Origin: Lactobacillus sp. ESL0680
GTDB taxonomy: Bacteria; Bacillota; Bacilli; Lactobacillales; Lactobacillaceae
Direction of reading: 5' to 3'
Assembly (NCBI RefSeq): GCF_029392855.1
Contig: NZ_CP113945.1
Span: 124,001 to 188,000, forward strand
Length of the DNA stretch: 64,000 nt
This document shows positions 1 to 64,000 of this stretch, piece after piece. Made by a program: the position numbers and the translations under genes. How positions within the stretch are numbered: the first letter of the stretch is position 1; every line of letters starts with the position of its first letter. A model generated the notes under the pieces. It was not told the origin of the DNA. It ran no database searches and worked only from the letters and a program-made list of their open reading frames with translations.

Positions 1-2100
1 TTAGCAATTAAGTATGATGAGCATGAAGGTGAGACAACGATTGCCAATATGCCAGAAGTCAAAGTTGAAAATGGCGTGCACTACTTTGAAAAGTCAGTTA
101 GAATGTCCAGCTATTTGGTTGCCTTTGCCTTTGGTGAATTGCAGTCCAAATTAACGGAAACCAAAGATGGCGTTAAGGTCGGTGTTTTCGCAACCAAGGC
201 GCATAAGGCTAAGGAATTAGACTTTGCCTTGGATATTGCTAAACGAGCAATTGAATTTTATGAAGAATTTTACCAGACTAAGTACCCATTGCCGCACTCA
301 TGGCAATTGGCATTGCCAGACTTCTCTGCTGGTGCAATGGAAAACTGGGGCTTAGTTACTTACCGTGAAGCCGCAATTTTACTTGATCCTGACAACGCGA
401 CAGTTGAACAAAAGGGTTACGTTGCTAGTGTCATTACGCATGAGTTAGCTCACCAATGGTTCGGTGACCTTGTAACCATGAAGTGGTGGGATGACTTATG
501 GTTGAACGAAAGTTTTGCTAACATGATGATGTATCTGTCAGTTGATGCAATGGAGCCTAGCTGGGATGTTTGGAACAATATGTACCAAACTGGTGAAGTT
601 CCGTCAGCTTTAAACCGTGATGCAACCGATGGCGTGCAGTCAGTTCACGTTGAGGTAGAACATCCAGCAGATATTGACTCACTCTTTGATAGTGCAATTG
701 TCTATGCCAAGGGTTCAAGAATGCTGGTAATGGTGCGTCAATTGTTAGGCGACGATGCTTTACGTAAGGGACTCAAGTACTACTTTGACCACCATCAATT
801 TGGCAATGCCACGGGGGACGACTTGTGGAACGCCTTATCAACGGTAACTGACTTAGATATCGGTAAGATTATGCACACTTGGCTCGACCAACCTGGCTAT
901 CCTGTTGTCAGTGCGCGGGTTGAGAATGGTCATTTATTATTAAGCCAAAAGCAATTCTTTGTTGGTGAAGGTAAGGATGTTGGCCGCACTTGGGCAATTC
1001 CGTTGAATGCTAACTTTACCGCACCGCAAATTATGACAGAGCAAGAATTAGACTTAGGTGACTACCAGACGTTGCGCGCTGAAGCCGGTCATGCTTTACG
1101 CATCAATGTTGGTAATAATTCTCACTTTATCGTTAATTATGATGAAACCTTAATGACTGACATTATGAATGAATTGGATACCCTCAAGCCAGTTGATGAA
1201 TTGCAATTATTGCAAGACTTAGGGTTATTAGCAGAAGGCAACCAAATTTCTTACGCTGAAATTGTGCCATTATTGCCAAAATTTGCGGCTTCAAGATCAA
1301 ATATTGTAATTAATTCCTTATTTAGTTCAGCTCGGCAATTACGTAAGTTTGTTAAGCCAAATTCAGTTGAAGAAAAGAACTTGAAGGCCTTCTTTAACCA
1401 ATTGTCAGCTAAGCAAGTTGAACGCTTGGGCTGGGAAGTTAAGGCAGATGATAATAGTGCTGATTTGCAAATGCGGCCAATTGAATTATCTGCTGCCTTG
1501 TACGCTGATAATCAGGCCGTGATTGATGAAGGACACAAGATTTTCGCTGCGCATCAAGATGATTTGGCTGCAATCGAGGCATCTGTAAGACCATACGTTT
1601 TAATTAACGAGGTTAAGAATTACAATGAAGCGGGCTTAGTTGACCGTTTGATTAAGGAATACCAAACAGCAGTTGATCCTTATTACAAGGAAGATTTGCT
1701 TGCCGCAATTACCAGTACTAAGAATGATGCTGAGATCAAGCAAATTGTAGCTGACTTTGAAGATGCCGATGTTATCAAGCCGCAGGATTTGCGGACCTGG
1801 TACTACAATATCTTGGCTAATCCTCAAGGTGAACAAGCTGCTTGGGACTGGCTGCGTGATGAGTGGTCATGGCTGGAGAAGACGGTCGGTGGTGACATGG
1901 CATTTACCAGCTACATCACTGTTACTTCTAGAGTGTTCCACACACCAGAACGGTTAGCTGAATTTAAGGCTTTCTTTGAGCCTAAGGTTGACCAACCTGG
2001 CTTGGGTCGTGAAATTATCATGGACACCAAGGCGATTGCAACCAAGGCAGAGTTAGTTGAGAAAGAACAAGCTGCTGTTAATCAAGCAATTAAAGATTAA
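1..2100 (+). CDS. pepN: Aminopeptidase N (PepN), 5'-truncated by window start
   Basis: Zinc metallopeptidase of family M1 that removes N-terminal residues from casein-derived and other peptides in the cytoplasm. The reading frame is open from base 1, before the first ATG at 49, so the gene starts upstream. About 699 residues are visible; lactobacillal PepN is usually about 844, so roughly 145 N-terminal residues are missing. The GAMEN substrate-binding motif lies at 331-345. The zinc site HELAH is at 439-453, with the third ligand Glu of NES at 508-510. The C-terminal helical domain is complete and ends with TAA. The peptide transporter gene that follows is a natural metabolic partner, although a terminator separates them. 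Confidence 0.97.
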   Translation, partial: LAIKYDEHEGETTIANMPEVKVENGVHYFEKSVRMSSYLVAFAFGELQSKLTETKDGVKVGVFATKAHKAKELDFALDIAKRAIEFYEEFYQTKYPLPHSWQLALPDFSAGAMENWGLVTYREAAILLDPDNATVEQKGYVASVITHELAHQWFGDLVTMKWWDDLWLNESFANMMMYLSVDAMEPSWDVWNNMYQTGEVPSALNRDATDGVQSVHVEVEHPADIDSLFDSAIVYAKGSRMLVMVRQLLGDDALRKGLKYYFDHHQFGNATGDDLWNALSTVTDLDIGKIMHTWLDQPGYPVVSARVENGHLLLSQKQFFVGEGKDVGRTWAIPLNANFTAPQIMTEQELDLGDYQTLRAEAGHALRINVGNNSHFIVNYDETLMTDIMNELDTLKPVDELQLLQDLGLLAEGNQISYAEIVPLLPKFAASRSNIVINSLFSSARQLRKFVKPNSVEEKNLKAFFNQLSAKQVERLGWEVKADDNSADLQMRPIELSAALYADNQAVIDEGHKIFAAHQDDLAAIEASVRPYVLINEVKNYNEAGLVDRLIKEYQTAVDPYYKEDLLAAITSTKNDAEIKQIVADFEDADVIKPQDLRTWYYNILANPQGEQAAWDWLRDEWSWLEKTVGGDMAFTSYITVTSRVFHTPERLAEFKAFFEPKVDQPGLGREIIMDTKAIATKAELVEKEQAAVNQAIKD

Positions 2101-2114
2101 ATTCAATTAAAGTT

Positions 2115-2151
2115 AAAAGAGCATTACTGTTCTCTAGGTAATGCTCTTTTA
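2115..2151 (+). terminator. Rho-independent terminator of pepN
   Basis: AAAAGAGCATTAC pairs with GTAATGCTCTTTT around a 10-nt loop, ending in a T run. It lies 15 bp after the pepN stop. Confidence 0.9.
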
Positions 2152-2175
2152 TTTTGTTAATTGTGAGTATAAGAT

Positions 2176-2230
2176 TTAATTTTTATTAACATTAGCTGTA
2201 TAATTGTAAGGTACTGTCTAATTAAAGGAG
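2176..2230 (+). promoter_or_regulatory. Promoter and RBS of dtpT
   Basis: A consensus -10 TATAAT lies at 2199-2204 and only a weak AT-rich -35 upstream. AAAGGAG at 2224-2230 is the ribosome binding site, with a rather long 13-nt gap to the ATG at 2244. Confidence 0.55.
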
Positions 2231-2243
2231 CTTAATTTTAATA

Positions 2244-3737
2244 ATGAAGGAAAAAAATAACGATACGGCGTTCTTTGGCCAACCTAAAGGGTTATCAACG
2301 CTTTTTTTCACTGAAATGTGGGAAAGATTTAGTTATTATGGGATGCGAGCAATTTTATTGTTCTACATGTATTACGCGGTAAGCAAGGGTGGTTTGGGCA
2401 TGAACCAAACTACGGCTGCTTCGGTAATGTCAATTTATGGCTCGCTAGTCTATCTATCAAATATTGTCGGTGGCTGGTTGTCCGACCGGGTCTGGGGCCC
2501 GCGCAAAACCGTCTTTATCGGTGGCGTTTTAATTATGTTCGGTCACATCGTCTTATCTTTGCCGATGGGACTAGTTGCACTTTATGCTTCGATTGCCTTG
2601 ATTGTTGCAGGTACGGGATTGTTGAAGCCTAATGTCTCTGACATGGTTGGTGGCCTTTATTCCGAAACTGACCGGCGTCGTGATGCTGGCTTTAGCATGT
2701 TTGTTTTTGGAATTAACCTAGGTTCCGCAATTTCACCAATTTTAGTACCTTGGGCTGCTAATGGCTTTGGTATTCACATGTTTGGCAATGAAATGAACTT
2801 CCACGCCGGCTTTTCACTGGCTGCAATTGGGATGTTCTTTGGCTTAATGCAATATTATTTTGGCGGGAAAAAATATCTCTCAAATGAGAGCTTGCTGCCA
2901 ACTGATCCGATCGATCACGATAGCTTAATTAAGATTTTGAAAAAGTCAGCAGTTGCCGTGATTGCCGTTATCGTATTGTTAGCCATTATGGCAGCTTGCG
3001 GTCAATTAAATATTGCCAATGTTATCTTATTGATTACGATTGTGGCAATTTTACTGCCGATTTACTTATTTGTCGTTATGCTGCGGAGTAAAAAGGTAAC
3101 CAAGATTGAACATTCACGTGTTCTCGCATATATTCCACTCTTTATCGCTGCTGCCGTATTCTGGGGAATTGAAGAGTCTGGTTCAGTTGTCCTAGCTCTA
3201 TTTGCGCAAGAACGGACGGTTCTTCATATTGGTAGTTGGCATTTTGCTGCCGCTAACTTCCAGACGCTTAATCCGTTATTTATCATGATTTTGACGCCAT
3301 TCTTTGTTTGGTTGTGGAGTAAGTGGAAGAAGCAGCCAAGTGCTGCCGGTAAGTTCTCATGGGGCTTAATTTTCGCTGGGTTATCCTATGTAGTGATGGC
3401 AGTTCCAGGTCTACTTTACGGTACTGCTGGCCGCGTTAGTCCATTTTGGCTTGTCGGTTCATGGTTTATTGTTGAAATTGGGGAAATGCTGATTTCACCA
3501 ATTGGCTTATCAGTTACAACCAAATTGGCACCAGCTGCTTATAGCTCACAGATGATGAGTATGTGGTTCTTAGCTGATGCAGCAGGACAAGCAGTCAATT
3601 CACAAATTGTTAAATACTTCTCTACTGGTACTGAAATTCAATATTTCTTGATTATTGGTGGCGTAAGTATTCTGCTAGGCTTGTTGATGTTCTTCTTAGT
3701 TAAGAAAATTGACAGCTTAATGGCTGGAGTTCACTAA
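2244..3737 (+). CDS. dtpT: Di-/tripeptide:proton symporter DtpT (POT/PTR family)
   Basis: Imports di- and tripeptides with protons across the cytoplasmic membrane. The 497-residue length is normal for DtpT. The N-terminus carries the POT signature around FFTEMWERFSYYGMRA (the ExxER region) and the protein reads as about 12-14 hydrophobic helices. It has its own promoter, an upstream terminator isolating it from pepN, and a strong terminator after it, so it is probably monocistronic. The peptides it imports would be substrates for peptidases such as the neighbouring PepN. DtpT is recognised by overall family pattern; specificity is inferred. Confidence 0.95.
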   Translation: MKEKNNDTAFFGQPKGLSTLFFTEMWERFSYYGMRAILLFYMYYAVSKGGLGMNQTTAASVMSIYGSLVYLSNIVGGWLSDRVWGPRKTVFIGGVLIMFGHIVLSLPMGLVALYASIALIVAGTGLLKPNVSDMVGGLYSETDRRRDAGFSMFVFGINLGSAISPILVPWAANGFGIHMFGNEMNFHAGFSLAAIGMFFGLMQYYFGGKKYLSNESLLPTDPIDHDSLIKILKKSAVAVIAVIVLLAIMAACGQLNIANVILLITIVAILLPIYLFVVMLRSKKVTKIEHSRVLAYIPLFIAAAVFWGIEESGSVVLALFAQERTVLHIGSWHFAAANFQTLNPLFIMILTPFFVWLWSKWKKQPSAAGKFSWGLIFAGLSYVVMAVPGLLYGTAGRVSPFWLVGSWFIVEIGEMLISPIGLSVTTKLAPAAYSSQMMSMWFLADAAGQAVNSQIVKYFSTGTEIQYFLIIGGVSILLGLLMFFLVKKIDSLMAGVH

Positions 3738-3745
3738 TTAATAAC

Positions 3746-3786
3746 AAAAAATATCCGTTAGTTATTAGGACTAACGGATATTTTTT
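3746..3786. terminator. Bidirectional terminator between dtpT and the L,D-transpeptidase gene
   Basis: A long stem (AAAAATATCCGTTAGT with ACTAACGGATATTTTTT) has A and T runs on both sides. It serves dtpT on + and the convergent gene on -. Confidence 0.9.
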
Positions 3787-3792
3787 GCTTAT

Positions 3793-5004
3793 TTAGTTAT
3801 AAACGATGACGGCTTCGTGCTTAACAACATTGTGCCAAACCTGTTTGATTTCACTTGGCTTAATATTAACGCAGCCGTGTGAACCACCACGTAAGTATGC
3901 CTTCTTGCTCCAATCGGTGCGCCAACTGGCATCGTGCAGACCGCAACCGCTCAATGTGAATGGCATCCAATATTGAACTTTAGAAGCATATTTAGAACCA
4001 TCGTCATTGCGGCCGCGCAGTGTTGCCGGTGACTGCTTGTCTTGGATATACCAGACGCCTTGCGGTGTTCGGTTGCCCTTGCCGCCGTCCTTAGTTCCTG
4101 TAACAACGTCAGTCAGGTGAACTGCCAGCTTACCTTTTCGAACAATCCAAACCTCCTGCTTTTTAAGAGAAACGACAACGTAATTATCGCCAATACCGTG
4201 GTTGTTCTTGCCGTAGCCTAGGCCATAAGTGCTGTAACCAAGTCCATAAATATAATCTTGACCGTCAATTGTCTTGGTCTGGTTCAGATAGGCTTGTTCA
4301 ACCGCTGTTTGGGCCTTTTTGACATAAACGCCCCAGCCGTAACTTTGGTTTTTGACCGTGATTTTGTTGCTGCTCAGTTTAGTTTTACTTGGTACGGCAA
4401 AGGTGTAGCTCTTATGCAAAGTTGAGACATCCTTATCAATTTGGTTGAGCTTAGCGGTTAAGTTCTCAACATTATTGAAGGAATATTTGCCATTTTTAAA
4501 AGTCAGCTGGTTAATCATTTTCTTTGCGGGCAAGTTATAATTTTTGCCAGCGACTTGATAATTAATCTTCGCTTTACTAATAGTTTCGAGCTTTTTGGCG
4601 GCCGCCTTTAACTGCTTAAAGTCATAAGTATGACTTTGCTTGTCGGGCATTCTTGTGTGCTGCTCTTTGAAGTAAGTCGCTACTGTGTCCGCGTCAATTG
4701 TACTAGTGTCAGGATCGCGTTCAATGGTGACTTTGCCGTTTTCAAGTAAAGCCATGTTATTGGCGCGAGCATTAATCTTACTGGTTGCCTTATTGACCGT
4801 TAGATTGCCAACTTTTACACCATAAATGGTGACGTTAGGATTGAAGTGGTCAACGGCAAACTCGCGTGCCCGCTTTTCGGAGGCAACATGGTTATTGTAT
4901 AAGACTACACCAAAAATAACGGCCAAAATCAAAATAACGCCAGCAATAACTAAGTAGAGGTTATTGCGGTGATTGTACCTTTTTAAGTCTTTTCGTGATT
5001 GCAT
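3793..5004 (-). CDS. Membrane-anchored L,D-transpeptidase (YkuD fold)
   Basis: Predicted cell-wall enzyme that forms or exchanges peptidoglycan cross-links outside the membrane. The 403-residue protein begins with a short basic cytoplasmic tail and one membrane segment (about residues 17-35). A long middle region resembles the YoaR-like putative peptidoglycan-binding domain. The C-terminal YkuD domain has the catalytic motif SHGCVN with Cys378 and His376, plus an upstream conserved His in the GLHDASW segment. The gene is convergent with dtpT and stands alone. Beta-lactam insensitivity is a family property, not something seen here. Confidence 0.92.
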   Translation of the reverse strand: MQSRKDLKRYNHRNNLYLVIAGVILILAVIFGVVLYNNHVASEKRAREFAVDHFNPNVTIYGVKVGNLTVNKATSKINARANNMALLENGKVTIERDPDTSTIDADTVATYFKEQHTRMPDKQSHTYDFKQLKAAAKKLETISKAKINYQVAGKNYNLPAKKMINQLTFKNGKYSFNNVENLTAKLNQIDKDVSTLHKSYTFAVPSKTKLSSNKITVKNQSYGWGVYVKKAQTAVEQAYLNQTKTIDGQDYIYGLGYSTYGLGYGKNNHGIGDNYVVVSLKKQEVWIVRKGKLAVHLTDVVTGTKDGGKGNRTPQGVWYIQDKQSPATLRGRNDDGSKYASKVQYWMPFTLSGCGLHDASWRTDWSKKAYLRGGSHGCVNIKPSEIKQVWHNVVKHEAVIVYN

Positions 5005-5071
5005 AAATTTACCTACTAAAAATCAAACAAAATAAAACACCTGTAAGATGATCGCTGCTACAGTTTATCAT

Positions 5072-5099
5072 CTATTACAAGCATAGTAAAACTTATCAA
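5072..5099 (-). promoter_or_regulatory. Possible promoter of the L,D-transpeptidase gene
   Basis: On the minus strand, TTGATA (5099-5094) is followed after 16 nt by a poor -10, TAATAG. This is a weak call. The ribosome site is also weak (GTAGGT). Confidence 0.3.
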
Positions 5100-5158
5100 C
5101 AAAGCGGGTTATCTGTGATAATAACTGGATATGTATTTAATTAATTATAGAATATTTT

Positions 5159-5226
5159 TTGTTACTTGGGAAAGATTAACTTATAATACGTAACATTAAG
5201 GTGGCAAAATTATTGTTAGGGGGAGT
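5159..5226 (+). promoter_or_regulatory. Promoter and RBS of the DUF4931 gene
   Basis: TTGTTA at 5159-5164, a 17-nt spacer and TATAAT at 5182-5187 form a good promoter. GGGGGAG just before the ATG is a strong ribosome site. Confidence 0.7.
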
Positions 5227-5232
5227 AAGAAA

Positions 5233-6027
5233 ATGGAAAATGAACCGTTAGTTTTTGAGTTAGGAATTGCCAAGGGTAAGCCGCACTCATACCGTAAGAC
5301 ACCGCGTAAGCCGGTCTGTCCCTTTTGTGAAGTTGACCAATTAACGGATATTTATGAAAAACGCGGCGAGATGATCTGGCTGCATAACAAATTCCCGACT
5401 TTGCGCGATACTGTCCAGACAGTGTTGATTGAATCTAACAATCATGCTGGTGATATTGCTAATTACACTCCCACTTATAATCGGAAACTCATGCGTTTTG
5501 CTCTGGCGTGCTTTAAAAAGATGAATGATAGCGGCAAGTACAGGTCTGTTCTGTGGTACAAAAATTACGGGCCGCGTTCTGGCGGCTCGCTTGAACATCC
5601 GCACATGCAGCTGGTTGGTTTAAAGCAGCTTGATGGCTACAAATATCTTCAGCAAAATAATTTTGTCGGGATTTCCGTGTTTGATAATCAGGACGTTGAG
5701 GTCAATATTGCCACGCATCCGGTTCAAGGCTATGACGAGCTAAACATTAATCTGTTAAAAGATTCAGGTCAGGATTTATGGTCTGACTGGATTCAGAGCG
5801 GTGTTAAATACATGCTCAATATCATGTTTAACGGTCGCTGCACATCGTATAATCTATTCTTTTATCCGCGTGAAGATGGCGGTATTTGTGCTAAATTAAT
5901 TGCTCGTTTTGAGGCGCCGGCATATTTTGTTGGTTATAAATTATCGCAGGTTGATGATGAAAAGACGCTGCAAGTTGAGGCAGAGCAATTTCGCCATTTT
6001 TTTGATAATGGTTCACAGCTTGAATAA
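5233..6027 (+). CDS. DUF4931 protein, galactose-1-phosphate uridylyltransferase-like (HIT superfamily)
   Basis: A 264-residue cytoplasmic protein. CPFC at residues 29-32 looks like half of a zinc site, and EHPHMQ (His122, His124) matches the HPHxQ nucleotidyl-transfer motif of GalT/HIT enzymes. It is shorter than classical GalT (about 330-350 residues) and no Leloir-pathway genes lie nearby. The likely chemistry is nucleotide transfer or hydrolysis with a His-nucleotide intermediate, but the substrate is unknown. No stable hairpin separates it from the ECF S gene 108 bp downstream, so read-through is possible. Confidence 0.75.
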   Translation: MENEPLVFELGIAKGKPHSYRKTPRKPVCPFCEVDQLTDIYEKRGEMIWLHNKFPTLRDTVQTVLIESNNHAGDIANYTPTYNRKLMRFALACFKKMNDSGKYRSVLWYKNYGPRSGGSLEHPHMQLVGLKQLDGYKYLQQNNFVGISVFDNQDVEVNIATHPVQGYDELNINLLKDSGQDLWSDWIQSGVKYMLNIMFNGRCTSYNLFFYPREDGGICAKLIARFEAPAYFVGYKLSQVDDEKTLQVEAEQFRHFFDNGSQLE

Positions 6028-6135
6028 GGTCGTTGCCAGACACGGTTTAGCAAATTTTTGGTAAGATTAATGGTTAAGACAGCCAGTACAAATTTTATCA
6101 GTAATATATTGTAAGTATTTATCAAGGAGAAGCAC

Positions 6136-6747
6136 ATGCACAGAAAAGAAACGCGTAACTTAGCAATTACCGCAGTATTTGTTGCAATTTTTTTATTACA
6201 GACTTTCGTTCCTAATATTGGTTATATTCGAATCTTGCCGACATTGCCGGCAATTACGACCGTACCGCTGACAGTAGCCGTGTATTCATTATTAATGGGA
6301 CCTAAGGCAGGAACGCTTTTTGGCCTTTTCTGGGGCTTGTTGCGGCTCTTTCAGGCATATACACAGCCGGGAGACATTGTCAGTTTGATGCTGTTTCAAA
6401 ATGTCTTTATTTCTCTTGTACCCAGCATTTTGGCGGGGCTATTCCCAGGGCTAATTGGCCGCATGTTTGAACATAAGTCGGGTAAGGTGAAGGAATTGGG
6501 CTACATCTTGGCTGGGGCAGTTACATCCTTGACCAACACCGCGATGGTAATCTTACTGACAAGTGTTATCTTTATGGGAAATGGTAAATTGGCAGCAAGC
6601 ATGGGGCATTTTGCACCGGGAACGCCGCTAATTGTGATTTTGATTTTGGCATTAGGGATGAACGGCTTAATTGAAGCAATCTTCACGGCAGTTATCACGC
6701 CAATTGTTGTTACCCCAATGAAAACAGTGATGAAAAAATTACGGTAG
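6136..6747 (+). CDS. ECF transporter S component (substrate-binding membrane subunit)
   Basis: A 203-residue, strongly hydrophobic protein with about six membrane helices. It has the usual S-component start (MHRKETRNLAITAVFVAIFLLQ) and short loops. S components bind a vitamin or micronutrient and pair with the shared EcfT-EcfA-EcfA' module, which is not in this window. No riboswitch is visible upstream, so specificity is open. The loop and length pattern could suit a pantothenate- or folate-type S protein, but that is a guess. RBS AAGGAGAAG precedes the ATG. Confidence 0.8.
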   Translation: MHRKETRNLAITAVFVAIFLLQTFVPNIGYIRILPTLPAITTVPLTVAVYSLLMGPKAGTLFGLFWGLLRLFQAYTQPGDIVSLMLFQNVFISLVPSILAGLFPGLIGRMFEHKSGKVKELGYILAGAVTSLTNTAMVILLTSVIFMGNGKLAASMGHFAPGTPLIVILILALGMNGLIEAIFTAVITPIVVTPMKTVMKKLR

Positions 6748-6770
6748 AGTAAACGGCCGTTAATAAACTC

Positions 6771-6797
6771 AAGAGCAGGTTACCTGCTCTTTTTTTA
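6771..6797 (+). terminator. Terminator of the ECF S gene
   Basis: AGAGCAGG/CCTGCTCT with a 3-nt loop is followed by seven T. Confidence 0.92.
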
Positions 6798-6860
6798 TGG
6801 CTGAAATTATATTAAAATAAATATGTTCGAAAATTCAATTAATTAGTGGGAGAAAATTAA

Positions 6861-7649
6861 ATGAAAAAGTGTCCAAGTTGTGGTGCATTAATGAACGTTG
6901 ACGTAAATTTTTGCACTAATTGTGGTGCGGATATTCGACAAGTTGCGCAACAGCAGGTTAACCGTGCGGATATTCAAGCAGAAATTAATCGTGGTCAGGG
7001 TACAGCTGATGAAACATCACGGCAAAATTCCGACGACCAATTACAAAAATACTGGCATTGGCTCGTTAAGTCGTGGCGGCATCCGTTTAGTGAGCAGGAA
7101 AGTGTTAACTGGTATGGCGCAATTACGTTACTGATTGAGGACGTAATCTTTGCCTTAGGGCTATATATTGGCATGAGCGGGATTTCCAGCCAATATATCA
7201 ATGGTCAACAATTGCCTGTCTTTACCGGGATTTCTTTTGGTACGGCACTTGAAGTTCTGTTTTTTGTCATGCTCTTAGAAGCAGCGATTGCTGGGGCCAA
7301 TTATCTGGCGTATCTGTTTATTTATGGTCAAAGACGCAGTTTTATTTCGTTTTTTAATTATGCCATTCAGGCATCTAACCTCAATGTTATTTTGATCGTA
7401 GCTGCCTTTATTTTTATGATGCTGGGTATCGGCGGCAAAGTTTTTGCCGTATTGTTGTGCCTAATTTGCTTTGGCATTTTTGGCGATGCTTTCCAAGTAG
7501 TCTTATTGGGCGACACCAACCCAGTGCGTGACAAAATGTATGGCTTCCTAATTTCCTTATTTGCCAATTTTATTGTCGGATTAATTTGGCTGGCGGTTGT
7601 TTATAATACCGTTATTTTGCAGTTTATTTCGTACTTTACCAGGCTATAA
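6861..7649 (+). CDS. Zinc-ribbon multi-pass membrane protein
   Basis: A 262-residue protein with an N-terminal zinc ribbon (CPSC at residues 4-7 and CTNC at 19-22), a polar linker of about 60 residues, then about five membrane helices (roughly 85-260). Function is unknown. Such zinc-ribbon membrane proteins are common in lactobacilli, often in pairs. Here it lies 17 bp upstream of a second zinc-ribbon gene with a clear RBS (GGGAGG), so the two are co-transcribed. A joint envelope role is inferred from the neighbour's TcaA-like form. Confidence 0.8.
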   Translation: MKKCPSCGALMNVDVNFCTNCGADIRQVAQQQVNRADIQAEINRGQGTADETSRQNSDDQLQKYWHWLVKSWRHPFSEQESVNWYGAITLLIEDVIFALGLYIGMSGISSQYINGQQLPVFTGISFGTALEVLFFVMLLEAAIAGANYLAYLFIYGQRRSFISFFNYAIQASNLNVILIVAAFIFMMLGIGGKVFAVLLCLICFGIFGDAFQVVLLGDTNPVRDKMYGFLISLFANFIVGLIWLAVVYNTVILQFISYFTRL

Positions 7650-7666
7650 GTTAAGGGAGGTTAATT

Positions 7667-9127
7667 ATGGGAGAGAAAAAATTTTGTCCGCAATGCGGTA
7701 ACCAAGTAGAGGCAAGCGTTAAATTTTGTCCACATTGTGGTGCAGATCTAACAGACGTGGCGACTGTTCAGCCGCAAGCAAAAGCTAATTCGGCTAAAAT
7801 GACTGGTCAGCACACGCCACCTAAGTCGCGCCAGCAGGTTAATCAAGTTGCGGCACCGAAAAAACAGCCGCTCAAGAAGAAAACCAAGGTTACTTTGTGG
7901 CTAGTGGCAATTGTCGTGGTTTTATTTGGCGGCTTTTATGCTTGGGGCAGTAATCATTACAGCCGCAACAACCAGATTGACCAGATTATTGTTAGTTTGA
8001 AGAACCCGCAAATGGGTTTGGCACAATATGTGACAACTGATGACCATACTATCAAGGTAACTAACGATGCTTTGAAGCCGCTGCAGAAGTATTATCAATC
8101 GCACCAAACAACGGCTAACAATTTGAGTATGAATTTAAAAGCCGGCGGCAGTACCAGTCAGATCAGCCTAGTACAGTCGGGCCGCTATCTGCTGCTTTTC
8201 CCGAAGTATACATTGCACATCAATACGTATACCCCGCAAGTGAAGACCAATCATCGTGACACCCGCGTGTTAGTCAACGGCAAGTCAGGTGGTCAAGTTA
8301 AGGGCGACGCGGACAGCTATTACAAGAAATTACCGCCGCTGTTTCCTGGTAAGTATCACCTTGAAGTTGACTCTGTTGTGTCAGGGCGTGAGCTCAAGGC
8401 TGACTCGACAGTCAATGTTTGGTCGAACAAAACGATTAACATGAATATTAAGACAGCGACATTTTCAATTGCTAGTGTTCCCGGCGGGACGATTTATATC
8501 AATGACAAAAAAGTTGGCGTTCTGAGCGGCAATGGCAGTAAAGTTTTCAAGAATTATCCAATTACCGATAATATGGAAGTCTATGTCACGACGACTTTTG
8601 GCAGTCAAACGATTAAGTCGCAGTTGATTACTGACTTGCCAGAGGCAATTGATAACGGCGACAGCGATAGCAACATTAGTGATGATGTTGATTTTGATGA
8701 TGACGATCATGTGGTCTTGAAGCCGCAATGGAAGGGGCTAATTGATAAGAGTGACGCGGAGGATTTGTTAAAGGGCGACTTTAATGATCCTGAAAGTGAA
8801 GACTTTATTGGCGGCAGTGACAACAGCAGCTATCAAGAATTGCGCAAGATGCTCAAGGGCTTTGACCGCAATGACTCCACGATTTCCTATGATATGGATT
8901 GTGACATCGTTTCAATTAATCCGGCTCCGAATGATTCCAGCAGTGTTATTTACAAAATCACCTATACCTTTGAAAAGGATAACGGCGACGAGCATACCCA
9001 AGTGATGCTCTATAAGGGTGCGATTTTGCAAGAAGACAGCGATAAGCAAAAGATTAAGTCAATCGGCAGCGGGGCAGTTATCAGTGATAAGACTGATAAG
9101 TCCGGCGAAGATGACGATGATGATTAA
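7667..9127 (+). CDS. TcaA-like zinc-ribbon membrane protein
   Basis: A 486-residue protein with the TcaA/YvbJ layout: zinc ribbon (CPQC and CPHC, residues 8-26), a Lys/Gln/Pro linker, one membrane helix (about residues 75-94), then a large extracellular part built of repeated small beta domains. The tail after about residue 325 is rich in Asp and Ser and ends in five Asp. In Staphylococcus aureus TcaA affects glycopeptide susceptibility and wall polymer attachment; the same role here is only an analogy. It is the second gene of a two-gene operon. Confidence 0.78.
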   Translation: MGEKKFCPQCGNQVEASVKFCPHCGADLTDVATVQPQAKANSAKMTGQHTPPKSRQQVNQVAAPKKQPLKKKTKVTLWLVAIVVVLFGGFYAWGSNHYSRNNQIDQIIVSLKNPQMGLAQYVTTDDHTIKVTNDALKPLQKYYQSHQTTANNLSMNLKAGGSTSQISLVQSGRYLLLFPKYTLHINTYTPQVKTNHRDTRVLVNGKSGGQVKGDADSYYKKLPPLFPGKYHLEVDSVVSGRELKADSTVNVWSNKTINMNIKTATFSIASVPGGTIYINDKKVGVLSGNGSKVFKNYPITDNMEVYVTTTFGSQTIKSQLITDLPEAIDNGDSDSNISDDVDFDDDDHVVLKPQWKGLIDKSDAEDLLKGDFNDPESEDFIGGSDNSSYQELRKMLKGFDRNDSTISYDMDCDIVSINPAPNDSSSVIYKITYTFEKDNGDEHTQVMLYKGAILQEDSDKQKIKSIGSGAVISDKTDKSGEDDDDD

Positions 9128-9141
9128 CTAAATAATGACTA

Positions 9142-9185
9142 AAAGATAAATCTTTCTAAAGAAATTGAAGGATTTGTCTTTTTTT
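9142..9185 (+). terminator. Terminator of the zinc-ribbon operon
   Basis: AAAGATAAATC pairs with GATTTGTCTTT (one G-U) and runs into a long T tract. Confidence 0.8.
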
Positions 9186-9195
9186 ATGATTTTGT

Positions 9196-9222
9196 TTGAC
9201 AATTTACCAGATTACATATTAT
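9196..9222 (+). promoter_or_regulatory. Promoter of the Bce-type ABC operon
   Basis: A consensus TTGACA lies at 9196-9201. The -10 is less clear; TATTAT at 9217-9222 gives a short 15-nt spacer, which may indicate an activated promoter. Confidence 0.5.
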
Positions 9223-9267
9223 TGTATTAGTTAGATAGTACAGATAAGTTTTTGAAGAGGATGAATT

Positions 9268-10017
9268 ATGACTGAAATTTTACGGGTAGATCAAGCTACT
9301 AAAACTTACGGTAAACGTGGTGAAAAGCAATACCAAGCACTAAAAGGGGTCAACTTTGGTGTTGATGCTGGTGAATTTGTGGCCATCATGGGTGCGTCTG
9401 GTTCCGGTAAGACAACGCTGCTTAATATTTTGTCAACTTTGGATAAGCCGACAACTGGCCATGTGTTTATCAATCATGAAGATATTAGCACTTTGAATGC
9501 TAATCAGATGGCGGACTTTCGAAGCAAGCAGATTGGTTTTATTTTTCAAGATTTTAACTTATTAGAGAATCTGACTAATCGGGAGAATATCGCGCTGCCA
9601 TTAACCCTTCAAGGCGTACCGGCACGTAAGATTGATCCGCTGGTTGACAGGATTACTGAGAGACTAGGTATTAAAGAGATTTTGGCTAAATATCCGGCAG
9701 AATTATCTGGTGGTCAAAAGCAGCGGGTTGCTTCAGCACGGGCTCTAGTTCATGAACCAGCAATTTTACTAGCTGATGAACCTACGGGGGCACTAGATTC
9801 AACCAGTGCGCGCGAATTGCTTGATACGATGGCAGACTTGAACCAAAAAGATGGAGTAACCACGTTGATGGTAACTCACGATCCGTTTTCTGCTAGTTTT
9901 GCTAATCGGATTTTATTTATTAAAGACGGTAAGATCGGCGAGCAACTCTTAAAGAAAGATCAATCAAGACAAGACTTTTATCACCTGTTAATCGAGCATT
10001 TGGGCACCGAAGAATAG
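9268..10017 (+). CDS. ABC transporter ATP-binding protein, MacB/BceA type
   Basis: A 249-residue ATPase. Walker A is GASGSGKTT (about residues 42-50), the signature LSGGQKQR, and Walker B ILLADEPTGALD followed by the H-loop VTHD. It belongs to the LolD/MacB/BceA group that powers FtsX-like permeases. It is 10 bp upstream of the first of two such permeases, so the operon is ATPase-permease-permease. In Firmicutes these systems handle cell-wall-active peptide antibiotics such as bacitracin. The partner histidine kinase and response regulator are not adjacent here. Confidence 0.92.
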   Translation: MTEILRVDQATKTYGKRGEKQYQALKGVNFGVDAGEFVAIMGASGSGKTTLLNILSTLDKPTTGHVFINHEDISTLNANQMADFRSKQIGFIFQDFNLLENLTNRENIALPLTLQGVPARKIDPLVDRITERLGIKEILAKYPAELSGGQKQRVASARALVHEPAILLADEPTGALDSTSARELLDTMADLNQKDGVTTLMVTHDPFSASFANRILFIKDGKIGEQLLKKDQSRQDFYHLLIEHLGTEE

Positions 10018-10027
10018 GAAGTAAGTT

Positions 10028-11836
10028 ATGATTTGGAAATTATCGCTTACGGGAATTAAAAGCCGGCTGAAAGACTATCTTGTCCTGTTTTCGGGTCTAG
10101 TTGTTGCCAGCATGATCTTTTATATGTTTCTAACTTTGGCAATTAATCCGGCCTTTTTAAAAAGTAACAGCGGAATATTGCAAGATAATCTGATTACTTT
10201 TATTTTTGGCTTCGGCATTGCCTTGTTAATGATTATTACTGTGGTGTATCTGGTCTATGCCAACTCGTTTTTACTTAGTATGCGTAAGCACGACTATGGT
10301 ATGTTTTTAACGTTAGGAGCTAAAAGTTCACGTATCGGGTTGTTGATTTTTTGCGAAACACTCATCACGGGATTGCTTGCGGCTGCGTTAGGGATAATCC
10401 TTGGCTTTGGTTTAACAGCGTTAGTTGGTCACCTGTTAATCAGCAGGTTAGGCTTGGTAATTGCTTATTTTCAAGTGATTTTGCCCAGTGCGATTTTGGG
10501 GACACTTGCCTTCTTTATTGTCGTTTTCTTTTTGGGTGCGTTACGTAATGTTTATAAATTAACCCATACTAAAGTAATTGATTTATTGCATGAAGATCAG
10601 GAACCGGCAAAGTTTAAGCGGCGGCCAGTTTTACATTCGATTGAGGCAGTCTTGGGCTTAGTCTTATTAGCTGCTGGGTACTGGATTATGCAACAGCACG
10701 GGCTGGATCCGTTTAATGTCATTCCAATTGCCTTAGTAACGATTGTTGCTGGATCATATTTTGTTTTTAATTCTTTATTTACGGCAATTATTGGCTATTT
10801 GATTAATCAGCGCAAGTTTTCTTATCGCGGCATTCGCATGTTTACTTTAGGGCAGTTAAAGTTTCGCTTGCATGATTACACTAAAATTTTAACAGTGATT
10901 TCGTTATTGTTTGCTTTAGCTCTAGGCGCAATTACCGTCGGCCTTAACTTTAATTCTGAAAAGGAAATGACGAAGTCGAGCATCTATTATGATGCAACGA
11001 TAATTAGCAAGTCTCCAGCCGTCCAAAAAGAATTAGCAAAGGTATCAATCAAGTCTAAGCAAACTTACCATTATAAAGAAACTAGACATGGTCTGTATTT
11101 TAACCAAGCAGAATTTAAGAACCAGCCAATAAAAACCGTTGAGACTAAAGGGCAAGGGGACAATCTCACTTGGTCTGAAAAGACACTGCCCACAAGTCAG
11201 CTTGACCGTGCAAGGACCGAGGCCAACAATGAATTTGGCAATCTGCTTCCTAACGGCATAGCGAAAAAGATTCGCTTGGTTTCTGCCGCTAGATTAGCCA
11301 AAGTTAAGGGCCAACAAAAGTTCATCTCGCTAATTAGGGTTAATGACTTTGACAAAGACTACTTAGCATTGCTTAAGATTGAACAGCTGCAGAATAAAGA
11401 AACACCAGCATTTCACACTGTCTATACTGGCAGTAAGCCATATTCCTATCAGGGAATATTGGGGATAGTCAGCGGGTTTGAATTCATGGGCTTCTTCTTA
11501 GGACTGGCGTTCTTAACAATGTTGGCATCAACTTTGATGTTTAAGGTTTTGAGCAGTGCAGCCAGTGATAAATTACGGTACCAAATGCTGTTTAAGATCG
11601 GTACTAGGCGGCAAGTCTTGAAGCGATCAGTCGCTGAAGAAATCGGCATGCTGTTTTTAATACCCGGTATTTTAGGAATTATCGACGTTTTGTTTGGCTT
11701 GCAGCTATTTAGAACAATTTTATTACGGCCGTACGCTGGAATTTGGCTGCCGTTTAGTATTTTTATTGTTTTGTATTTCTTCTATTATGTTTTGACAGTA
11801 CATCTTTACGAAAAAATCGTTCTGGCAAAAAATTAG
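10028..11836 (+). CDS. FtsX-like ABC permease, BceB-type (copy 1)
   Basis: A 602-residue membrane protein with the BceB arrangement: paired helices, a helix block, a large extracellular loop (about residues 310-485), and three C-terminal helices. The first 36 residues are identical to the next gene, and a region around residues 265-315 is nearly identical, while the loop differs strongly. The probable role is sensing or removing wall-active peptides together with the ATPase. The start ATG follows GGAAGTAAGTT. The two permeases could act as alternatives or as a heteromer. Confidence 0.9.
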   Translation: MIWKLSLTGIKSRLKDYLVLFSGLVVASMIFYMFLTLAINPAFLKSNSGILQDNLITFIFGFGIALLMIITVVYLVYANSFLLSMRKHDYGMFLTLGAKSSRIGLLIFCETLITGLLAAALGIILGFGLTALVGHLLISRLGLVIAYFQVILPSAILGTLAFFIVVFFLGALRNVYKLTHTKVIDLLHEDQEPAKFKRRPVLHSIEAVLGLVLLAAGYWIMQQHGLDPFNVIPIALVTIVAGSYFVFNSLFTAIIGYLINQRKFSYRGIRMFTLGQLKFRLHDYTKILTVISLLFALALGAITVGLNFNSEKEMTKSSIYYDATIISKSPAVQKELAKVSIKSKQTYHYKETRHGLYFNQAEFKNQPIKTVETKGQGDNLTWSEKTLPTSQLDRARTEANNEFGNLLPNGIAKKIRLVSAARLAKVKGQQKFISLIRVNDFDKDYLALLKIEQLQNKETPAFHTVYTGSKPYSYQGILGIVSGFEFMGFFLGLAFLTMLASTLMFKVLSSAASDKLRYQMLFKIGTRRQVLKRSVAEEIGMLFLIPGILGIIDVLFGLQLFRTILLRPYAGIWLPFSIFIVLYFFYYVLTVHLYEKIVLAKN

Positions 11837-11854
11837 GGAGAGGATAAAGAAATT

Positions 11855-13663
11855 ATGATTTGGAAATTATCGCTTACGGGGATTAAGAGCAGGTTAAAGG
11901 ACTATCTAGTGCTGTTTTCTGGGTTAGTTGTTGCCAGCATGATCTTTTACATGTTCTTGACGATTGCAATTAATCCGTCATTTATGACCCATGATGTAAA
12001 TGCTCCAGCTAATTATCTCAGCTTTATTTTTGGGGTTGGGATTGTCTTACTTGTGATTATTACGCTGGTCTACTTGATGTATGCCAATTCTTTTTTGCTG
12101 AATATGCGCCAGCATGACTACGGGATGTTCATGATGCTGGGGGCAAGAAGCTCACGGATTGGGATGCTAATTTTTTGTGAAACCTTAATTACTGGGATCA
12201 TAGCGGCAATTGTTGGGATCATTATTGGCTTCGGGTTAACCGGACTAGTCGCCAACCTCATTATTGGTAACTTGGGCCTGCATATTACCCATTTTCAAGT
12301 AATTCTACCGAGTGCAATTTTATGGACGTTAGTCTTTTTTGTAATAATTTTTATCATTGGGGCAATTCATAATGCCCGAAAGCTCACGCGCAGTAAGGTA
12401 ATTGACTTACTTCACGAAGATCAAAAGCCGGTAAAATTGGGTCAACATCCTACTTGGACTGCAATTCAGGCTATTCTAGGCGTTGTGCTGCTGGCAATTG
12501 GCTACTATGTACTCAATTTGTCGTCAGCAATGATCTTTGTAATTGTTCCGGTTGCTTTAGTGACCATCGTTCTTGGGTCATACTTTGTCTTTAACGCATT
12601 ACTAATAGCAGTTATCAATTTCTTGTTAAAGAAAAAGAGCTTTTCCTACCGTGGCATCCGGTTGTTTACGTTGGGGCAATTGAAGTTTCGCTTGCATGAC
12701 TATACCAAGATTTTAACGGTGATTTCATTGTTATTTGCCTTGGCATTAGGGGCAATCACAGTTGGACTGAATTTTAACACGATCAAGGATCAAGCCAAGA
12801 CTAGTAGTTATTACGACGGCACCATTGTCAGCAATTCACCGCAAGTTAACCAGCTGAAGGCTAAGTTGACGATCAAGGATGAGCAGACATTTTACTATAA
12901 AGAAACGGCTAAGTATTTATACTTTAACCAAGCAGAATTTGTTCATCATCCGGTTAAGACCATGCGTTTTGAGCAGCAGAATGGTCAGGCAACTTATCAC
13001 TTACAAACATTGCCGACTAATAAGCTCGATAAGCCAGGAACAACTGCCAATGAAGTTTTTGGCAGTATGGTACCGAATGGAACGCCGAAGGTGATTCAAT
13101 TAGTTAATTCGCAGGAATGGCAAAAAATTGCTGGTAAAAGAGAGTTCGTCCAATTTATTAGGGTAAAGGATTTTGACAAAGATTACCCGACACTTTTGAA
13201 ATTAGGTCAGCTGCAAGCTAAAGAAAAATCCAGCTACGGTGATGTTTTCCAGACCAGTAAGGCGTATGGTTACCAACTGATGCTGGGCATGGCGAGCGGT
13301 TTTGAGTTTATGGGCTTTTTCTTAGGGATTGCCTTCTTAACAATGCTTGCGTCAACGTTGATGTTTAAAGTATTGAGTGGGGCAGCAAGCGACAAGGTTC
13401 GTTATAAGATGCTCTTTAAGATTGGTGTTCGCAAACGCATCTTGCGTCGCTCAATCAGCCGTGAGATCGGAACTTTATTTTTGGTGCCGGGAGTTTTAGG
13501 TGTGATTGATGTTTTATTTGGCTTGAAGCTGTTTAAAGCACTATTGCCTAACCCATACGCTAATATCTGGGTGCCGTTTTTAATTTTTATTGTTTTGTAC
13601 TTCTTGTATTACGGCTTAACCGTTAAGCTTTACGAACGAATTGTATTGACAAAAGAATTATAA
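11855..13663 (+). CDS. FtsX-like ABC permease, BceB-type (copy 2)
   Basis: The paralogue of the preceding gene with exactly the same length (602 residues) and layout, and the same N-terminal MIWKLSLTGIKSRLKDYLV. It starts 18 bp after copy 1 behind GGGAGAGG, so it belongs to the same transcript. The extracellular loop has diverged in sequence while membrane segments such as FRLHDYTKILTVISLLFALA are conserved. This is a local duplication within an operon. Whether both copies share the one ATPase is inferred from the absence of another ATPase gene. Confidence 0.9.
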   Translation: MIWKLSLTGIKSRLKDYLVLFSGLVVASMIFYMFLTIAINPSFMTHDVNAPANYLSFIFGVGIVLLVIITLVYLMYANSFLLNMRQHDYGMFMMLGARSSRIGMLIFCETLITGIIAAIVGIIIGFGLTGLVANLIIGNLGLHITHFQVILPSAILWTLVFFVIIFIIGAIHNARKLTRSKVIDLLHEDQKPVKLGQHPTWTAIQAILGVVLLAIGYYVLNLSSAMIFVIVPVALVTIVLGSYFVFNALLIAVINFLLKKKSFSYRGIRLFTLGQLKFRLHDYTKILTVISLLFALALGAITVGLNFNTIKDQAKTSSYYDGTIVSNSPQVNQLKAKLTIKDEQTFYYKETAKYLYFNQAEFVHHPVKTMRFEQQNGQATYHLQTLPTNKLDKPGTTANEVFGSMVPNGTPKVIQLVNSQEWQKIAGKREFVQFIRVKDFDKDYPTLLKLGQLQAKEKSSYGDVFQTSKAYGYQLMLGMASGFEFMGFFLGIAFLTMLASTLMFKVLSGAASDKVRYKMLFKIGVRKRILRRSISREIGTLFLVPGVLGVIDVLFGLKLFKALLPNPYANIWVPFLIFIVLYFLYYGLTVKLYERIVLTKEL

Positions 13664-13666
13664 ATA

Positions 13667-13694
13667 AAAGGCTGCAAATAATTGCAGCCTTTTT
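13667..13694. terminator. Terminator shared by the ABC operon and birA
   Basis: AAAAGGCTGCAA/TTGCAGCCTTTTT, 4 bp after the permease stop. Its distal arm reaches the birA stop codon, so it can serve both convergent transcripts. Confidence 0.88.
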
Positions 13695-14481
13695 AATTTG
13701 GTCTAATTTTGGTGACTTCACCACTAGTAATTGTGCGTAATTGACCGTGGCAGTCAAGAAGCAGGTTTGCCTTTCGGTCAAGTTTGACGGCAGTCCCCGT
13801 AATTGTCTTTTGTCCCAATTTAACAGTGACTTTTTGCCCAAGCATTGGCAGATGCTTTTGGTAGTCCGATAAGAATTCTCCTTGGGCAAAATTTGGCAGA
13901 AAAGACAAGATGTTTTTAATTAGTTCTGCTACAAAAATGCAAAATTGTTCGGTACTTGGTGGCTCAGCCAGCAAATTAGTGCTGGATGCCAGTTCTTGTT
14001 CTAAGTTAGGCTGATACAAGTTGCAGCCAATGCCGATGACGACTATTTGAGGAGCAATTTGTTCGGTTAAAATCCCAGCGATCTTTTTCCCATGCAAAAG
14101 CAAATCATTAACCCACTTAATGTCGGGAGTGATCTTGAATTGCTGGCGAATCGTTTGGTGCAGGCACCATGCGATTCCAGTAGTTAACAGACCTTGGTTA
14201 TTTGCCGTTAATTGCGGCACCTTGGTAATAAGTGACAAATAAACGCCGCCGGTATTAGAAATAAAGTGGCGTTTTTGTTTGCCGTAACCAGCCGTTTGTT
14301 TGTCGCTGCCAATCAAAATGGGATTAACAAGATGCTTGTCTTGATAGACTTTTTTGGCAATGGTGCTGGTGGAACCAACTTGTTTGTACCAATGAATTGT
14401 TACTAATAAATCTGCTAATAAATGTTTGATTTTTGATTCTTTTGTTAAGTTGATTTGCTCGTTCATAGTATATCCATACAT
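13693..14481 (-). CDS. birA: Biotin-[acetyl-CoA-carboxylase] ligase BirA, without DNA-binding domain
   Basis: Attaches biotin to the lysine of AccB, encoded 6 kb away in the divergent fab/acc operon. The catalytic core shows the GSTSTIAK region, the biotinyl-AMP loop (here AGYGKQKRHF, replacing the usual GRGRxGR), KWVNDLLLHGKKIAGIL, and the C-terminal SH3-like domain. At 262 residues it lacks the N-terminal helix-turn-helix of regulatory BirA, so it should not repress transcription itself. The start is uncertain: ATG at 14481 has no ribosome site; ATG at 14466 (MNEQINL) has a weak GGA upstream and may be the true start. Confidence 0.9.
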   Translation of the reverse strand: MYGYTMNEQINLTKESKIKHLLADLLVTIHWYKQVGSTSTIAKKVYQDKHLVNPILIGSDKQTAGYGKQKRHFISNTGGVYLSLITKVPQLTANNQGLLTTGIAWCLHQTIRQQFKITPDIKWVNDLLLHGKKIAGILTEQIAPQIVVIGIGCNLYQPNLEQELASSTNLLAEPPSTEQFCIFVAELIKNILSFLPNFAQGEFLSDYQKHLPMLGQKVTVKLGQKTITGTAVKLDRKANLLLDCHGQLRTITSGEVTKIRPN

Positions 14482-14501
14482 GCTTTTGATTTTAAAAAAG
14501 C

Positions 14502-14514
14502 TTTGATAATCAAA
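14502..14514. promoter_or_regulatory. FabT-box-like palindrome on the birA side of the divergent region
   Basis: TTTGATAATCAAA is a perfect 13-bp palindrome. It matches the core TTTGAnnnTCAAA described for FabT operators in streptococci and related bacteria. It sits 20-36 bp upstream of the possible birA starts, suggesting FabT control of birA. Confidence 0.6.
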
Positions 14515-14572
14515 ATAAGTTGTTAATTGCTAAGGATAATTTTACCAAAGCTATATTATTTTGGGATATAAT

Positions 14573-14601
14573 TTGACAAATTTGTTAGTTTGCAATATCA
14601 T
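14573..14601 (+). promoter_or_regulatory. Promoter of the fabT-accA operon
   Basis: TTGACA at 14573-14578, a 17-nt spacer, and TATCAT at 14596-14601. The predicted start point is near 14608, giving a leader of roughly 110 nt. Confidence 0.8.
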
Positions 14602-14614
14602 ACTGCCATAAAAT

Positions 14615-14631
14615 ACTTTGATGTTTAAAGT
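14615..14631. promoter_or_regulatory. FabT-box-like operator at the fabT start point
   Basis: ACTTTGATGTTTAAAGT is a near-perfect palindrome with one mismatch to TTTGAnnnTCAAA, immediately downstream of the -10 box. The position suits repression of the whole fatty-acid operon by FabT. Confidence 0.65.
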
Positions 14632-14720
14632 AATTTGGAGGGGATGTTAATTAGCTCAAACAAGCAAAATTAAGCTAACAAAACATGTAATTTATTATTT
14701 GAATAAAAGGGGCAGTGGAA

Positions 14721-15185
14721 GTGGAAGCTAATTTAAAAGAAATAAATAATTTACTGACGACAGTTTATACCGACATCATGCAGGTGGAGGAACGAGAACT
14801 GCATAAAAGTGAATTTAAGGATATTTCGATTAAAGAGGTTCACGCAATTGACGCGATGACGATGTATGACCACAAGACGAGCTCGCAGCTGGCAAAAGAG
14901 CTGATGATTACTGCGGGGTCGGTTACCACGATGGTCAACAACTTAGTGCGTAAGGGCTACGTTGTCAGAATTCACGGCAATGATGACCGCCGCGTTGTAC
15001 GGCTTGGGTTAACTCACCGCGGGCGACTGGTTTATCGGGCACATGATTCGTTTCATCGCTACATGGTGAAGAAGTTTCTCCATGGTTTTGATGACAGTCA
15101 GATTGCGATTATTGAACGCGCGCTGTTGAACTTGCGCGCCTTCCTCGAATTTCCACCCCAAATAGACGGCAAAAAGGAGAAGTAA
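14721..15185 (+). CDS. fabT: Fatty-acid synthesis repressor FabT (MarR family)
   Basis: A 154-residue MarR-type winged-helix protein. The recognition region (SQLAKELMITAGSVTTMVNNL) and the wing (DDRRVVRLGLT) are clear. As first gene of a fab operon it is assigned as FabT, which in streptococci represses fab genes with acyl-ACP as corepressor. A GTG at 14715 is in frame but only 2 nt from the ribosome site AAAGGGG (14706-14712); the GTG at 14721 has 8-nt spacing and is preferred. FabT-box-like sites flank the promoter region. The gene is 3 bp from fabH. Confidence 0.9.
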   Translation: MEANLKEINNLLTTVYTDIMQVEERELHKSEFKDISIKEVHAIDAMTMYDHKTSSQLAKELMITAGSVTTMVNNLVRKGYVVRIHGNDDRRVVRLGLTHRGRLVYRAHDSFHRYMVKKFLHGFDDSQIAIIERALLNLRAFLEFPPQIDGKKEK

Positions 15186-15188
15186 TAA

Positions 15189-16154
15189 ATGGGTCTAAAA
15201 ATAACACAGACCGCGCATTATGTTCCTCCTAAAGTGGTAACTAATGATGATCTTACGGCCATGATGGACACTTCGGATGAATGGATTTCCTCAAGAACGG
15301 GAATTAAGCAGCGTCATCTTGCAAGACAAGAACAGACATCAGATTTGGCTATTAACGTAGCCAACCAATTGCTCAAACAAGCTGATTGTCCAGCTGACCA
15401 AGTAGATTTTATTATTGTGGCGACAATGTCGCCGGATTATTTAACACCGTCGACAGCCGCAATTGTTCAGGGTGCCATTGGTGCCAGCCATGCCTTGGCA
15501 TTTGACTTAAACGCCGCTTGTTCAGGCTTTGTTTATGCCCTAGCCGTGGCTGATAAATTGCTAACAACTTATCGGCGCGGGATTGTCATTGGTGCCGAGG
15601 TCTTATCCAAATTAGTTGATTGGCAGGAGCGGTCAACGGCTGTCCTGTTTGGCGATGGTGCCGGCGGGGTCTTAGTTGAACAAAGCGCTGAGCAGTCATT
15701 GATTGCCGAAGACCTTACCACTTATGGCCAAGACGGTAGTACCTTAACTGCTGGTTACCAGCCGGTTAATTCTGCTTTTAGCAAGGATGAAGCTGCCTCT
15801 CACAAGCATTATTTTGAGATGGATGGGCGAGCTGTTTACCGGTTTGCGACCCATGAGGTGCCTAATTCAATTGAACGTGCTTTGGCTAAGACCGACTGGC
15901 AGCTGACTGATGTTGACTGGTTTGTTTTACACCAAGCTAACGGCCGCATCTTGACCTCGATTGCACATCATTTAGGTGTAAGTGAGCAGAAGTTTTTGAG
16001 TAATGTTGCCAAGTATGGCAACACCTCAGCTGCCAGCATTCCGTTATTGCTTGATGAAGCAGTTACGGCTGGTAAGATTCAGTCGGGACAGAAATTAATC
16101 TTAAGCGGCTTTGGCGGCGGTTTAACTACAGGTACCATTGCAATTATTTTTTAA
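15189..16154 (+). CDS. fabH: Beta-ketoacyl-ACP synthase III (FabH)
   Basis: Starts fatty-acid synthesis by condensing acetyl-CoA (or another acyl-CoA) with malonyl-ACP in the cytoplasm. Its 321 residues are the normal size. The catalytic triad is visible: Cys111 in AACSG, His248 in HQAN and Asn278 in GNTSAAS. The ribosome site AAAAGGAG lies in the end of fabT, so the genes are translationally close. acpP follows after 23 bp. Confidence 0.97.
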   Translation: MGLKITQTAHYVPPKVVTNDDLTAMMDTSDEWISSRTGIKQRHLARQEQTSDLAINVANQLLKQADCPADQVDFIIVATMSPDYLTPSTAAIVQGAIGASHALAFDLNAACSGFVYALAVADKLLTTYRRGIVIGAEVLSKLVDWQERSTAVLFGDGAGGVLVEQSAEQSLIAEDLTTYGQDGSTLTAGYQPVNSAFSKDEAASHKHYFEMDGRAVYRFATHEVPNSIERALAKTDWQLTDVDWFVLHQANGRILTSIAHHLGVSEQKFLSNVAKYGNTSAASIPLLLDEAVTAGKIQSGQKLILSGFGGGLTTGTIAIIF

Positions 16155-16177
16155 CGAATTAAAAGGAGTTTATTAAC

Positions 16178-16426
16178 ATGACAGATGAAGAAATTTTTAA
16201 CAAAGTAAAAGAAATTATCGTTGACGAAACTGGTGAAGATGAAGAAGCTGTTACTCTAGAAGCTAACATCAAGGATGACTTAGATGCCGACAGTTTGGAC
16301 ATTTTTGAAGTAATCAATGAACTTGAAGATGAATTCGACATCAAGATTGAGAGCGAAGAAGGTATCGAGACCGTCCAAGACCTAGTTGACTTTGTTAAAA
16401 AGCAATTAGCTGCGAAAGAAGGTTAA
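16178..16426 (+). CDS. acpP: Acyl carrier protein
   Basis: An 82-residue, very acidic carrier that holds growing acyl chains on phosphopantetheine. The attachment serine is Ser39 in DADSLD. A strong AAAAGGAG ribosome site fits high expression. It lies between fabH and fabK. Confidence 0.96.
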
Positions 16427-16429
16427 TTC

Positions 16430-17383
16430 ATGGAATTGACGCCATTTATGAAAAGCCTGGGCCTCAAATATCCGATCTTTCAGGGTGGAATGGCTTGGGT
16501 TGCCGATGGAAAATTAGCTGCTGCTGTTTCTAATGCCGGCGGCTTAGGAATTATTGGTGCTGGTAATGCCCCAGGCAGCGTAGTTGAAGAAGAAATTAAA
16601 GTCGCTAAAAGCCTGACTGATCGGCCGTTTGGTGTCAATGTGATGTTACTATCACCTTACGCCGAAGACGTGGTGAAAGTGATTTTGGCTCATCAAGATA
16701 GCATTGCCGTTGTTACAACTGGTGCCGGTAATCCTGGTAAGTATGTTGCCGACTTTAAGAAGGCTGGAATTAAAGTGATTCCAGTTGTTGGTTCTGTTGC
16801 CTTAGCTCGCATGATGGAACGTGTTGGTGCTGATGCCGTAGTTGCCGAAGGAATGGAATCCGGCGGTCATATTGGTAAGTTAACTACGATGGCCTTAGTA
16901 CCGCAGGTTGTCGATGCCGTGAACATTCCAGTTATTGCGGCCGGTGGGATTGGCGATGGCCGCGGTATGGCTGCTGCCTTTATGCTTGGTGCTGAAGGTG
17001 TACAGATGGGTACGCGGTTCTTAGTCGCTACTGAGTCTAAAGTTCACCCTAATTACAAGAAGGCCGTTTTAAAGGCAAAAGATGCCAGCACGATGGTTAC
17101 CGGCGATTTTGCAGGGCACCCGTCACGTGTCTTAAAGAACAAGATGTCTAAGAAGTACATTAAGCTCGAAAAAGCTGAGGCACTCAAGGATAATCCGGAC
17201 TTTGCGCAATTAGAAGAATTGGGCAGTGGTAGTTTACGCCGAGCTGTAATTGATGGCGATACTGATACAGGTTCGTTTATGGCCGGTGAAATTGCTGGAA
17301 TGGTTGAAAAAGAAGAATCAGCAGCCGACATCCTGAATGATGTTTACACGCAAGCTGATAAGTTATTGAGTGGCAAGAACTAA
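16430..17383 (+). CDS. fabK: Enoyl-ACP reductase II (FabK, FMN-dependent)
   Basis: Reduces trans-2-enoyl-ACP, the last step of each elongation round. The 317-residue TIM-barrel flavoprotein shows the GGMAWVAD start, the FMN-binding AAGGIGDGRGM region and MGTRFL. It is of the FabK/2-nitropropane-dioxygenase fold, not the short-chain FabI fold, so triclosan resistance is expected from the family. Stop-to-start distance to fabD is 2 bp. Confidence 0.95.
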   Translation: MELTPFMKSLGLKYPIFQGGMAWVADGKLAAAVSNAGGLGIIGAGNAPGSVVEEEIKVAKSLTDRPFGVNVMLLSPYAEDVVKVILAHQDSIAVVTTGAGNPGKYVADFKKAGIKVIPVVGSVALARMMERVGADAVVAEGMESGGHIGKLTTMALVPQVVDAVNIPVIAAGGIGDGRGMAAAFMLGAEGVQMGTRFLVATESKVHPNYKKAVLKAKDASTMVTGDFAGHPSRVLKNKMSKKYIKLEKAEALKDNPDFAQLEELGSGSLRRAVIDGDTDTGSFMAGEIAGMVEKEESAADILNDVYTQADKLLSGKN

Positions 17384-17385
17384 CG

Positions 17386-18312
17386 ATGATTGGCTTATTA
17401 TTTAGCGGTCAAGGTGCCCAAAAAACGGGCTTGACGCAGGATCTTTATGAAACAGTTCCAACATATCGGAAGGTCATTGACCAAGCTGCGACGATTTTGG
17501 ACTTTGACTTACCGAGTTTATTATTTGATGAAAACCAAGCTTCTAAACTTGCGTCAACGCGTTATTGTCAGCCGGCAATTTTAGCCATCAGTTATGGACT
17601 ATACCAACTGATTGAAGCTAATTTGCCGGAAGCAAAATTCGGTATTGGTTTAAGTTTAGGTGAATACAGTGCTTTAGCAGCCAGTGGCCATGTCGATTTT
17701 GCGACTGCTCTGCGGCTGATTAAACGTCGCGGCGAATTAATGCAGCAGGCTAGCGATAATGTACCAAGCAAGATGGCAGCTGTGATGAAGGCAGATCTGG
17801 CTGATGTTCAAACTGCCTGTAAAGAAGCAACGAGTTTGGGAGCTGTTGGTGTTGCCAACGTTAATACTCCCCAGCAGATCGTTATTGGTGGTGCAACTGC
17901 TGCTGTTGACCAAGTTACTAGTGAACTAACAGCTGCTGGCAAACGGGTTGTTCCGCTAAAGGTCAGCGGTGCTTTCCATACGCCAGTAATGGCACCAATT
18001 CAAGCTGATTTAAACGCTGAATTGCGCGCGGTTGATTGGCAAGCAGGGAATTTTCCTGTTTACAGTACAACTACACAGAAAGAATTTTCACCAGAAAATC
18101 TGACTGCTAATTTAACGCAGCAGCTTGTCTCAACTACCTACTTTGCTAAGACATTGTCTGAACACAAAGCTGATCTAACTGCGGTTATTGAAGTTGGCCC
18201 GGGTAGAACTTTGATTTCATTTGCGCGTAAACTTGACCGCAAATTGCCAACTTATCGCTTGGACAGCAGTATAGAACTGCAAAAGACCATTGCGGCATTG
18301 GAGGCACATTAA
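17386..18312 (+). CDS. fabD: Malonyl-CoA:ACP transacylase (FabD)
   Basis: Loads malonyl groups from CoA onto ACP. The 308-residue protein has the FSGQGAQ start motif, the nucleophile Ser90 in GLSLGEYSAL and the catalytic His in GAFHTPVM. Its stop overlaps the fabG start by one base (TAATG), which suggests translational coupling. Confidence 0.96.
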   Translation: MIGLLFSGQGAQKTGLTQDLYETVPTYRKVIDQAATILDFDLPSLLFDENQASKLASTRYCQPAILAISYGLYQLIEANLPEAKFGIGLSLGEYSALAASGHVDFATALRLIKRRGELMQQASDNVPSKMAAVMKADLADVQTACKEATSLGAVGVANVNTPQQIVIGGATAAVDQVTSELTAAGKRVVPLKVSGAFHTPVMAPIQADLNAELRAVDWQAGNFPVYSTTTQKEFSPENLTANLTQQLVSTTYFAKTLSEHKADLTAVIEVGPGRTLISFARKLDRKLPTYRLDSSIELQKTIAALEAH

Positions 18313-19046
18313 TGGATTTAAAAGATAAAGTAGTCCTAGTTACTGGTAGTTCACGTGGCATTGGCTTAGCGATTGCCAAGGCTTTTGCTCAACGTGGTGC
18401 CAAAATTGTTTTAAACGCCCGTAAGCCAATTGCACCAGAGGTACTAGCTGAATTTGAGCAATTTGCGACACCTGTAATTGATATTAGTGCGGATGTTACA
18501 AATCCCGAGTCAGTTAAGGACATGATTGTGCAGATTATTGCGCAATTTGGCCAACTTGATGTGGTGGTTAATAATGCCGGCATTAACAAAGATGGCCTTC
18601 TTAACCGCATGTCTGAAGATGATTTTAATGCGGTTTTGCAGACTAACCTAGTAGGGACATTCAACGTAATTAGACAGGCTTTGCGGCCAATGTATAAGCG
18701 GCGTTCGGGCTGCTTTATTAATTTGGCTAGTGTTGTTGGTTTAACCGGTAATATTGGTCAGGCTAACTACGCTGCCAGCAAGGCCGGCATAATTGGCTTG
18801 ACCAAGTCTGTTGCTAAAGAAGCTGCTCTGCGTAACTTGCGCTGCAATGCGATTGCGCCGGGGATGATCGATACGCAAATGACGGAAGCTTTAAGTGAAA
18901 AGCGGCAAGAGGAGATTGCTCAGCAAATTCCACTCAAGCGGTTTGGTAAAATTGAAGAAGTTGCCGAGACAGCAGTCTTTTTAGCACAAAATGATTACAT
19001 TACGGGGCAAGTTATCACCGTTGATGGCGGCCTGACAATGCAGTAA
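18312..19046 (+). CDS. fabG: 3-oxoacyl-ACP reductase (FabG)
   Basis: NADPH-dependent reduction of 3-ketoacyl-ACP. A short-chain dehydrogenase of 244 residues with the cofactor motif TGSSRGIG, NNAG, and the catalytic Ser-Tyr-Lys set in SVVGLTGNIGQANYAASK. It starts within the fabD stop codon. fabF follows after 12 bp behind AAGGAGAAGG. Confidence 0.97.
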   Translation: MDLKDKVVLVTGSSRGIGLAIAKAFAQRGAKIVLNARKPIAPEVLAEFEQFATPVIDISADVTNPESVKDMIVQIIAQFGQLDVVVNNAGINKDGLLNRMSEDDFNAVLQTNLVGTFNVIRQALRPMYKRRSGCFINLASVVGLTGNIGQANYAASKAGIIGLTKSVAKEAALRNLRCNAIAPGMIDTQMTEALSEKRQEEIAQQIPLKRFGKIEEVAETAVFLAQNDYITGQVITVDGGLTMQ

Positions 19047-19058
19047 GGAGAAGGGTTA

Positions 19059-20291
19059 ATGACAAGAGTTGTAATTACGGGGATGGGCGCATTGACGCCC
19101 ATTGGTAATGATGTAGCCAGCTTTGAGGCCAGCATTAATGCGCAAAAAGTCGGTTTTAGACCAATTACATATTTTGATGCTTCTGAAACTGGTGTTACAT
19201 TGGCTGGTCAACTGAATAACTTTGATCCGCTGGTTCATTTGAAGAAAAAAGACACCAAAAGAATGGATCTTTTTACCCAATATGCGGTTTATGCGACCGA
19301 TGAAGCAATGGAACAGTCTGGTATTAATGCCGAAAATACGGACAGCAACCGCTTTGGCGTTATTTGGGGGTCTGGAATTGGCGGCTTGACCACGATTGAG
19401 CAGCAGACCATCAAGATGCATGACAAGGGAATTGATCGCTTATCGCCAATGTTTATTCCAGTTTCGATTGCTAATATGGCTGCCGGCAACTTGTCAATTC
19501 GCTATGGTGCTCAAGCAATTAGTACCACGATTGTAACAGCCTGTGCTTCCGGAACTAATGCGATTGGCGAGGCTTACCGGCAGATTAAGGAAGGCCGCTG
19601 CGACGCGATGATTACTGGTGGTTCAGAAGCCGCAATCAACGCTGACGGTATTGGCGGTTTTGCAGCTCTATCAACCTTGTCCAAAGAAACAGATCCAGCC
19701 AAGGCAAGTTTGCCGTTTGATGCAAACCGTTCTGGCTTTGTCATGGGTGAAGGTGCTGGCTCGCTGGTTCTTGAATCTCTTGAACATGCACAAGAACGTG
19801 GTGCAACTATTTTGGGTGAAATTGTTGGTTATGGTACATCTTCTGATGCTTACCACATTACCTCGCCAGACCCAGCAGGCACGCAAGCAGCACGGGCAAT
19901 GCAATTGGCAATTGCGGAAGCTGGCATTACGCCTGATGAAGTTGGTTATGTTAATGCTCACGGTACAGCTACTCAAGGTAATGATTCGGCTGAGTCCAAG
20001 GCAATTAATCAAGTCTTTGGTTCCGCTAGCTCGGTGTTAGTTTCAAGTACCAAGAGTATGACTGGGCACCTTTTGGGTGCTGCTGGTGCAATTGAAGCAA
20101 TTGCTAGTGTAGAGGCAATGAATTCGGGTCAGTTGCCAGTTAACGTTGGGCTGACTGAACAAGCACAAGAATGTCCAGTGAATTTGGTTACAACAGAGAA
20201 CCGCAACTGCCAAGTTGATTACACAATCAGTAATTCGTTTGGCTTTGGCGGCCACAATGCGGTTTTAGCATTAAAAAGGTGGGCTAATTAG
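19059..20291 (+). CDS. fabF: Beta-ketoacyl-ACP synthase II (FabF)
   Basis: Elongating condensing enzyme of 410 residues. Catalytic Cys162 is in TACASGTN, with histidines in NAHGTAT and TGHLLGAAGA. It is the only elongating condensing enzyme in the cluster. The accB ATG follows directly at the stop codon with no gap. Confidence 0.97.
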   Translation: MTRVVITGMGALTPIGNDVASFEASINAQKVGFRPITYFDASETGVTLAGQLNNFDPLVHLKKKDTKRMDLFTQYAVYATDEAMEQSGINAENTDSNRFGVIWGSGIGGLTTIEQQTIKMHDKGIDRLSPMFIPVSIANMAAGNLSIRYGAQAISTTIVTACASGTNAIGEAYRQIKEGRCDAMITGGSEAAINADGIGGFAALSTLSKETDPAKASLPFDANRSGFVMGEGAGSLVLESLEHAQERGATILGEIVGYGTSSDAYHITSPDPAGTQAARAMQLAIAEAGITPDEVGYVNAHGTATQGNDSAESKAINQVFGSASSVLVSSTKSMTGHLLGAAGAIEAIASVEAMNSGQLPVNVGLTEQAQECPVNLVTTENRNCQVDYTISNSFGFGGHNAVLALKRWAN

Positions 20292-20714
20292 ATGACTTTT
20301 GAGGAAATTCAAAAATTAATAAAACAGGTTAATCAAAGTAACATCACCAAGTTAAACTTGGACTTTGACGGTGGGCACATTGATATTGATAAAAAGCAGG
20401 AAGTAGTTGCTTCGGCCCCTAGTGCTAGTCTAGCGCCAGTTGAAAAACAAGCAGCTCCCGCTGCCCCCGCAAAGTTGCCCCAAGTTAAATCCCCGCTTGT
20501 TGGCATTGTTTATTTGCAAGCTAATCCAGATGAGGCACCATATAAACAGGTGGGTGACCATGTGGAAAAGGGCGATGTAGTCTGCGTGATCGAAGCAATG
20601 AAGATGATGACTGAAGTCAAGAGTGACGTTAGCGGCACAATTAGTGAAATTTTGGTTGATAACGAAGACGTTGTTGAATACGATCAACCGTTATTTACGG
20701 TAACGCCAGAATAG
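20292..20714 (+). CDS. accB: Biotin carboxyl carrier protein of acetyl-CoA carboxylase
   Basis: A 140-residue carrier. A short N-terminal helix region is followed by an Ala/Pro/Ser linker (about residues 40-65) and the biotinyl domain, with the acceptor Lys104 in EAMKMM. It is the substrate of BirA encoded at the far end of this region. It is adjacent to fabZ and accC in the same transcript. Confidence 0.97.
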   Translation: MTFEEIQKLIKQVNQSNITKLNLDFDGGHIDIDKKQEVVASAPSASLAPVEKQAAPAAPAKLPQVKSPLVGIVYLQANPDEAPYKQVGDHVEKGDVVCVIEAMKMMTEVKSDVSGTISEILVDNEDVVEYDQPLFTVTPE

Positions 20715-20726
20715 AGAGTGATGAAC

Positions 20727-21173
20727 ATGGCAGAACAGGCAAACCCGCAAACACTTGATATTATACAAATTGAAGAGATTATTCCGCACCGCTATCCGAT
20801 GCTTTTAGTTGACCGAGTACTTGATTATCAAGCCGGCAAGTATGCAATTGCACGCAAGAATTTAACAATGAATGAAGCCTTTTTCCAAGGACATTTTCCA
20901 GGTAATCCGGTAATGCCAGGGGTTTTAATTGTTGAAGCACTGGCACAGACTGGTGCGATTGCCCTATTGACCCTTCCAGAATTTAAGGGCAAAACCGCTT
21001 ATTTTGGCGGGATTAAGAAGGCTCGTTTTCGCAAGATGGTCACTCCCGGTGATAGTTTGCGCTTGGAAGTACAATTGGATAAATTGCGCGGCAATGCTGG
21101 AATTGGCAAGGCTAAGGCGACAGTTGACGGCGAAGTTGCCTGCACGTGTGAATTAACGTTTGCGATTCAGTAG
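20727..21173 (+). CDS. fabZ: 3-hydroxyacyl-ACP dehydratase (FabZ)
   Basis: Dehydrates 3-hydroxyacyl-ACP. The hot-dog-fold protein has the active-site helix [12 protein letters not shown] and the [20 protein letters not shown] motif with the catalytic Glu. Starts at 20718 (GTG), 20721 and 20727 are in frame; AGAGAG at 20713-20718 is best spaced for 20727, giving 148 residues. It is the only dehydratase in the operon; no FabA, FabM or second FabZ is present, so the unsaturated-acid branch is not explained here. Confidence 0.95.
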
Positions 21174-21183
21174 GGTGTGAAAA

Positions 21184-22560
21184 ATGTTTGAAAAAGTATT
21201 AATTGCTAATCGTGGTGAGATTGCAATTCGGATTATTCGCGCTTTGCGGGAGATGGGAATTAAGTCGGTGGCCGTTTATTCGACAGCCGATAAGGATGCC
21301 CAGCACGTTAAAGAAGCGGATGAGGCTGTTTGTATTGGTGCTCCGCAACCCGCTGATTCGTATTTGAAGATGGAGAACATTGTCAGCGCCGCGATTTTAA
21401 CTGGCGCGACTGCCATTCATCCGGGTTACGGCTTTTTGTCAGAAAGTCCTGAATTTGCCCAATTATGTGAAAAATGCCAGTTGACTTTTATTGGTCCGAA
21501 GTCGGAAACGATTGCGTTAATGGGCAATAAGGCCAACGCTCGTGAAGCAATGCGCCAGCATCAAGTGCCCGTTATTCCCGGCAGTCAGGGCTTTGTTAAA
21601 GACAGTGATGCGGCTTTAGCAGTAGCCAAAGAAGTTGGCTTTCCGGTAATGCTCAAGGCAGTAGCTGGGGGCGGCGGTAAAGGAATTAGGCAAGTGAATA
21701 AACCTGAGGATTTGCCTAATGCTTTTGCTCAAGCCCAAGAAGAAGCGCGTTTATCCTTTGGCGACGGCAGAATGTACGTTGAAAAGATTATTTCACCGGC
21801 TAAGCACATTGAAGTCCAAATTATTGGCGATCAGAATGGTCATGTTGTGGCACTGCCTGAACGTGACTGTTCAATGCAGCGTAATCATCAAAAGGTAATT
21901 GAAGAAACGCCATGTTCACAGATTAATGACGATGAACGTGTTTATTTGCAGGAAATTGCGATCAAGGCCGTTAAGGCAATCAAATATGAGAATGTCGGGA
22001 CAATCGAGTTCTTAATGGATCCAGACCATCATTTTTATTTTATGGAAATGAACACCCGGATTCAGGTTGAACACTCAATTACTGAGGAAGTAGCCCACGT
22101 TGATCTAGTCAAAGAGCAGATTAAGATTGCGGCGGGCATGGATCTGACAATGACGCAAGATCAGGTTAAGGTTCACGGCGCTGCTATTGAAGCACGAATT
22201 AATGCGGAAAATCCAGCAAAGAACTTTCAACCACAAGCCGGCACGATTAAGCAGATGTCTTTGCCGGGTGGTTTAGGTATTCGGATTGAAAGTGGCGTTA
22301 ACAGTGGCGATACCGTATCACCATTTTATGATTCAATGATTATTAAAATCATTGCTCATGCCACGGACCGCCCATTAGCCATTCGCCGGTTGATTGATGC
22401 CTTAAATGAATTTCAGGTTACTGGTTTGACAACTAACCGGTCGTTTTTAGTTAAGTTGCTTCAAGATAAGGTCTTTAATGATGGCAATTATTTGATTACC
22501 TATTTAGACCAAACTTTTTTGCCGCAATACATTAAAGAAGCGCAAAAGGAGGACAAATAA
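21184..22560 (+). CDS. accC: Biotin carboxylase subunit AccC
   Basis: ATP-dependent carboxylation of biotin on AccB. The 458-residue ATP-grasp enzyme has the KVLIANRGEIA start, the Gly-rich loop AGGGGKGIR, and MNTRIQVEH near the active site. It ends in the ATG of accD (TAATG), which suggests coupled translation. Confidence 0.97.
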   Translation: MFEKVLIANRGEIAIRIIRALREMGIKSVAVYSTADKDAQHVKEADEAVCIGAPQPADSYLKMENIVSAAILTGATAIHPGYGFLSESPEFAQLCEKCQLTFIGPKSETIALMGNKANAREAMRQHQVPVIPGSQGFVKDSDAALAVAKEVGFPVMLKAVAGGGGKGIRQVNKPEDLPNAFAQAQEEARLSFGDGRMYVEKIISPAKHIEVQIIGDQNGHVVALPERDCSMQRNHQKVIEETPCSQINDDERVYLQEIAIKAVKAIKYENVGTIEFLMDPDHHFYFMEMNTRIQVEHSITEEVAHVDLVKEQIKIAAGMDLTMTQDQVKVHGAAIEARINAENPAKNFQPQAGTIKQMSLPGGLGIRIESGVNSGDTVSPFYDSMIIKIIAHATDRPLAIRRLIDALNEFQVTGLTTNRSFLVKLLQDKVFNDGNYLITYLDQTFLPQYIKEAQKEDK

Positions 22561-23411
22561 TGGCTGCTAAGTTTGCCCGCCATCCTAAGCAGGCGCTGAA
22601 GGATTACGAGGAAAAAGTTCCGAAGGGCATTTTTCGTTATTGTCAAAAATGTGGTGCTAAATTTTACTTCGCTCGTGCAGGTAAGTATCATGTTTGTCCT
22701 AATTGTGGCTACGGCTTTCGTGTGACTGCGCGCCAGCGCTTAAAGATGCTGACGAAGCAGTTTACGGAATGGGATGCGGATTTAACAACGACGGATCCCT
22801 TAAAGTTCCCCGGTTATCAAGAAAAGCTAACCAAGGCGCGTGAACAGACCAAATTGCAGGATGCCGTGTTAACTGGTCAAGCCGAAATTAAGGGGCAGCA
22901 AGCTGCCTTAGGGATTATGGATCCGGCCTTTATTATGGGCAGTCTTGGTACGGCTAACGGTGAGCGGATAACGCGTTTGTTTGAAAAGGCAACGGAATTG
23001 AGTTTACCTGTAATTATGTTTACCGCTTCTGGTGGTGCCCGAATGCAGGAAGGTATTCAATCGCTAATGCAAATGGCCAAAATTTCGCAGGCAGTTAATG
23101 ACCATCGCGCAGCTGGTCTTCCTTATATTGTTGTAATTATGGATCCGACAACTGGCGGGGTAACAGCCAGCTTTGCTTCGCAAGCCGATATTATTTTGGC
23201 TGAACCCAAGGCGATGGTAGCATTTGCTGGTCGCCGCGTCATTGAGCAGACAATTCATAAGAAGTTGCCACAAGGGTTTCAAAGTGCTGAAAATGCTTAT
23301 CAAAATGGTTTTGTTGACGCGATCGTGCCAAGGTCGCAGCAGGTAGATAAGTTAGGGCAGTTATTGACGATTTTTGCTGGACAAAAGTGGAGAGGCGCTA
23401 ATGGAGAGTAA
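22560..23411 (+). CDS. accD: Acetyl-CoA carboxylase carboxyltransferase beta subunit
   Basis: Transfers the carboxyl group from biotin to acetyl-CoA together with AccA. The 283-residue protein carries the N-terminal zinc ribbon (Cys28, Cys31, Cys46, Cys49) and the crotonase-like core with SGGARMQEG and GGVTASFA. Its 3' end overlaps accA by 11 bp, consistent with equal production of the two subunits. Confidence 0.97.
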   Translation: MAAKFARHPKQALKDYEEKVPKGIFRYCQKCGAKFYFARAGKYHVCPNCGYGFRVTARQRLKMLTKQFTEWDADLTTTDPLKFPGYQEKLTKAREQTKLQDAVLTGQAEIKGQQAALGIMDPAFIMGSLGTANGERITRLFEKATELSLPVIMFTASGGARMQEGIQSLMQMAKISQAVNDHRAAGLPYIVVIMDPTTGGVTASFASQADIILAEPKAMVAFAGRRVIEQTIHKKLPQGFQSAENAYQNGFVDAIVPRSQQVDKLGQLLTIFAGQKWRGANGE

Positions 23412-24171
23412 AAAAATAGCAGCCATTATGGCTGGTGCGCGTGAAGACAGCAAGACTGACATGCGGGCACTGATTAATCAATTGTTCCCCGACTTTTTTG
23501 AAATGCATGGTGACCGCGCTGCCGGTGATGATGCGGCAATTGTTGGTGGTTTTGCCAGTTGCGGCGGGCGTAGCGTCTGTGTGATTGCGACTAATAAAGG
23601 TAAGGACATGAAGGAGCGTCTAGCGACTAACTTCGGTAGTCCCGAACCGCAAGGTTATCGCAAGGCATTGCGGATTATGAAGACAGCTGAAAGTCTCAAC
23701 TGCCCGATTATTACGCTGATTAATACGCCGGGAGCTTATCCCGGTGCTGATGCCGAGGCTAGTGGTCAAGGGCAGATTTTAGCCGAAAATATTAGTGCAA
23801 TGTTACAATTAAAGGTGCCGTTATTAGCAATTATCATCGGTGAAGCTGGTTCTGGCGGTGCCTTGGCTCTAGCATGCAGCGATCAAGTTTGGATGCTGGA
23901 ACATAGTATGTATACCGTGGTTTCCCCAGAAGGCTTTGCCTCGATTATGTGGAAGGATGGCCAACGTGCACAAGATGCTGCGCAATTAATGCATATTGAA
24001 CCGGAATGGCTCAAGAAGCAGGGCGTAGTTGAACGCGTTTTGCCGGAAAATATTCTGGCTGACAATGCTTCTGCCTTGAAGCAACTGATTAATGAGCAGT
24101 TAATTGACTTTGACCAAGTTGGGTTAGAGCAATTATTAGCCCAGCGTCATGCACGTTTTCGCAAATTTTAA
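23401..24171 (+). CDS. accA: Acetyl-CoA carboxylase carboxyltransferase alpha subunit
   Basis: Partner of AccD in the carboxyltransferase tetramer. The chosen start is ATG 23401, with GGAGAGG at 23389-23395, giving 256 residues; an in-frame TTG at 23374 lacks a site. Core motifs are NTPGAYPGADAEASGQG and GEAGSGGALALA. It is shorter at the N-terminus than the E. coli subunit (about 319), as is usual for Firmicutes with a split pair. It is the last gene of the fab operon. Confidence 0.96.
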   Translation: MESKKIAAIMAGAREDSKTDMRALINQLFPDFFEMHGDRAAGDDAAIVGGFASCGGRSVCVIATNKGKDMKERLATNFGSPEPQGYRKALRIMKTAESLNCPIITLINTPGAYPGADAEASGQGQILAENISAMLQLKVPLLAIIIGEAGSGGALALACSDQVWMLEHSMYTVVSPEGFASIMWKDGQRAQDAAQLMHIEPEWLKKQGVVERVLPENILADNASALKQLINEQLIDFDQVGLEQLLAQRHARFRKF

Positions 24172-24178
24172 AAGAATT

Positions 24179-24213
24179 AACGAACTTCGCTTAGTAGTTG
24201 AAGCTCGTTTTTT
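24179..24213 (+). terminator. Terminator of the fab/acc operon
   Basis: AACGAACTTC pairs with GAAGCTCGTT (one mismatch) and is followed by TTTTTT. Confidence 0.8.
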
Positions 24214-24338
24214 AATTTTATTATTAGATTGGCTGTTGATTACCATTCAAGCTAATAAGTATGGTAAGATGAATAGCAAGTTATACATTTGTTTTTGATT
24301 AAATATATAATTTAGTTTTAATTTTAGGAGCGAAGTTT

Positions 24339-26480
24339 ATGCACAAAAAATTGCAGAAAAGCTTTTTTGGGATGATAATCCTGGGAATGATGTTGATGTG
24401 CTTTAGCATTTTTGCGACAAAAGCAGATGCTAAAACCTATGAAATTGGGACGGATGTGACCTATCCGCCATTCGAATTTGCCAATGATAACAATAAATAT
24501 GTTGGTATTGATATTGACATTATTAATGCTGTGGCCAAAGAAGAAGGCTTCAAAGTTGAAACTAAGCAAGTTGGTTTCAATGGGGCAGTACAATCCGTGC
24601 AGTCTGGTCAGCTGGATGGGATTATTGCCGGAATGACAATTACCAAGGAGCGGCAAGCCAAGTTTGACTTTGGTACGCCGTACTTTAAGACTGGGATTGT
24701 CATGGCCGTTGGTAAGAATAGTAATATCAAGAGCTTTGCTGATTTGAAGGGCAAGCGGGTTGCCATTAAAACTGGTACCGCAGCTGCACAATATGCAACC
24801 AGTTTGAAGAAGAAGTATGGCTTTAAGACGGCTACCTTTGATGATTCCGACAATATGTATCAGGATGTTTTAACTGGTAATTCAGTTGCCTGTTTTGAAG
24901 ATCAACCAGTCATGCAATATGCTATTAACCAAGGCATGAAGCTGAAGATTGTTACTAAGGCAGCTAATACTGGTTGGTATGGTTTTGCGGTTAAAAAGGG
25001 CACCCATCAAGAATTAATCAAGAAGTTTAATGCTGGTTTTGCCAAAATTAAGGCTAATGGTACTTATAACAAGATTGTTGGTAAGTATCTTGGCAGTAAA
25101 TTAAACCCAGACTTGAAGGGTAAGACTTTTACAATTGGTACTGATGTAACTTTCCCACCATTTGAATTTGCTAACACCAATAATCAGTACATCGGCATTG
25201 ATATTGACATTTTGAAGAATATTGCACAAGAGCAGGGCTTCAAGGTTAATATCAAGCCGATGGGCTTTAATGGTTCACTGCAAGCTCTAGAATCCGGTCA
25301 GATCGACGGGATGATTGCGGGAATGTCAATTACACCAGAACGTGAGAAGAAGATTGACTTCTCTGACCCGTACTTTATGTCGGGAGTTATTATGGCAACC
25401 TCGACTAAGGGCAAGATTACCAAATTATCGCAATTGCGCGGTAAGAAGGTTGCGATTAAGACAGGGACAGCTGGCGCCCAATACGCTAATAGTATTAAGA
25501 AGAAGTATGGCTTCAAGACGACTACGTTTGATGATTCCAACAACATGTATCAAGATGTGTTGACGGGTAATTCAGCTGCTTGTTTTGAAGACCAACCAGT
25601 TATGCAATATGCCATTAAAAAGGGTACCAAATTACGCATTGTGACTAAGCCTGCACTTAAGGCACCGTATGCCTTTGCAGTTAAAAAGGGCCAAAATAAA
25701 GCATTGCTGGCCGCATTTAATGCTGGTTTGAAGGACTTGAAGTCTAGTGGTACTTACGATGATATTACTGCTAAGTACTTAGGTACTGCTGACAAGAAGG
25801 TTGCTGATAATGGTCAAGGTAATGACGACCGCAGCTTTGTTGGTTTGCTTAAGCAAAACAAAGATGCGTTGTTGTCTGGCTTCGCGGAGACAATGTGGTT
25901 AACAGTCGTTGCCATTATCTTTGCTACAATCTTTGGTGTGTTGGTTGGTCTATTGGGCGTATTGCCGAATAAGTTCTGCAATGGCCTTTCCAGCACCTTG
26001 ATTTATATCTTCCGGGGAATGCCACTCTTAGTTTTGGCATTGTTCATTTACACGGGAATTCCAAGTTTAACTGGACAAAAGATTCCAGCCTTTGTCGCTG
26101 GGGTATTAACGTTGACTCTAAACGAAGGAGCCTATATTGCTGCCTTTGTTAAGGGGGGAATTAATGCCGTTGATTCCGGTCAGATGGAAGCAGCGCGCTC
26201 ATTAGGATTACCGTTTGGTAAGGCGATGCGTAAAGTTATCTTGCCGCAAGGAATCAAGATCATGGTACCGTCATTTATCAACCAATTTATTATTACCTTG
26301 AAGGATACCTCAATCTTATCAATTATCGGTATCCTAGAATTGACGCAAACAGGTAAAATTATTATCGCGCGGAACCTTGAAGGCTTTAAGGTTTGGACAA
26401 TTATTGCGGTAATTTACTTAATTGTTATTACATTGCTGACTTGGTTATCAAATTGGGTACAAAAGAGGACAAATGTATGA
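24339..26480 (+). CDS. glnP: Fused glutamine-type ABC receptor-receptor-permease (GlnP)
   Basis: A 713-residue fusion. A signal/anchor segment (residues 1-30) is followed by two tandem substrate-binding domains (about 32-255 and 262-490) and a permease domain (about 505-713) with the [13 protein letters not shown] coupling motif. This is the lactococcal GlnPQ layout: the receptors stay tethered outside and the permease forms the channel. The two receptors are very alike, sharing for example a nearly identical stretch around KKKYGFKT and [11 protein letters not shown]. Glutamine, asparagine or glutamate are the expected substrates by family. It is coupled to glnQ by an ATGA overlap. Confidence 0.93.
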
Positions 26481-27214
26481 GTGCGAAAATAGAAGTAAAG
26501 AATTTAGTTAAAAATTATGGCAGTAACCAAGTTTTAAAGAATATTGATTTAACTGTTGGTGATAACGAAGTTGTTGTTATTATTGGGCCGTCTGGTTCTG
26601 GTAAAAGTACCTTATTAAGAACACTTAATAAGCTTGAAGAGCCAACTTCAGGAACTGTTGTTGTTGATGGCATTAATATTGCCGATCCTAAGACTGACAT
26701 GAACAAGGTACGTGAAAATATTGGCATGGTGTTCCAGCACTTTAACTTGTTTAATAATCTGTCAGTTGGTGACAATATTATGCTGGCACCTGTGGAGTTA
26801 AAGAAATTGGACAAGGCTGCTGCCGATAAGCAAGCTAAGAAATTGCTAGAAACAGTAGGTCTAGCTGATAAATTTGACGCAACCGTTCAGTCATTATCCG
26901 GTGGTCAGCAGCAGCGGGTAGCAATTGCGCGAGCACTAGCAATGAACCCTGACGTGATGCTTTTTGACGAGCCGACTTCGGCACTTGATCCAGAAATGGT
27001 CGGTGACGTTTTGGCTGTTATGAAGAAGCTGGCTAAAGAAGGAATGACAATGGTTGTTGTCACTCACGAAATGGGCTTTGCCAAGGAAGTTGCCGATCGT
27101 GTGGTCTTTGTCGCTGATGGTAAGATCTTGGAGCAGGGGACACCTGAAGATATGTTCGACCACCCACAAAATCCGCGTCTGCAGGACTTCTTGGATAAGG
27201 TCTTGAATGTCTAA
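26477..27214 (+). CDS. glnQ: Amino-acid ABC transporter ATP-binding protein (GlnQ)
   Basis: ATPase of the glutamine-type importer, 245 residues from ATG 26477, which overlaps the glnP stop as ATGA; AGAGGAC lies upstream. A longer in-frame reading from 26393 is only the glnP overlap and is rejected. Walker A is GPSGSGKST, signature LSGGQQQR, Walker [13 protein letters not shown], and the H-loop is VTHEM. It is the polar amino acid uptake subfamily by pattern. Confidence 0.95.
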
Positions 27215-27223
27215 TAATTGAAT

Positions 27224-27267
27224 AAACTAAAAAAGCGAACCTTAAACGAGGTTCGCTTTTTTAGTTT
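27224..27267 (+). terminator. Terminator of glnPQ
   Basis: A very long stem, AGCGAACCT/AGGTTCGCT extended by A and T runs on both sides. Because of these runs it could also work on the minus strand. Confidence 0.93.
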
Positions 27268-27284
27268 GTCGGTTACGATAATAA

Positions 27285-27381
27285 CAAAAAAGCAGTCAAT
27301 TGCGACTGCTCCAGGTATCTTGCGATTGATTAAGTCGCTTGTACACTTACATGGATGATTAGCCATGTACTACTATTCTTA
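27285..27381 (-). ncRNA. Candidate small structured RNA between glnQ and nupC
   Basis: On the minus strand, an extended -10 (TGC followed by TATAAT at 27392-27387) predicts a start near 27380. About 90 nt downstream is a clean terminator, AGCAGTC/GACTGCT (27310-27291) followed by a T run. Between them are two more inverted repeats: TACATGG/CCATGTA (27348-27369) and GCGA/TCGC around 27322-27339. No ORF with a ribosome site fits. The promoter has no good -35. The function is unknown. Confidence 0.5.
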
Positions 27382-27433
27382 AAGTCATTATAGCATGTTT
27401 TCTAAGATCTGATAGACTACTTGAGTATTAATC

Positions 27434-27468
27434 AAAAGGCATTCACCTTTAAGGATGAATGCCTTTTT
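27434..27468. terminator. Terminator of nupC
   Basis: AAAAGGCATTCA/TGAATGCCTTTTT lies just past the nupC stop on the minus strand. The T run is longer on the plus strand, so it may also stop transcripts from the other side. Confidence 0.8.
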
Positions 27469-27477
27469 GTATCTAAG

Positions 27478-28671
27478 TTAGAAGTAAAGTCCAACAATTG
27501 TACCAGTTAGGATTGAAGCTAAAGTCGCACCTAAAAGTAGTTTCATTGAGAATTTAGAAACTAAAGTTCCAGATTTTTGGCTGATAGATCTGATTGAACC
27601 GGTAATAATCCCAATAACACTAAAGTTAGCAAATGACACTAGATAAGAAGAAATGATTGCATTTGCCTTTGGTGATAGAGTAGCTGCAATTTTATTTAAT
27701 TCACCTAATGCCACAAATTCGTTAGTTAAAATCTTGGTTGCCATCAAACCGCCGACTTTGGTAATGTCTGCTGCAGGTACACCCATCAGGTAGGCAATCG
27801 GGGCAAAGATATAACCCAAGAAGTTGGTAAAACTAATATGGAAAATCAGGGCAAAAGTATTATTTAAAAAGGTAATTAGGGCAACAAAGCCGATTAACAT
27901 AGCAGCAACAGTAACAGCTAGTTTGAAGCCGTCTTGAATGTAATTGCCGACAACTTGGAAGAATGGTTCTTTTTCAACGCCAGTTTCAATGTTGTTAACT
28001 GAAATAGTTTCTTCAGCTGAGACATCGTATGGATTAACGATACAAGAAACAATTAAGGCAGATAAGATATTGAGAAAGACGGCAGTTACTACGAACTTGC
28101 CGGGTACAAGCTGCATGTATGAAGCGAGTACAGCCGCAGAAACGGCACTCATGGCTGAGGCACAAATAGTGTAGAGCCGCTTTTCATCAAGCTTAGGAAT
28201 AATATCTTTAATTGTTAAGAAAACTTCAGGTTGACCTAAGATTGCAGTTGATACGGCAAAGTAACTTTCAAGTTCGCCCATGCCAGCTAATTTGTTAAGA
28301 ATAAATCCGGTCCACTTAATAATGAACGGTAAAATCTTAAGGTAGTTAAGAATCCCAACTAGTGCAGAAATGAACACGATTGGCATCAAAACATTAAGAA
28401 AGAAAACAGAAGCGCCTTTTTGAATAACTAGGCCGCCGAAGACAAAGTTGACACCGCCAGCGGCTTGAACCATTAACCAACTGAAGAAATTGGAAATGGC
28501 TGCCATCGTGCTGACCCCGCCGGAAGTTTTGAGACATAAGAACGAAATTATTAATTGCAAGATGAACATTACAGCCATTTTGCGGTATTTAATGTGCTTA
28601 CGATCATTGCTGACAAGCCAACCGATAACGAATACGAAGGCTAGACCAGTTAGTAAAAATAAAAATTGCAT
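27478..28671 (-). CDS. nupC: Concentrative nucleoside transporter (NupC/CNT family)
   Basis: A proton-coupled nucleoside importer of 397 residues with about ten membrane helices. CNT features include GLVIQKGASVFFLNVLMP, a GQPE loop (STAILGQPEVFLTIK), and TNEFVALGEL. It is divergent from the deoC-deoB-deoR-pdp operon. The shared 259-bp gap holds operator-like and cre-like sequences, so joint control with deoxynucleoside catabolism is likely. Confidence 0.93.
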   Translation of the reverse strand: MQFLFLLTGLAFVFVIGWLVSNDRKHIKYRKMAVMFILQLIISFLCLKTSGGVSTMAAISNFFSWLMVQAAGGVNFVFGGLVIQKGASVFFLNVLMPIVFISALVGILNYLKILPFIIKWTGFILNKLAGMGELESYFAVSTAILGQPEVFLTIKDIIPKLDEKRLYTICASAMSAVSAAVLASYMQLVPGKFVVTAVFLNILSALIVSCIVNPYDVSAEETISVNNIETGVEKEPFFQVVGNYIQDGFKLAVTVAAMLIGFVALITFLNNTFALIFHISFTNFLGYIFAPIAYLMGVPAADITKVGGLMATKILTNEFVALGELNKIAATLSPKANAIISSYLVSFANFSVIGIITGSIRSISQKSGTLVSKFSMKLLLGATLASILTGTIVGLYF

Positions 28672-28747
28672 ATTTTAACCTACTCTTACTTTTAACTATA
28701 AATATCTATTCAAAATTAATTATTGTATTAATGTATTGCTTTACTAA

Positions 28748-28763
28748 TAAGCGCTTACATTAA
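28748..28763. promoter_or_regulatory. cre-like CcpA site between nupC and deoC
   Basis: TAAGCGCTTACA gives the reverse-strand match ATGTAAGCGCTTATTA to WTGNAARCGNWWNCAW, with one mismatch. It lies about 77 bp upstream of the nupC start. Confidence 0.6.
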
Positions 28764-28809
28764 TTGCTATTAAGTGTACCATTATTTTTATCAATTGTAA
28801 ATATTTTTA

Positions 28810-28825
28810 TTGAAATTATGTTCAA
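28810..28825. promoter_or_regulatory. DeoR-type operator candidate
   Basis: TTGAA-N6-TTCAA, the same half-site and spacing as the Bacillus subtilis deo operator. It is placed between the divergent nupC and deoC genes. Confidence 0.55.
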
Positions 28826-28879
28826 AAAGTAAACATTTTCATCAGCAGAGCCTATTATACAAATGTTCAGGTAAAAGCA

Positions 28880-28921
28880 TTTACATTTGTAAAAAATGAG
28901 TTATACTTTAGGCGAAAGGAG
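28880..28921 (+). promoter_or_regulatory. Promoter and RBS of the deo operon
   Basis: TTTACA (28880-28885), a 16-nt spacer and TATACT (28902-28907). The -35 lies inside a perfect palindrome TTTACATTTGTAAA (28880-28893), a possible second operator. AAAGGAG at 28915-28921 sets the deoC start. Confidence 0.65.
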
Positions 28922-28930
28922 TTGTTAAAT

Positions 28931-29584
28931 ATGGATAAAACAACATTAGCAAAATATTTAGATCATACACTTTTGAAACCAAATGCAACTAAGGAGGATA
29001 TCATCCAGATTTGTAACGAGGCAAAGCAATACAATACGGCTTCTGTCTGTGTTAATTCTTACTGGGCAAAGCTTGTCACTGAGGAATTAGCAGGTTCAGA
29101 TGTTAATACCTGTTGCGTTGTTGGCTTTCCTTTGGGAGCAATGAGCAGCGAGGCAAAGGCATTTGAAGCTACAAAAGCAATTGCAGACGGTGCCGAAGAA
29201 ATTGATATGGTAATTAACATTGGTGAATTGATTGCTGGTAATGATGACGCCGTACTTGCTGATATTAAGGCAGTAGTTGCAGCTGTTCACCAAGAGAACA
29301 AGTTACTCAAGGTTATCATTGAAACTTCATTTCTTAACCACGATCAAAAAGTACGCGCTTGTGAACTTAGTGAAGAAGCAGGTGCTGACTTTGTTAAGAC
29401 TTCAACTGGTTTTAGTTCTGCAGGTGCAAAGGTAGAAGACGTTAAATTAATGCGTGAAGTTGTTGGCGACCGTTTAGGTGTTAAGGCATCCGGCGGCATT
29501 CATTCTTATGATGAAGCAATGGCAATGATTGATGCAGGTGCTAGTCGCTTGGGTGTTAGTGCAACCTTGCAAATTTTGTCTTAA
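28931..29584 (+). CDS. deoC: Deoxyribose-phosphate aldolase
   Basis: Cleaves 2-deoxyribose-5-phosphate to glyceraldehyde-3-phosphate and acetaldehyde. The 217-residue TIM barrel has the early LDHTLLKP motif, the Schiff-base lysine region (residue 150s, FVKTSTGF) and VKASGGI. The ATG at 28931 is 9 nt from AAAGGAG; an in-frame TTG at 28922 abuts the site and is rejected. It is the first gene of the deo operon. Confidence 0.96.
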
Positions 29585-29603
29585 TTATAACGAGGCTTAA
29601 AAA

Positions 29604-30791
29604 ATGAAATATAAGCGTATTTTTGGGTTAGTAATGGACTCTATCGGTACTGGTGAAGCACCAGATGCCGCTGATTTTGATGATGTTGGTGCTGACACAT
29701 TAGGCCATATTGGCGAGTACTTTAAGGGCGAATTAAAGTTGCCTAATTTTGCCAAGTTAGGTTTGTCTAACTTGCGGGACACGCCAATTGCTGGTGTTCC
29801 TGTTCAAGATAAGCCGGTAGGCTACTTCGGTAAGATGAAAGAAGTATCTGTCGGTAAGGATAGTCTTGACGGCCATTGGGAAATGATGGAGATGCCGGTA
29901 ATGCAGGAATTAAGCTTTTTCCCGAATGGCTTTCCTGATGAATTATTAGACAAGATTGCGGCATTTTCAGGTCGTAAAATTGTCGGTAATCGTCCAGAAT
30001 CTGGAACAAAGATTATTGACGAATTGGGCGAGCACCAAATGGCAACGGGTGATTTGATTATCTACACTTCTGGTGATTCAGTCTTGCAAATTGCAGCCCA
30101 TGAAGACGTGATTCCCGTTGAGGAACTTTACCGTATTTCTCGTTATGCCAGAAGTTTGGTCAATGGTCCTAAGTATCGTGTTGGCCGAATAATTGCGCGG
30201 CCATATGTTGGCAGTGGTAAGGGTCACTTTACTAGAACTGCTAACCGGCATGATTTTACCCTAGAACCAACTGGAAAATCAGTTTTGGATTATTTGCAAG
30301 ATGCCGGTTACCACACAGTTGCTGTTGGTAAGACAATGGATATCTTTTCAGGTCATGGCATTGATGAAAATTACCATAATGAAAGCAATATGGACGGGAT
30401 GGATCATGTGGACCATGTAATGAAAGAAGACTTTACTGGTTTTTGTTTCATTAACTTAGTTGACTTTGATGCTATGTACGGTCATCGCCGAAATACAGCA
30501 GGTGATGGTGAAGCCTTGATGGCACTTGATAAGCGGTTAGGCACTGTAATGGCCAACATGCATGATGATGACTTGTTAATCATTACAGCTGACCATGGTA
30601 ATGACCCAACTTACAAGGGAACCGACCACACTAGAGAGTATGTGCCACTACTTGCTTATTCGCCAAGTATGAAGAACCCTGGCAGTTTAGGTACACGTGA
30701 GACCTTCTCTGATTTTGGTGCGACTGTTTTGGCCAACTTTGGTGTTAAGGGCAATGATGTTGGTACAAGTTTTTTAAATGATTTGCAATAA
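29604..30791 (+). CDS. deoB: Phosphopentomutase
   Basis: Converts (deoxy)ribose-1-phosphate to the 5-phosphate. An alkaline-phosphatase-superfamily metalloenzyme of 395 residues, with the start [16 protein letters not shown], a [10 protein letters not shown] segment near the phosphorylated threonine region, and the metal ligands in [20 protein letters not shown]. It follows deoC by 19 bp. The next gene has its own promoter. Confidence 0.96.
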
Positions 30792-30888
30792 AAATATTAG
30801 AGTAATTCTTTTGTAGCCAGTTTTAGTGATTAAGTAATGAAATCAATGTTTATCAGTTGTTTACTAGCACCATGCTTTAATATATAAG

Positions 30889-30916
30889 TTGGTTTTATAC
30901 AGGATTATGGTAAAAT
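30889..30916 (+). promoter_or_regulatory. Internal promoter before deoR
   Basis: TTGGTT (30889-30894), 16 nt, TAAAAT (30911-30916), in the 176-bp gap after deoB. No terminator hairpin is obvious in the gap, so read-through from deoCB is also possible. Confidence 0.5.
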
Positions 30917-30967
30917 TATTAGACTGAAGTCTGTTAGCAATAATTACGATAATAATGGAGAAATTAA

Positions 30968-31915
30968 ATGGCTGATAAATATGATAAAAAGAAATTGGCA
31001 CAGAGTGCGGCCATTGCTAGACTTTATTATGAAGATGACTTGGATCAAACTGAAATAGCAAAACAGGTTGGACTTTCACGGCCGACGGTTTCACGGTTAT
31101 TAAAATTAGCACGTGAAACAGGAGTGGTTAAGATTCAAATTTCTAATCCATTAATTAACGGAGACCATTTAAGTGATCGTTTATCCAAAAAATTTAATTG
31201 TAAAATTTCAGTTGTTCCCAGCAACTTTAATGGTGAATTAACAGCTCTTAATGGTGTTGGTGCTTATGCGGCACAATATCTAATGCGCTTGATTAAGCCG
31301 CATGATATTGTTGGCCTCGGCTGGGGCAAGACCATGCATGTGGTGACAACCAACTTGGAAAAGCGCGCTGTTTCTGACGTGCAGGTTGTTCAGCTCAAGG
31401 GCGGCGTCAATATCAATAATGAAGAGACTTACGCTGATGAGAGTGTGACCGAATTTGCCAATGCTATTGGTGCGGCCGCACACTTTTTACCGTTGCCGCC
31501 ATTTTTTGATAATAAAGTTACTAAAGAAATTGTTGAAAAAGATCGTTTTATTAACAAGACATTACAGCTTGGCCGGGCCGCAAACATTGCGGTCTATAGT
31601 GTTGGCACGGTGCGCAAAGATGCGCTGCTGTTTCAATTAGGCTACTTCAATAAAACGCAGAAAAAACAGCTGCAGGAAAAGGCAGTGGGTGATATTGTCT
31701 CACGCTTTATTGATCGTGATGGTAATATTGTTAGTCGCGGGCTTGATGAACGTACTGTCGGCATTGAACTGAGTGATTTAAAATCTAAGGAACATTCGAT
31801 TTTAGTTGCTAGCGGCATTTTAAAAGCGCCGGTTGTCTACGCCGTTATTAAAGCAGGATACGCAAACGAACTTATTTTAGATCAGGCAATTGCACAAGAA
31901 TTACTCACCTATTAA
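30968..31915 (+). CDS. deoR: SorC-family sugar-phosphate-responsive regulator (DeoR type)
   Basis: A 315-residue regulator. The N-terminal helix-turn-helix is in LDQTEIAKQVGLSRPTVSRLLK (about residues 25-46), and the C-terminal SorC sugar-binding domain shows GLGWGKTMH. It resembles Bacillus subtilis DeoR, which represses dra-nupC-pdp and is relieved by deoxyribose-5-phosphate. Its place between deoB and pdp, and the matching operator in the nupC-deoC gap, support that role. Confidence 0.85.
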   Translation: MADKYDKKKLAQSAAIARLYYEDDLDQTEIAKQVGLSRPTVSRLLKLARETGVVKIQISNPLINGDHLSDRLSKKFNCKISVVPSNFNGELTALNGVGAYAAQYLMRLIKPHDIVGLGWGKTMHVVTTNLEKRAVSDVQVVQLKGGVNINNEETYADESVTEFANAIGAAAHFLPLPPFFDNKVTKEIVEKDRFINKTLQLGRAANIAVYSVGTVRKDALLFQLGYFNKTQKKQLQEKAVGDIVSRFIDRDGNIVSRGLDERTVGIELSDLKSKEHSILVASGILKAPVVYAVIKAGYANELILDQAIAQELLTY

Positions 31916-31932
31916 TAATGAGGTGAGAAGCC

Positions 31933-33231
31933 ATGAGAATGGTAGATATAATTGATAAAAAGAGAAATAAGCAAGAATTAACCGACGCTGAAATTCAATT
32001 CTTTGTTGATGGTGTAGTCAGCGGTGAAATTCCGGACTATCAGACAAGCGCGTTGTTGATGGCGATTTTCTTTAATAATATGACTGACCATGAGCGTTCA
32101 ACGTTAACCCTAGATATGATGAATTCCGGCGATCATTTGGACTTGTCTGGGATTCCGGGGATTAAAGTTGATAAGCACTCAACTGGTGGTGTTGGCGACA
32201 AGGTTAGTTTGCCGCTAGCAGCAATGGTTGCGGCTGTTGGGATTCCGGTACCAATGATTTCTGGACGCGGTTTAGGTCATACTGGTGGTACGCTTGATAA
32301 GCTAGAAGCAATTCCTGGCTTCAAGGTGGAGATTGGCGAGCAAGACTTTATTGACCAGGTTAAGCAGGAAAAGCTGGCAATCATTGGTGCTACAGGTAAT
32401 ATTGCACCGGCAGACAAGAAGATTTATGCTTTGCGGGATGTCACTGATACTGTTGATTCAATTCCGTTAATTGCCAGTTCAATTATGAGTAAAAAAATCG
32501 CATCAGGAACTGATGCGCTGGTAATTGATGTTAAGACCGGTTCAGGTGCCTTTATGAAGACTTTGCCAGAGTCTGAAGAATTGGCACATGCCTTAGTGGA
32601 AATTGGTAAGGGTGTCGGCATGAAGTGCATGGCCCTGATTTCTGATATGAACCAACCACTAGGCAACAAGGTCGGTAATACTTTAGAAATTGAAGAAACG
32701 CTTGACCTGCTTAAGGGCAATGGTCCACAAGACCTACTTGACTTAGTCTTAACTCTTGGCAGTTACATGGTTGTTTTGGGTCAAAAGGCAGAGACAGTTG
32801 AAGAAGCTCGCCAGAAGCTTGAGAAAACAATTGCTGATGGGTCAGCTTTAGATCGGTTTAAGGCAATGGTAATTGCTCAAGGCGGCGATAGCAGTGTGAT
32901 TGATGATTACAGTGTTATGCCGCACGCGCAATTTAAGATTGAACTGCCTGCTAAGCAAGATGGTTATTTAGCACAATTGTCAGCTGATGAAGTTGGGATT
33001 GCCAGCATGAAACTTGGTGGCGGTCGTGAAAAGGCCGACGATCAGCTTGACTATGGTGTTGGAATCGAATTGCACAAGAAGGTTGGCGACAAGGTCAAGA
33101 AGGGCGAATCCTTATTGACTATTCATGCCGATAGTTCAGATGTTGCTGAAGTTCAAGAGATGCTTTACAATTGCATCAAAATTGCGGATGAGGCTAAGCC
33201 TTACCAAATGATTTATGAAGTAATTGAATAA
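31933..33231 (+). CDS. pdp: Pyrimidine-nucleoside phosphorylase
   Basis: Phosphorolysis of uridine, thymidine and deoxyuridine to base and (deoxy)ribose-1-phosphate, which DeoB then uses. The 432 residues carry the phosphate-binding KHSTGGVGDKVS motif and the C-terminal PYNP domain. ATG at 31933 (MRMVDII) is 5 nt after GAGGTGAG; ATG at 31939 is also possible. It is 17 bp downstream of deoR. Confidence 0.95.
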   Translation: MRMVDIIDKKRNKQELTDAEIQFFVDGVVSGEIPDYQTSALLMAIFFNNMTDHERSTLTLDMMNSGDHLDLSGIPGIKVDKHSTGGVGDKVSLPLAAMVAAVGIPVPMISGRGLGHTGGTLDKLEAIPGFKVEIGEQDFIDQVKQEKLAIIGATGNIAPADKKIYALRDVTDTVDSIPLIASSIMSKKIASGTDALVIDVKTGSGAFMKTLPESEELAHALVEIGKGVGMKCMALISDMNQPLGNKVGNTLEIEETLDLLKGNGPQDLLDLVLTLGSYMVVLGQKAETVEEARQKLEKTIADGSALDRFKAMVIAQGGDSSVIDDYSVMPHAQFKIELPAKQDGYLAQLSADEVGIASMKLGGGREKADDQLDYGVGIELHKKVGDKVKKGESLLTIHADSSDVAEVQEMLYNCIKIADEAKPYQMIYEVIE

Positions 33232-33233
33232 TT

Positions 33234-33281
33234 AAAAATAGCGTAATTAGATTGCACGCCAGTCTGATTGACGCTATTTTT
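33234..33281 (+). terminator. Terminator of the deo/pdp operon
   Basis: AAAAATAGCGT pairs with ACGCTATTTTT across a 26-nt loop. Confidence 0.8.
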
Positions 33282-33282
33282 A

Positions 33283-33348
33283 TTGGCGAAAAGTCTAAAA
33301 AAGTCTAAAATAAAAATCAAAGTCTAAAAAAGTCTAAAAGGAGAATTT
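33283..33348 (+). promoter_or_regulatory. Promoter with four phased AGTCTAAAA repeats
   Basis: AGTCTAAAA occurs at 33292, 33302, 33321 and 33331, spaced 10, 19 and 10 bp, so all face the same side of the helix. A promoter (TTGGCG 33283-33288, 17 nt, TAAAAT 33306-33311) sits among them. Two repeats lie in the spacer/-10 and two near the predicted start point. GGAG is at 33340-33343. Confidence 0.6.
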
Positions 33349-34419
33349 ATGATTAATCCGTTTAATCCGACTTTTGGTGATGTACCGCCAATTTTTTTGG
33401 ATAAAAACAAGCAGGTAAATGATTTAGTAAAATTAATTAAGGAAAGCCAATTTTCACGATCGTTTTTTATCACCGGTGTCCGTGGTTCTGGCAAAACAGC
33501 ATATTTAACACAATTAGCTAAACAATTTAAACAAGACGACAATTGTTATTATGTTGATTTACTTAATCGTAATGGGATTTTGACGAGCTTGGCACATAAG
33601 TTAGATCATCGGGTTCACTCTAAAGCAAATAGGCTATTTAATAGTATTAATTCTTTGAGTTTGGGTGGTGTATCAGTTAGTCGCGAAATTGAGGTTCCTG
33701 AAGTTGATGAGATTTTGGAAGACTTAATGTCCGAAATTAAGCAACAAGGAAAGTTTGTGGTTGTCACGATTGATGAGGTAACTAATTCTAAGGCAATTCA
33801 AGACTTTGCCCAGGTTTATAATTCACTTAAGCGAGCTGAATATCCAATTTATGTTGTAATGACCGGATTGCCTGACCTTATTTTGGATATTCAAAATGAA
33901 GATAAACTGACTTTTTTGTTGCGTTCAGAAAAAATAGTGATGATGTCGTTGAACGCTGCAGATATGGTGAATACTTATCAAAAAGTCTTTGCGTGTTCCT
34001 TAACTGTTGCAAACAAAATGGCACAGATGACTAAGGGTTACTCTTATGGCTTTCAATTATTGGGTTGGCTGTATTTTGAAGAGTTAAATGGCCGTGAACC
34101 AACTATAGAAGTATTAAATGAAGTTAAAGTACAATATCAACTAAAGCTTTTTGAAAATGCTTATCAAAAAATTTTGATGGGCTTGTCGGAAAATGACCGT
34201 CAATATTTGATAAATGTTAATGACCATTGTAAGTTCAGTGATGTTGTTGCCAAAATGAAAAAGACTAAGGGTTATGTCTCACAATATCGGCGTCGAGCAT
34301 TAGAGCGGCAGTTAATTACTCCAAGTGGTCATGGTTATGTTGATTATACGTTGCCATTTTTTGGTGAATATTTAAAGCAAACCCAAAATCCAGATTCGGT
34401 ATATTATTTGGGCTATTAA
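33349..34419 (+). CDS. AAA+ ATPase with C-terminal winged-helix-like domain
   Basis: A 356-residue cytoplasmic ATPase. Walker A is GVRGSGKT (residues 43-50), Walker B VVVTIDEV with Asp142 and Glu143, and a sensor-1-like stretch MTGLPD follows. The last 75 residues (around KTKGYVSQYRRRALERQLITPSG) look like a winged helix. The order AAA+ then winged helix recalls Orc1/Cdc6-like and archaeal-type ATPases, and TniB/ExeA-like proteins are an alternative. No function is known. It may bind the phased repeats in front of it. The last codons (YYLGY) are part of a 27-bp repeat found again at 35275-35301. Confidence 0.75.
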   Translation: MINPFNPTFGDVPPIFLDKNKQVNDLVKLIKESQFSRSFFITGVRGSGKTAYLTQLAKQFKQDDNCYYVDLLNRNGILTSLAHKLDHRVHSKANRLFNSINSLSLGGVSVSREIEVPEVDEILEDLMSEIKQQGKFVVVTIDEVTNSKAIQDFAQVYNSLKRAEYPIYVVMTGLPDLILDIQNEDKLTFLLRSEKIVMMSLNAADMVNTYQKVFACSLTVANKMAQMTKGYSYGFQLLGWLYFEELNGREPTIEVLNEVKVQYQLKLFENAYQKILMGLSENDRQYLINVNDHCKFSDVVAKMKKTKGYVSQYRRRALERQLITPSGHGYVDYTLPFFGEYLKQTQNPDSVYYLGY

Positions 34420-34427
34420 TTATAATT
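34401..34427 (+). repeat. 27-bp direct repeat, left copy (ATPase 3' end)
   Basis: This covers the last five codons and stop of the ATPase gene plus a few bases. It matches 35275-35301 at 26 of 27 positions. Confidence 0.85.
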
Positions 34428-34546
34428 TTTGTGTTTATATAGTCTAGTTAAATGGCTGAAAAATATTATTAGAAATTCGATTAATTTTGTATAAAATTAG
34501 TAGTAAGATTAATAAAATTAAATAGATTATAGAAGGAACATGAGGA

Positions 34547-35257
34547 ATGAAACAGAGAAAATTTTTAGCTCTATTATGTATAGTAGTGTTAGCCATAAGT
34601 AGCATTGGAATGGAGAATATAGTAGTTTCTAAAACGGTTCAAGCTGCTAAAGAAGAATATGTGTCAATATTTAATACTGATAACTATGATACAAACAAAA
34701 AGGGCTTAACTTATGCTACAAAAGTTTCTAAGGATAAGGTTAAAACGAATCAGAAACATTCTACTGTAGTAGGAAATAAGTATGGATTTGTAAAGCCATT
34801 TAATATTCCAAAGTCATGGCGTGGAAACTGGTACGATAAAAACGGATTGGCCCAGAAGTTGACAGCAAATGCGTATAACATTGAAGGAATAATTACGAAT
34901 AGAATATGGATTGTTGGAAAAGTTAAGGGAACAAATAAATATCCTTGGCAAATAGCTGATAGATTGAATAAAAAATATCCAAGAGCGTATATTCATGATG
35001 CTCGAGGAACATGGAGGTATGTATCAGGTTTAAATTTAATCATTACTAGTCCAGTAACAGAAAAATCAGTTATAAAAGATGGATTTGCTTTTACATGTCA
35101 TAAAGAACAAGTTTCTGGAGAAGTTCAATCAGTTTATTTTGATGTTAATGCGAAAACAGGAAAAGTAAAAGATCAACTATTTAAAACTAAGCAATTAGCT
35201 AAAGAGTATGCTCATCATAAATTTTCTGATATGCATTACTCATCGAAATTTAAATAA
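34547..35257 (+). CDS. Secreted protein of unknown function
   Basis: A 236-residue protein with a clear signal peptide (basic start MKQRK, hydrophobic core, probable cut after VQA near residue 33) and no membrane anchor or wall-sorting motif. The segment IPKSWRGNWYDKNG resembles the P-x-x-(F/W)-R-G-x-W-Y motif seen in many lactobacillus extracellular proteins. The gene is visibly more AT-rich than its neighbours, lies alone, and is bracketed by a 27-bp direct repeat, which suggests separate acquisition. An RBS-like GAAGGAA precedes the ATG by several bases. Confidence 0.75.
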   Translation: MKQRKFLALLCIVVLAISSIGMENIVVSKTVQAAKEEYVSIFNTDNYDTNKKGLTYATKVSKDKVKTNQKHSTVVGNKYGFVKPFNIPKSWRGNWYDKNGLAQKLTANAYNIEGIITNRIWIVGKVKGTNKYPWQIADRLNKKYPRAYIHDARGTWRYVSGLNLIITSPVTEKSVIKDGFAFTCHKEQVSGEVQSVYFDVNAKTGKVKDQLFKTKQLAKEYAHHKFSDMHYSSKFK

Positions 35258-35274
35258 TGTTTTAGGAGTAGTAA

Positions 35275-35301
35275 ATATTATTTAGGCTATTAATTATAAT
35301 T
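35275..35301 (+). repeat. 27-bp direct repeat, right copy
   Basis: This would encode the same tail (Tyr-Tyr-Leu-Gly-Tyr-stop) as the ATPase gene, but no ATPase sequence precedes it. It differs from the left copy at one base. Confidence 0.85.
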
Positions 35302-35310
35302 ATTCTTAGT

Positions 35311-35347
35311 AAAAAACGACAGCCCCTATAAAGAGCTGTCGTTTTTT
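35311..35347. terminator. Bidirectional terminator between the secreted gene and thiW
   Basis: AAAAAACGACAGC/GCTGTCGTTTTTT with an 11-nt loop. Its right edge abuts the thiW stop. Confidence 0.9.
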
Positions 35348-35857
35348 CTAGAAAAATAATTGCTGGATTTTTTGGAATTGCTTGGCCTTGTTTAGGCTTA
35401 ATAGAACAATAGTGGCAACTACTGATCCAATAATAGCAGCCCCGATAAAACGCGGGGTGTAAACGAACCAATACAGGTTATTGGAGCTGCCTGTGAACCA
35501 GACCATGACTGGGTAAGAAAGCAGCGAGCCGATAATTCCGGTGCCGATAATTTCGCCGAGACAAGCTGCCCAAATTTTGCCGGTTAACTTATATAAAATT
35601 CCGGCTAATACTGCACCAAAGATAGCACCAGTTAGTGCCAGTGGCGGAATTCCCATGATTAACATTCTGATAATTCCACACAAGGTTGCCATAATTGTCA
35701 CGTAAACGGGCCCCAGCATGGTAGCGCCAATAATGTTGATAACACTAGACATGGGCGCCATTCCTTCCACGCGAAAGATGGGCGATAATACCACGTCTAG
35801 TGCAATCATAATCGCCAAAATAGTAAGTTTTTCTGTCTGTTTTCTCTTATTAGTCAT
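35348..35857 (-). CDS. thiW: ECF transporter S component ThiW (thiamine precursor)
   Basis: A 169-residue membrane protein with about five or six helices and the ThiW pattern (FRVEGMAPMSSVINIIGATMLGP). ThiW proteins are thought to import the thiazole precursor of thiamine. A TPP riboswitch directly upstream on the same strand strongly supports a thiamine-linked role. No other thi gene is in the window. RBS AGGGAG precedes the ATG. It depends on the shared EcfAA'T module encoded elsewhere. Confidence 0.92.
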   Translation of the reverse strand: MTNKRKQTEKLTILAIMIALDVVLSPIFRVEGMAPMSSVINIIGATMLGPVYVTIMATLCGIIRMLIMGIPPLALTGAIFGAVLAGILYKLTGKIWAACLGEIIGTGIIGSLLSYPVMVWFTGSSNNLYWFVYTPRFIGAAIIGSVVATIVLLSLNKAKQFQKIQQLFF

Positions 35858-35888
35858 TTCTAACTCCCTACTTCTAACAAGCGTCTAC

Positions 35889-36006
35889 AAAAAAATCCCA
35901 TTCGCACATAGCGAACGGGATTTTGCTTAATTAGCCTATCCCTTGCGCTAGTATTATCTAGATCAGGTTCATGGGTTTAATCTCAGCTTAAATAAGCACC
36001 CCATAG
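35889..36006 (-). promoter_or_regulatory. TPP riboswitch with terminator platform, controlling thiW
   Basis: On the minus strand the THI element runs from about 36006 to 35935: GGGGTGC, CTGAGA, ACCC, GAACCTGATCTAG, TAATACTAGCG and AGGGA are all present in order. Then comes an intrinsic terminator, AATCCCGTTCGC/GCGAATGGGATT plus T run (about 35924-35889), the likely off-switch when thiamine pyrophosphate is bound. Confidence 0.96.
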
Positions 36007-36077
36007 ACTCTTGTATATTAATGTTAATTTGATTATAGACTTTCAATGATGAAAAAGAAAGCATAAATTCTATTTTC

Positions 36078-36722
36078 TTATAGTTTCATTTGATTATATG
36101 ATGTAACTTTTCTCTGCTTATCAGTCATTGTCATCATGGTAATTGACGCATTACGTGGACCGCAGCTGACGTCGAAATCGCCAAAGCGGTCGGCAATACT
36201 GCGAATAGTAAAGCCGTGAGTTACCAATAAAATGTTTTCGGCACCATCAAGCTGGCTGATTAGGTCAAAGCCCTGGTCAAGGCGGTGCCAATATTCCTTG
36301 GCATTTTCCGCGTCATGAAACGGATCAGCTTCCTTAATCCAGTCGGTTGCCGTATCAATTGATTCGTTCTTGAACAGATCATAGTGGGTCTTATAGCCGT
36401 GCGGTCCACCAATCATTTGCCAGGCCATGTCGGTATCCATTCCTTCAAAGTAGCCGTAAAAGTGTTCGCGGAACAGCGGAGTTGCAAGATGTTGGATTTC
36501 GTCGCGGTTAACATTGTGCTTAATAATGATGTCGCAGGTATCACTTGCCCGCTTCAAGTCGCTAGAGATGGCGATGTCAAAGGGAATATTCTTTAGTGTT
36601 TCGCCCGCCTTGTCGGCACCAGCAATGCCGTCTTCAGTTAATGGGGTGTCACACCAGCCCTGCATCTTGTTGTAACGGTTAATATAAGTTTGTCCGTGAC
36701 GGACAATATAAATTCGCTTCAT
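36078..36722 (-). CDS. Histidine phosphatase family protein (phosphoglycerate-mutase-like)
   Basis: A 214-residue cytoplasmic protein with the RHG motif (IYIVRHGQTYINR, catalytic His near residue 9) and the second His in LLVTHGFTIR. It belongs to the GpmB-like branch, which usually contains broad phosphatases, not glycolytic mutases. Substrate unknown. RBS AAGGAG is well placed. It starts 20 bp downstream of the matrixin-like gene on the same strand, so the two may be co-transcribed. Confidence 0.88.
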   Translation of the reverse strand: MKRIYIVRHGQTYINRYNKMQGWCDTPLTEDGIAGADKAGETLKNIPFDIAISSDLKRASDTCDIIIKHNVNRDEIQHLATPLFREHFYGYFEGMDTDMAWQMIGGPHGYKTHYDLFKNESIDTATDWIKEADPFHDAENAKEYWHRLDQGFDLISQLDGAENILLVTHGFTIRSIADRFGDFDVSCGPRNASITMMTMTDKQRKVTSYNQMKL

Positions 36723-36742
36723 TTTTAAACTCCTTATTTTAA

Positions 36743-37354
36743 TTATTTTTCATGATAAATTTGTTTAACTTTTGCGACATCTTGCGGTTCAATTGAGTAA
36801 ATAGAGCCGGCAGGATACATGACGGACTTGCCTTTATTGTGATTCAGACCGATAGCATGACCTAATTCGTGTTCAACAGTATTGACAATTCGCTGATAAG
36901 TATAATAATATATAAAATTCTGCAGATAATAAACATTTAATTGGATTTTTGCCTTACTAAGCAATTTAGTCTTGGGATTATAGGTAATGCTTGCTTGCCC
37001 AGCGGCATCCGTGTCGGGGTCAAACATCGGCTCAATTGTAATCTGTGCATTTTTCTTCTTATTAGTCTCAGTAAAAGTAAAACTGCCAGTATCATTCCAA
37101 GCACTAATGGCGTCTTGAGCGGCTTGAGTTAATTGCTGGTTATTCGCCAAATCAAGATAAACTTTGGCGGAATTTTTTGACCAGTGACAATTTTTGCCCG
37201 CATTTTTCGCAGTTTTTTCGCGATGTGTCTTAGCTAAGACGACATGGCTGGGTGTATTAGCAGGACTAATAGCCGGGATATACACGCTGCCTAGAGAAAT
37301 TCCAGCGACTAATGCACAAGATAATTTACGTAAAAAGTGTAAAATCTTTTTCAT
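36743..37354 (-). CDS. Secreted matrixin-like zinc metalloprotease
   Basis: A 203-residue protein with a signal peptide (about residues 1-33) and the metzincin signature HELGHAIGLNH (His162, Glu163, His166, His172), followed by a Met-turn candidate SVMYPAGS (Met179). Metzincins of the matrixin/M10 type degrade extracellular proteins; the target is unknown. The ATG at 37354 has GGAGGTGG about 10 nt upstream; the in-frame TTG at 37372 lies inside that site and is rejected. It is small for an M10 enzyme, with no visible hemopexin or wall anchor. Confidence 0.85.
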   Translation of the reverse strand: MKKILHFLRKLSCALVAGISLGSVYIPAISPANTPSHVVLAKTHREKTAKNAGKNCHWSKNSAKVYLDLANNQQLTQAAQDAISAWNDTGSFTFTETNKKKNAQITIEPMFDPDTDAAGQASITYNPKTKLLSKAKIQLNVYYLQNFIYYYTYQRIVNTVEHELGHAIGLNHNKGKSVMYPAGSIYSIEPQDVAKVKQIYHEK

Positions 37355-37506
37355 AATAAAAACCACCTCCAATATAAAAAATTATAGAAGCAAATTGCTT
37401 AATTTTCACTAGTTTTTAATAATCTTAGTAAAAGAGTTTTAAGAATTATATATTAAGTTCGTTTCATGTTAAAATAGTATGCAAGTTTTGAAGAACAGGT
37501 GACTTT

Positions 37507-39801
37507 ATGACAAAAGCGATGGATGAAAAACAGTTTGAACAGAAGCATCTCGACGCTATCTTAAAAATGATTAAGGAGCGGCGGGGAGAATTAACTGCGG
37601 CAATTAAGTCAGCTGAAGGTGAAGCGCGGAACCTCAATTCGCACTTCTTTGATGATGTCCGCTTAGATTACGATGGTTATTCCACCTCAATGGAAACGGC
37701 GCTCTCGATACACCAGCAGCAGCAACTGCTTGATGAACGTGAGAATGCTTGGCAGCATTCTGCTAAGCAGTTAGGAACAGTTCAACGACTGGAAAAGAAA
37801 CCGTATTTTGCCCGGGTGGATTTTAAAGAAGGCAATGAAAAACCGGAAACAATTTATATTGGTTTGGGTTCATTTGCGGACAAGGACAACCACTTCTTAA
37901 TTTATGATTGGCGGGCACCAATTTCTTCAATTTATTATGACGGCAAGCTAGGGCAGGTTTCGTATTTGTCGCCAGATGGTGAAATTACCGTTGACATGAC
38001 GAAGAAGCGGCAATTCATGATTGAAGATGGTCAAATTGTAAACATGTTTGATACCAATGAATCAATCGGTGACCAAATGCTCTTAGAGGTGCTGGGCGAA
38101 AAGTCCAGTACCCAGATGAAGTCAATTGTAACGACAATTCAGCGTGAGCAAAATAAAATCATTAGAAATACCAGTGCTGATTTGTTGTTTGTCCAAGGAG
38201 CCGCAGGGTCAGGGAAGACGTCAGCGATTTTGCAGCGGATTGCCTACCTGCTTTACCGGTATCGGGGCAACTTGACCAGCAGCGACGTGATTATGTTTAG
38301 TCCTAACCAATTGTTTAATGATTATATTAAAAACGTGCTGCCGGAAATGGGCGAGCAGAATATGGTTCAAATGACTTATTGGCAGTTCGTTGCGCGGCGG
38401 TTGCCAGGGATGGACGTAGAAAACTTGTTTGACCAGTTTGAGGATCAGACTGCTGATACAGCAATTGGTAAATTTAAAGATTCTACTGCTTTCTTTAAGC
38501 TGGTAACGCGTTATGCCAAGCATTTGAATAAGCAGGGAGTTGTCTTTAAGGACATCTTTTTCCGCAACAAGAAGCGTCCATTCTTTGCTAAAGAAAAGAT
38601 TAACGAGCTTTACTATTCATATAATTCTAATTATAATTTAAATAATCGGATTGACGCAACGCGTGAAGAACTGATTAAGACGCTTAACCGCAAGATTAAC
38701 GCGGAAACTAAGAAGCCTTGGGTGTCAGAAGCCATTGAAAGTTTGAGCAAGGAACAATTAAATGCCCTTTATGACCGCCCAGACCAAGAATTTGAATCTG
38801 AAGAAAAAGAAGAAAAATTCCTGGGTCGTAAGATTGTAGTTAAGGCCTTGGACAAGGTTTACCAGCAGATTCGCCGGAATAATTTTATTAATATGCGGGC
38901 GCAATATTTGAGCTTTTTGCGGGCAGTGCCGAAAATGACTGACCTGAATAAGTGGCAGATTAGTGCTAGTGATTGGGCTAAGCACGTTGAGGATGTGAAG
39001 GCCAGCTTTAAAAAGCATTATATCCACATGAATGACGTTTCGGCTTACTTATATATGTATGATTTAATTACCGGTCGGCACGTTAATTATGAGATGCGTT
39101 ATGCCTTTATTGATGAAATTCAGGATTACACGGCGTTTCAATTGAGTTATTTGAAGTATAACTTCCCGCGGGCCAAGTTTACGATGCTGGGCGATTTGAA
39201 CCAAGCGATTTTTACTAAAGATGAGAGCCGCAGCCTGTTAAAGCAAATTAGTGGGTTGTTTGACCCAGAGAAGACGACCGTGGTGCAATTAACCAAGTCC
39301 TACCGGTCAACTAAGCAATTGACCGACTTTACCAAGCAAGTTTTACGACAAGGCGAAAAGATTGAATCCTTTAATCGGCAAGGTCCTAAGCCTGTCTTCT
39401 GGAAACGTGAGAATGATGATGCGGCAATTGCCGTTCTAGAGCAGGTTCTAACAGATAATACTGCTGGCAAAATGACTACGGCAATTATTACTAAAGATCT
39501 GGCAAGTGCCAAGTTTGTCAGCCAAAAATTGCAAGATGATGGCGTTAAGGCAACGTTAATTGCGACTGCCAACCAGCGACTAGTTGAGGGTACATTAGTT
39601 GTTCCGTCGTACTTAGCTAAAGGATTGGAATTCGATGCGGTTGTTATGTGGGATGCTTCTAAGGCTAGCTACAATCAGGCAGACGAAATTCAATTGGTCT
39701 ACACAATTACTTCACGCGCAATGTACAAGCTCGATTTGATTTATACGGGAGAAAAGAGCCCGCTACTCACGGTTGACCCGCAGACGTATGAGGAAAAATA
39801 G
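37507..39801 (+). CDS. helD: RNA polymerase-recycling motor HelD (UvrD/Rep superfamily)
   Basis: A 764-residue ATPase. An N-terminal coiled-coil arm (about residues 1-100) and a conserved block around DWRAPISSIYYDG are followed by Walker A GAAGSGKT (231-238), Walker B DEIQD (536-540), and C-terminal motifs LTKSYRSTKQL and YTITSRAM. In Bacillus HelD enters RNA polymerase and releases stalled complexes. The N-terminal arm is what marks it as HelD and not as PcrA. It is followed closely by a GNAT gene. Confidence 0.93.
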   Translation: MTKAMDEKQFEQKHLDAILKMIKERRGELTAAIKSAEGEARNLNSHFFDDVRLDYDGYSTSMETALSIHQQQQLLDERENAWQHSAKQLGTVQRLEKKPYFARVDFKEGNEKPETIYIGLGSFADKDNHFLIYDWRAPISSIYYDGKLGQVSYLSPDGEITVDMTKKRQFMIEDGQIVNMFDTNESIGDQMLLEVLGEKSSTQMKSIVTTIQREQNKIIRNTSADLLFVQGAAGSGKTSAILQRIAYLLYRYRGNLTSSDVIMFSPNQLFNDYIKNVLPEMGEQNMVQMTYWQFVARRLPGMDVENLFDQFEDQTADTAIGKFKDSTAFFKLVTRYAKHLNKQGVVFKDIFFRNKKRPFFAKEKINELYYSYNSNYNLNNRIDATREELIKTLNRKINAETKKPWVSEAIESLSKEQLNALYDRPDQEFESEEKEEKFLGRKIVVKALDKVYQQIRRNNFINMRAQYLSFLRAVPKMTDLNKWQISASDWAKHVEDVKASFKKHYIHMNDVSAYLYMYDLITGRHVNYEMRYAFIDEIQDYTAFQLSYLKYNFPRAKFTMLGDLNQAIFTKDESRSLLKQISGLFDPEKTTVVQLTKSYRSTKQLTDFTKQVLRQGEKIESFNRQGPKPVFWKRENDDAAIAVLEQVLTDNTAGKMTTAIITKDLASAKFVSQKLQDDGVKATLIATANQRLVEGTLVVPSYLAKGLEFDAVVMWDASKASYNQADEIQLVYTITSRAMYKLDLIYTGEKSPLLTVDPQTYEEK

Positions 39802-39813
39802 GAGGCAGTGCTG

Positions 39814-40260
39814 ATGGCGCAGGAAAAATTTACTTTTAAAAAAATTGACGAGATGTCAGGTCGCGAAATGTTTTGTATCGCCCGCTTGCGGATCAACACT
39901 TTTGTAACTGAACAAGAAATCACGGTACCAGAATTGGACGATGAAGATTTGACTGCCATCCAGGTTTACTTGTTAAATGAGGATCAGACCATGGCATTAG
40001 CTGTTTGCCGGATTTTTCAAGAAGATGGTAAGTGGATGTTGGGTCGGGTTGCTGTTGCCAAGGCAGCTCGCGGTCAAAAGCTGGGCAGTAAAATGATGGC
40101 GCAAGTCCACGCCTACCTAAAAGAGCACGGTGCTGACCGCTTGTATTGTCACGCGCAGTGGCAGGCTAAGCCATTTTATGATTATTTGGGCTACAAGGTT
40201 CAGGGCGAGCCGTTTGATGAGGCTGGCATTAAGCATACAATGATGTATTACGAACTATAA
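39814..40260 (+). CDS. GNAT family N-acetyltransferase
   Basis: A 148-residue protein. Acetyl-CoA-binding pattern: LGRVAVAKAARGQKLGSKMM (motif A), then CHAQWQAKPFYDYLGYK. It resembles the ElaA/YjcF-like group. Starts at GTG 39808 and ATG 39814 are in frame; AGGAGG at 39800-39805 is best spaced for 39814. It lies 12 bp after helD in the same transcript. Acceptor unknown. Confidence 0.88.
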   Translation: MAQEKFTFKKIDEMSGREMFCIARLRINTFVTEQEITVPELDDEDLTAIQVYLLNEDQTMALAVCRIFQEDGKWMLGRVAVAKAARGQKLGSKMMAQVHAYLKEHGADRLYCHAQWQAKPFYDYLGYKVQGEPFDEAGIKHTMMYYEL

Positions 40261-40267
40261 TAATTAA

Positions 40268-40297
40268 AAAAACTCACGTTAATTACGTGAGTTTTTG
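40268..40297. terminator. Bidirectional terminator between GNAT and SGNH genes
   Basis: AAAAACTCACGT/ACGTGAGTTTTT. It overlaps the last codons of the convergent SGNH gene. Confidence 0.9.
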
Positions 40298-40863
40298 TTT
40301 GCCTGTTTTTCTTTAATTGCCTCAGCCACAAGATTAATTAAAACTTTATTTCCTTGGTCGCTAAAGTGTTGCCCATCTGTTTGGTAGTAGGACTCAATCT
40401 GCAGCAGCTTACTAAAGTTAGCAATCAAATCAATAAAGGGAATGTTATGTTCGAGAGCTGAATTTTGCGCAATTTGGTTATAGCGATCCAAACTCTCCTG
40501 CGTGTAATATTGCATAATCGTTTTGTTTTTTGGGTTAGGATAAGCTGGTCCAACAAGAATTATCCGGCTAGCGCCAATTGCGGTAATCATTTTTTGTAGG
40601 TTTTGGGCGTAAAGATTGCTTGGCAGGCCCCAAGTAGAAGCAGAATCGTTAGTGCCAAATTCCAAGACAACAAGGTCGGCATCTTCATCAATTAATTGCA
40701 GCCGCATCAAGCCGTCAGCGGTCGTCGCACCACTTTGTGAACGATTAGTGACGTGGAAGTCACTACCAAGAGCTTTTTGTAAGCCATTAGTAATTAGGTT
40801 AGTGTCGCGACCATTACGGTACCCGTTAAATAACGAGTCGCCAAATAAAGTTATATTTTCCAT
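40279..40863 (-). CDS. SGNH/GDSL hydrolase
   Basis: A 194-residue esterase-like protein without a signal peptide. All four blocks are visible: GDSLFNGY (nucleophile Ser10), the Gly block in SQSGATTADG, GTND, and DGQHFSDQG with the catalytic Asp/His. Substrate is unknown; esters or acetylated sugars are typical for the family. It is divergent from coaA with about 95 bp between them. Confidence 0.92.
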   Translation of the reverse strand: MENITLFGDSLFNGYRNGRDTNLITNGLQKALGSDFHVTNRSQSGATTADGLMRLQLIDEDADLVVLEFGTNDSASTWGLPSNLYAQNLQKMITAIGASRIILVGPAYPNPKNKTIMQYYTQESLDRYNQIAQNSALEHNIPFIDLIANFSKLLQIESYYQTDGQHFSDQGNKVLINLVAEAIKEKQANKNSRN

Positions 40864-40958
40864 CTAAGTCTCTTTTCGTTTTTTATTAAAGCCAAAACAT
40901 TTTGGTGTTAATATTTATTTACTTTATAATATAAGAAAACGAATTGAAGGACAATTAA

Positions 40959-41873
40959 ATGAAAAATTATTTGCAGTTTAATCGGGATCAGTGGGCATCA
41001 TTTTCCGCGGGCGACCAGGTTAAAATTAGCCAGGATGAATTGACAAAGATTAAGTCCCTAGGCGATGTAGTCAATTTGACAGATGTGCGCGAAATTTACG
41101 GCAGCTTGATTAAGTATTTGTATTTAGTTTACCAAGAAAAAAGTGCCCTGCAGAACCAGCAGCGTGAATTTTTGCACGAAAATGTGGCAGCAGCTCCCTT
41201 TATTATTGGCATTTCAGGGTCGGTAGCCGTAGGTAAGTCAACAACCGCGCGGTTATTGCAGGTATTATTAAGTCGGACTTATCCAGACCTAAAAGTGCAC
41301 TTAATGACAACCGACGGCTTTATTTATTCCAATCAGGAGTTGAAGCGGCGGAATTTGTTTGAACGCAAAGGTTTCCCCGAAAGCTACAACATGAATTTGT
41401 TGACCAACTTTTTGCAGGATGTGATGTCTGGCAAGGAGGATATTGTCTATCCGCTGTATTCGCAGGAGTTGAGCGATATTGTGCCAGGGGAATACGGTCA
41501 TGTTAAGCAGCCAGATATTCTAATTATCGAGGGGATTAACACGCTGCAATTGCCAACCAATGGTCAGATTGTTACCAGCGACTTTTTTGATTTTTCGATT
41601 TATATTGATGCCGCAGAAGAATTAATTGAAGAATGGTTCATGCAGCGCTTCGTTCGGGTATTAGAGCTGAATAAAAACAACCCAAATAATTTTTATTACG
41701 AAATGGCTAATGGTCCAAGAGAAGATGCCCTGCAGTTAGCTCAAGAGACGTGGCAGATGGTTAACTTAGTTAATTTGCGTGAGTATATTGCGCCGACTAA
41801 GCAGCGCGCAAGTCTGGTTTTGCATAAAACTGAGGGACATTTAATCGATCAAATCTACCTGAGACACTTTTAA
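40959..41873 (+). CDS. coaA: Pantothenate kinase, type I
   Basis: Phosphorylates pantothenate, the first step to coenzyme A and so to the phosphopantetheine of ACP. The 304-residue P-loop kinase has GISGSVAVGKSTTARLL, DGFIYSN, and IIEGINTLQ. It is a single gene with its own upstream region, followed by efp after 120 bp. Confidence 0.96.
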   Translation: MKNYLQFNRDQWASFSAGDQVKISQDELTKIKSLGDVVNLTDVREIYGSLIKYLYLVYQEKSALQNQQREFLHENVAAAPFIIGISGSVAVGKSTTARLLQVLLSRTYPDLKVHLMTTDGFIYSNQELKRRNLFERKGFPESYNMNLLTNFLQDVMSGKEDIVYPLYSQELSDIVPGEYGHVKQPDILIIEGINTLQLPTNGQIVTSDFFDFSIYIDAAEELIEEWFMQRFVRVLELNKNNPNNFYYEMANGPREDALQLAQETWQMVNLVNLREYIAPTKQRASLVLHKTEGHLIDQIYLRHF

Positions 41874-41993
41874 TTTGCTATACTAAGATCATGAAGATTT
41901 ATTTATTATTGATTAAAAAATTCACGTTACCTCCAGCGTGAATGACTTTGAATTTAGGCATTAAGCATTTTAAAAATTTAAAGGAGTATAAAC

Positions 41994-42566
41994 ATGGTAC
42001 AAGCAATTAACTTAAAAAAGGGTATGGTTTTTAGCCAAGACGGCAAATTAATTCGGGTATTAAAGGCCAACCACCACAAACCCGGCAAGGGTAATACAGT
42101 AATGCAAATGGATCTGCGTAACGTTGAAAGCGGCGCAGTTGTCCACAAGACAATGCGGCCAACAGAAAAGGTTGACTTGGTCGACATTACCAAGAAAAAA
42201 GCCCAATATTTATATAATGAAGGTGACACTTATACATTTATGGACAATGAAACTTACGAGCAATACGAAGTTTCTGGTGACCAATTGGGCGACGACAAGC
42301 TTTACTTAATTCCAAATATTGAAATTCAATTGGAATTTGCCAATGGTAGTAAATTGTTAGGGGTTGAACTGCCGTCGACAGTTGTGATGAAGGTTGCGCA
42401 GACCGAACCTGGAATTAAGGGTGCAACGGTTACTGGCTCAGGTAAGCCAGCAACAATGGAAACTGGCTTGGTTGTTCAAGTGCCAGACTTTATTACTGAA
42501 GGTGAAGACTTAGTAATTAACACAGATGGTGGTGTTTATAAGTCAAGAGCTGAAGGCAATAAGTAA
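41994..42566 (+). CDS. efp: Elongation factor P
   Basis: Relieves ribosome stalling at polyproline. The 190 residues have the three-domain EF-P layout. The tip loop reads HHKPGKGN, so the modifiable position is a lysine. AAAGGAG lies 8 nt before the ATG. The gap upstream holds a small hairpin (ATTCACG/CGTGAAT, about 41929-41944) without a T run. Confidence 0.96.
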   Translation: MVQAINLKKGMVFSQDGKLIRVLKANHHKPGKGNTVMQMDLRNVESGAVVHKTMRPTEKVDLVDITKKKAQYLYNEGDTYTFMDNETYEQYEVSGDQLGDDKLYLIPNIEIQLEFANGSKLLGVELPSTVVMKVAQTEPGIKGATVTGSGKPATMETGLVVQVPDFITEGEDLVINTDGGVYKSRAEGNK

Positions 42567-42581
42567 CATAATGTGAGTTTT

Positions 42582-42611
42582 AAGCTGCAGCTTAATTGGC
42601 TGCGGCTTTTT
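42582..42611 (+). terminator. Terminator of efp
   Basis: AAGCTGCAGC pairs with GCTGCGGCTT (one G-U) and is followed by a T run. Confidence 0.88.
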
Positions 42612-42625
42612 CTGTGCGTAAATTT

Positions 42626-42684
42626 TTGTAATTGACATTGGTTGCGGTAAAATATCTAGGTGTTGTTATTAAAAACGCTTGCAG
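42626..42684 (+). promoter_or_regulatory. Promoter region and cre-like site before the PTS genes
   Basis: Two overlapping -35 candidates exist: TTGTAA at 42626 with TAAAAT at 42648-42653 (16 nt), and TTGACA at 42632 with TATCTA at 42653. A cre-like sequence (reverse CTGCAAGCGTTTTTAA, two mismatches) at 42669-42684 would lie just after the start point. The next 100 nt form several small hairpins but no T-run terminator. Confidence 0.45.
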
Positions 42685-42806
42685 TTGCGCATAGCTGCAG
42701 GAGTTTAATAATGGGTTATTGCTCTTTGAGGCATACCATTAGCTAAGTATTTTTAGCATACTTTCTAATAGCTTGTTTCAGGGAGTTTTTTTATGGGAGG
42801 AAAATT

Positions 42807-43304
42807 GTGTTTGGATTTTTAAAGAAGAAAAAGCCAGAGTTCGAAGTAACTGCACCAATAGCAGGAGTAGTTACTGACCTGAGTACGGTTGATGACCCGG
42901 TTTTTTCACAAAAGTTAATGGGTGATGGCTTTGCAATTAAGTTGGCAGCTGATGTGGACACGGTTAGTGCCCCAGTTGCTGGTGAAATTATGTCATTACC
43001 AGAATCAAAGCATGCAGTAGGGCTAGTAACGCCAGCTGGCGATGAAATTTTAATTCATATTGGGATTGATACAGTCAACCTTAATGGCGCTGGGTTTACG
43101 GCTCTAGTTAAGCAAGGAGATAGCGTTAAGCAGGGACAGGAATTGATTAAACTTGACCGTCAGAGTTTGGCCGCAAATAATGTCGACTTGACCACGATGG
43201 TGATTTTTACTAAGTTAGCACCGGCCAATCAGGATTGGACGATGACAAAGGACTTTGGCATGCAAACTGCCAGTCAAGACATACTTGTTAAGCAGAACCA
43301 GTAA
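42807..43304 (+). CDS. PTS EIIA component, glucose (Crr) type
   Basis: A soluble phosphocarrier of 165 residues. The phosphorylated His84 is in ILIHIGIDTV, and the second conserved histidine is His69 (SKHAVG). The start is GTG, 6 nt after GGGAGG. It passes phosphate from HPr to an EIIB; the EIIBC gene 34 bp downstream lacks its own EIIA domain and is the natural partner. Confidence 0.93.
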   Translation: MFGFLKKKKPEFEVTAPIAGVVTDLSTVDDPVFSQKLMGDGFAIKLAADVDTVSAPVAGEIMSLPESKHAVGLVTPAGDEILIHIGIDTVNLNGAGFTALVKQGDSVKQGQELIKLDRQSLAANNVDLTTMVIFTKLAPANQDWTMTKDFGMQTASQDILVKQNQ

Positions 43305-43338
43305 TTATTTAGCTTACTTAACATCAAAGGAGAATTAA

Positions 43339-44757
43339 ATGAGTAAAGATTACCGAGAAATGGCGAAGCAGATTGACCAAGCTGTTGGCGGCAGCAGTAA
43401 TGTTGCTAGTGTTACGCATTGTATGACGCGGCTGCGGTTCAATTTGAAGGATATGAATGTTCCTAAGGACGACGAAGTTAAGAAGATTGGCGGCGTGCTT
43501 GGGGTTGCCCGTTCAGGCGGCCAGTACCAAATCGTGATTGGCCAGACAGTTAACGAAGTTTATGATGCCGTTGTTGCAGAAGGCAACTTGACTTCTGCTG
43601 CACCAGTTAACGAGAATTTAGACCAAGCAGCCACTAATAAACCAGAGAAGCGGACTTGGAAATCTGTTGGTAATGCAATCTTAAATAAAATTGCCGGCAG
43701 TTTAACCCCGCTAATTCCAATGTTAATTGCTGCTTCAATGTTTAAAATGCTGGTTGCTGTCTTAGGACCAACAATGTTGAACGTAATTTCAGTTCACAGC
43801 GATTTATACCAATTATTTACTTTTGTTGGGGATGCTGGGTTTTACTTCTTCCCGATAGCAATTGGTTATACTGCTGCTAAGCAGTTCAATACATCACCGA
43901 TTTTGGGGATTTTCTTGGGCGCAATTATGCTGGATCCAGGTTTAGTTAAGATTGTGGCTGCTGGAAAACCATTTACAGTTTATGGTCTGCCAATGCATTT
44001 GACTAATTATGCCAGCACAGTGGTGCCAATCCTGTTATCTGTCTGGATTATGTCATATATTGAACGCTTCTTTAACAAGCACATTACTGCTTCACTGAGA
44101 ACGATTTTTGCCCCAACCTTAACGATTGCCATTATGTTGCCTTTGGCACTCTGCATCTTAGGGCCTTTGGGCGGGTTCTTAGGTGAATATGTTTCTAAGG
44201 GAATTATTTCCTTTGGTCAATTAGGCGGTATTGCCGCTATTATTGGTGTCGGTCTAATTGGTGCCTTCTGGGAATTGCTCGTCATGACGGGAATGCACCT
44301 AGTTTTAATCAGTGCGATGATTACGATTGTTGCTCAGACTGGACACGATAACTTTATTTTACTTGGTTCAATTGCAGCCAGTATGGCAGTTGCCGGCATG
44401 AGTTTAGGTGCCAGCTTACGCTTAAAGGATAAGAAAGAAAAATCCTTGGCATTCAGCTACTTTATTGCTAACTTAATCGGTGGTGTTACCGAACCAGCAT
44501 TATATGGTTTAGCAATTAAGTATCGTCGCCCGTTTATCGGCATGATGCTTGGTGGTTTTGCTGGTGGTATTTATGCGGCAATAACTCACGTATCAGCTTA
44601 TGTAGTTGTACCAGTTGCTAACTTTATGTGTTTAAGCGGTTATGTTGGCGGCTCAACGACTAACTTAATTAACGGGGTAATTAGTGGTGTCATTGCATTA
44701 CTAGTTGCCGCAATTGCGACTTACGTTATTGGAGTTGAACCAAAGACTAAGAATTAA
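43339..44757 (+). CDS. PTS EIIBC component, glucoside/sucrose superfamily
   Basis: A 472-residue sugar porter. The N-terminal EIIB domain has phosphocysteine Cys28 in THCMTRLRF; the EIIC domain (about residues 110-472) has about ten helices and the GGVTEPALYG loop. The sugar is not fixed by sequence. The downstream ChbG/YdjC deacetylase suggests a beta-linked or N-acetylated sugar, but this is inference. The AAAGGAG site is strong. Confidence 0.9.
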   Translation: MSKDYREMAKQIDQAVGGSSNVASVTHCMTRLRFNLKDMNVPKDDEVKKIGGVLGVARSGGQYQIVIGQTVNEVYDAVVAEGNLTSAAPVNENLDQAATNKPEKRTWKSVGNAILNKIAGSLTPLIPMLIAASMFKMLVAVLGPTMLNVISVHSDLYQLFTFVGDAGFYFFPIAIGYTAAKQFNTSPILGIFLGAIMLDPGLVKIVAAGKPFTVYGLPMHLTNYASTVVPILLSVWIMSYIERFFNKHITASLRTIFAPTLTIAIMLPLALCILGPLGGFLGEYVSKGIISFGQLGGIAAIIGVGLIGAFWELLVMTGMHLVLISAMITIVAQTGHDNFILLGSIAASMAVAGMSLGASLRLKDKKEKSLAFSYFIANLIGGVTEPALYGLAIKYRRPFIGMMLGGFAGGIYAAITHVSAYVVVPVANFMCLSGYVGGSTTNLINGVISGVIALLVAAIATYVIGVEPKTKN

Positions 44758-44772
44758 GAAGGGAGCATATTG

Positions 44773-45537
44773 ATGCATAACTTGATTATTCGCGCTGATG
44801 ACTTGGGTTATTCCAAGGGTGTCAACTATGGTATTTATGAAGCAGTAAAAAACGGCATCATCAACAATGTTGGGGTCATGGTTAACATGGCTGATACTGT
44901 TCACGGCTTGGATTTGTTAAAAGGTTTTGATTTTGATTTGGGGATGCACACGGTAATTTGCGCGGGCCGGCCAATTACTGATCCTAAACTAATTCCGAGT
45001 TTGGTGACTGCCGATGGTTCTTTTAAACCGTCAAAGGTATATCGCCAGGCTGACCATGACTTAGTTAATTTGGACGAAGTAGTCATGGAAATTGAAGCGC
45101 AGTACCAACGTTTTTTAGAATTGACGAATAAGAAACCTGATTACTTTGAAGCACATGCGGTCTACAGTAACAACTTGCTTAAAGGATTGGCGATTGTGGC
45201 TGAGAAGCATGACTTGCCGCTGTTGCCATTTGATTTGGAGCTGGATCCAGTCAAGTTTAAGAAGCAAACGACAATTACGACCTTCATGGATAGCATGAAG
45301 CCGAATTATGATCCTTACCGTACTTTTGCACATGCTGTTGATTTTGCGGTGGAAAGTTCTGCTGATGACGTGCCAATGATGGTTTGCCATCCCGGATTTT
45401 TAGACCAAAGCATTATGCAGCAATCAAGTTTGACGATTCCGCGCACCCAAGAAGTAGCCTTCTTGTGTGATCCGCAATTGCCAGACCAGCTTGCCGAAAA
45501 GCAAATTCACTTGGTTCGTTACACAGAATTGAGTTAA
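44773..45537 (+). CDS. ChbG/YdjC-type carbohydrate deacetylase
   Basis: A 254-residue metal-dependent deacetylase with the IIRADDLGYSKGVN start (metal Asp pair), GMHTVICAGRP and EAHAVYS (metal His residues). The family removes acetyl groups from chito-oligosaccharides (ChbG) and related sugars. It is third gene of the EIIA-EIIBC operon, with GGGAG upstream; ATG 44773 is preferred over the in-frame TTG 44770. It probably acts on the phosphorylated sugar brought in by the PTS. Confidence 0.88.
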   Translation: MHNLIIRADDLGYSKGVNYGIYEAVKNGIINNVGVMVNMADTVHGLDLLKGFDFDLGMHTVICAGRPITDPKLIPSLVTADGSFKPSKVYRQADHDLVNLDEVVMEIEAQYQRFLELTNKKPDYFEAHAVYSNNLLKGLAIVAEKHDLPLLPFDLELDPVKFKKQTTITTFMDSMKPNYDPYRTFAHAVDFAVESSADDVPMMVCHPGFLDQSIMQQSSLTIPRTQEVAFLCDPQLPDQLAEKQIHLVRYTELS

Positions 45538-45538
45538 T

Positions 45539-45575
45539 AAAAAAGCTATAACTTGTTATGAGTTATAGCTTTTTT
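45539..45575. terminator. Terminator of the PTS-deacetylase operon
   Basis: AAAAAGCTATAACT/AGTTATAGCTTTTTT with a 7-nt loop. It also suits the convergent gene at 45587. Confidence 0.92.
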
Positions 45576-45586
45576 GGTTATTTAAT

Positions 45587-45910
45587 TTAATGACATACTT
45601 TACATGGGGTGTAGCCCAATCTTCTTGCACGACTAAGCGAAATTTTCTTAATATGACCCTTAGACCTTCTTAAAGTTGGGCAAGAACGTGAAGTGTGGTA
45701 CTTTTTCCCAGATTTTGTAGCGATATAAACGGTGTAAGTTTGGCGATTAGATCTTGCAGTTGATCTGTGATTAGCTGCTTTGACAATCGTTGTGCTATTA
45801 GATTGCGCGATATGAGTGGAATTAGCAGAATTAATTGCACCACTGCCTAATGCGCAGATAGTTAGAATAGTGGTAAGTGCTGTTAGCAATTTTTGATAAA
45901 ACTTTTTCAT
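45587..45910 (-). CDS. Small secreted Cys-containing basic protein
   Basis: A 107-residue protein with a signal peptide (MKKFYQKLL..., cut perhaps near residue 30), a Ser/Thr/Asn-rich spacer, and a C-terminal module of about 45 residues ending in CKVCH. The module pattern Y-H-x3-S-C-P-x-L, then L-S-x-A-x-x-x-G-Y-x-P-C-K-V-C-H resembles small metal-binding or wall-associated domains seen at the ends of some nucleases and surface proteins. Function unknown. Confidence 0.7.
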   Translation of the reverse strand: MKKFYQKLLTALTTILTICALGSGAINSANSTHIAQSNSTTIVKAANHRSTARSNRQTYTVYIATKSGKKYHTSRSCPTLRRSKGHIKKISLSRARRLGYTPCKVCH

Positions 45911-46022
45911 GATACTGTCCTTTTAACAATAATTTTAAGTAAATATTTTTTATCTAAATACAGTTTAGCACTTTTGTAGTAAAAACCAGAATCACTAATT
46001 GACAGTTCAAAAAGTCGACATC

Positions 46023-46054
46023 AAAAAAGCCTAGCCGAATTAATGGCTAAGCTT
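46023..46054 (-). terminator. Terminator of the acylase gene
   Basis: On the minus strand AAGCTTAGCC pairs with GGCTAGGCTT (one G-U), followed by six T. Confidence 0.85.
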
Positions 46055-46062
46055 TGGTTTTG

Positions 46063-47070
46063 TTAATTCATGTAGTCAATATCTTCTTTAGGGTTTACCT
46101 TGAATTCTTTGTAATCTGTTTCTTGCAATAATTCCGGAGTTAAGCGCACGCAGCGAATCCGTTGGTTATTGTAAGTTGAGTAGTAGTAGCTTCTGGATTC
46201 GGCACAGATGTAGGCACTGTAACAAGTGTAATCAAAGGTGTCGTTAGGTGTAACAACAATTCCGCGGGGAATGCTGACAGGTTCAAGCATGTGGTGAGCA
46301 AGGCTGACAGCAGCAGTTTCATCAGCTGGCTGCTCGACGTTGTTCTTCATGAAGGCAGTTCTAACAAAGCGAGAAACAGGAGTGTAATCACCTGGCAAGC
46401 CGAAGGTACCAGAGCCCTGACTGAATGGCTTTAATGTTTTACCTAAAAAGTTAACATCGTCATGCTGCTTAGGTGTTACTGATAAGTAGTTCCGCAAGTT
46501 AGTTTCGTGCCACTGGTAATCAGGACTGTTGGTCATGACACCAATTGAGTCCTTGATGATATGAACGCCATCTTCTTCGGGTTCAACGATTAGGCTGGCA
46601 CCAGTTGTGTCTGAAAAGATAAAGTGCAGCGGTGAGACAGCCTTAAGTGTTGGGTTGGCATCATTAACAATGGTGATTTGCTCTTGGAAAAGCTCGGCAA
46701 CATCATCTAAGTTGGCAGCTTGTGACAAAATTACAGAAATCACTTTGTCAGGTGAGACTGCCCAAGTACCAGCTTGTGCCTTTTCATGGTAGCTAGCATA
46801 ACCTGGGAAGTACAGGGTTGCACCCATGAGGCCCTTGTCGTTAACACCGTCAAAAGTTACAGGGGCATTGTCATATTCCTGGATTTCCCCTAAGCCGATA
46901 AAGGCTCTCTTGCTGGTAATTTCTTGCTCAACACTGTAAGCAACTTTGAAAGTTTTCTTAATGGGTGTGTAAACGACTTGTTCAGCCATTTCCATCATAA
47001 AGTCCATTGTTCGTGACAAAAAGTGCTTTTTGTCCTTAGTTTCTAGTGTAAAACTGCTGCAACCAATCAT
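46063..47070 (-). CDS. Choloylglycine hydrolase family enzyme, penicillin V acylase type
   Basis: An N-terminal-nucleophile amide hydrolase of 335 residues. The start MIG-CSS places the catalytic Cys at position 4, so a three-residue leader must be removed, as in Bacillus sphaericus penicillin V acylase; typical bile salt hydrolases begin Met-Cys. Other active-site residues fit: Arg20, Asp23, Asn181 and Arg234. At the position where bile salt hydrolases have Asn, it has Tyr87 (ATLYFPG), again the acylase state. Bile-salt or acyl-homoserine-lactone activity remains possible. RBS GGAGGAAAA. Confidence 0.88.
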   Translation of the reverse strand: MIGCSSFTLETKDKKHFLSRTMDFMMEMAEQVVYTPIKKTFKVAYSVEQEITSKRAFIGLGEIQEYDNAPVTFDGVNDKGLMGATLYFPGYASYHEKAQAGTWAVSPDKVISVILSQAANLDDVAELFQEQITIVNDANPTLKAVSPLHFIFSDTTGASLIVEPEEDGVHIIKDSIGVMTNSPDYQWHETNLRNYLSVTPKQHDDVNFLGKTLKPFSQGSGTFGLPGDYTPVSRFVRTAFMKNNVEQPADETAAVSLAHHMLEPVSIPRGIVVTPNDTFDYTCYSAYICAESRSYYYSTYNNQRIRCVRLTPELLQETDYKEFKVNPKEDIDYMN

Positions 47071-47099
47071 TGGTTTTCCTCCGTAAATTAAAATATTAT

Positions 47100-47120
47100 G
47101 TTTCTAAGATTATAAGAAAC
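47100..47120 (-). promoter_or_regulatory. Acylase promoter inside an inverted repeat
   Basis: The minus-strand -10 TATAAT (47114-47109) lies within GTTTCT-N9-AGAAAC. The repeat may be an operator. No good -35 is seen. Confidence 0.45.
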
Positions 47121-47173
47121 GATTATAGGAGTTTTGGTAAGATGATTCAAGAAGATGAAACTAATAATTGCTG

Positions 47174-47635
47174 TTAATTGTTTTCTTTGATTGCGCGGTT
47201 AATTTTACTGATTTGCTTTTTTGCTTTAAGCATTGAAGTATACCAAATAATGGCGTAAACAATGACAAAGACGAGGGTATAAAGACTGAGCCACAAGAAG
47301 TTTAGCGGGAACCAACCGGCTAAAATTGCCAGAGGTGTAAATAGACCAAACATTACAATGAAGTGAATAACTGTTTGCTTGGTAATGCTCCACCTCTCTT
47401 GCATGAAGATAAGAGCAGAAGCCCCACCTAGAAAGCCCATCAGAGCCCAGAGAATTGTTGAGATTAAAGTTGCTAAAGTAACAGAAGAAAATCTGTGTAA
47501 GAACGGTAGATTTGATGGCATAAAGTAGTTTGTTTGGTTAATAAGATTGCAGCACAGGGCAATAACAAAGCCAATAGCAATGCCTGAGAGAATACCTGAA
47601 CAACCATAACGGATAATTTTTTTAAATAATTTCAT
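47174..47635 (-). CDS. DUF3021-type membrane protein
   Basis: A 153-residue protein with four predicted membrane helices and a short basic tail. DUF3021 proteins are regularly encoded right after LytTR regulators, as here, where the start overlaps the LytTR stop by 4 bp. It is thought to act as a membrane partner of the regulator, by context only. Confidence 0.8.
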   Translation of the reverse strand: MKLFKKIIRYGCSGILSGIAIGFVIALCCNLINQTNYFMPSNLPFLHRFSSVTLATLISTILWALMGFLGGASALIFMQERWSITKQTVIHFIVMFGLFTPLAILAGWFPLNFLWLSLYTLVFVIVYAIIWYTSMLKAKKQISKINRAIKENN

Positions 47636-48075
47636 TGTAAAAATTCCTTTCTTAACTTTTGCATATATCTTCTTGAGGTAAAAGTTGTTTCGCCAGTGGT
47701 TAAATTAACCTGATAGCAGCCAGTCTTGGTTAAGGATAGACTGTCAATACTTGCAAGACTAACAATTTCAGAGCTGGAAATCTGAATAAAAGTATCTGGC
47801 GGCAAACTGTTATTTAGTTCATATATTCTTGGCTTTATGCGGTAAGTCTGCCCGTCTGCTTCACAGACAACATATTTATTTTGAGTGTAAAAGCGGGTAA
47901 TTTCATAAAGGGGAATCATTTTGATTTGGTTATTTCTACTTCCTTGAATTTGCCAATCGTTAACTAGGTGTCTGATGGAACTGGCCATCTTTTCTAGCTT
48001 AGTGGTTTTCTTATCCGTATTGATGGCAATCCAAGTTGGCTGAAACTGGGGATCTATGTTAAATTTTACAAGCAT
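47632..48075 (-). CDS. LytTR-domain transcriptional regulator
   Basis: A 147-residue protein whose C-terminal half (about residues 50-147) is a LytTR DNA-binding domain: KMIPLYEITRFYTQNKYVVCEADGQ, FIQISSSEIVSLASID, and FTSRRYMQKLRKEF at the end. There is no receiver domain. With the overlapping DUF3021 gene it forms the standard two-gene LytTR regulatory pair, which often controls its own operon. AGGAAG lies upstream of the ATG. Confidence 0.88.
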   Translation of the reverse strand: MLVKFNIDPQFQPTWIAINTDKKTTKLEKMASSIRHLVNDWQIQGSRNNQIKMIPLYEITRFYTQNKYVVCEADGQTYRIKPRIYELNNSLPPDTFIQISSSEIVSLASIDSLSLTKTGCYQVNLTTGETTFTSRRYMQKLRKEFLQ

Positions 48076-48193
48076 TGCATTTCTTCCTTTCTGTTGATAT
48101 TTTAAATATATTCGCTTTTGACTTAAATTGCTATCTCTTGAGGATAAACGGGTCTTTTAGCAAGATAAGTGGTTAATGGGCTTTTAAAAATTC

Positions 48194-48221
48194 TTGACAT
48201 TAACGTAAAATGAGATAAACT
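48194..48221 (+). promoter_or_regulatory. Promoter of the trp leader and trpXYZ
   Basis: TTGACA (48194-48199), 16 nt, TAAACT (48216-48221). The predicted start is near 48228, giving about 275 nt of leader before trpX. The stretch 48076-48193, between this promoter and the LytTR gene, shows nothing else I can name. Confidence 0.7.
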
Positions 48222-48252
48222 TAGGATAATTTATTGGAGAAAGGAAATAATT

Positions 48253-48309
48253 ATGATTCAATCGTTCACATTAAACCTGAATAAGAGTTGGCAAAGCCAG
48301 CAGGATTGA
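48253..48309 (+). CDS. Leader peptide with one Trp codon
   Basis: An 18-residue ORF, MIQSFTLNLNKSWQSQQD, with AAAGGAA (48240-48246) 6 nt before the ATG, so it should be translated. The single Trp codon is codon 13 (48289-48291). It lies directly upstream of a terminator-bearing leader and a TrpXYZ-type transporter, as expected for an attenuation leader peptide. The stop codon overlaps the first leader hairpin. Confidence 0.7.
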   Translation: MIQSFTLNLNKSWQSQQD

Positions 48310-48461
48310 TCGTAATCGTCTTGAACGGATACGATCTGGCAAACAGTTTGTATCCGTGCTGACTACTTTTAACTTGACGAAGTTTGTTTGCATGGTAAAA
48401 CGTGCAGCAGGCTTTGCGTCCTTAGGGCAGACCAGAGCAAGTGCTGGTTTGCCTTTTTTTT
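48291..48461 (+). promoter_or_regulatory. Putative attenuator leader with alternative hairpins
   Basis: Hairpin A pairs GATCGTA (48308-48314) with TACGATC (48330-48336). Hairpin B pairs ACGGATAC (48325-48332) with GTATCCGT (48350-48357); A and B exclude each other. GCAAAGCC over the Trp codon (48291-48298) is complementary to GGCTTTGC (48410-48417). GGCAAAC in the loop of B (48338-48344) is complementary to GTTTGCC in the terminator's 3' arm (48447-48453). No T-box sequence is present. The switching model is inferred. Confidence 0.6.
48426..48461 (+). terminator. Leader terminator upstream of trpX
   Basis: GGCAGACCAG pairs fully with CTGGTTTGCC (one G-U), loop of 8 nt, followed by eight T. 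It lies 42 bp before the trpX start, within the same transcript, so it is an attenuator and not an end-of-gene terminator. Confidence 0.9.
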
Positions 48462-48503
48462 GTTGTCAAAAAGCCCTGATTTAACAAAAATTAAGGAGAA
48501 AAA

Positions 48504-49505
48504 ATGAAACGAATGCTCGCATTTATCAGTGCCATTCTATTGTTTTTGGGGGTTGACTTGGCGATAGCTCCCAGAACTGCTAGTCAAACAGCATCTAAAT
48601 CAGAGGTCGTCCGTGTCGGCATCCTGCAGATGATGACCCACCCAGCACTTGACCAAATTCATCACGGAGTGGTTGCTGGACTAAAAGAAGAAGGATTAAT
48701 TACCGGCAAAAATCTAAAAATTGATTTTCTAAATGCTCAAGGAGACCAAAGCAACTTAAAAACAATGTCCCAGCAGCTGGCTAATAAAGATTCACTCTTA
48801 GTGGGAATTGCGACACCGGCGGCACAGGCTCTAGCCAATAGTGCCCCGAAAACAACGCCGATTATTTTGGCAGGGATTTCGACGCCAGCAGCCAGCGGTT
48901 TAGTCAAAAGTGAGGCGCATCCCGGCGGCAATATCACAGGGACTTCTGGTCTTAATCCAGTTTCTAAACAATTTGCATTACTGCACGCAATTATGCCGCG
49001 GGCTAAGAAAATCGGCATCATTTATACTTCATCGGATCATGGCGGGCAGACCAACGCCCACGCCTTTGCACAAGTTGTTAAAAGAGCAGGTTTGATCCCC
49101 AAAATGTATACCATTGCTAACACCAATGATCTTCAGCAAGTAGCTAGTCAGATGGTAAGCCAAGTTGATGCAATTTATGCCCCGCAAGATAACGGCGTGG
49201 CTTCGGCAATGAAGACACTGGTAAATGTTGCTAACAATGCCAATATTCCGGTCTTTCCGTGTGCAGAGACGATGATGCCTGATGGCGGTCTTGCATCTTA
49301 CGTTATTAGTCAGAAAGAGATGGGCAGAATTGCGGGTGTGATGGCTGCCAAAGTCTTGCGCGGCAAGAATCCGGCAACTTATCCGGTTGCCACAGTCAAA
49401 AGCGGCTACTACATGATAAATGAAAAGGAAATGCGTAAATTACATATTAAAATTCCAGCAGCGATTGTTCGTGCTGCTAGACAAAATGGGAAGGTGATCG
49501 AATGA
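48504..49505 (+). CDS. trpX: ABC transporter substrate-binding protein, TrpX type
   Basis: A 333-residue exported receptor of the ABC_sub_bind family (PF04392 type): N-terminal signal segment without a lipobox Cys, then VGILQMMTHPALDQI, GIATPAAQAL and PVFPCAETMMPDGGLASYV. The family includes the streptococcal tryptophan receptor TrpX. The Trp codon in the leader peptide supports tryptophan as ligand, though the protein sequence alone cannot prove it. The stop overlaps trpY (ATGA). Confidence 0.85.
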   Translation: MKRMLAFISAILLFLGVDLAIAPRTASQTASKSEVVRVGILQMMTHPALDQIHHGVVAGLKEEGLITGKNLKIDFLNAQGDQSNLKTMSQQLANKDSLLVGIATPAAQALANSAPKTTPIILAGISTPAASGLVKSEAHPGGNITGTSGLNPVSKQFALLHAIMPRAKKIGIIYTSSDHGGQTNAHAFAQVVKRAGLIPKMYTIANTNDLQQVASQMVSQVDAIYAPQDNGVASAMKTLVNVANNANIPVFPCAETMMPDGGLASYVISQKEMGRIAGVMAAKVLRGKNPATYPVATVKSGYYMINEKEMRKLHIKIPAAIVRAARQNGKVIE

Positions 49506-50404
49506 ATTTAATAACTTCAAGCATTGGGCAAGGATTGTTATGGGCTCTACTAGGGATCGCCTTGTTTTTAACATTCCGCATACTGAATTTTGCCGATATG
49601 ACGGTTGAAGGGACGTTCCCACTAGGCGCGGCTATTACGGTAACGGCAATTACTAAGGGAGTATCGCCGCTCGTTGCCATACTTCTAGGATTTTTAGGCG
49701 GTGCGGCTGGCGGTTTAATTACCGGCTTACTCTATACCAAAGGCAATATTCCAATTCTGCTGGCAGGGATCTTGGTAATGACGGGCTGTTTGTCAGTTAA
49801 CTTGCGGATTATGGGCGGTTCTAACGTTTCACTGCTAGGGCAAAAGACCTTTTTCTCAGCTAAAATCTTCCAAACTCTTCCGCGGTACTTCGACAGTGTA
49901 TTAATTGGCGGCGGGACAATTATTTTAATTACCATTTTGATTGCCCTATTTTTAGAAACTGATTTAGGGCAAGCCTTCATAGTAACGGGTGATAACCAGA
50001 TGATGGCGCGGTCACTAGGGATTAACACCGAGAATATGACAATTTTAGGATTGACCTTGTCTAACGGCTTGGTTGGTCTGGCTGGTGCGTTAATTGCGCA
50101 AAATAATGGCTACGCAGATGCCAATATGGGCATTGGAATTATCGTAATTGCCTTAGCTTCAATTATTATTGGTGAGGTCGTCTTTGGCTATTTAACGCTT
50201 AATCAGCGGTTAATTGCCGTTATCCTAGGCAGTATTATTTATCGGTTTGTCTTGTTGATTGTTTTGCAATTAGGCTTTTCAACTAATGACCTTAATCTGA
50301 TTTCGGCTATTATTTTGGCAGTTTGTCTAATGCTGCCGAAATTGCGGCACGCGTTAAAGTTGGACGGAATTTTACGTAAAGGAGTGAGCCAAAATGGAAA
50401 GTAA
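49502..50404 (+). CDS. trpY: ABC transporter permease, TrpY type
   Basis: A 300-residue membrane protein of the branched-chain/sugar-type permease family (BPD_transp_2), with about eight or nine helices, start LLWALLGIALFLTFRILNFADMTVEG. It overlaps trpX by 4 bp and trpZ by 11 bp, so the three subunits are translationally linked. Confidence 0.88.
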   Translation: MNLITSSIGQGLLWALLGIALFLTFRILNFADMTVEGTFPLGAAITVTAITKGVSPLVAILLGFLGGAAGGLITGLLYTKGNIPILLAGILVMTGCLSVNLRIMGGSNVSLLGQKTFFSAKIFQTLPRYFDSVLIGGGTIILITILIALFLETDLGQAFIVTGDNQMMARSLGINTENMTILGLTLSNGLVGLAGALIAQNNGYADANMGIGIIVIALASIIIGEVVFGYLTLNQRLIAVILGSIIYRFVLLIVLQLGFSTNDLNLISAIILAVCLMLPKLRHALKLDGILRKGVSQNGK

Positions 50405-51173
50405 ACAGGCAGTTTTGACTTTGGATAAAGTGACAACCGTTGTTAACCAGCACACGCCGGCAGAAACAAAAATTTTACGTGATTTGACATTGACGATTAA
50501 TCAAGGCGACTTTATTACCATTGTGGGTGCTAATGGTGCCGGTAAATCAACGCTTTTTAACACGATTAGTGGGTTAATTACCCCGGCAGCAGGAAGAATA
50601 CTGCATCAGGGACAGGAGATTACCCACCAGTCAGTTGAAAAAAGGACCAGCTTCATCAGTCGCGTTTTTCAAGATCCTAAGATGGGAACGGCACCGCGAA
50701 TGACGGTTGCGGAAAATATTCTGCTCGCTAAAAAGCGGGGCGAGCGGCGCGGATTACACTTGCGCAGGTTGGCGGCTCATCGGGAAGAACTGCGTAAAAT
50801 CGCAGCTCAGATGGGTAATTCGTTGGCTGATAAGTTGGACACGCCAACTGAACACCTGTCAGGTGGTCAAAGGCAGACGTTAAGCTTCTTGATGGCAACA
50901 ATTAAGCGACCAGATATTCTCTTATTAGATGAACATACGGCTGCGCTAGACCCCAAAACTAGCCGTGAGTTAATGGCTCAGACCAGTCAGATTGTGACCG
51001 ATCAAAAGTTAACCTGCTTAATGATTACCCACAGCATGGAAGATGCGCTTAAATATGGCAATCGGCTGCTGGTTTTACGTTCGGGTCAAGTGGTAGCTAA
51101 TCTTGACAATAAGCAAAAGGCAAAGCTGAATTTGGACGAACTGATGACCGCTTTTAATGATAATGACGATTAA
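50394..51173 (+). CDS. trpZ: ABC transporter ATP-binding protein, TrpZ type
   Basis: A 259-residue ATPase. Walker A is GANGAGKST, signature LSGGQRQT, Walker B ILLLDEHTAALD, with His in place of the usual Pro after DE, and the H-loop is THSM. It starts inside the trpY gene. It completes the TrpXYZ-type importer. Confidence 0.9.
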   Translation: MESKQAVLTLDKVTTVVNQHTPAETKILRDLTLTINQGDFITIVGANGAGKSTLFNTISGLITPAAGRILHQGQEITHQSVEKRTSFISRVFQDPKMGTAPRMTVAENILLAKKRGERRGLHLRRLAAHREELRKIAAQMGNSLADKLDTPTEHLSGGQRQTLSFLMATIKRPDILLLDEHTAALDPKTSRELMAQTSQIVTDQKLTCLMITHSMEDALKYGNRLLVLRSGQVVANLDNKQKAKLNLDELMTAFNDNDD

Positions 51174-51232
51174 TTATGAAAAAACTGTGATTTTTCCGCA
51201 ATATATTTGTATAATAATGTAGAGGTGAAATC

Positions 51233-51574
51233 ATGGAATTAGGTTCAATATCAGAATGGGTGACAGCATTTGCTGAGATTGCAGCTGTTTGTGTAGCATT
51301 ATTTTTACCGTATTATGAAAAACGTCAGGAACGCAACAAGCGGTCACGTAATTTACGGTTGATTTTTAAGGGCTTTATTAAAGATGCGCTAGAAGAAAAT
51401 AGTACGAAAAAGCTCGAGTCATATTACAAGATCAGTTATTTAGTTAACGATAATGAAAATGATGAGCAGGTATTTTCTTTAGTGCAACAAGCGATTAAGA
51501 TCATTAATGATGATGAGATTAAGCCAGAGCAAAAGAATAAAGATATTCAAGAAATTATCAATTGTTTTGATTAA
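51233..51574 (+). CDS. Small single-pass membrane protein, unknown function
   Basis: A 113-residue protein with an N-terminal membrane segment (about residues 8-27), a basic patch (KRQERNKRSRNLR) and an acidic, helical cytoplasmic part. No family recognised. It has its own -10 TATAAT at 51210-51215 and the RBS GAGGTG. It is 59 bp after trpZ and may also be read through from it. Confidence 0.65.
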   Translation: MELGSISEWVTAFAEIAAVCVALFLPYYEKRQERNKRSRNLRLIFKGFIKDALEENSTKKLESYYKISYLVNDNENDEQVFSLVQQAIKIINDDEIKPEQKNKDIQEIINCFD

Positions 51575-51576
51575 AT

Positions 51577-51608
51577 AAAACCACGTCTAACTACTGGGCG
51601 TGGTTTTT
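51577..51608 (+). terminator. Terminator after the small membrane protein gene
   Basis: AAAACCACG/CGTGGTTTTT with a 13-nt loop. Confidence 0.88.
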
Positions 51609-51709
51609 AGTTTATAATTCGGTTTAAATGCTATAGCAGTGCTGAAAGTTAATTTAAAAAACATTAGTTTATTAGTAGTAAACTAGGAATTAACAATGGA
51701 GGTTTAATA

Positions 51710-52687
51710 ATGAAGAAGATTGATGGACACTTTCATCTAGTGCGCTCACTTGCCGGCTTTAATGGCAAAGGCAGTCTGACACCTTTAGGTAATGGCCGTG
51801 CGATTTGGGATAATAATCAAGCAGTGCTAAAGCTATTTCCTGATGGCTGGGGTAATGATACCTTTACTGCTGAATCAGCGTTAAAGGTCATGGCAGCTAA
51901 TGGAATTGATAAGGCAGTCTTGTTGCAGGGCAGTTTGTATGGGTTTCAGAATTATTATTCTTATCAAGCAATCAAAAAGTATCCTGATCGCTTCATTGGG
52001 GCCTTTTCTGTCGACCTTTTTAGCGAATTTTACATGCAAATTGTTCAGCGGCATGTTGAACAACTGGGCTTTAGAGCAATGAAGTTTGAGATTAGTCAGG
52101 GCGGCGGCATGACTGGGTATCACTTAACAACGCCGTTTCGCTTGGATACGGATTCGCGTGCTGGTCAGATTTTTCATTATCTTAGTGATTATCCCGGCTT
52201 TGTAGTGACTGTGGACTATGGTGATTATACTCAAGCTAGTTATCAGCCGGAGGCAATTGCCAACTTGGCTAGAATGTACCCAGAGCTTGACTTTGTGGTT
52301 TGCCACTTGTCATTTCCAAGTGCGGACCACCTAAACCGCCTGCAGGCTGCACTTAATCAGTGGCAGCCTTACCCTAATATTTACACTGATATTGCCGCAA
52401 TTCAGGACATTGAGGGTGAAACTGCAGAGCCATTCTTATGTTGTCAACAAGATGTGATTCTTGCTAAAGAAATCTTGGGTGCCAAGCGAATTATTTGGGG
52501 CAGTGATGCACCTTGGTCAGCGACCTTTAATTCCTACCATAGTTTATCAACTTGGTTAGAAAAGACGACCATTTTTACGCCAGAAGAACTAGCGGACGTA
52601 ATGTATAACAACGCTGAGCAGATTTATTTTAAGAAGACCGCAATTGCGGCTGCTAAGGCAGCTAATGATCCAGCTTTGAATCATTAG
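51710..52687 (+). CDS. Amidohydrolase-family protein (TIM barrel, PF04909-like)
   Basis: A 325-residue cytoplasmic protein. An N-terminal GHFH metal motif, a mid FVVCHLSFPSAD region and the C-terminal IIWGSDAPWS (metal Asp) fit the amidohydrolase_2 family, which includes decarboxylases and lactone or amide hydrolases. Substrate unknown. A 21-bp gap to the following dehydrogenase suggests a two-gene operon acting on a hydroxy- or keto-acid; this is inference. Confidence 0.82.
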   Translation: MKKIDGHFHLVRSLAGFNGKGSLTPLGNGRAIWDNNQAVLKLFPDGWGNDTFTAESALKVMAANGIDKAVLLQGSLYGFQNYYSYQAIKKYPDRFIGAFSVDLFSEFYMQIVQRHVEQLGFRAMKFEISQGGGMTGYHLTTPFRLDTDSRAGQIFHYLSDYPGFVVTVDYGDYTQASYQPEAIANLARMYPELDFVVCHLSFPSADHLNRLQAALNQWQPYPNIYTDIAAIQDIEGETAEPFLCCQQDVILAKEILGAKRIIWGSDAPWSATFNSYHSLSTWLEKTTIFTPEELADVMYNNAEQIYFKKTAIAAAKAANDPALNH

Positions 52688-52708
52688 CTGTTAGAAAGGG
52701 AAGAATTA

Positions 52709-53677
52709 ATGACAAAAGTATTGGTAACTGGCAAAGCTCCAGAACAAGGAATAAAAAAATTACGGGAAGTATTTGATGTCACATACCCACAGGATAAACA
52801 GTTTTCGCGGGCGGAAGTATTACAAATGCTGCCCGAGTATGATGGTGTACTCTTGGTGGGGCTCAAAGGCGACCGTGAATTAATTGATGCCGGCTCTAAT
52901 TTGAAAATTATCGCGACTAGTGGTGTGGGCTTTGACCATGTTGATATTGCTTATGCCCAGGCAAAAGGGATCGTGGTTGCGAATACGCCGCAGGCAGTCC
53001 GGCTGCCGACGGCTGAAATGACAATTGTGTTATTGCTTGCGGCAGTGCGCCGACTTCATGTGTATGACCAAGACTTGCGTGCTGGCAACTGGCCTGATCT
53101 TGGCGAGGTCCAGAATATGGGCATGAGTCTGGATGGCAAAACGCTGGGTATCTATGGCATGGGGAGAATTGGCAGTACAGTCGGTCAATTTGCTCAATTG
53201 CTGGGGATGAAAGTTATTTACAATAAGCGGCACCCTTTAAGTACTGCTGAGGAACAGAAACTTAATGTTAGCTATGCGGACTTTTCAACTTTAATTAAAG
53301 ATTCCGATGTTATTACCCTGCACGCGCCGCTAACGCCGCAAACTAAAGAAGTTTTTAATAGTAGTGTTTTTAACGAAATGAAGCCAACTGCTTATATTAT
53401 TAATACGGCGCGGGGCCAGCTAATTAATCAGGATGACTTAATCACAGCCTTGAAGAACAAGACGATCGCTGGTGCCGGGCTCGATGTCTTTGCACAAGAA
53501 CCTGAGGTGCCGGAAGCCTTGTGTGCGCTAGATAATGTTGTGTTGACGCCGCATGCAGGTACTGCGACTTTGGAAGCCCGTACGGCAATTGCTAATGAGG
53601 CTTCGGAAAATCTTATTGCCTTATTGCGTGATGGCCGCGCCAAAAACATGGTCAATCAAGTTGCGCAATATTTATAG
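52709..53677 (+). CDS. D-isomer-specific 2-hydroxyacid dehydrogenase
   Basis: A 322-residue NAD(P)-dependent oxidoreductase. The Rossmann motif is GIYGMGRIGSTVG, and catalytic Arg is in NTARGQLIN, Glu in QEPEVPE, and His in LTPHAGTAT. It resembles the glyoxylate/hydroxypyruvate or gluconate-2-reductase-like group, not D-lactate dehydrogenase LdhA. It is co-transcribed with the amidohydrolase. RBS AAAGGGAAG. Confidence 0.9.
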   Translation: MTKVLVTGKAPEQGIKKLREVFDVTYPQDKQFSRAEVLQMLPEYDGVLLVGLKGDRELIDAGSNLKIIATSGVGFDHVDIAYAQAKGIVVANTPQAVRLPTAEMTIVLLLAAVRRLHVYDQDLRAGNWPDLGEVQNMGMSLDGKTLGIYGMGRIGSTVGQFAQLLGMKVIYNKRHPLSTAEEQKLNVSYADFSTLIKDSDVITLHAPLTPQTKEVFNSSVFNEMKPTAYIINTARGQLINQDDLITALKNKTIAGAGLDVFAQEPEVPEALCALDNVVLTPHAGTATLEARTAIANEASENLIALLRDGRAKNMVNQVAQYL

Positions 53678-53700
53678 ATGCAGCTAAATATTTTGAATAC

Positions 53701-53727
53701 AAAAAAGGCCGCTGAAGTTAGCGGCTT
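53701..53727 (-). terminator. Terminator of the MerR gene
   Basis: On the minus strand AGCCGCT/AGCGGCC hairpin followed by TTTTTT (53706-53701). It lies beyond the plus-strand terminator that sits next to the MerR stop. Confidence 0.85.
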
Positions 53728-53729
53728 AA

Positions 53730-53766
53730 TTAACCTGACAGTTAAGATTGTCAGGTTAATTTTTTT
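53730..53766 (+). terminator. Terminator of the dehydrogenase operon
   Basis: TTAACCTGACA/TGTCAGGTTAA followed by seven T. It overlaps the end of the convergent MerR gene. Confidence 0.9.
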
Positions 53767-54196
53767 CTTTTAAAACAAATTTGATATCTTCCTGGCTTTC
53801 GATGCCATAAATGTGCTGCTTAGGATTAGTAGATAGTGGCCCTAAGTCAAAAATTGTCCGGTCATTTTCTTGCTTAATGCCATGAATACTTCCTAAGAAT
53901 AGGTGCAGGAGTGAGTGGACATTTTTTTGGTATTCGGTCATTTTTTTCGCGGCGGCAGGTAAGGTGTAGCCCTCATTTAAAAAGAATTTAATCATTCTAA
54001 TCTTGGCAATTTGGTTGAAGGGAAGTTTAATTGCACCATTCTCTGCCTTGGTAGTTTTAAGGTAGCCCATTTTGATCCAGTAGCGTACCTGAGTATCAGA
54101 GACATCGCTTGCTCTGGCGGCATCACGAATACTAAGGTAAATTTTATCAGGTTTAACGATTTGGTTCAGCCATTCGGCATAAGTCTCTTGTTTCAT
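53756..54196 (-). CDS. MerR-family regulator
   Basis: A 146-residue protein with an N-terminal MerR winged helix: YLSIRDAARASDVSDTQVRYWIKMGYLKTTK and then IRMIKFFLNEGYTLPAAAKKM. The C-terminal part has no Cys-based metal site. It is divergent from an MDR pump gene and probably regulates it, a common arrangement. RBS is GGAG (TTAGGAGCA). Confidence 0.9.
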   Translation of the reverse strand: MKQETYAEWLNQIVKPDKIYLSIRDAARASDVSDTQVRYWIKMGYLKTTKAENGAIKLPFNQIAKIRMIKFFLNEGYTLPAAAKKMTEYQKNVHSLLHLFLGSIHGIKQENDRTIFDLGPLSTNPKQHIYGIESQEDIKFVLKEKN

Positions 54197-54268
54197 ATGT
54201 TGCTCCTAATTTACTTAGTATTATTATAGAACTTTTTAAGATAATTTATTAGCTAGTTAGTAAGTATT

Positions 54269-54346
54269 TTAACATAAAAAATGTCAGTGTTAATTTTTTT
54301 GTCTTAATATCAAATATTTGACATTGAGTACAAACTATTTTATATT
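54269..54346. promoter_or_regulatory. Divergent MerR/MDR control region
   Basis: TTAACA-N13-TGTTAA (54269-54293) is an inverted repeat and possible operator. The pump promoter is TTGACA (54318-54323), 17 nt, TATATT (54341-54346). The MerR gene has TATAAT on the minus strand at 54228-54223. Confidence 0.6.
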
Positions 54347-54387
54347 AGACAACATCTTGTTTAAATATACGAAAGAGGGAAACTGTT

Positions 54388-55866
54388 TTGGCAAAAATTG
54401 CTGATAATAAAACAAGTTCATTTGGTAGAGCAATGTTGATTATTGTGCTTTTAGTTGGAACCTTCTGTACGGTTTTGAATCAAACACTACTTTCAACAGC
54501 ATTACCTAAATTGATGTCGACGTTTAATATTTCAACTGCTACAGCGCAATGGCTGACAACTGGGTTCTTGATGGTTAACGGAATCATGATTCCTTTATCA
54601 GCTTACTTAGCAACTACAATTAACACTAAGTGGTTGTACACAGGTGCCATGGTAATTTTCCTTGGCGGTACAGTTTTAGCTTATAGTGCACAGAACTTTG
54701 GTACATTGCTGACAGCACGGTTAATTCAGGCTGTTGGGGTTGGTATTTCAATGCCGCTCTTGCAGACAATTATGTTATCAATCTTCCCAGCTAATTCACG
54801 TGGGGCTGCTTTAGGTCTTGTGGGAATTGTTGTCGGGGTGGCACCAGCTATTGGACCAACCTTATCTGGCTGGATTATTGATAATTACAACTGGCGTGTT
54901 CTGTTTGGCATGTTAATTCCATTAATGATTGTTGTTATCGTATTGGCACTCTTCTTTATGAAGCCAGTACTTAAAACAACCAAGCAAAAGCTTGATTGGT
55001 TGTCATTAACATTATCAACAGTAGGTTTTGGTAGTTTACTTTACGGCTTTTCCGCTGCAGGTAATGATGGCTGGGACGCAAAGAATGTTGATATTGCCCT
55101 AGTTGTTGGTGTTATTGTGACCGCGTTATTTGTTTGGCGGCAATTAGTAATTCCTAAACCATTCTTACAATTACGGGTATTTAAGACTAAGGAATTTACT
55201 TTAGCATCAGTAATGGCTTCAATTTCAACCATTGCGATGTTAGGGGTTGAATCAGTCTTACCATTATACTTGCAAATTGTTCACGGCATGAGCGCACTTA
55301 ACTCAGGATTGACCTTGCTTGGCGGTGCTGTAGTTATGACGTTAATGAGTCCAATTACCGGTCGTTTATTTGATGAAATTGGTGGTAAACGCTTAGTTAC
55401 CTTGGGGATGTCCTTACTTATTATAGGTACACTGCCATTTCTATGGTTGACTTTGGATACACCAGATATCTATATTGTCTTCTTATACGCAATCAGAATG
55501 TTTGGTATTTCAATGATTACCATGCCAGTAACGACTTCAGGGATGAATGCCTTGCCTGATGACTTAATCGCTGACGGAACGGCTTCAAACAACACAGTTC
55601 GTCAGATCGCTTCATCAATTGGTTCAGCAATTATGATTACCCTGTTAACTAATGTTACTAATGCTAAGGCACCAGCTAAGTCATTATTGAAGGCAGCACC
55701 TTTTAGCTATAAGCAAAAGTACTTAACTGCAACTTTGGATGGTTACCATGCAGCATTCATGTTCTCATTAGTCTTTGCAGTTATCGGTTTATGCCTTTCA
55801 TTCTTCTTAAAGGATAAACGTACTCCTAGTCATGATATTAATTTAGAAGGCGGCGATAATAAATGA
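54388..55866 (+). CDS. MFS multidrug efflux transporter, DHA2 (14-helix) family
   Basis: A 492-residue proton-driven exporter of the EmrB/QacA type. The early LNQTLLSTALPKLM motif, LTARLIQAVGVGISMPLLQTI (motif B-like), and GPTLSGWIID (motif C) are present. The start is TTG at 54388, 7 nt after AAAGAGGGA. It overlaps the DUF4811 gene by 4 bp. Drug specificity cannot be read from the sequence. Confidence 0.92.
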   Translation: MAKIADNKTSSFGRAMLIIVLLVGTFCTVLNQTLLSTALPKLMSTFNISTATAQWLTTGFLMVNGIMIPLSAYLATTINTKWLYTGAMVIFLGGTVLAYSAQNFGTLLTARLIQAVGVGISMPLLQTIMLSIFPANSRGAALGLVGIVVGVAPAIGPTLSGWIIDNYNWRVLFGMLIPLMIVVIVLALFFMKPVLKTTKQKLDWLSLTLSTVGFGSLLYGFSAAGNDGWDAKNVDIALVVGVIVTALFVWRQLVIPKPFLQLRVFKTKEFTLASVMASISTIAMLGVESVLPLYLQIVHGMSALNSGLTLLGGAVVMTLMSPITGRLFDEIGGKRLVTLGMSLLIIGTLPFLWLTLDTPDIYIVFLYAIRMFGISMITMPVTTSGMNALPDDLIADGTASNNTVRQIASSIGSAIMITLLTNVTNAKAPAKSLLKAAPFSYKQKYLTATLDGYHAAFMFSLVFAVIGLCLSFFLKDKRTPSHDINLEGGDNK

Positions 55867-56606
55867 TTTTAGCAACATTAGTTATTGGAGCACTTGCGGC
55901 TTTTATCAGTTATATCTTCATTAAAACGCCTAAGTGGCGAATTACAGCGACAATTATTTCAGCAGTAATTTTAATTAGTTCACTTGTCTTCTTAACTTTG
56001 AACAGCCATGAGCATTATGGTATGCATCAAGTAACTACAACCAAGACTGTACAAGTTTATCCAGCAAGTGCCAAAAATGGCCTGAATATGGTGCTTTACA
56101 AGCCAGTTGGGACTAATGGCAAAGAAACAGTTGTCGTTTACAAAAAGACTTTAGACCAAAAGAAGCCTAGTCATACACAAGCTAATGAATTAACGGCGGC
56201 TAATAACCGTGTTAAGCGTGTAGCAGGTAACACAGCAACATTAAAGGTTAAAGAAACCCGCTGGCGTTTTGATTCAAGTGCAGCTAAATTATGGTTTGGT
56301 GTTTCTGGTTTAGAAAACAAACTAGTTAAACGTTCAAATACATTCTATTTACCTAAAACTTGGTTCTATCTATCAACTGACCAAGTTAAGGCAATGCAAA
56401 AGAAAATGGCTGCTATGAAGTCTAAAGCAGCTCAGCAAAAGCTGAAGCAGCAGGCACAGCAATATGTCATGGCACAAATCAAACAAGCTATGATGAAGAA
56501 TCCAGCTTTGGCAACTGATAAGGCTAAGCAAGCTAGTCTAGCTAAGCAGTACGCTCAAGAATTTCAACAGCAAATGTTTAAAAAGGTTATTAAATCTTTA
56601 AAATAA
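55863..56606 (+). CDS. DUF4811 membrane protein linked to the MDR pump
   Basis: A 247-residue protein with two N-terminal membrane helices (about residues 2-18 and 26-46), an extracellular beta-rich part (about 50-175) and a long Lys/Gln/Ala-rich C-terminal helix likely to form a coiled coil. DUF4811 proteins are found directly after DHA2 pumps in lactobacilli. Stop-start overlap ATGA implies coupled synthesis. It is perhaps an accessory subunit of the pump; not established. Confidence 0.8.
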   Translation: MILATLVIGALAAFISYIFIKTPKWRITATIISAVILISSLVFLTLNSHEHYGMHQVTTTKTVQVYPASAKNGLNMVLYKPVGTNGKETVVVYKKTLDQKKPSHTQANELTAANNRVKRVAGNTATLKVKETRWRFDSSAAKLWFGVSGLENKLVKRSNTFYLPKTWFYLSTDQVKAMQKKMAAMKSKAAQQKLKQQAQQYVMAQIKQAMMKNPALATDKAKQASLAKQYAQEFQQQMFKKVIKSLK

Positions 56607-56618
56607 ATTGCGTAAATT

Positions 56619-56659
56619 AAAACAGCAAAAAGTATGATTTATACTTTTTGCTGTTTTTG
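56619..56659. terminator. Bidirectional terminator between DUF4811 and the DeoR-family gene
   Basis: A long stem AAACAGCAAAAAGTAT/ATACTTTTTGCTGTTT with a 5-nt loop and a T run. Confidence 0.93.
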
Positions 56660-56671
56660 TTTGCCTAAATT

Positions 56672-57433
56672 TTATAGCTGCACCTGAATGACCTGGATAC
56701 CAGCTTTAATAAAGCCGTCAATAATCTTCTTAGGTGTAAAAGAGTCAGTAATTAGCAAGTCAATGTCGGTTGCCTGACAAATGGTAAAGTTAGAAAACTG
56801 GCTGAATTTGCTATAGTCGGCAACCACAATTAGTTTGCGTGCGTGCTTGATAATTGCTTCGTTAACCTTGGCTTCTTCAATAAATGGTGTGGCAACTCCG
56901 CGGCTTAGGCTAATTCCGGCACAGCCAATGATTGCCCAATCGGCATAAATTTTTAAGAAGGGCTCAACTGCCAAGTCGCCGCTCATAATCATTTTGCGGC
57001 TGACATTACCGCCGCTCAAGATGATTTGACTGTTGCTGGCATGCATGTCCAAGTTTCCGGCGTAACCATTATTAGTTAGAATATTAACGTCTTTTTTCAA
57101 TAAATATGGTATTGCTTCAAATGCGGTTGTACTTGAATTAATAAAAACCCAATTGTGCTTTTCAATATGAGATGAGGCTTCCTTGCCAATTCGCTGCTTG
57201 ATGTAACTGACGGAATCTGTAAAGGGAATTTCTTCTGGCTTAACTAGAGAAATAATACCTTTTTCCTGTTCGATTTGCCCTTGATTGGCCAAATTACTGC
57301 AGTCTCGGCGAACGGTCATGATTGAGACGCCGAGCTTTTTACTGAGATTATCTAATGAAATGGTTTTTTCATGATTAAGTAAATCAATGATTTTCTTTCT
57401 TCTATTTTTAATTTCTTGATATGAATTCTTCAT
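56672..57433 (-). CDS. DeoR-family regulator of the ula operon (UlaR-like)
   Basis: A 253-residue repressor. N-terminal helix-turn-helix in SLDNLSKKLGVSIMTVRRDCSNL (about residues 22-44), and a C-terminal sugar-phosphate-sensing domain with FINSSTTAFEAIPYL, NILTNNG and ILSGGNVS. It is divergent from the ascorbate operon, whose upstream region holds three similar AT-rich boxes. Response to L-ascorbate-6-phosphate is inferred from E. coli UlaR. Confidence 0.85.
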   Translation of the reverse strand: MKNSYQEIKNRRKKIIDLLNHEKTISLDNLSKKLGVSIMTVRRDCSNLANQGQIEQEKGIISLVKPEEIPFTDSVSYIKQRIGKEASSHIEKHNWVFINSSTTAFEAIPYLLKKDVNILTNNGYAGNLDMHASNSQIILSGGNVSRKMIMSGDLAVEPFLKIYADWAIIGCAGISLSRGVATPFIEEAKVNEAIIKHARKLIVVADYSKFSQFSNFTICQATDIDLLITDSFTPKKIIDGFIKAGIQVIQVQL

Positions 57434-57483
57434 TTTATTTTCCTATATTAATATTATTCTCCTAAAATTTATTATCAAAAAAT

Positions 57484-57572
57484 ATCATAAAAAGGTATCA
57501 AACACAACATTTTGCTTTTGATAATGATAAAACACCATAAAAGTAACAAATTATCATAAAATGTGATTGAAA
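57484..57572. promoter_or_regulatory. Three UlaR-type operator boxes
   Basis: Similar boxes ATCATAAAAAGGTATCAAA (57484), ACCATAAAAGTAACAAA (57534) and ATCATAAAATGTGATTGAAA (57553) lie in the divergent gap. The spacing suits looping between one distal and two proximal sites. Confidence 0.5.
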
Positions 57573-57582
57573 GCGATAACAT
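57567..57582 (+). promoter_or_regulatory. Perfect cre (CcpA) site over the ula -35 box
   Basis: TTGAAAGCGATAACAT fits WTGNAARCGNWWNCAW at every position and contains the -35 hexamer TTGAAA. Confidence 0.85.
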
Positions 57583-57595
57583 TATACAATATAAT
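57567..57595 (+). promoter_or_regulatory. Promoter of the ula operon
   Basis: TTGAAA (57567-57572), 17 nt, TATAAT (57590-57595). The strong RBS AGGAGG is at 57627-57632. Confidence 0.85.
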
Positions 57596-57637
57596 CTGTG
57601 TTGAAAACAAACAAGATAAACTTTTAGGAGGAAAAAG

Positions 57638-58711
57638 ATGACAAAACCGACAAATATAAATGAAGTTACACCTGCTGTTTTTGCAGAAAACAATTTCCCT
57701 GAATGGGGAACATACTTAAATGAGCAAATTGCCGACAAGAAAGTGCCAGAAAACTCATTTTCAATTTGGTGGCTTGGCTGTATGGGGATGTGGCTGAAGA
57801 CCCATGAAGGAACGAATATTGCCATTGATATGTGGAATGGTACTGGTAAGCATTCACACGGCGACGGCAAGATGCGTAAAGGACACCAGATGATGCGGAT
57901 GACTGGTGGCGAAGCTCTGCAGCCTAACATGCGCAACAAGCCATACGTGATTGATCCCTTTGCAATTAGAGATTTGGATGCCTTGTGTGTTACCCATACA
58001 CACCACGATCACTTGGATATTTATACTGCAGCTTGTGTAAACAAGTTCTGTCCTAATGCTAAATTTATCGGGCCTCAAGGAGTTGCTGATGAATGGAAGT
58101 CATGGGGTGTTCCTGAAGAAAAAATTATCGTTGTCAAGCCAGGTGACGAAGTTAAAGTTGGTGCTGTTACGATTAAGGCTTTAGAAGCTTTTGACAGAAC
58201 TGAACTGGTAACTGAAGATGACCCTAATGTTACATTGGCTGGTACCAAGCCAAAAGAAATGGCTAAGTTAGCCGTAAATTATCTGCTTGAGACTTCAGGA
58301 GGCAACTTGTATCACTCAGGTGACTCACACTATTCTAATACTTATGTTAAACATGGTAACGAAAATAAGATTGACGTTACTCTATGTGCTTACGGTGAAA
58401 ACCCTCGTGGTATCACTGATAAACTGGATGATTCTCAAGTATTGCGGATGGGTGAAGCCCTGAATACTAAGGTAATTATCCCAATGCACTATGACATTTG
58501 GTCAAATATTTACAGTGATCCAAAAGATATTTTAGTTCTATGGAACAGAAAGAAGTACCGTCTGCAATACAAGTTTAAACCATATATTTGGCAAGTCGGC
58601 GGCGAATTTAACTATCCACAGGATAAGGATAATTTTGAATACATGTACGATCGCGGCTTCCATGATGCATTCAAGAATGATCCAGATCTGCCGTTCCCAG
58701 AATTGTTATAA
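57638..58711 (+). CDS. ulaG: L-ascorbate-6-phosphate lactonase (UlaG)
   Basis: Opens the lactone of L-ascorbate-6-phosphate to 3-keto-L-gulonate-6-phosphate. The 357-residue metallo-beta-lactamase-fold protein has HTHHDHLD (residues 120-127), GDSHYSN, and IPMHYDIW with further metal ligands. The length matches E. coli UlaG (354). Here it leads the operon, whereas in E. coli it is divergent from ulaABCDEF. Confidence 0.94.
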   Translation: MTKPTNINEVTPAVFAENNFPEWGTYLNEQIADKKVPENSFSIWWLGCMGMWLKTHEGTNIAIDMWNGTGKHSHGDGKMRKGHQMMRMTGGEALQPNMRNKPYVIDPFAIRDLDALCVTHTHHDHLDIYTAACVNKFCPNAKFIGPQGVADEWKSWGVPEEKIIVVKPGDEVKVGAVTIKALEAFDRTELVTEDDPNVTLAGTKPKEMAKLAVNYLLETSGGNLYHSGDSHYSNTYVKHGNENKIDVTLCAYGENPRGITDKLDDSQVLRMGEALNTKVIIPMHYDIWSNIYSDPKDILVLWNRKKYRLQYKFKPYIWQVGGEFNYPQDKDNFEYMYDRGFHDAFKNDPDLPFPELL

Positions 58712-58748
58712 GCCTACTTGTTAGTTGCTTATAAGATAGGAGGGAGTT

Positions 58749-59225
58749 ATGCTACGTTATTTTTTAGAAAATCATTTGATTAATATCAGTGCTAAACAGC
58801 CCAAAGACTGGGAAGATGCCTTGAGAATTTCAGGTGAAATTATGAAATCAAATGGTCTTGTTACTGATAAATATATTGACCAAGTTATTGCTGACGTCAA
58901 AGAATATGGTCCGTATATTGTAATTGTACCTGGAGTGGCAATGCCTCATTCACAAGCAGACAGTTCAGGTGTTTTGGGCACGGGGATTGGTCTGACGATT
59001 TTCCCGAAAGCAATTTCTTTTGACCAAGATGATCCAGAAAAAGATGCGCAATTGTTCTTTATGTTAGCTGCTAAAGATAATAAGCAGCATATGGAAAATA
59101 TCGCTAATTTGTCCAATATGCTGATGGAAGATGGTCTAATTGATGATTTGCGGCAGGTAAAGACCTTAGCGGATTATCAAAAGGTCATTGATAAGTATGA
59201 ACTAGCTGAAGAAGAGAGTAGGTAA
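58749..59225 (+). CDS. ulaC: PTS ascorbate EIIA component
   Basis: A 158-residue phosphocarrier of the mannitol/fructose EIIA class. The active His67 is in PGVAMPHSQAD. It lies 4 bp upstream of the EIIC gene. RBS AGGAGGGAG. Confidence 0.93.
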   Translation: MLRYFLENHLINISAKQPKDWEDALRISGEIMKSNGLVTDKYIDQVIADVKEYGPYIVIVPGVAMPHSQADSSGVLGTGIGLTIFPKAISFDQDDPEKDAQLFFMLAAKDNKQHMENIANLSNMLMEDGLIDDLRQVKTLADYQKVIDKYELAEEESR

Positions 59226-59229
59226 GCAA

Positions 59230-60726
59230 ATGCAAAATGTTTTGAATGTTTTACTAGCCATTTGGAGCTATTTTGCCACTAATGTTTTAGGACAACCTGC
59301 ATTTATGATCGGTTTTATTGTTTTAATCGGTTATATTTTGGAACATAAAAAGTGGTACGAAGTCTTATCTGGCTTTTTAAAGGCGACAGTGGGCTACTTT
59401 ATCTTGTCAGCTGGGTCTAGTGGACTAGTTAATACTTTTAGACCAATTTTAGTCGGCTTGAAGGATCGCTTTCATTTAAGTGCGATGATTATTGACCCCT
59501 ATTTTGGTCAGAATGCCGTTAATTCGGGAATTATGCAACGCTTTGGCCGCTCCTTTGCGGACACGATGTTGCTGCTATTATTTGCCTATATTATCAACAT
59601 CTTGCTGGTCCGCTTTTCGAAGTACACCAAGTTAAGAGCGGTCTTTACAACTGGTAATGTTCAGGTTCAACAGGCTGCCACTGCTTTCTGGCTGATTCTG
59701 TTTTGTTTTCCTAATTTAAACAGAATCTCAATTTTAGCAATTATGAGTTTGATCTTAGGTCTCTACTGGGCTGTAGGTTCTAACTTAACGGTTGGCATTA
59801 CGCAGGAGTTAACTGATGGTGCCGGCTTTGCGGTTGCCCACCAACAAATGTTTGGTCTGTATTTCTTTGCCAAGATTTCGGAAATGCTTGAAAAGCATTC
59901 CATGAAAAAGGGTAAGGAAAATAAAAATAAACGCCTTGAAGATATTGAATTACCAAGCTTTATGTCAATTTTTAATGACAACATGGTTTCAACTTCCTTG
60001 TTAATGCTGGTGTTCATCGGTGCAATTTTAATCGTCTTAGGACCAGATTACTTAACTAAGGCACACTTCATGCAAAAGGGTCAGAGTTTTGTCTTTTACA
60101 TTTTGCAAACAGCACTGCAGTTCTCAGTTTATCTAGCTATCTTACAGTTGGGTGTTAGAACGTTCGTTAACGAATTAACGGAATCCTTTACGGGTATTTC
60201 TGATAGATGGCTGCCTGGTGCAGTTCCCGGGATTGATGTTGCCGCAATTTTAGGCTTTGGTTCGCAAAATGCACAAACAATTGGTTTTATGTTTGGTGCT
60301 TTAGGTCAATTTACGATGATCTTCTTATTGCTCATTTTCCATTCACCAACTTTGGTAATTGCTGGCTTTATTCCGTTATTCTTTGATAATGCAGCGATTG
60401 GTTTGTACGCTAACGATCGCGGAGGTTACAAGTATGCCATGATTATGCCGTATATTTCTGGCTTGATTCAAGTTGCTGGGTCAGCACTGATTGCTACTTG
60501 GGTTGGCATGGCTCGTTATGGCGGTTACCTTGGCATGTTCGACTGGGCTACTGTTTGGCCATTCTTCACGGTAATCATGAAGTACTTAGGCTACTTCGGC
60601 GTTGCCATTATCATTATTGCTTTATTGGCAATTCCGCAATTACAGTATCGCGCAGATCCAGACGGTTACTTCTTAATTACTGAGGATTACTCAGCTTGGA
60701 AAAAGTTAAATCATAAAGAAGAATAA
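59230..60726 (+). CDS. ulaA: PTS ascorbate EIIC permease (UlaA/SgaT)
   Basis: A 498-residue membrane transporter of the SgaT/UlaA fold with about eleven helices. It is highly hydrophobic, with a cytoplasmic basic loop (KKGKENKNKRLEDIE) and the GSQNAQTIGF region. It carries ascorbate while the UlaB/UlaC chain phosphorylates it. Confidence 0.93.
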   Translation: MQNVLNVLLAIWSYFATNVLGQPAFMIGFIVLIGYILEHKKWYEVLSGFLKATVGYFILSAGSSGLVNTFRPILVGLKDRFHLSAMIIDPYFGQNAVNSGIMQRFGRSFADTMLLLLFAYIINILLVRFSKYTKLRAVFTTGNVQVQQAATAFWLILFCFPNLNRISILAIMSLILGLYWAVGSNLTVGITQELTDGAGFAVAHQQMFGLYFFAKISEMLEKHSMKKGKENKNKRLEDIELPSFMSIFNDNMVSTSLLMLVFIGAILIVLGPDYLTKAHFMQKGQSFVFYILQTALQFSVYLAILQLGVRTFVNELTESFTGISDRWLPGAVPGIDVAAILGFGSQNAQTIGFMFGALGQFTMIFLLLIFHSPTLVIAGFIPLFFDNAAIGLYANDRGGYKYAMIMPYISGLIQVAGSALIATWVGMARYGGYLGMFDWATVWPFFTVIMKYLGYFGVAIIIIALLAIPQLQYRADPDGYFLITEDYSAWKKLNHKEE

Positions 60727-60756
60727 TATTTGTTTTAAGTTAAAGGAACGAGAATT

Positions 60757-61062
60757 ATGAAAATTTTAACTGCATGTGCTAACGGTTCAGGAACTAGTTT
60801 GATGTTGATGAGAACTGTTAAAAAGACAATGGAAAAAATGGGCTATCAGATTACACAGGCTGACCATACTTCAATTTCAGAAGCTAAGGGAATTGCCCGC
60901 AACTATGACGTCGTCTTTACATCTGTGCCATTTATTAAAATGTTTGATGAAGTTAAGAAGCGCGGCGGCGAAGTAATCGGAATTAAAAATGTGATTTCGG
61001 CTAAAGAAGTTGAAGATAAAATTAACGATTCTGATATTCCAACTAAATTTAAGAAGAATTAA
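60757..61062 (+). CDS. ulaB: PTS ascorbate EIIB component
   Basis: A 101-residue soluble EIIB with the phosphocysteine Cys7 in LTACANGSGTSLM. It receives phosphate from UlaC and passes it to ascorbate. Confidence 0.94.
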   Translation: MKILTACANGSGTSLMLMRTVKKTMEKMGYQITQADHTSISEAKGIARNYDVVFTSVPFIKMFDEVKKRGGEVIGIKNVISAKEVEDKINDSDIPTKFKKN

Positions 61063-61073
61063 AGGAGATAACA

Positions 61074-61712
61074 ATGGCAATACCAAAATTACAAATTGCG
61101 TTAGATAGTGACAATACTGCTCAGGCAATTAGCGTTTTGCGCAAGGTTGAAGATTTAATTGATGTTGTTGAAGCGGGAACGATTTTAGTCTATCGCGATG
61201 GCTTGAGTGCTGTCAGAAATTTGCGGGCGGTGGCTCCTGATAAGATCGTTTTGGCAGATGTTAAATGTGCTGACGCTGGAACTAAGTGTGGTAAGTCATG
61301 CAAGGATGCTGGTGCCGATTGGATGACCTGCATTAATGCGGCAACTGTTCCTACAATGAGTAATGCTCAAAAAGAAATCGAAGTTCAGGTTGAACTTTAT
61401 GAAGGTTGGGACGATCCAAATAGGATGCAGGAATGGCTTGATAATGGCATTCACCAGGTTGTTTATCATCAAAGTCGTGACGCCAAGTTTGCTGGACAAA
61501 AATGGTCTGAACAAGATGTTGAGAACGTTAAGAACCTAATCAAGATGGGCTTTAAAGTCTCCGTTACTGGTGGTGTTCATCCGGAAATCCTTAAGTTGTT
61601 TAAGGGTGTTCCTGTTTATACCTTTATTGCTGGCCGGGCAATTAGAGAAGCTGATGATCCACGTGCTGTTGCCCAACAGTTCAAGGACGAAATTAATAAT
61701 ATTTGGGGTTAG
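61074..61712 (+). CDS. ulaD: 3-keto-L-gulonate-6-phosphate decarboxylase
   Basis: A 212-residue TIM barrel of the OMP-decarboxylase suprafamily. LADVKCADAG carries the metal and lysine residues, and VTGGVHPE and AGRAIREADDP form the phosphate site. The product is L-xylulose-5-phosphate. It is followed by a hairpin within the operon. Confidence 0.95.
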   Translation: MAIPKLQIALDSDNTAQAISVLRKVEDLIDVVEAGTILVYRDGLSAVRNLRAVAPDKIVLADVKCADAGTKCGKSCKDAGADWMTCINAATVPTMSNAQKEIEVQVELYEGWDDPNRMQEWLDNGIHQVVYHQSRDAKFAGQKWSEQDVENVKNLIKMGFKVSVTGGVHPEILKLFKGVPVYTFIAGRAIREADDPRAVAQQFKDEINNIWG

Positions 61713-61721
61713 TTAATAATT

Positions 61722-61760
61722 AGGGAAACTGGTGAATTTTAATTCATGGTTTCCCTTTTA
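61722..61760 (+). terminator. Intra-operon hairpin between ulaD and ulaE
   Basis: AGGGAAAC/GTTTCCCT enclosing GAATT/AATTC, followed by TTTTATTTT. It could end part of the transcripts and lower ulaEF expression relative to the PTS genes. Confidence 0.65.
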
Positions 61761-61787
61761 TTTTAAATTTAGTAAGGAGCAAACAGT

Positions 61788-62669
61788 ATGACAGTAAATT
61801 CGTTAGGCATTTATGAAAAAGCTTTGCCGCAGGATTTGTCTTGGGAAGAGACTTTTAACTTAGTACATCAATTGGGCTTTAACTTTTTAGAATTTTCAAT
61901 TGATGAGAGTGATAAGCGGCTGGCACGGCTTGATTGGACGCGAGATGAGCGCCAACAATTTCGCGATTTAATGTGGTCAACTAATACCAGAATTAACAAT
62001 TTGATGTTGTCGGGACACCGGCGCTTTCCGCTAGGTTCTGCTGATCCTGAGGTACGGCAGAAGTCACTGGAGATGATGGCTAAGGCGGTCGACTTGTGTG
62101 TGGATCTAGGCATTCATAATATTCAGATGGCTGGTTACGATGTTTATTACGAAGAAAAGACGGACTTGTCGCGTGAATATTACGTCGAGAATTTAATTAA
62201 ATGTGTTCACATGGCAGCTAAGAAAAATATTATGTTGTCAATTGAGACGATGGATGATCCGTTTATTAATAATTTATCCAAAATTAGTCATTACCATGAA
62301 TTGGCAAAAAGTCCGTGGCTGCAGGCCTATCCAGATTTGGGTAATTTGAGTGCCTGGCCGGAAAATGATGTCCCAGCTGAAATTGAAAATTATATTGACA
62401 CAATCTGTGCAATTCACCTAAAAGACAGTAAAAAAGTCACGTCGAATTTCAAAGGGCAATTTAAAAATGTGCCGTTTGGCACAGGCTGTGTCGATTTTGT
62501 GGGCCTGCTGCGAGAATTAGTCCGTCTTGATTACAATGGCAGCTTTACCATCGAAATGTGGTCAGGCGATAACGGCGATGAAAATGCACTTGAGGAAGTT
62601 AAGGATGCAAAAGCCTTCTTTGATAAGATTTTCACCCAAGTTGGCATTACACAAGAAGCAGTTGAATAA
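61788..62669 (+). CDS. ulaE: L-ribulose/L-xylulose-5-phosphate 3-epimerase (UlaE)
   Basis: A 293-residue TIM-barrel epimerase (AP-endonuclease-2/UxaE-like fold). LGIYEKALP at the start, SIETMDDPF and AIHLKDSKK hold metal ligands, and TIEMWSGD is near the end. It converts L-xylulose-5-P to L-ribulose-5-P. RBS AAGGAGC. Confidence 0.93.
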   Translation: MTVNSLGIYEKALPQDLSWEETFNLVHQLGFNFLEFSIDESDKRLARLDWTRDERQQFRDLMWSTNTRINNLMLSGHRRFPLGSADPEVRQKSLEMMAKAVDLCVDLGIHNIQMAGYDVYYEEKTDLSREYYVENLIKCVHMAAKKNIMLSIETMDDPFINNLSKISHYHELAKSPWLQAYPDLGNLSAWPENDVPAEIENYIDTICAIHLKDSKKVTSNFKGQFKNVPFGTGCVDFVGLLRELVRLDYNGSFTIEMWSGDNGDENALEEVKDAKAFFDKIFTQVGITQEAVE

Positions 62670-62681
62670 GGAGAGAATAAG

Positions 62682-63377
62682 ATGCTTGAACAGTTAAAAG
62701 AAGAAGTCTACCAGGCAAATATGTCATTGCCAAAATTAAATTTGGTAACTTTTACGTGGGGCAATGTATCTGGAATTAATCGTGAAGCCGGATTATACGT
62801 GATTAAACCGTCGGGAGTACCTTATGAGGAACTTAAACCGGATGATCTGGTAGTGGTTAACTTAAAGGGTGAGATTGTCGAAGGCGATAAAAATCCGTCA
62901 TCAGATACGCCAACCCATACATATTTATATAATCATTTTCCTAAAATTGGCGGCATTGTTCATACGCATTCACCTTGGGCAGTGTCATTTGCGGCAGCCA
63001 AAATGGACATTCCTGCACTGAATACCACACATGCCGATACGTTCTATACTAATATTCCCGCAGCTGACGCCTTAACTAAGGAAGAAATTGAGGAAGATTA
63101 CGAAGGCAACACCGGCAAAACAATTGTTAAAACTTTTAAGGAGCGGCATTTGGATTATGAGGCAACGCCAGCGGCTCTAGTCAGCCAGCATGGGCCGTTT
63201 GCTTGGGGCGAAAATCCCGCAAAGGCAGTGTATAACGCGAAAGTTCTAGAGGTTGTTGCCGAAGAAGATTTTCATACTTTAGAATTAACGCATCAAAACT
63301 CAGAATTGCCCCAATACTTGCTTGATAAGCACTATTATCGTAAGCATGGACCGAATGCTTATTATGGACAAAAATAA
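62682..63377 (+). CDS. ulaF: L-ribulose-5-phosphate 4-epimerase (UlaF/AraD type)
   Basis: A 231-residue class II aldolase-fold enzyme. TWGNVSGINRE, KPSGVPYEEL and the zinc motif HTHSPWA are visible, with the late His pair near HGPFAWG. It yields D-xylulose-5-phosphate, which enters the phosphoketolase or pentose route. It is 12 bp after ulaE. Confidence 0.95.
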   Translation: MLEQLKEEVYQANMSLPKLNLVTFTWGNVSGINREAGLYVIKPSGVPYEELKPDDLVVVNLKGEIVEGDKNPSSDTPTHTYLYNHFPKIGGIVHTHSPWAVSFAAAKMDIPALNTTHADTFYTNIPAADALTKEEIEEDYEGNTGKTIVKTFKERHLDYEATPAALVSQHGPFAWGENPAKAVYNAKVLEVVAEEDFHTLELTHQNSELPQYLLDKHYYRKHGPNAYYGQK

Positions 63378-63402
63378 TAAAAAAAGCTAAAGTTAAATTA
63401 TT

Positions 63403-63447
63403 TTAAAGTGTGTTGTTAAAATTTAATATAATTATTTTTTGGAAAGG
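63403..63447 (+). promoter_or_regulatory. Possible promoter and RBS of the last PTS gene
   Basis: TATAAT at 63427-63432 with a weak -35 (TTAAAG at 63403-63408, 18 nt). GGAAAGG at 63441-63447 precedes the ATG by 11 nt. No terminator is seen after ulaF. Confidence 0.5.
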
Positions 63448-63458
63448 TAATATATAAG

Positions 63459-64000
63459 ATGGATTTCCAAGCTTTAGCTCAAAACATTTTGACTAATGTC
63501 GGGGGTAAAGAAAATATTGTTAGTCTGGAGCGCTGTTTTACGAGATTGCGTTTCGTTTTAAAGGATAACAGTAAGGCAAACAGTGACCAAATTAGTCACT
63601 TAGAGGGCGTTATTCAAGTGCTAAACGCCAATGGTCAGTTTCAGGTTGTACTTGGCAACAATGTTGCTAAAACCTATGAGGCAATTGAACCGATGATTGG
63701 TGAAGTGACTGCGATTTCTGAAACAAGCGAAGGCGACACTGAACCAAAAGAAAAGGTTGGTTTAGGAACCAAAATTATTAATACGATTGCCGCAATCTTC
63801 ACGCCAACTGTTCCAGCAATTGCTGCTTCAGGGATGATTAAAGGAATTTTGGCAATTGCAGTTATTGTGGCAACCAATGTTTATCATACGGATATTACTA
63901 AGTTCGATACCTACATTATTTTAAGTGCGGCATCAGATGCACTGTTTTACTTTATGCCGATTATTTTAGCCAAATCTTCTGCTAAAGTTTTTAAAACCAA
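63459..64000 (+). CDS. PTS EIIBC component, beta-glucoside superfamily, 3'-truncated by window end
   Basis: The frame is open from ATG 63459 to the last base (about 180 residues). The N-terminal EIIB domain has phosphocysteine Cys26 in LERCFTRLRF; an acidic linker (about residues 85-105) is followed by the first EIIC helices (FTPTVPAIAASGMIKG). The family includes beta-glucoside, sucrose and trehalose porters; specificity is not visible. It may continue into an EIIA domain beyond the window. It could be a second sugar system or part of the ula transcript. Confidence 0.88.
   Translation, partial: MDFQALAQNILTNVGGKENIVSLERCFTRLRFVLKDNSKANSDQISHLEGVIQVLNANGQFQVVLGNNVAKTYEAIEPMIGEVTAISETSEGDTEPKEKVGLGTKIINTIAAIFTPTVPAIAASGMIKGILAIAVIVATNVYHTDITKFDTYIILSAASDALFYFMPIILAKSSAKVFKT

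What the first reader, a model, noticed from the sequence alone, without database searches (positions are those of the whole stretch)
48194..48503. Trp-codon leader peptide with a switching terminator ahead of trpXYZ, not a T-box
Seen: a promoter, a well-placed RBS, an 18-codon ORF with one Trp codon at position 13, two mutually exclusive hairpins after its stop, and a strong terminator 42 bp before trpX. The bases over and after the Trp codon (GCAAAGCC) pair perfectly with GGCTTTGC just before the terminator, and the nearby GGCAAAGCCAG also nearly complements the terminator 3' arm CTGGTTTGCC. A second anti-arm copy (GGCAAAC) sits in the loop of hairpin B. Known: trpXYZ of streptococci is usually under a Trp T-box. 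Inferred: ribosome position at the lone Trp codon, or a TnaC-like nascent-peptide effect, selects antitermination. A single-Trp leader for a transporter would be an unusual design.
Basis: partly seen in the sequence, partly recalled or inferred. Interest (0 to 1): 0.85.

Follow-up and report, generated by a model that had tools for sequence, protein, structure and literature searches.

The report
Tryptophan-codon RNA switch before a transporter
Before a bacterial tryptophan transporter gene lies a tiny reading frame with a tryptophan codon and a chain of alternative RNA hairpins, and the same kind of switch with histidine, phenylalanine, tyrosine or leucine codons sits before other amino-acid genes, which suggests that a published unexplained 'riboswitch candidate' is really a ribosome-operated amino-acid sensor.

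Summary
In detail: ORF, lone Trp codon, two exclusive hairpins and terminator are present, and similar leaders precede trpX in 30 of 30 same-genus loci examined, the window's included. Best explanation: ribosome-mediated attenuation sensing charged tRNA-Trp; not a T-box, not TnaC-like.

Swap tests on 68 leaders couple A:D, B:C, C:D, D:E, E:F (0 of 2000 permutations each); in 53 of them F is also coupled to the 5' arm of a second terminator, a relay.

Rfam RF04312 ('trpB motif', an orphan riboswitch candidate) covers the C-F half of such leaders. Upstream of its hits lie short ORFs whose codons fit the gene: Trp before trpX/trpB, His before hisS/hisZ, Leu or Phe/Tyr before transporters. In the window's genus the trpX paralogue has Tyr/Phe leaders at 32 of 34 loci, and in the window's own genome.

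No wet experiment. Equilibrium folding predicts the switch in 59-64 of 68 relatives, not in the window itself.

The parts
48194..48221 (+). sigma-70-type promoter, TTGACA-16-TAAACT
   Evidence: 10 of 12 consensus bases
48240..48245 (+). ribosome-binding site AAAGGA of the leader ORF
   Evidence: read directly
48253..48309 (+). leader ORF MIQSFTLNLNKSWQSQQD*
   Evidence: a Trp-codon leader in 30 of 30 same-genus trpX loci examined, the window's included
48289..48291 (+). Trp codon UGG, the proposed sensor
   Evidence: UGG columns invariant in 68 rows, which were chosen for having an in-frame TGG
48292..48306 (+). segment A, pairs with D
   Evidence: in the window alone A:D is unremarkable (143 of 2000 shuffles as good)
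   Evidence: -13.3 kcal/mol
48325..48338 (+). segment C, pairs with B or D
48344..48363 (+). segment D, hub with three rival partners A, C, E
48376..48395 (+). segment E, pairs with D (antiterminator) or F
48401..48420 (+). segment F; the E:F hairpin has no U tract in this clade; F can also pair with G
48424..48435 (+). segment G, 5' arm of the terminator; GCAGACC 48427-48433 can pair with GG[C]UUUGC 48410-48417 of F
   Evidence: F:G -8.8 kcal/mol
48444..48455 (+). segment H, 3' arm of the intrinsic terminator; U tract 48454-48461
48504..49505 (+). trpX, tryptophan ABC transporter substrate-binding protein
   Evidence: NF041285 410.8 bits (cut-off 390); PF04392
49502..50404 (+). permease gene (trpY-like)
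   Evidence: PF02653
50394..51173 (+). ATPase gene (trpZ-like)
   Evidence: PF00005

Best explanation
The leader of trpXYZ is a ribosome-mediated transcription attenuator that reads charged tRNA-Trp through one Trp codon. Segments after the codon form alternative helices. When Trp is scarce a ribosome waits at UGG and covers segment A; B then pairs with C, D is free and pairs with E, F is released and takes the 5' arm (G) of the terminator, and trpXYZ is transcribed. When Trp is ample the ribosome reaches the stop codon and covers B; C pairs with D, E with F, G with H, and transcription stops. With no ribosome A can hold D, probably also a stop. Shown by comparison: the ORF, the codon, and helices A:D, B:C, C:D, D:E, E:F and F:G in relatives. 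Inferred: ribosome stalling, order of events and direction of response. The element belongs to a modular family in which codon and downstream gene change together.
For: ORF and codon. Codon follows gene: His run before hisS (11 of 11) and hisZ (1 of 1), Leu run before one transporter class (6 of 6), Phe/Tyr before others (families of representatives), Trp before trpX/trpB. Same-genus natural experiment: trpX 30 of 30 Trp, the window's included; paralogue 32 of 34 Tyr/Phe plus the window's own genome. Helices: swap test in 68 leaders z -7.5 to -19.0 for the five pairings, seven control pairings z -0.7 to +2.2; repeated in 39 leaders with other codons, z -5.0 to -10.3; RNAalifold returned A:D, B:C and E:F unprompted in 22 Tyr/Phe leaders. 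Switching: mean P(D:E) .66 stalled at UGG.23 at stop.35 with no ribosome for a 12-nt footprint; stalled exceeds stop in 63 of 68 (59-64 for footprints 9-15). Relay: F with T2 5' arm z -10.9, 0 of 2000, A to E with that arm null; in 33 Tyr/Phe leaders the first hairpin has no U tract, and F pairs with T2's 5' arm in the 32 with a T2 found by script, with compensatory changes in two. No trpB match in this genome, so Trp import probably matters.
Against: No wet data. In the window itself equilibrium folding does not show the switch (P(D:E) .19 none.12-.33 stalled.33-.35 at stop): C:D (-19.1) beats B:C (-13.3), so B:C must persist kinetically, and F:G (-8.8) is weaker than G:H (-20.3). In the window alone A:D is unremarkable (143 of 2000 shuffles as good). 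In relatives without a ribosome 31 of 68 still have P(D:E) over .4, so termination in that state is not clear. Column counts are mixed for two helices: for D:E the cells changed on both sides are not above shuffles (142 of 500), for A:D the pairs changed on both sides and pair types are not (231 and 232 of 500). E with the second terminator's 3' arm shows a small unexplained signal (z -2.8, 4 of 2000). Swap tests are not corrected for relatedness; null pairings on the same sequences are the control. The strong A:F and A:H complementarity of the window clade has no role in this model.
Confidence: 0.92

Rival explanations
1. Metabolite or protein-binding riboswitch: the RNA senses an amino acid or factor directly and the short ORF is incidental, as the authors of the trpB motif first proposed.
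For: The motif is published as a strong riboswitch candidate with covarying hairpins and an antiterminator; the authors speculate on a ligand relevant to amino-acid metabolism (passages of PMC11109978).
Against: The conserved region extends upstream into an ORF with start and RBS in frame 0 in 81 of 86; the codons change with the gene while the hairpins stay. The authors themselves did not rule out a classic attenuator.
Confidence: 0.04
2. TnaC-like arrest: the nascent peptide with bound tryptophan stalls at the stop codon and selects the fold.
For: One Trp near the C-terminus of a short peptide.
Against: Trp-to-stop distance 9-33 nt, 66 of 86 at 12 or 18, variable C-terminus, and His, Phe, Tyr or Leu codons in place of Trp before other genes. 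High Trp would then induce an importer, the wrong sense (inference).
Confidence: 0.02
3. Window-clade-specific design in which the Trp-codon segment A pairs with F or with the terminator's 3' arm H, on top of or instead of the family mechanism.
For: A:H -19.4 kcal/mol (0 of 2000 shuffles) and A:F -17.8 (15 of 2000), against A:D -12.5 (143 of 2000); kept, except A:H in L053, across 13 clade rows. A:F has a lesser signal in the family too (z -3.9, 0 of 2000).
Against: In the family A with the second terminator's 3' arm is not clearly coupled (z -1.6, 99 of 2000); within the clade A:D is kept by compensatory changes while A:H is weakened in L053; a ribosome stalled at UGG would cover A, giving the wrong sense for a scarcity-induced importer (inference).
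Confidence: 0.1

Closest known systems
his-type leader-peptide attenuators of enterobacteria (six alternating RNA segments; topology recalled, not from a call)
   Same: Leader peptide with sensor codons, alternating segments, ribosome position decides between B:C+D:E and C:D+E:F
   Different: Segment A pairs with D, not with B (A:B z -0.1; +1.8); D has three rival partners; a second terminator is coupled through F; often one Trp codon instead of a codon run
Rfam RF04312, 'trpB ncRNA motif' (PMC11109978, passages read)
   Same: Relatives' leaders match it (L010 44.4 bits; 210 of 395 order genomes, 59 over the cut-off); its two hairpins are C:D and E:F
   Different: The Rfam model starts at hairpin C:D and leaves out the ORF, A and B; the window scores only 23.4 bits against a cut-off of 59
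Trp T-box of trpXYZ in Streptococcus suis (PMC9382623, passages read)
   Same: Same operon, same presumed signal (uncharged tRNA-Trp), premature terminator
   Different: A T-box binds the tRNA directly; no T-box called in this window
His leader peptides before hisS* and hisZ in bacilli (PMC2965389, passages read) and his attenuators in some Firmicutes (PMC9413887, passages read)
   Same: Leader-peptide attenuation in Firmicutes; His codon runs before hisS/hisZ
   Different: Not linked to the trpB motif, to other amino acids or to this segment topology in the passages read; whether their RNAs are homologous was not tested

Membership tests
Leader-peptide (ribosome-mediated) transcription attenuator | Short ORF with start, RBS and codons of the amino acid related to the regulated gene | tested here: met
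Leader-peptide (ribosome-mediated) transcription attenuator | Mutually exclusive terminator and antiterminator helices, conserved by covariation | tested here: met
   D:E and in part A:D are mixed by column counts
Leader-peptide (ribosome-mediated) transcription attenuator | Stalled ribosome changes the fold toward antitermination | tested here: inconclusive
   predicted in 59-64 of 68 relatives by footprint, not in the window at equilibrium
Leader-peptide (ribosome-mediated) transcription attenuator | Amino-acid-dependent read-through in cells | not testable with these tools
   needs transcripts
Rfam RF04312 trpB motif | Score over Rfam's gathering cut-off of 59 bits | tested here: not met
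   window 23.4 bits; some relatives meet it (59 of 395 genomes). Not filed as a member; homology shown with own model R1, E 9.8e-7
T-box (RF00230) | Match over the family cut-off at the leader | tested here: not met
TnaC-type arrest peptide | Fixed Trp position relative to the stalled C-terminus (recalled) | tested here: not met
   UGG-to-stop 9-33 nt in 86 leaders, 66 of them 12 or 18
Enterobacterial his-type attenuator | A:B pairing (recalled) | tested here: not met
   A:B z -0.1 and +1.8

The most novel reading that the evidence does not exclude
RF04312, published as an orphan riboswitch candidate with over 900 representatives, is the distal half of one modular attenuator family in Firmicutes and Fusobacteria whose amino-acid sense is set by exchangeable leader codons (Trp, His, Phe, Tyr, Leu), with the hub segment D rewritten to match. 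Many members run a two-terminator relay in which the 3' arm of the first hairpin acts as antiterminator of the second, and in two Lactobacillus branches, the window's included, the first terminator has become a pure relay hairpin. Leader codons then predict transporter substrates.
Probability: 0.75. Interest if true: 0.82.

Novelty: new variant of a known kind. Interest (0 to 1): 0.76.

Why it matters
It gives a concrete, testable identity to a published orphan riboswitch candidate: what is sensed would be the charging state of a tRNA, read by a ribosome. It shows leader-peptide attenuation as a broad, modular alternative to T-boxes in Lactobacillales, in a second (unnamed) order of the same phylum and in at least one Fusobacterium. 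It offers a way to read substrates of poorly annotated amino-acid transporters from leader codons (for instance Tyr/Phe for trpX paralogues). The relay between two terminators would be an unusual circuit element, new to me, if shown to work.

Tried and rejected
T-box: rejected. TnaC-type arrest: rejected. A his-type A:B helix was expected and not found. Equilibrium folding with ribosome masks did not reproduce switching for the window. RF04312 in 398 genomes of the phylum matched 4: L098 and L099 carry leaders, L100 and L101 show none (my earlier look at L100 was on the wrong strand). Model R1 missed the paralogue's leader in the same genome; it was found by reading its upstream, so such searches undercount. 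A weak c-di-GMP-I match on the minus strand (18.9 bits, cut-off 35) was taken as chance. Literature searches; 'trpB motif' occurs in one held paper, 'trpX' with 'leader peptide' in none; most subscription papers are not held.

Rows dropped and not looked at: of the matches listed I examined 90, the best-scoring ones and a spread of genera; the rest, including matches not listed, were not seen. Of the 90, L181 (by eye a bidirectional terminator beside a tRNA-like sequence), L178 (frame opens only from ATT), L099 and L143 (other codons) were left out of the Trp set; 86 were reduced to 68 nonredundant. Of 66 matches listed I examined 50 (49 plus L099); the 16 others, all among the weaker, were not seen. 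For the swap test L238 was dropped, 50 sequences (L143 added) reduced to 42, then L204, L211 and L213 removed because their match spans two terminators, leaving 39. L272 repeats L264; L002/L050 and L005/L051 are the same loci, so the 13 clade rows are 11 loci. L028 is the locus of training row L187.

Full report
What is there. Its ORF runs 48253-48309, its Trp codon is 48289-48291, and the terminator at 48424-48455 ends before trpX (48504; TrpX equivalog). A permease and an ATPase gene follow. No T-box was called in the window and none of the 19 T-box matches of this genome lies in it. The genome has no trpB match, whereas all 14 control genomes do, so tryptophan probably has to be imported.

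The leader is conserved. One search gave loci for the 30 best TrpX matches among 75 genomes of the genus (68 with a match, paralogues counted). In all 30, the window's own included, trpX is preceded by a short ORF with a Trp codon near its end: 29 by script and L018 by hand; the covariance model R1 finds all 30 (17, 13; one, L028, is the locus of a training row). N-termini differ, while ...WQ... before the stop recurs. Typical ends are RWQFQH*, RWQNR* and SWQSQQD*.

Link to an orphan motif. A relative's leader (L010) matches Rfam RF04312, the 'trpB ncRNA motif', at 44.4 bits; the window reaches only 23.4 against a cut-off of 59. The source paper (PMC11109978, passages read) lists it as a strong riboswitch candidate with more than 900 representatives in Firmicutes and Fusobacteria, most commonly before an uncharacterized ABC transporter resembling amino-acid transporters, and says a classic attenuator cannot be ruled out. 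The term 'leader peptide' has 0 occurrences in its main text. The Rfam model starts at the second hairpin, so it leaves the ORF out.

What lies upstream of the motif. RF04312 matches 210 of 395 genomes of the order. I examined 90 hits. In 86 an in-frame TGG lies within 40 nt before a stop just upstream of the motif. A start codon with RBS opens into that TGG in frame 0 in 81 of 86, in frame 1 in 0 and in frame 2 in 2; at random positions such ORFs were found in 7 of 695 and 10 of 607. The four others are an apparent false positive (L181), one with a frame open only from ATT (L178), and two with other codons (L099, L143). Two further hits, L100 and L101, have no leader. Downstream genes: 77 of 90 are TrpX-like by blastp; of the other 13, six look like trpB (L144 confirmed at 616.8 bits, five by resemblance of the printed sequence), one is a sodium symporter (L099), one an Opp4A-like binding protein (L139), and the rest were unassigned or cut off.

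The codon follows the gene. In the order of G433, whose name the tools do not give, RF04312 matches 43 of 147 genomes at E up to 0.01. I examined 49 matches beside L099; 48 of the 49 show a leader ORF. With L099 and L143 added, and by a stricter finder, 49 of 51 have a leader and sort by gene: hisS 11 of 11 and hisZ 1 of 1 with a His run; one sodium-symporter class 6 of 6 with a Leu run (a seventh, L220, only by the laxer finder); a sister class 22 with Phe (14) or Tyr (8) codons (L238 of that class showed none); two BrnQ-type with Tyr/Phe; five TrpY-like permeases with Phe; one TrpX paralogue with Tyr/Phe; one gene not assigned. Family names rest on hmmscan of representatives (L208, L191, L192, L204, L211, L217, L197, L143); the others were assigned by sequence motif and BLAST cluster. 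hisZ (L191) is the best family of its protein but below the curated cut-off (218.2 against 271.65), and the TrpX paralogue L143 is below the TrpX cut-off (319.3 against 390).

The same experiment inside the window's genus. The trpX paralogue of the window's own genome (41% identity, C1:1479105) has the same kind of leader with the peptide MNTIECRRLQLNTRFYFSYFR*. I fetched 35 paralogue upstreams (34 distinct): 32 have Tyr/Phe-run leaders such as RYYFSYFR*, RYYLSYYR* or RSYFSFFR*, and two, both before 36%-identity paralogues, show none. So orthologues carry Trp and paralogues carry Tyr/Phe.

The hairpins. I cut the leaders into segments A (after the codon), B (after the stop), C, D, E, F and asked whether native partners pair better than partners swapped between leaders. 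In 68 nonredundant Trp leaders A:D, B:C, C:D, D:E and E:F are coupled (z -9.8, -14.4, -11.0, -7.5, -19.0; 0 of 2000 permutations each). Control pairings A:B, B:D, C:E, A:C, B:E, B:F and A:E are not (z -0.7 to +2.2); A:F (-3.9, 0 of 2000) and C:F (-2.4, 18 of 2000) show lesser signals, which I take as transitive. In 39 leaders with other codons (38 of the G433 order and L143) the same five are coupled (z -5.0 to -10.3), A:F again less (-2.4, 16 of 2000), the other controls null (z -0.4 to +1.8). Column counts on 68 rows: percent paired C:D 98.7, B:C 90.0, A:D 76.6, D:E 80.5, E:F 92.5, each above all 500 shuffles and far above slid versions; but for D:E the double changes (142 of 500 shuffles as high) and for A:D the number of doubly changed pairs and of pair types (231 and 232 of 500) are not above shuffles. 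RNAalifold on 22 Tyr/Phe leaders returned A:D, B:C and E:F without being told.

How it works. D is a hub with three rival partners. Partition folding with a ribosome mask gives, for 68 leaders with a 12-nt downstream footprint, mean P(D:E) .35 without ribosome.66 stalled at UGG and .23 at the stop; stalled exceeds stop in 63 of 68, and in 59-64 for footprints of 9-15 nt. This is the logic of a classic attenuator. Without a ribosome 31 of 68 still have P(D:E) over .4, so that state is less clear. For the window the calculation does not switch, because C:D (-19.1) is stronger than B:C (-13.3). If the window works the same way, B:C must persist after forming first; that step is inferred.

A second terminator. 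In 53 of 68 Trp leaders a second terminator was found within 150 nt. F, the 3' arm of the first, is coupled to the 5' arm of the second (z -10.9, 0 of 2000), while A to E with that arm and F with its 3' arm are null (z -0.2 to +1.3); with the 3' arm, E shows -2.8 (4 of 2000) and A -1.6 (99 of 2000). In 33 Tyr/Phe leaders of the genus (including the window's own genome) none has TTTT within 14 nt after the first hairpin; a second terminator was found by script in 32 (the 33rd, L279, by eye), and F (mostly UCUAAGUGG) pairs with its 5' arm at -9.1 to -15.9 kcal/mol, with a compensatory pair in L258 and L274. The window clade also lacks the U tract of the first hairpin; there F (48410-48417) can pair with the terminator's 5' arm (48427-48433), F:G -8.8 against G:H -20.3 kcal/mol. 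I read this as a relay: D:E frees F, and F disarms the last terminator. It is supported by comparison, not by experiment.

Window membership. A covariance model from the 68 leaders (no window-clade rows) finds the window leader at E 9.8e-7; in the whole genome it scores 2.6e-5, the next match 0.15. Among 65 further loci searched, 36 matched at E up to 0.1: Lactobacillales loci and Fusobacterium gastrosuis (L066, 7.3e-12, leader MKLYCTKLNLTKYWQSH*); the 29 without a match are L064, which holds only 167 nt upstream, and loci outside Lactobacillales. Window-type leaders also precede trpX of Ligilactobacillus pobuzihii, L. pabuli and Weissella fangxianensis. Within these, A:D keeps pairing by double changes (CAGCA:UGCUG, CGGCA:UGCCG, CGACA:UGUCG).

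What remains open. Leader-peptide attenuation in Firmicutes has precedents, His leaders in bacilli (PMC2965389, passages) and his attenuators (PMC9413887, passages); what looks new here is the identity of the orphan motif, the exchange of codons within one RNA architecture, the A:D topology and the relay. My ten searches of the held library showed no paper saying so.

Noticed in passing
window 47174-48075, minus strand: LytTR regulator and DUF3021 gene pair beside the trpX leader.
   Followed up: no
window 35922-36013, minus strand: TPP riboswitch, the only Rfam match over cut-off in the window.
   Followed up: no
window 48338-48344: Loop GGCAAAC of hairpin C:D is invariant in the 13 window-clade rows (11 loci) and complementary to the terminator's 3' arm (-11.3 kcal/mol); role unknown.
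   Followed up: partly
L102: A reverse-transcriptase-like ORF (by resemblance of the printed sequence, of the group II intron kind) follows a Trp leader where trpX would be expected.
   Followed up: no
L139: Opp4A-like oligopeptide-binding protein gene under a Trp-codon leader (444.9 bits, below the cut-off of 650).
   Followed up: no
L197, L201; L217, L223, L228, L232, L234: BrnQ-type transporters under Tyr/Phe-codon leaders and TrpY-like permeases under Phe-codon leaders, suggesting substrates unlike their annotation (L197 and L217 tested by hmmscan).
   Followed up: partly
L178: Trp leader whose frame is open only from an ATT codon with an RBS-like stretch upstream (by eye).
   Followed up: no
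L052, L053, L054 versus window: Window-type leader and 60-63% identical TrpX in Ligilactobacillus and Weissella, possible transfer of transporter with its leader.
   Followed up: no
L289, L290, L292-L294: TrpX-like genes (by resemblance) of other Lactobacillaceae genomes with leaders RFYYGYFR*, FFFGFFR*, FAFSFFFR* and VYYYGYYG*, suggesting Phe- or Tyr-specific transporters.
   Followed up: partly
L084 5683-5919: T-box over the Rfam cut-off directly upstream of a trpX-like gene in an Erysipelotrichaceae MAG, so trpX is under a T-box elsewhere.
   Followed up: no
G042, G050, G055 (one search list): Three trpX-paralogue matches carry one in-frame TAA in the matched stretch, yet their Tyr/Phe leaders (L274, L276, L275) are intact.
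   Followed up: no
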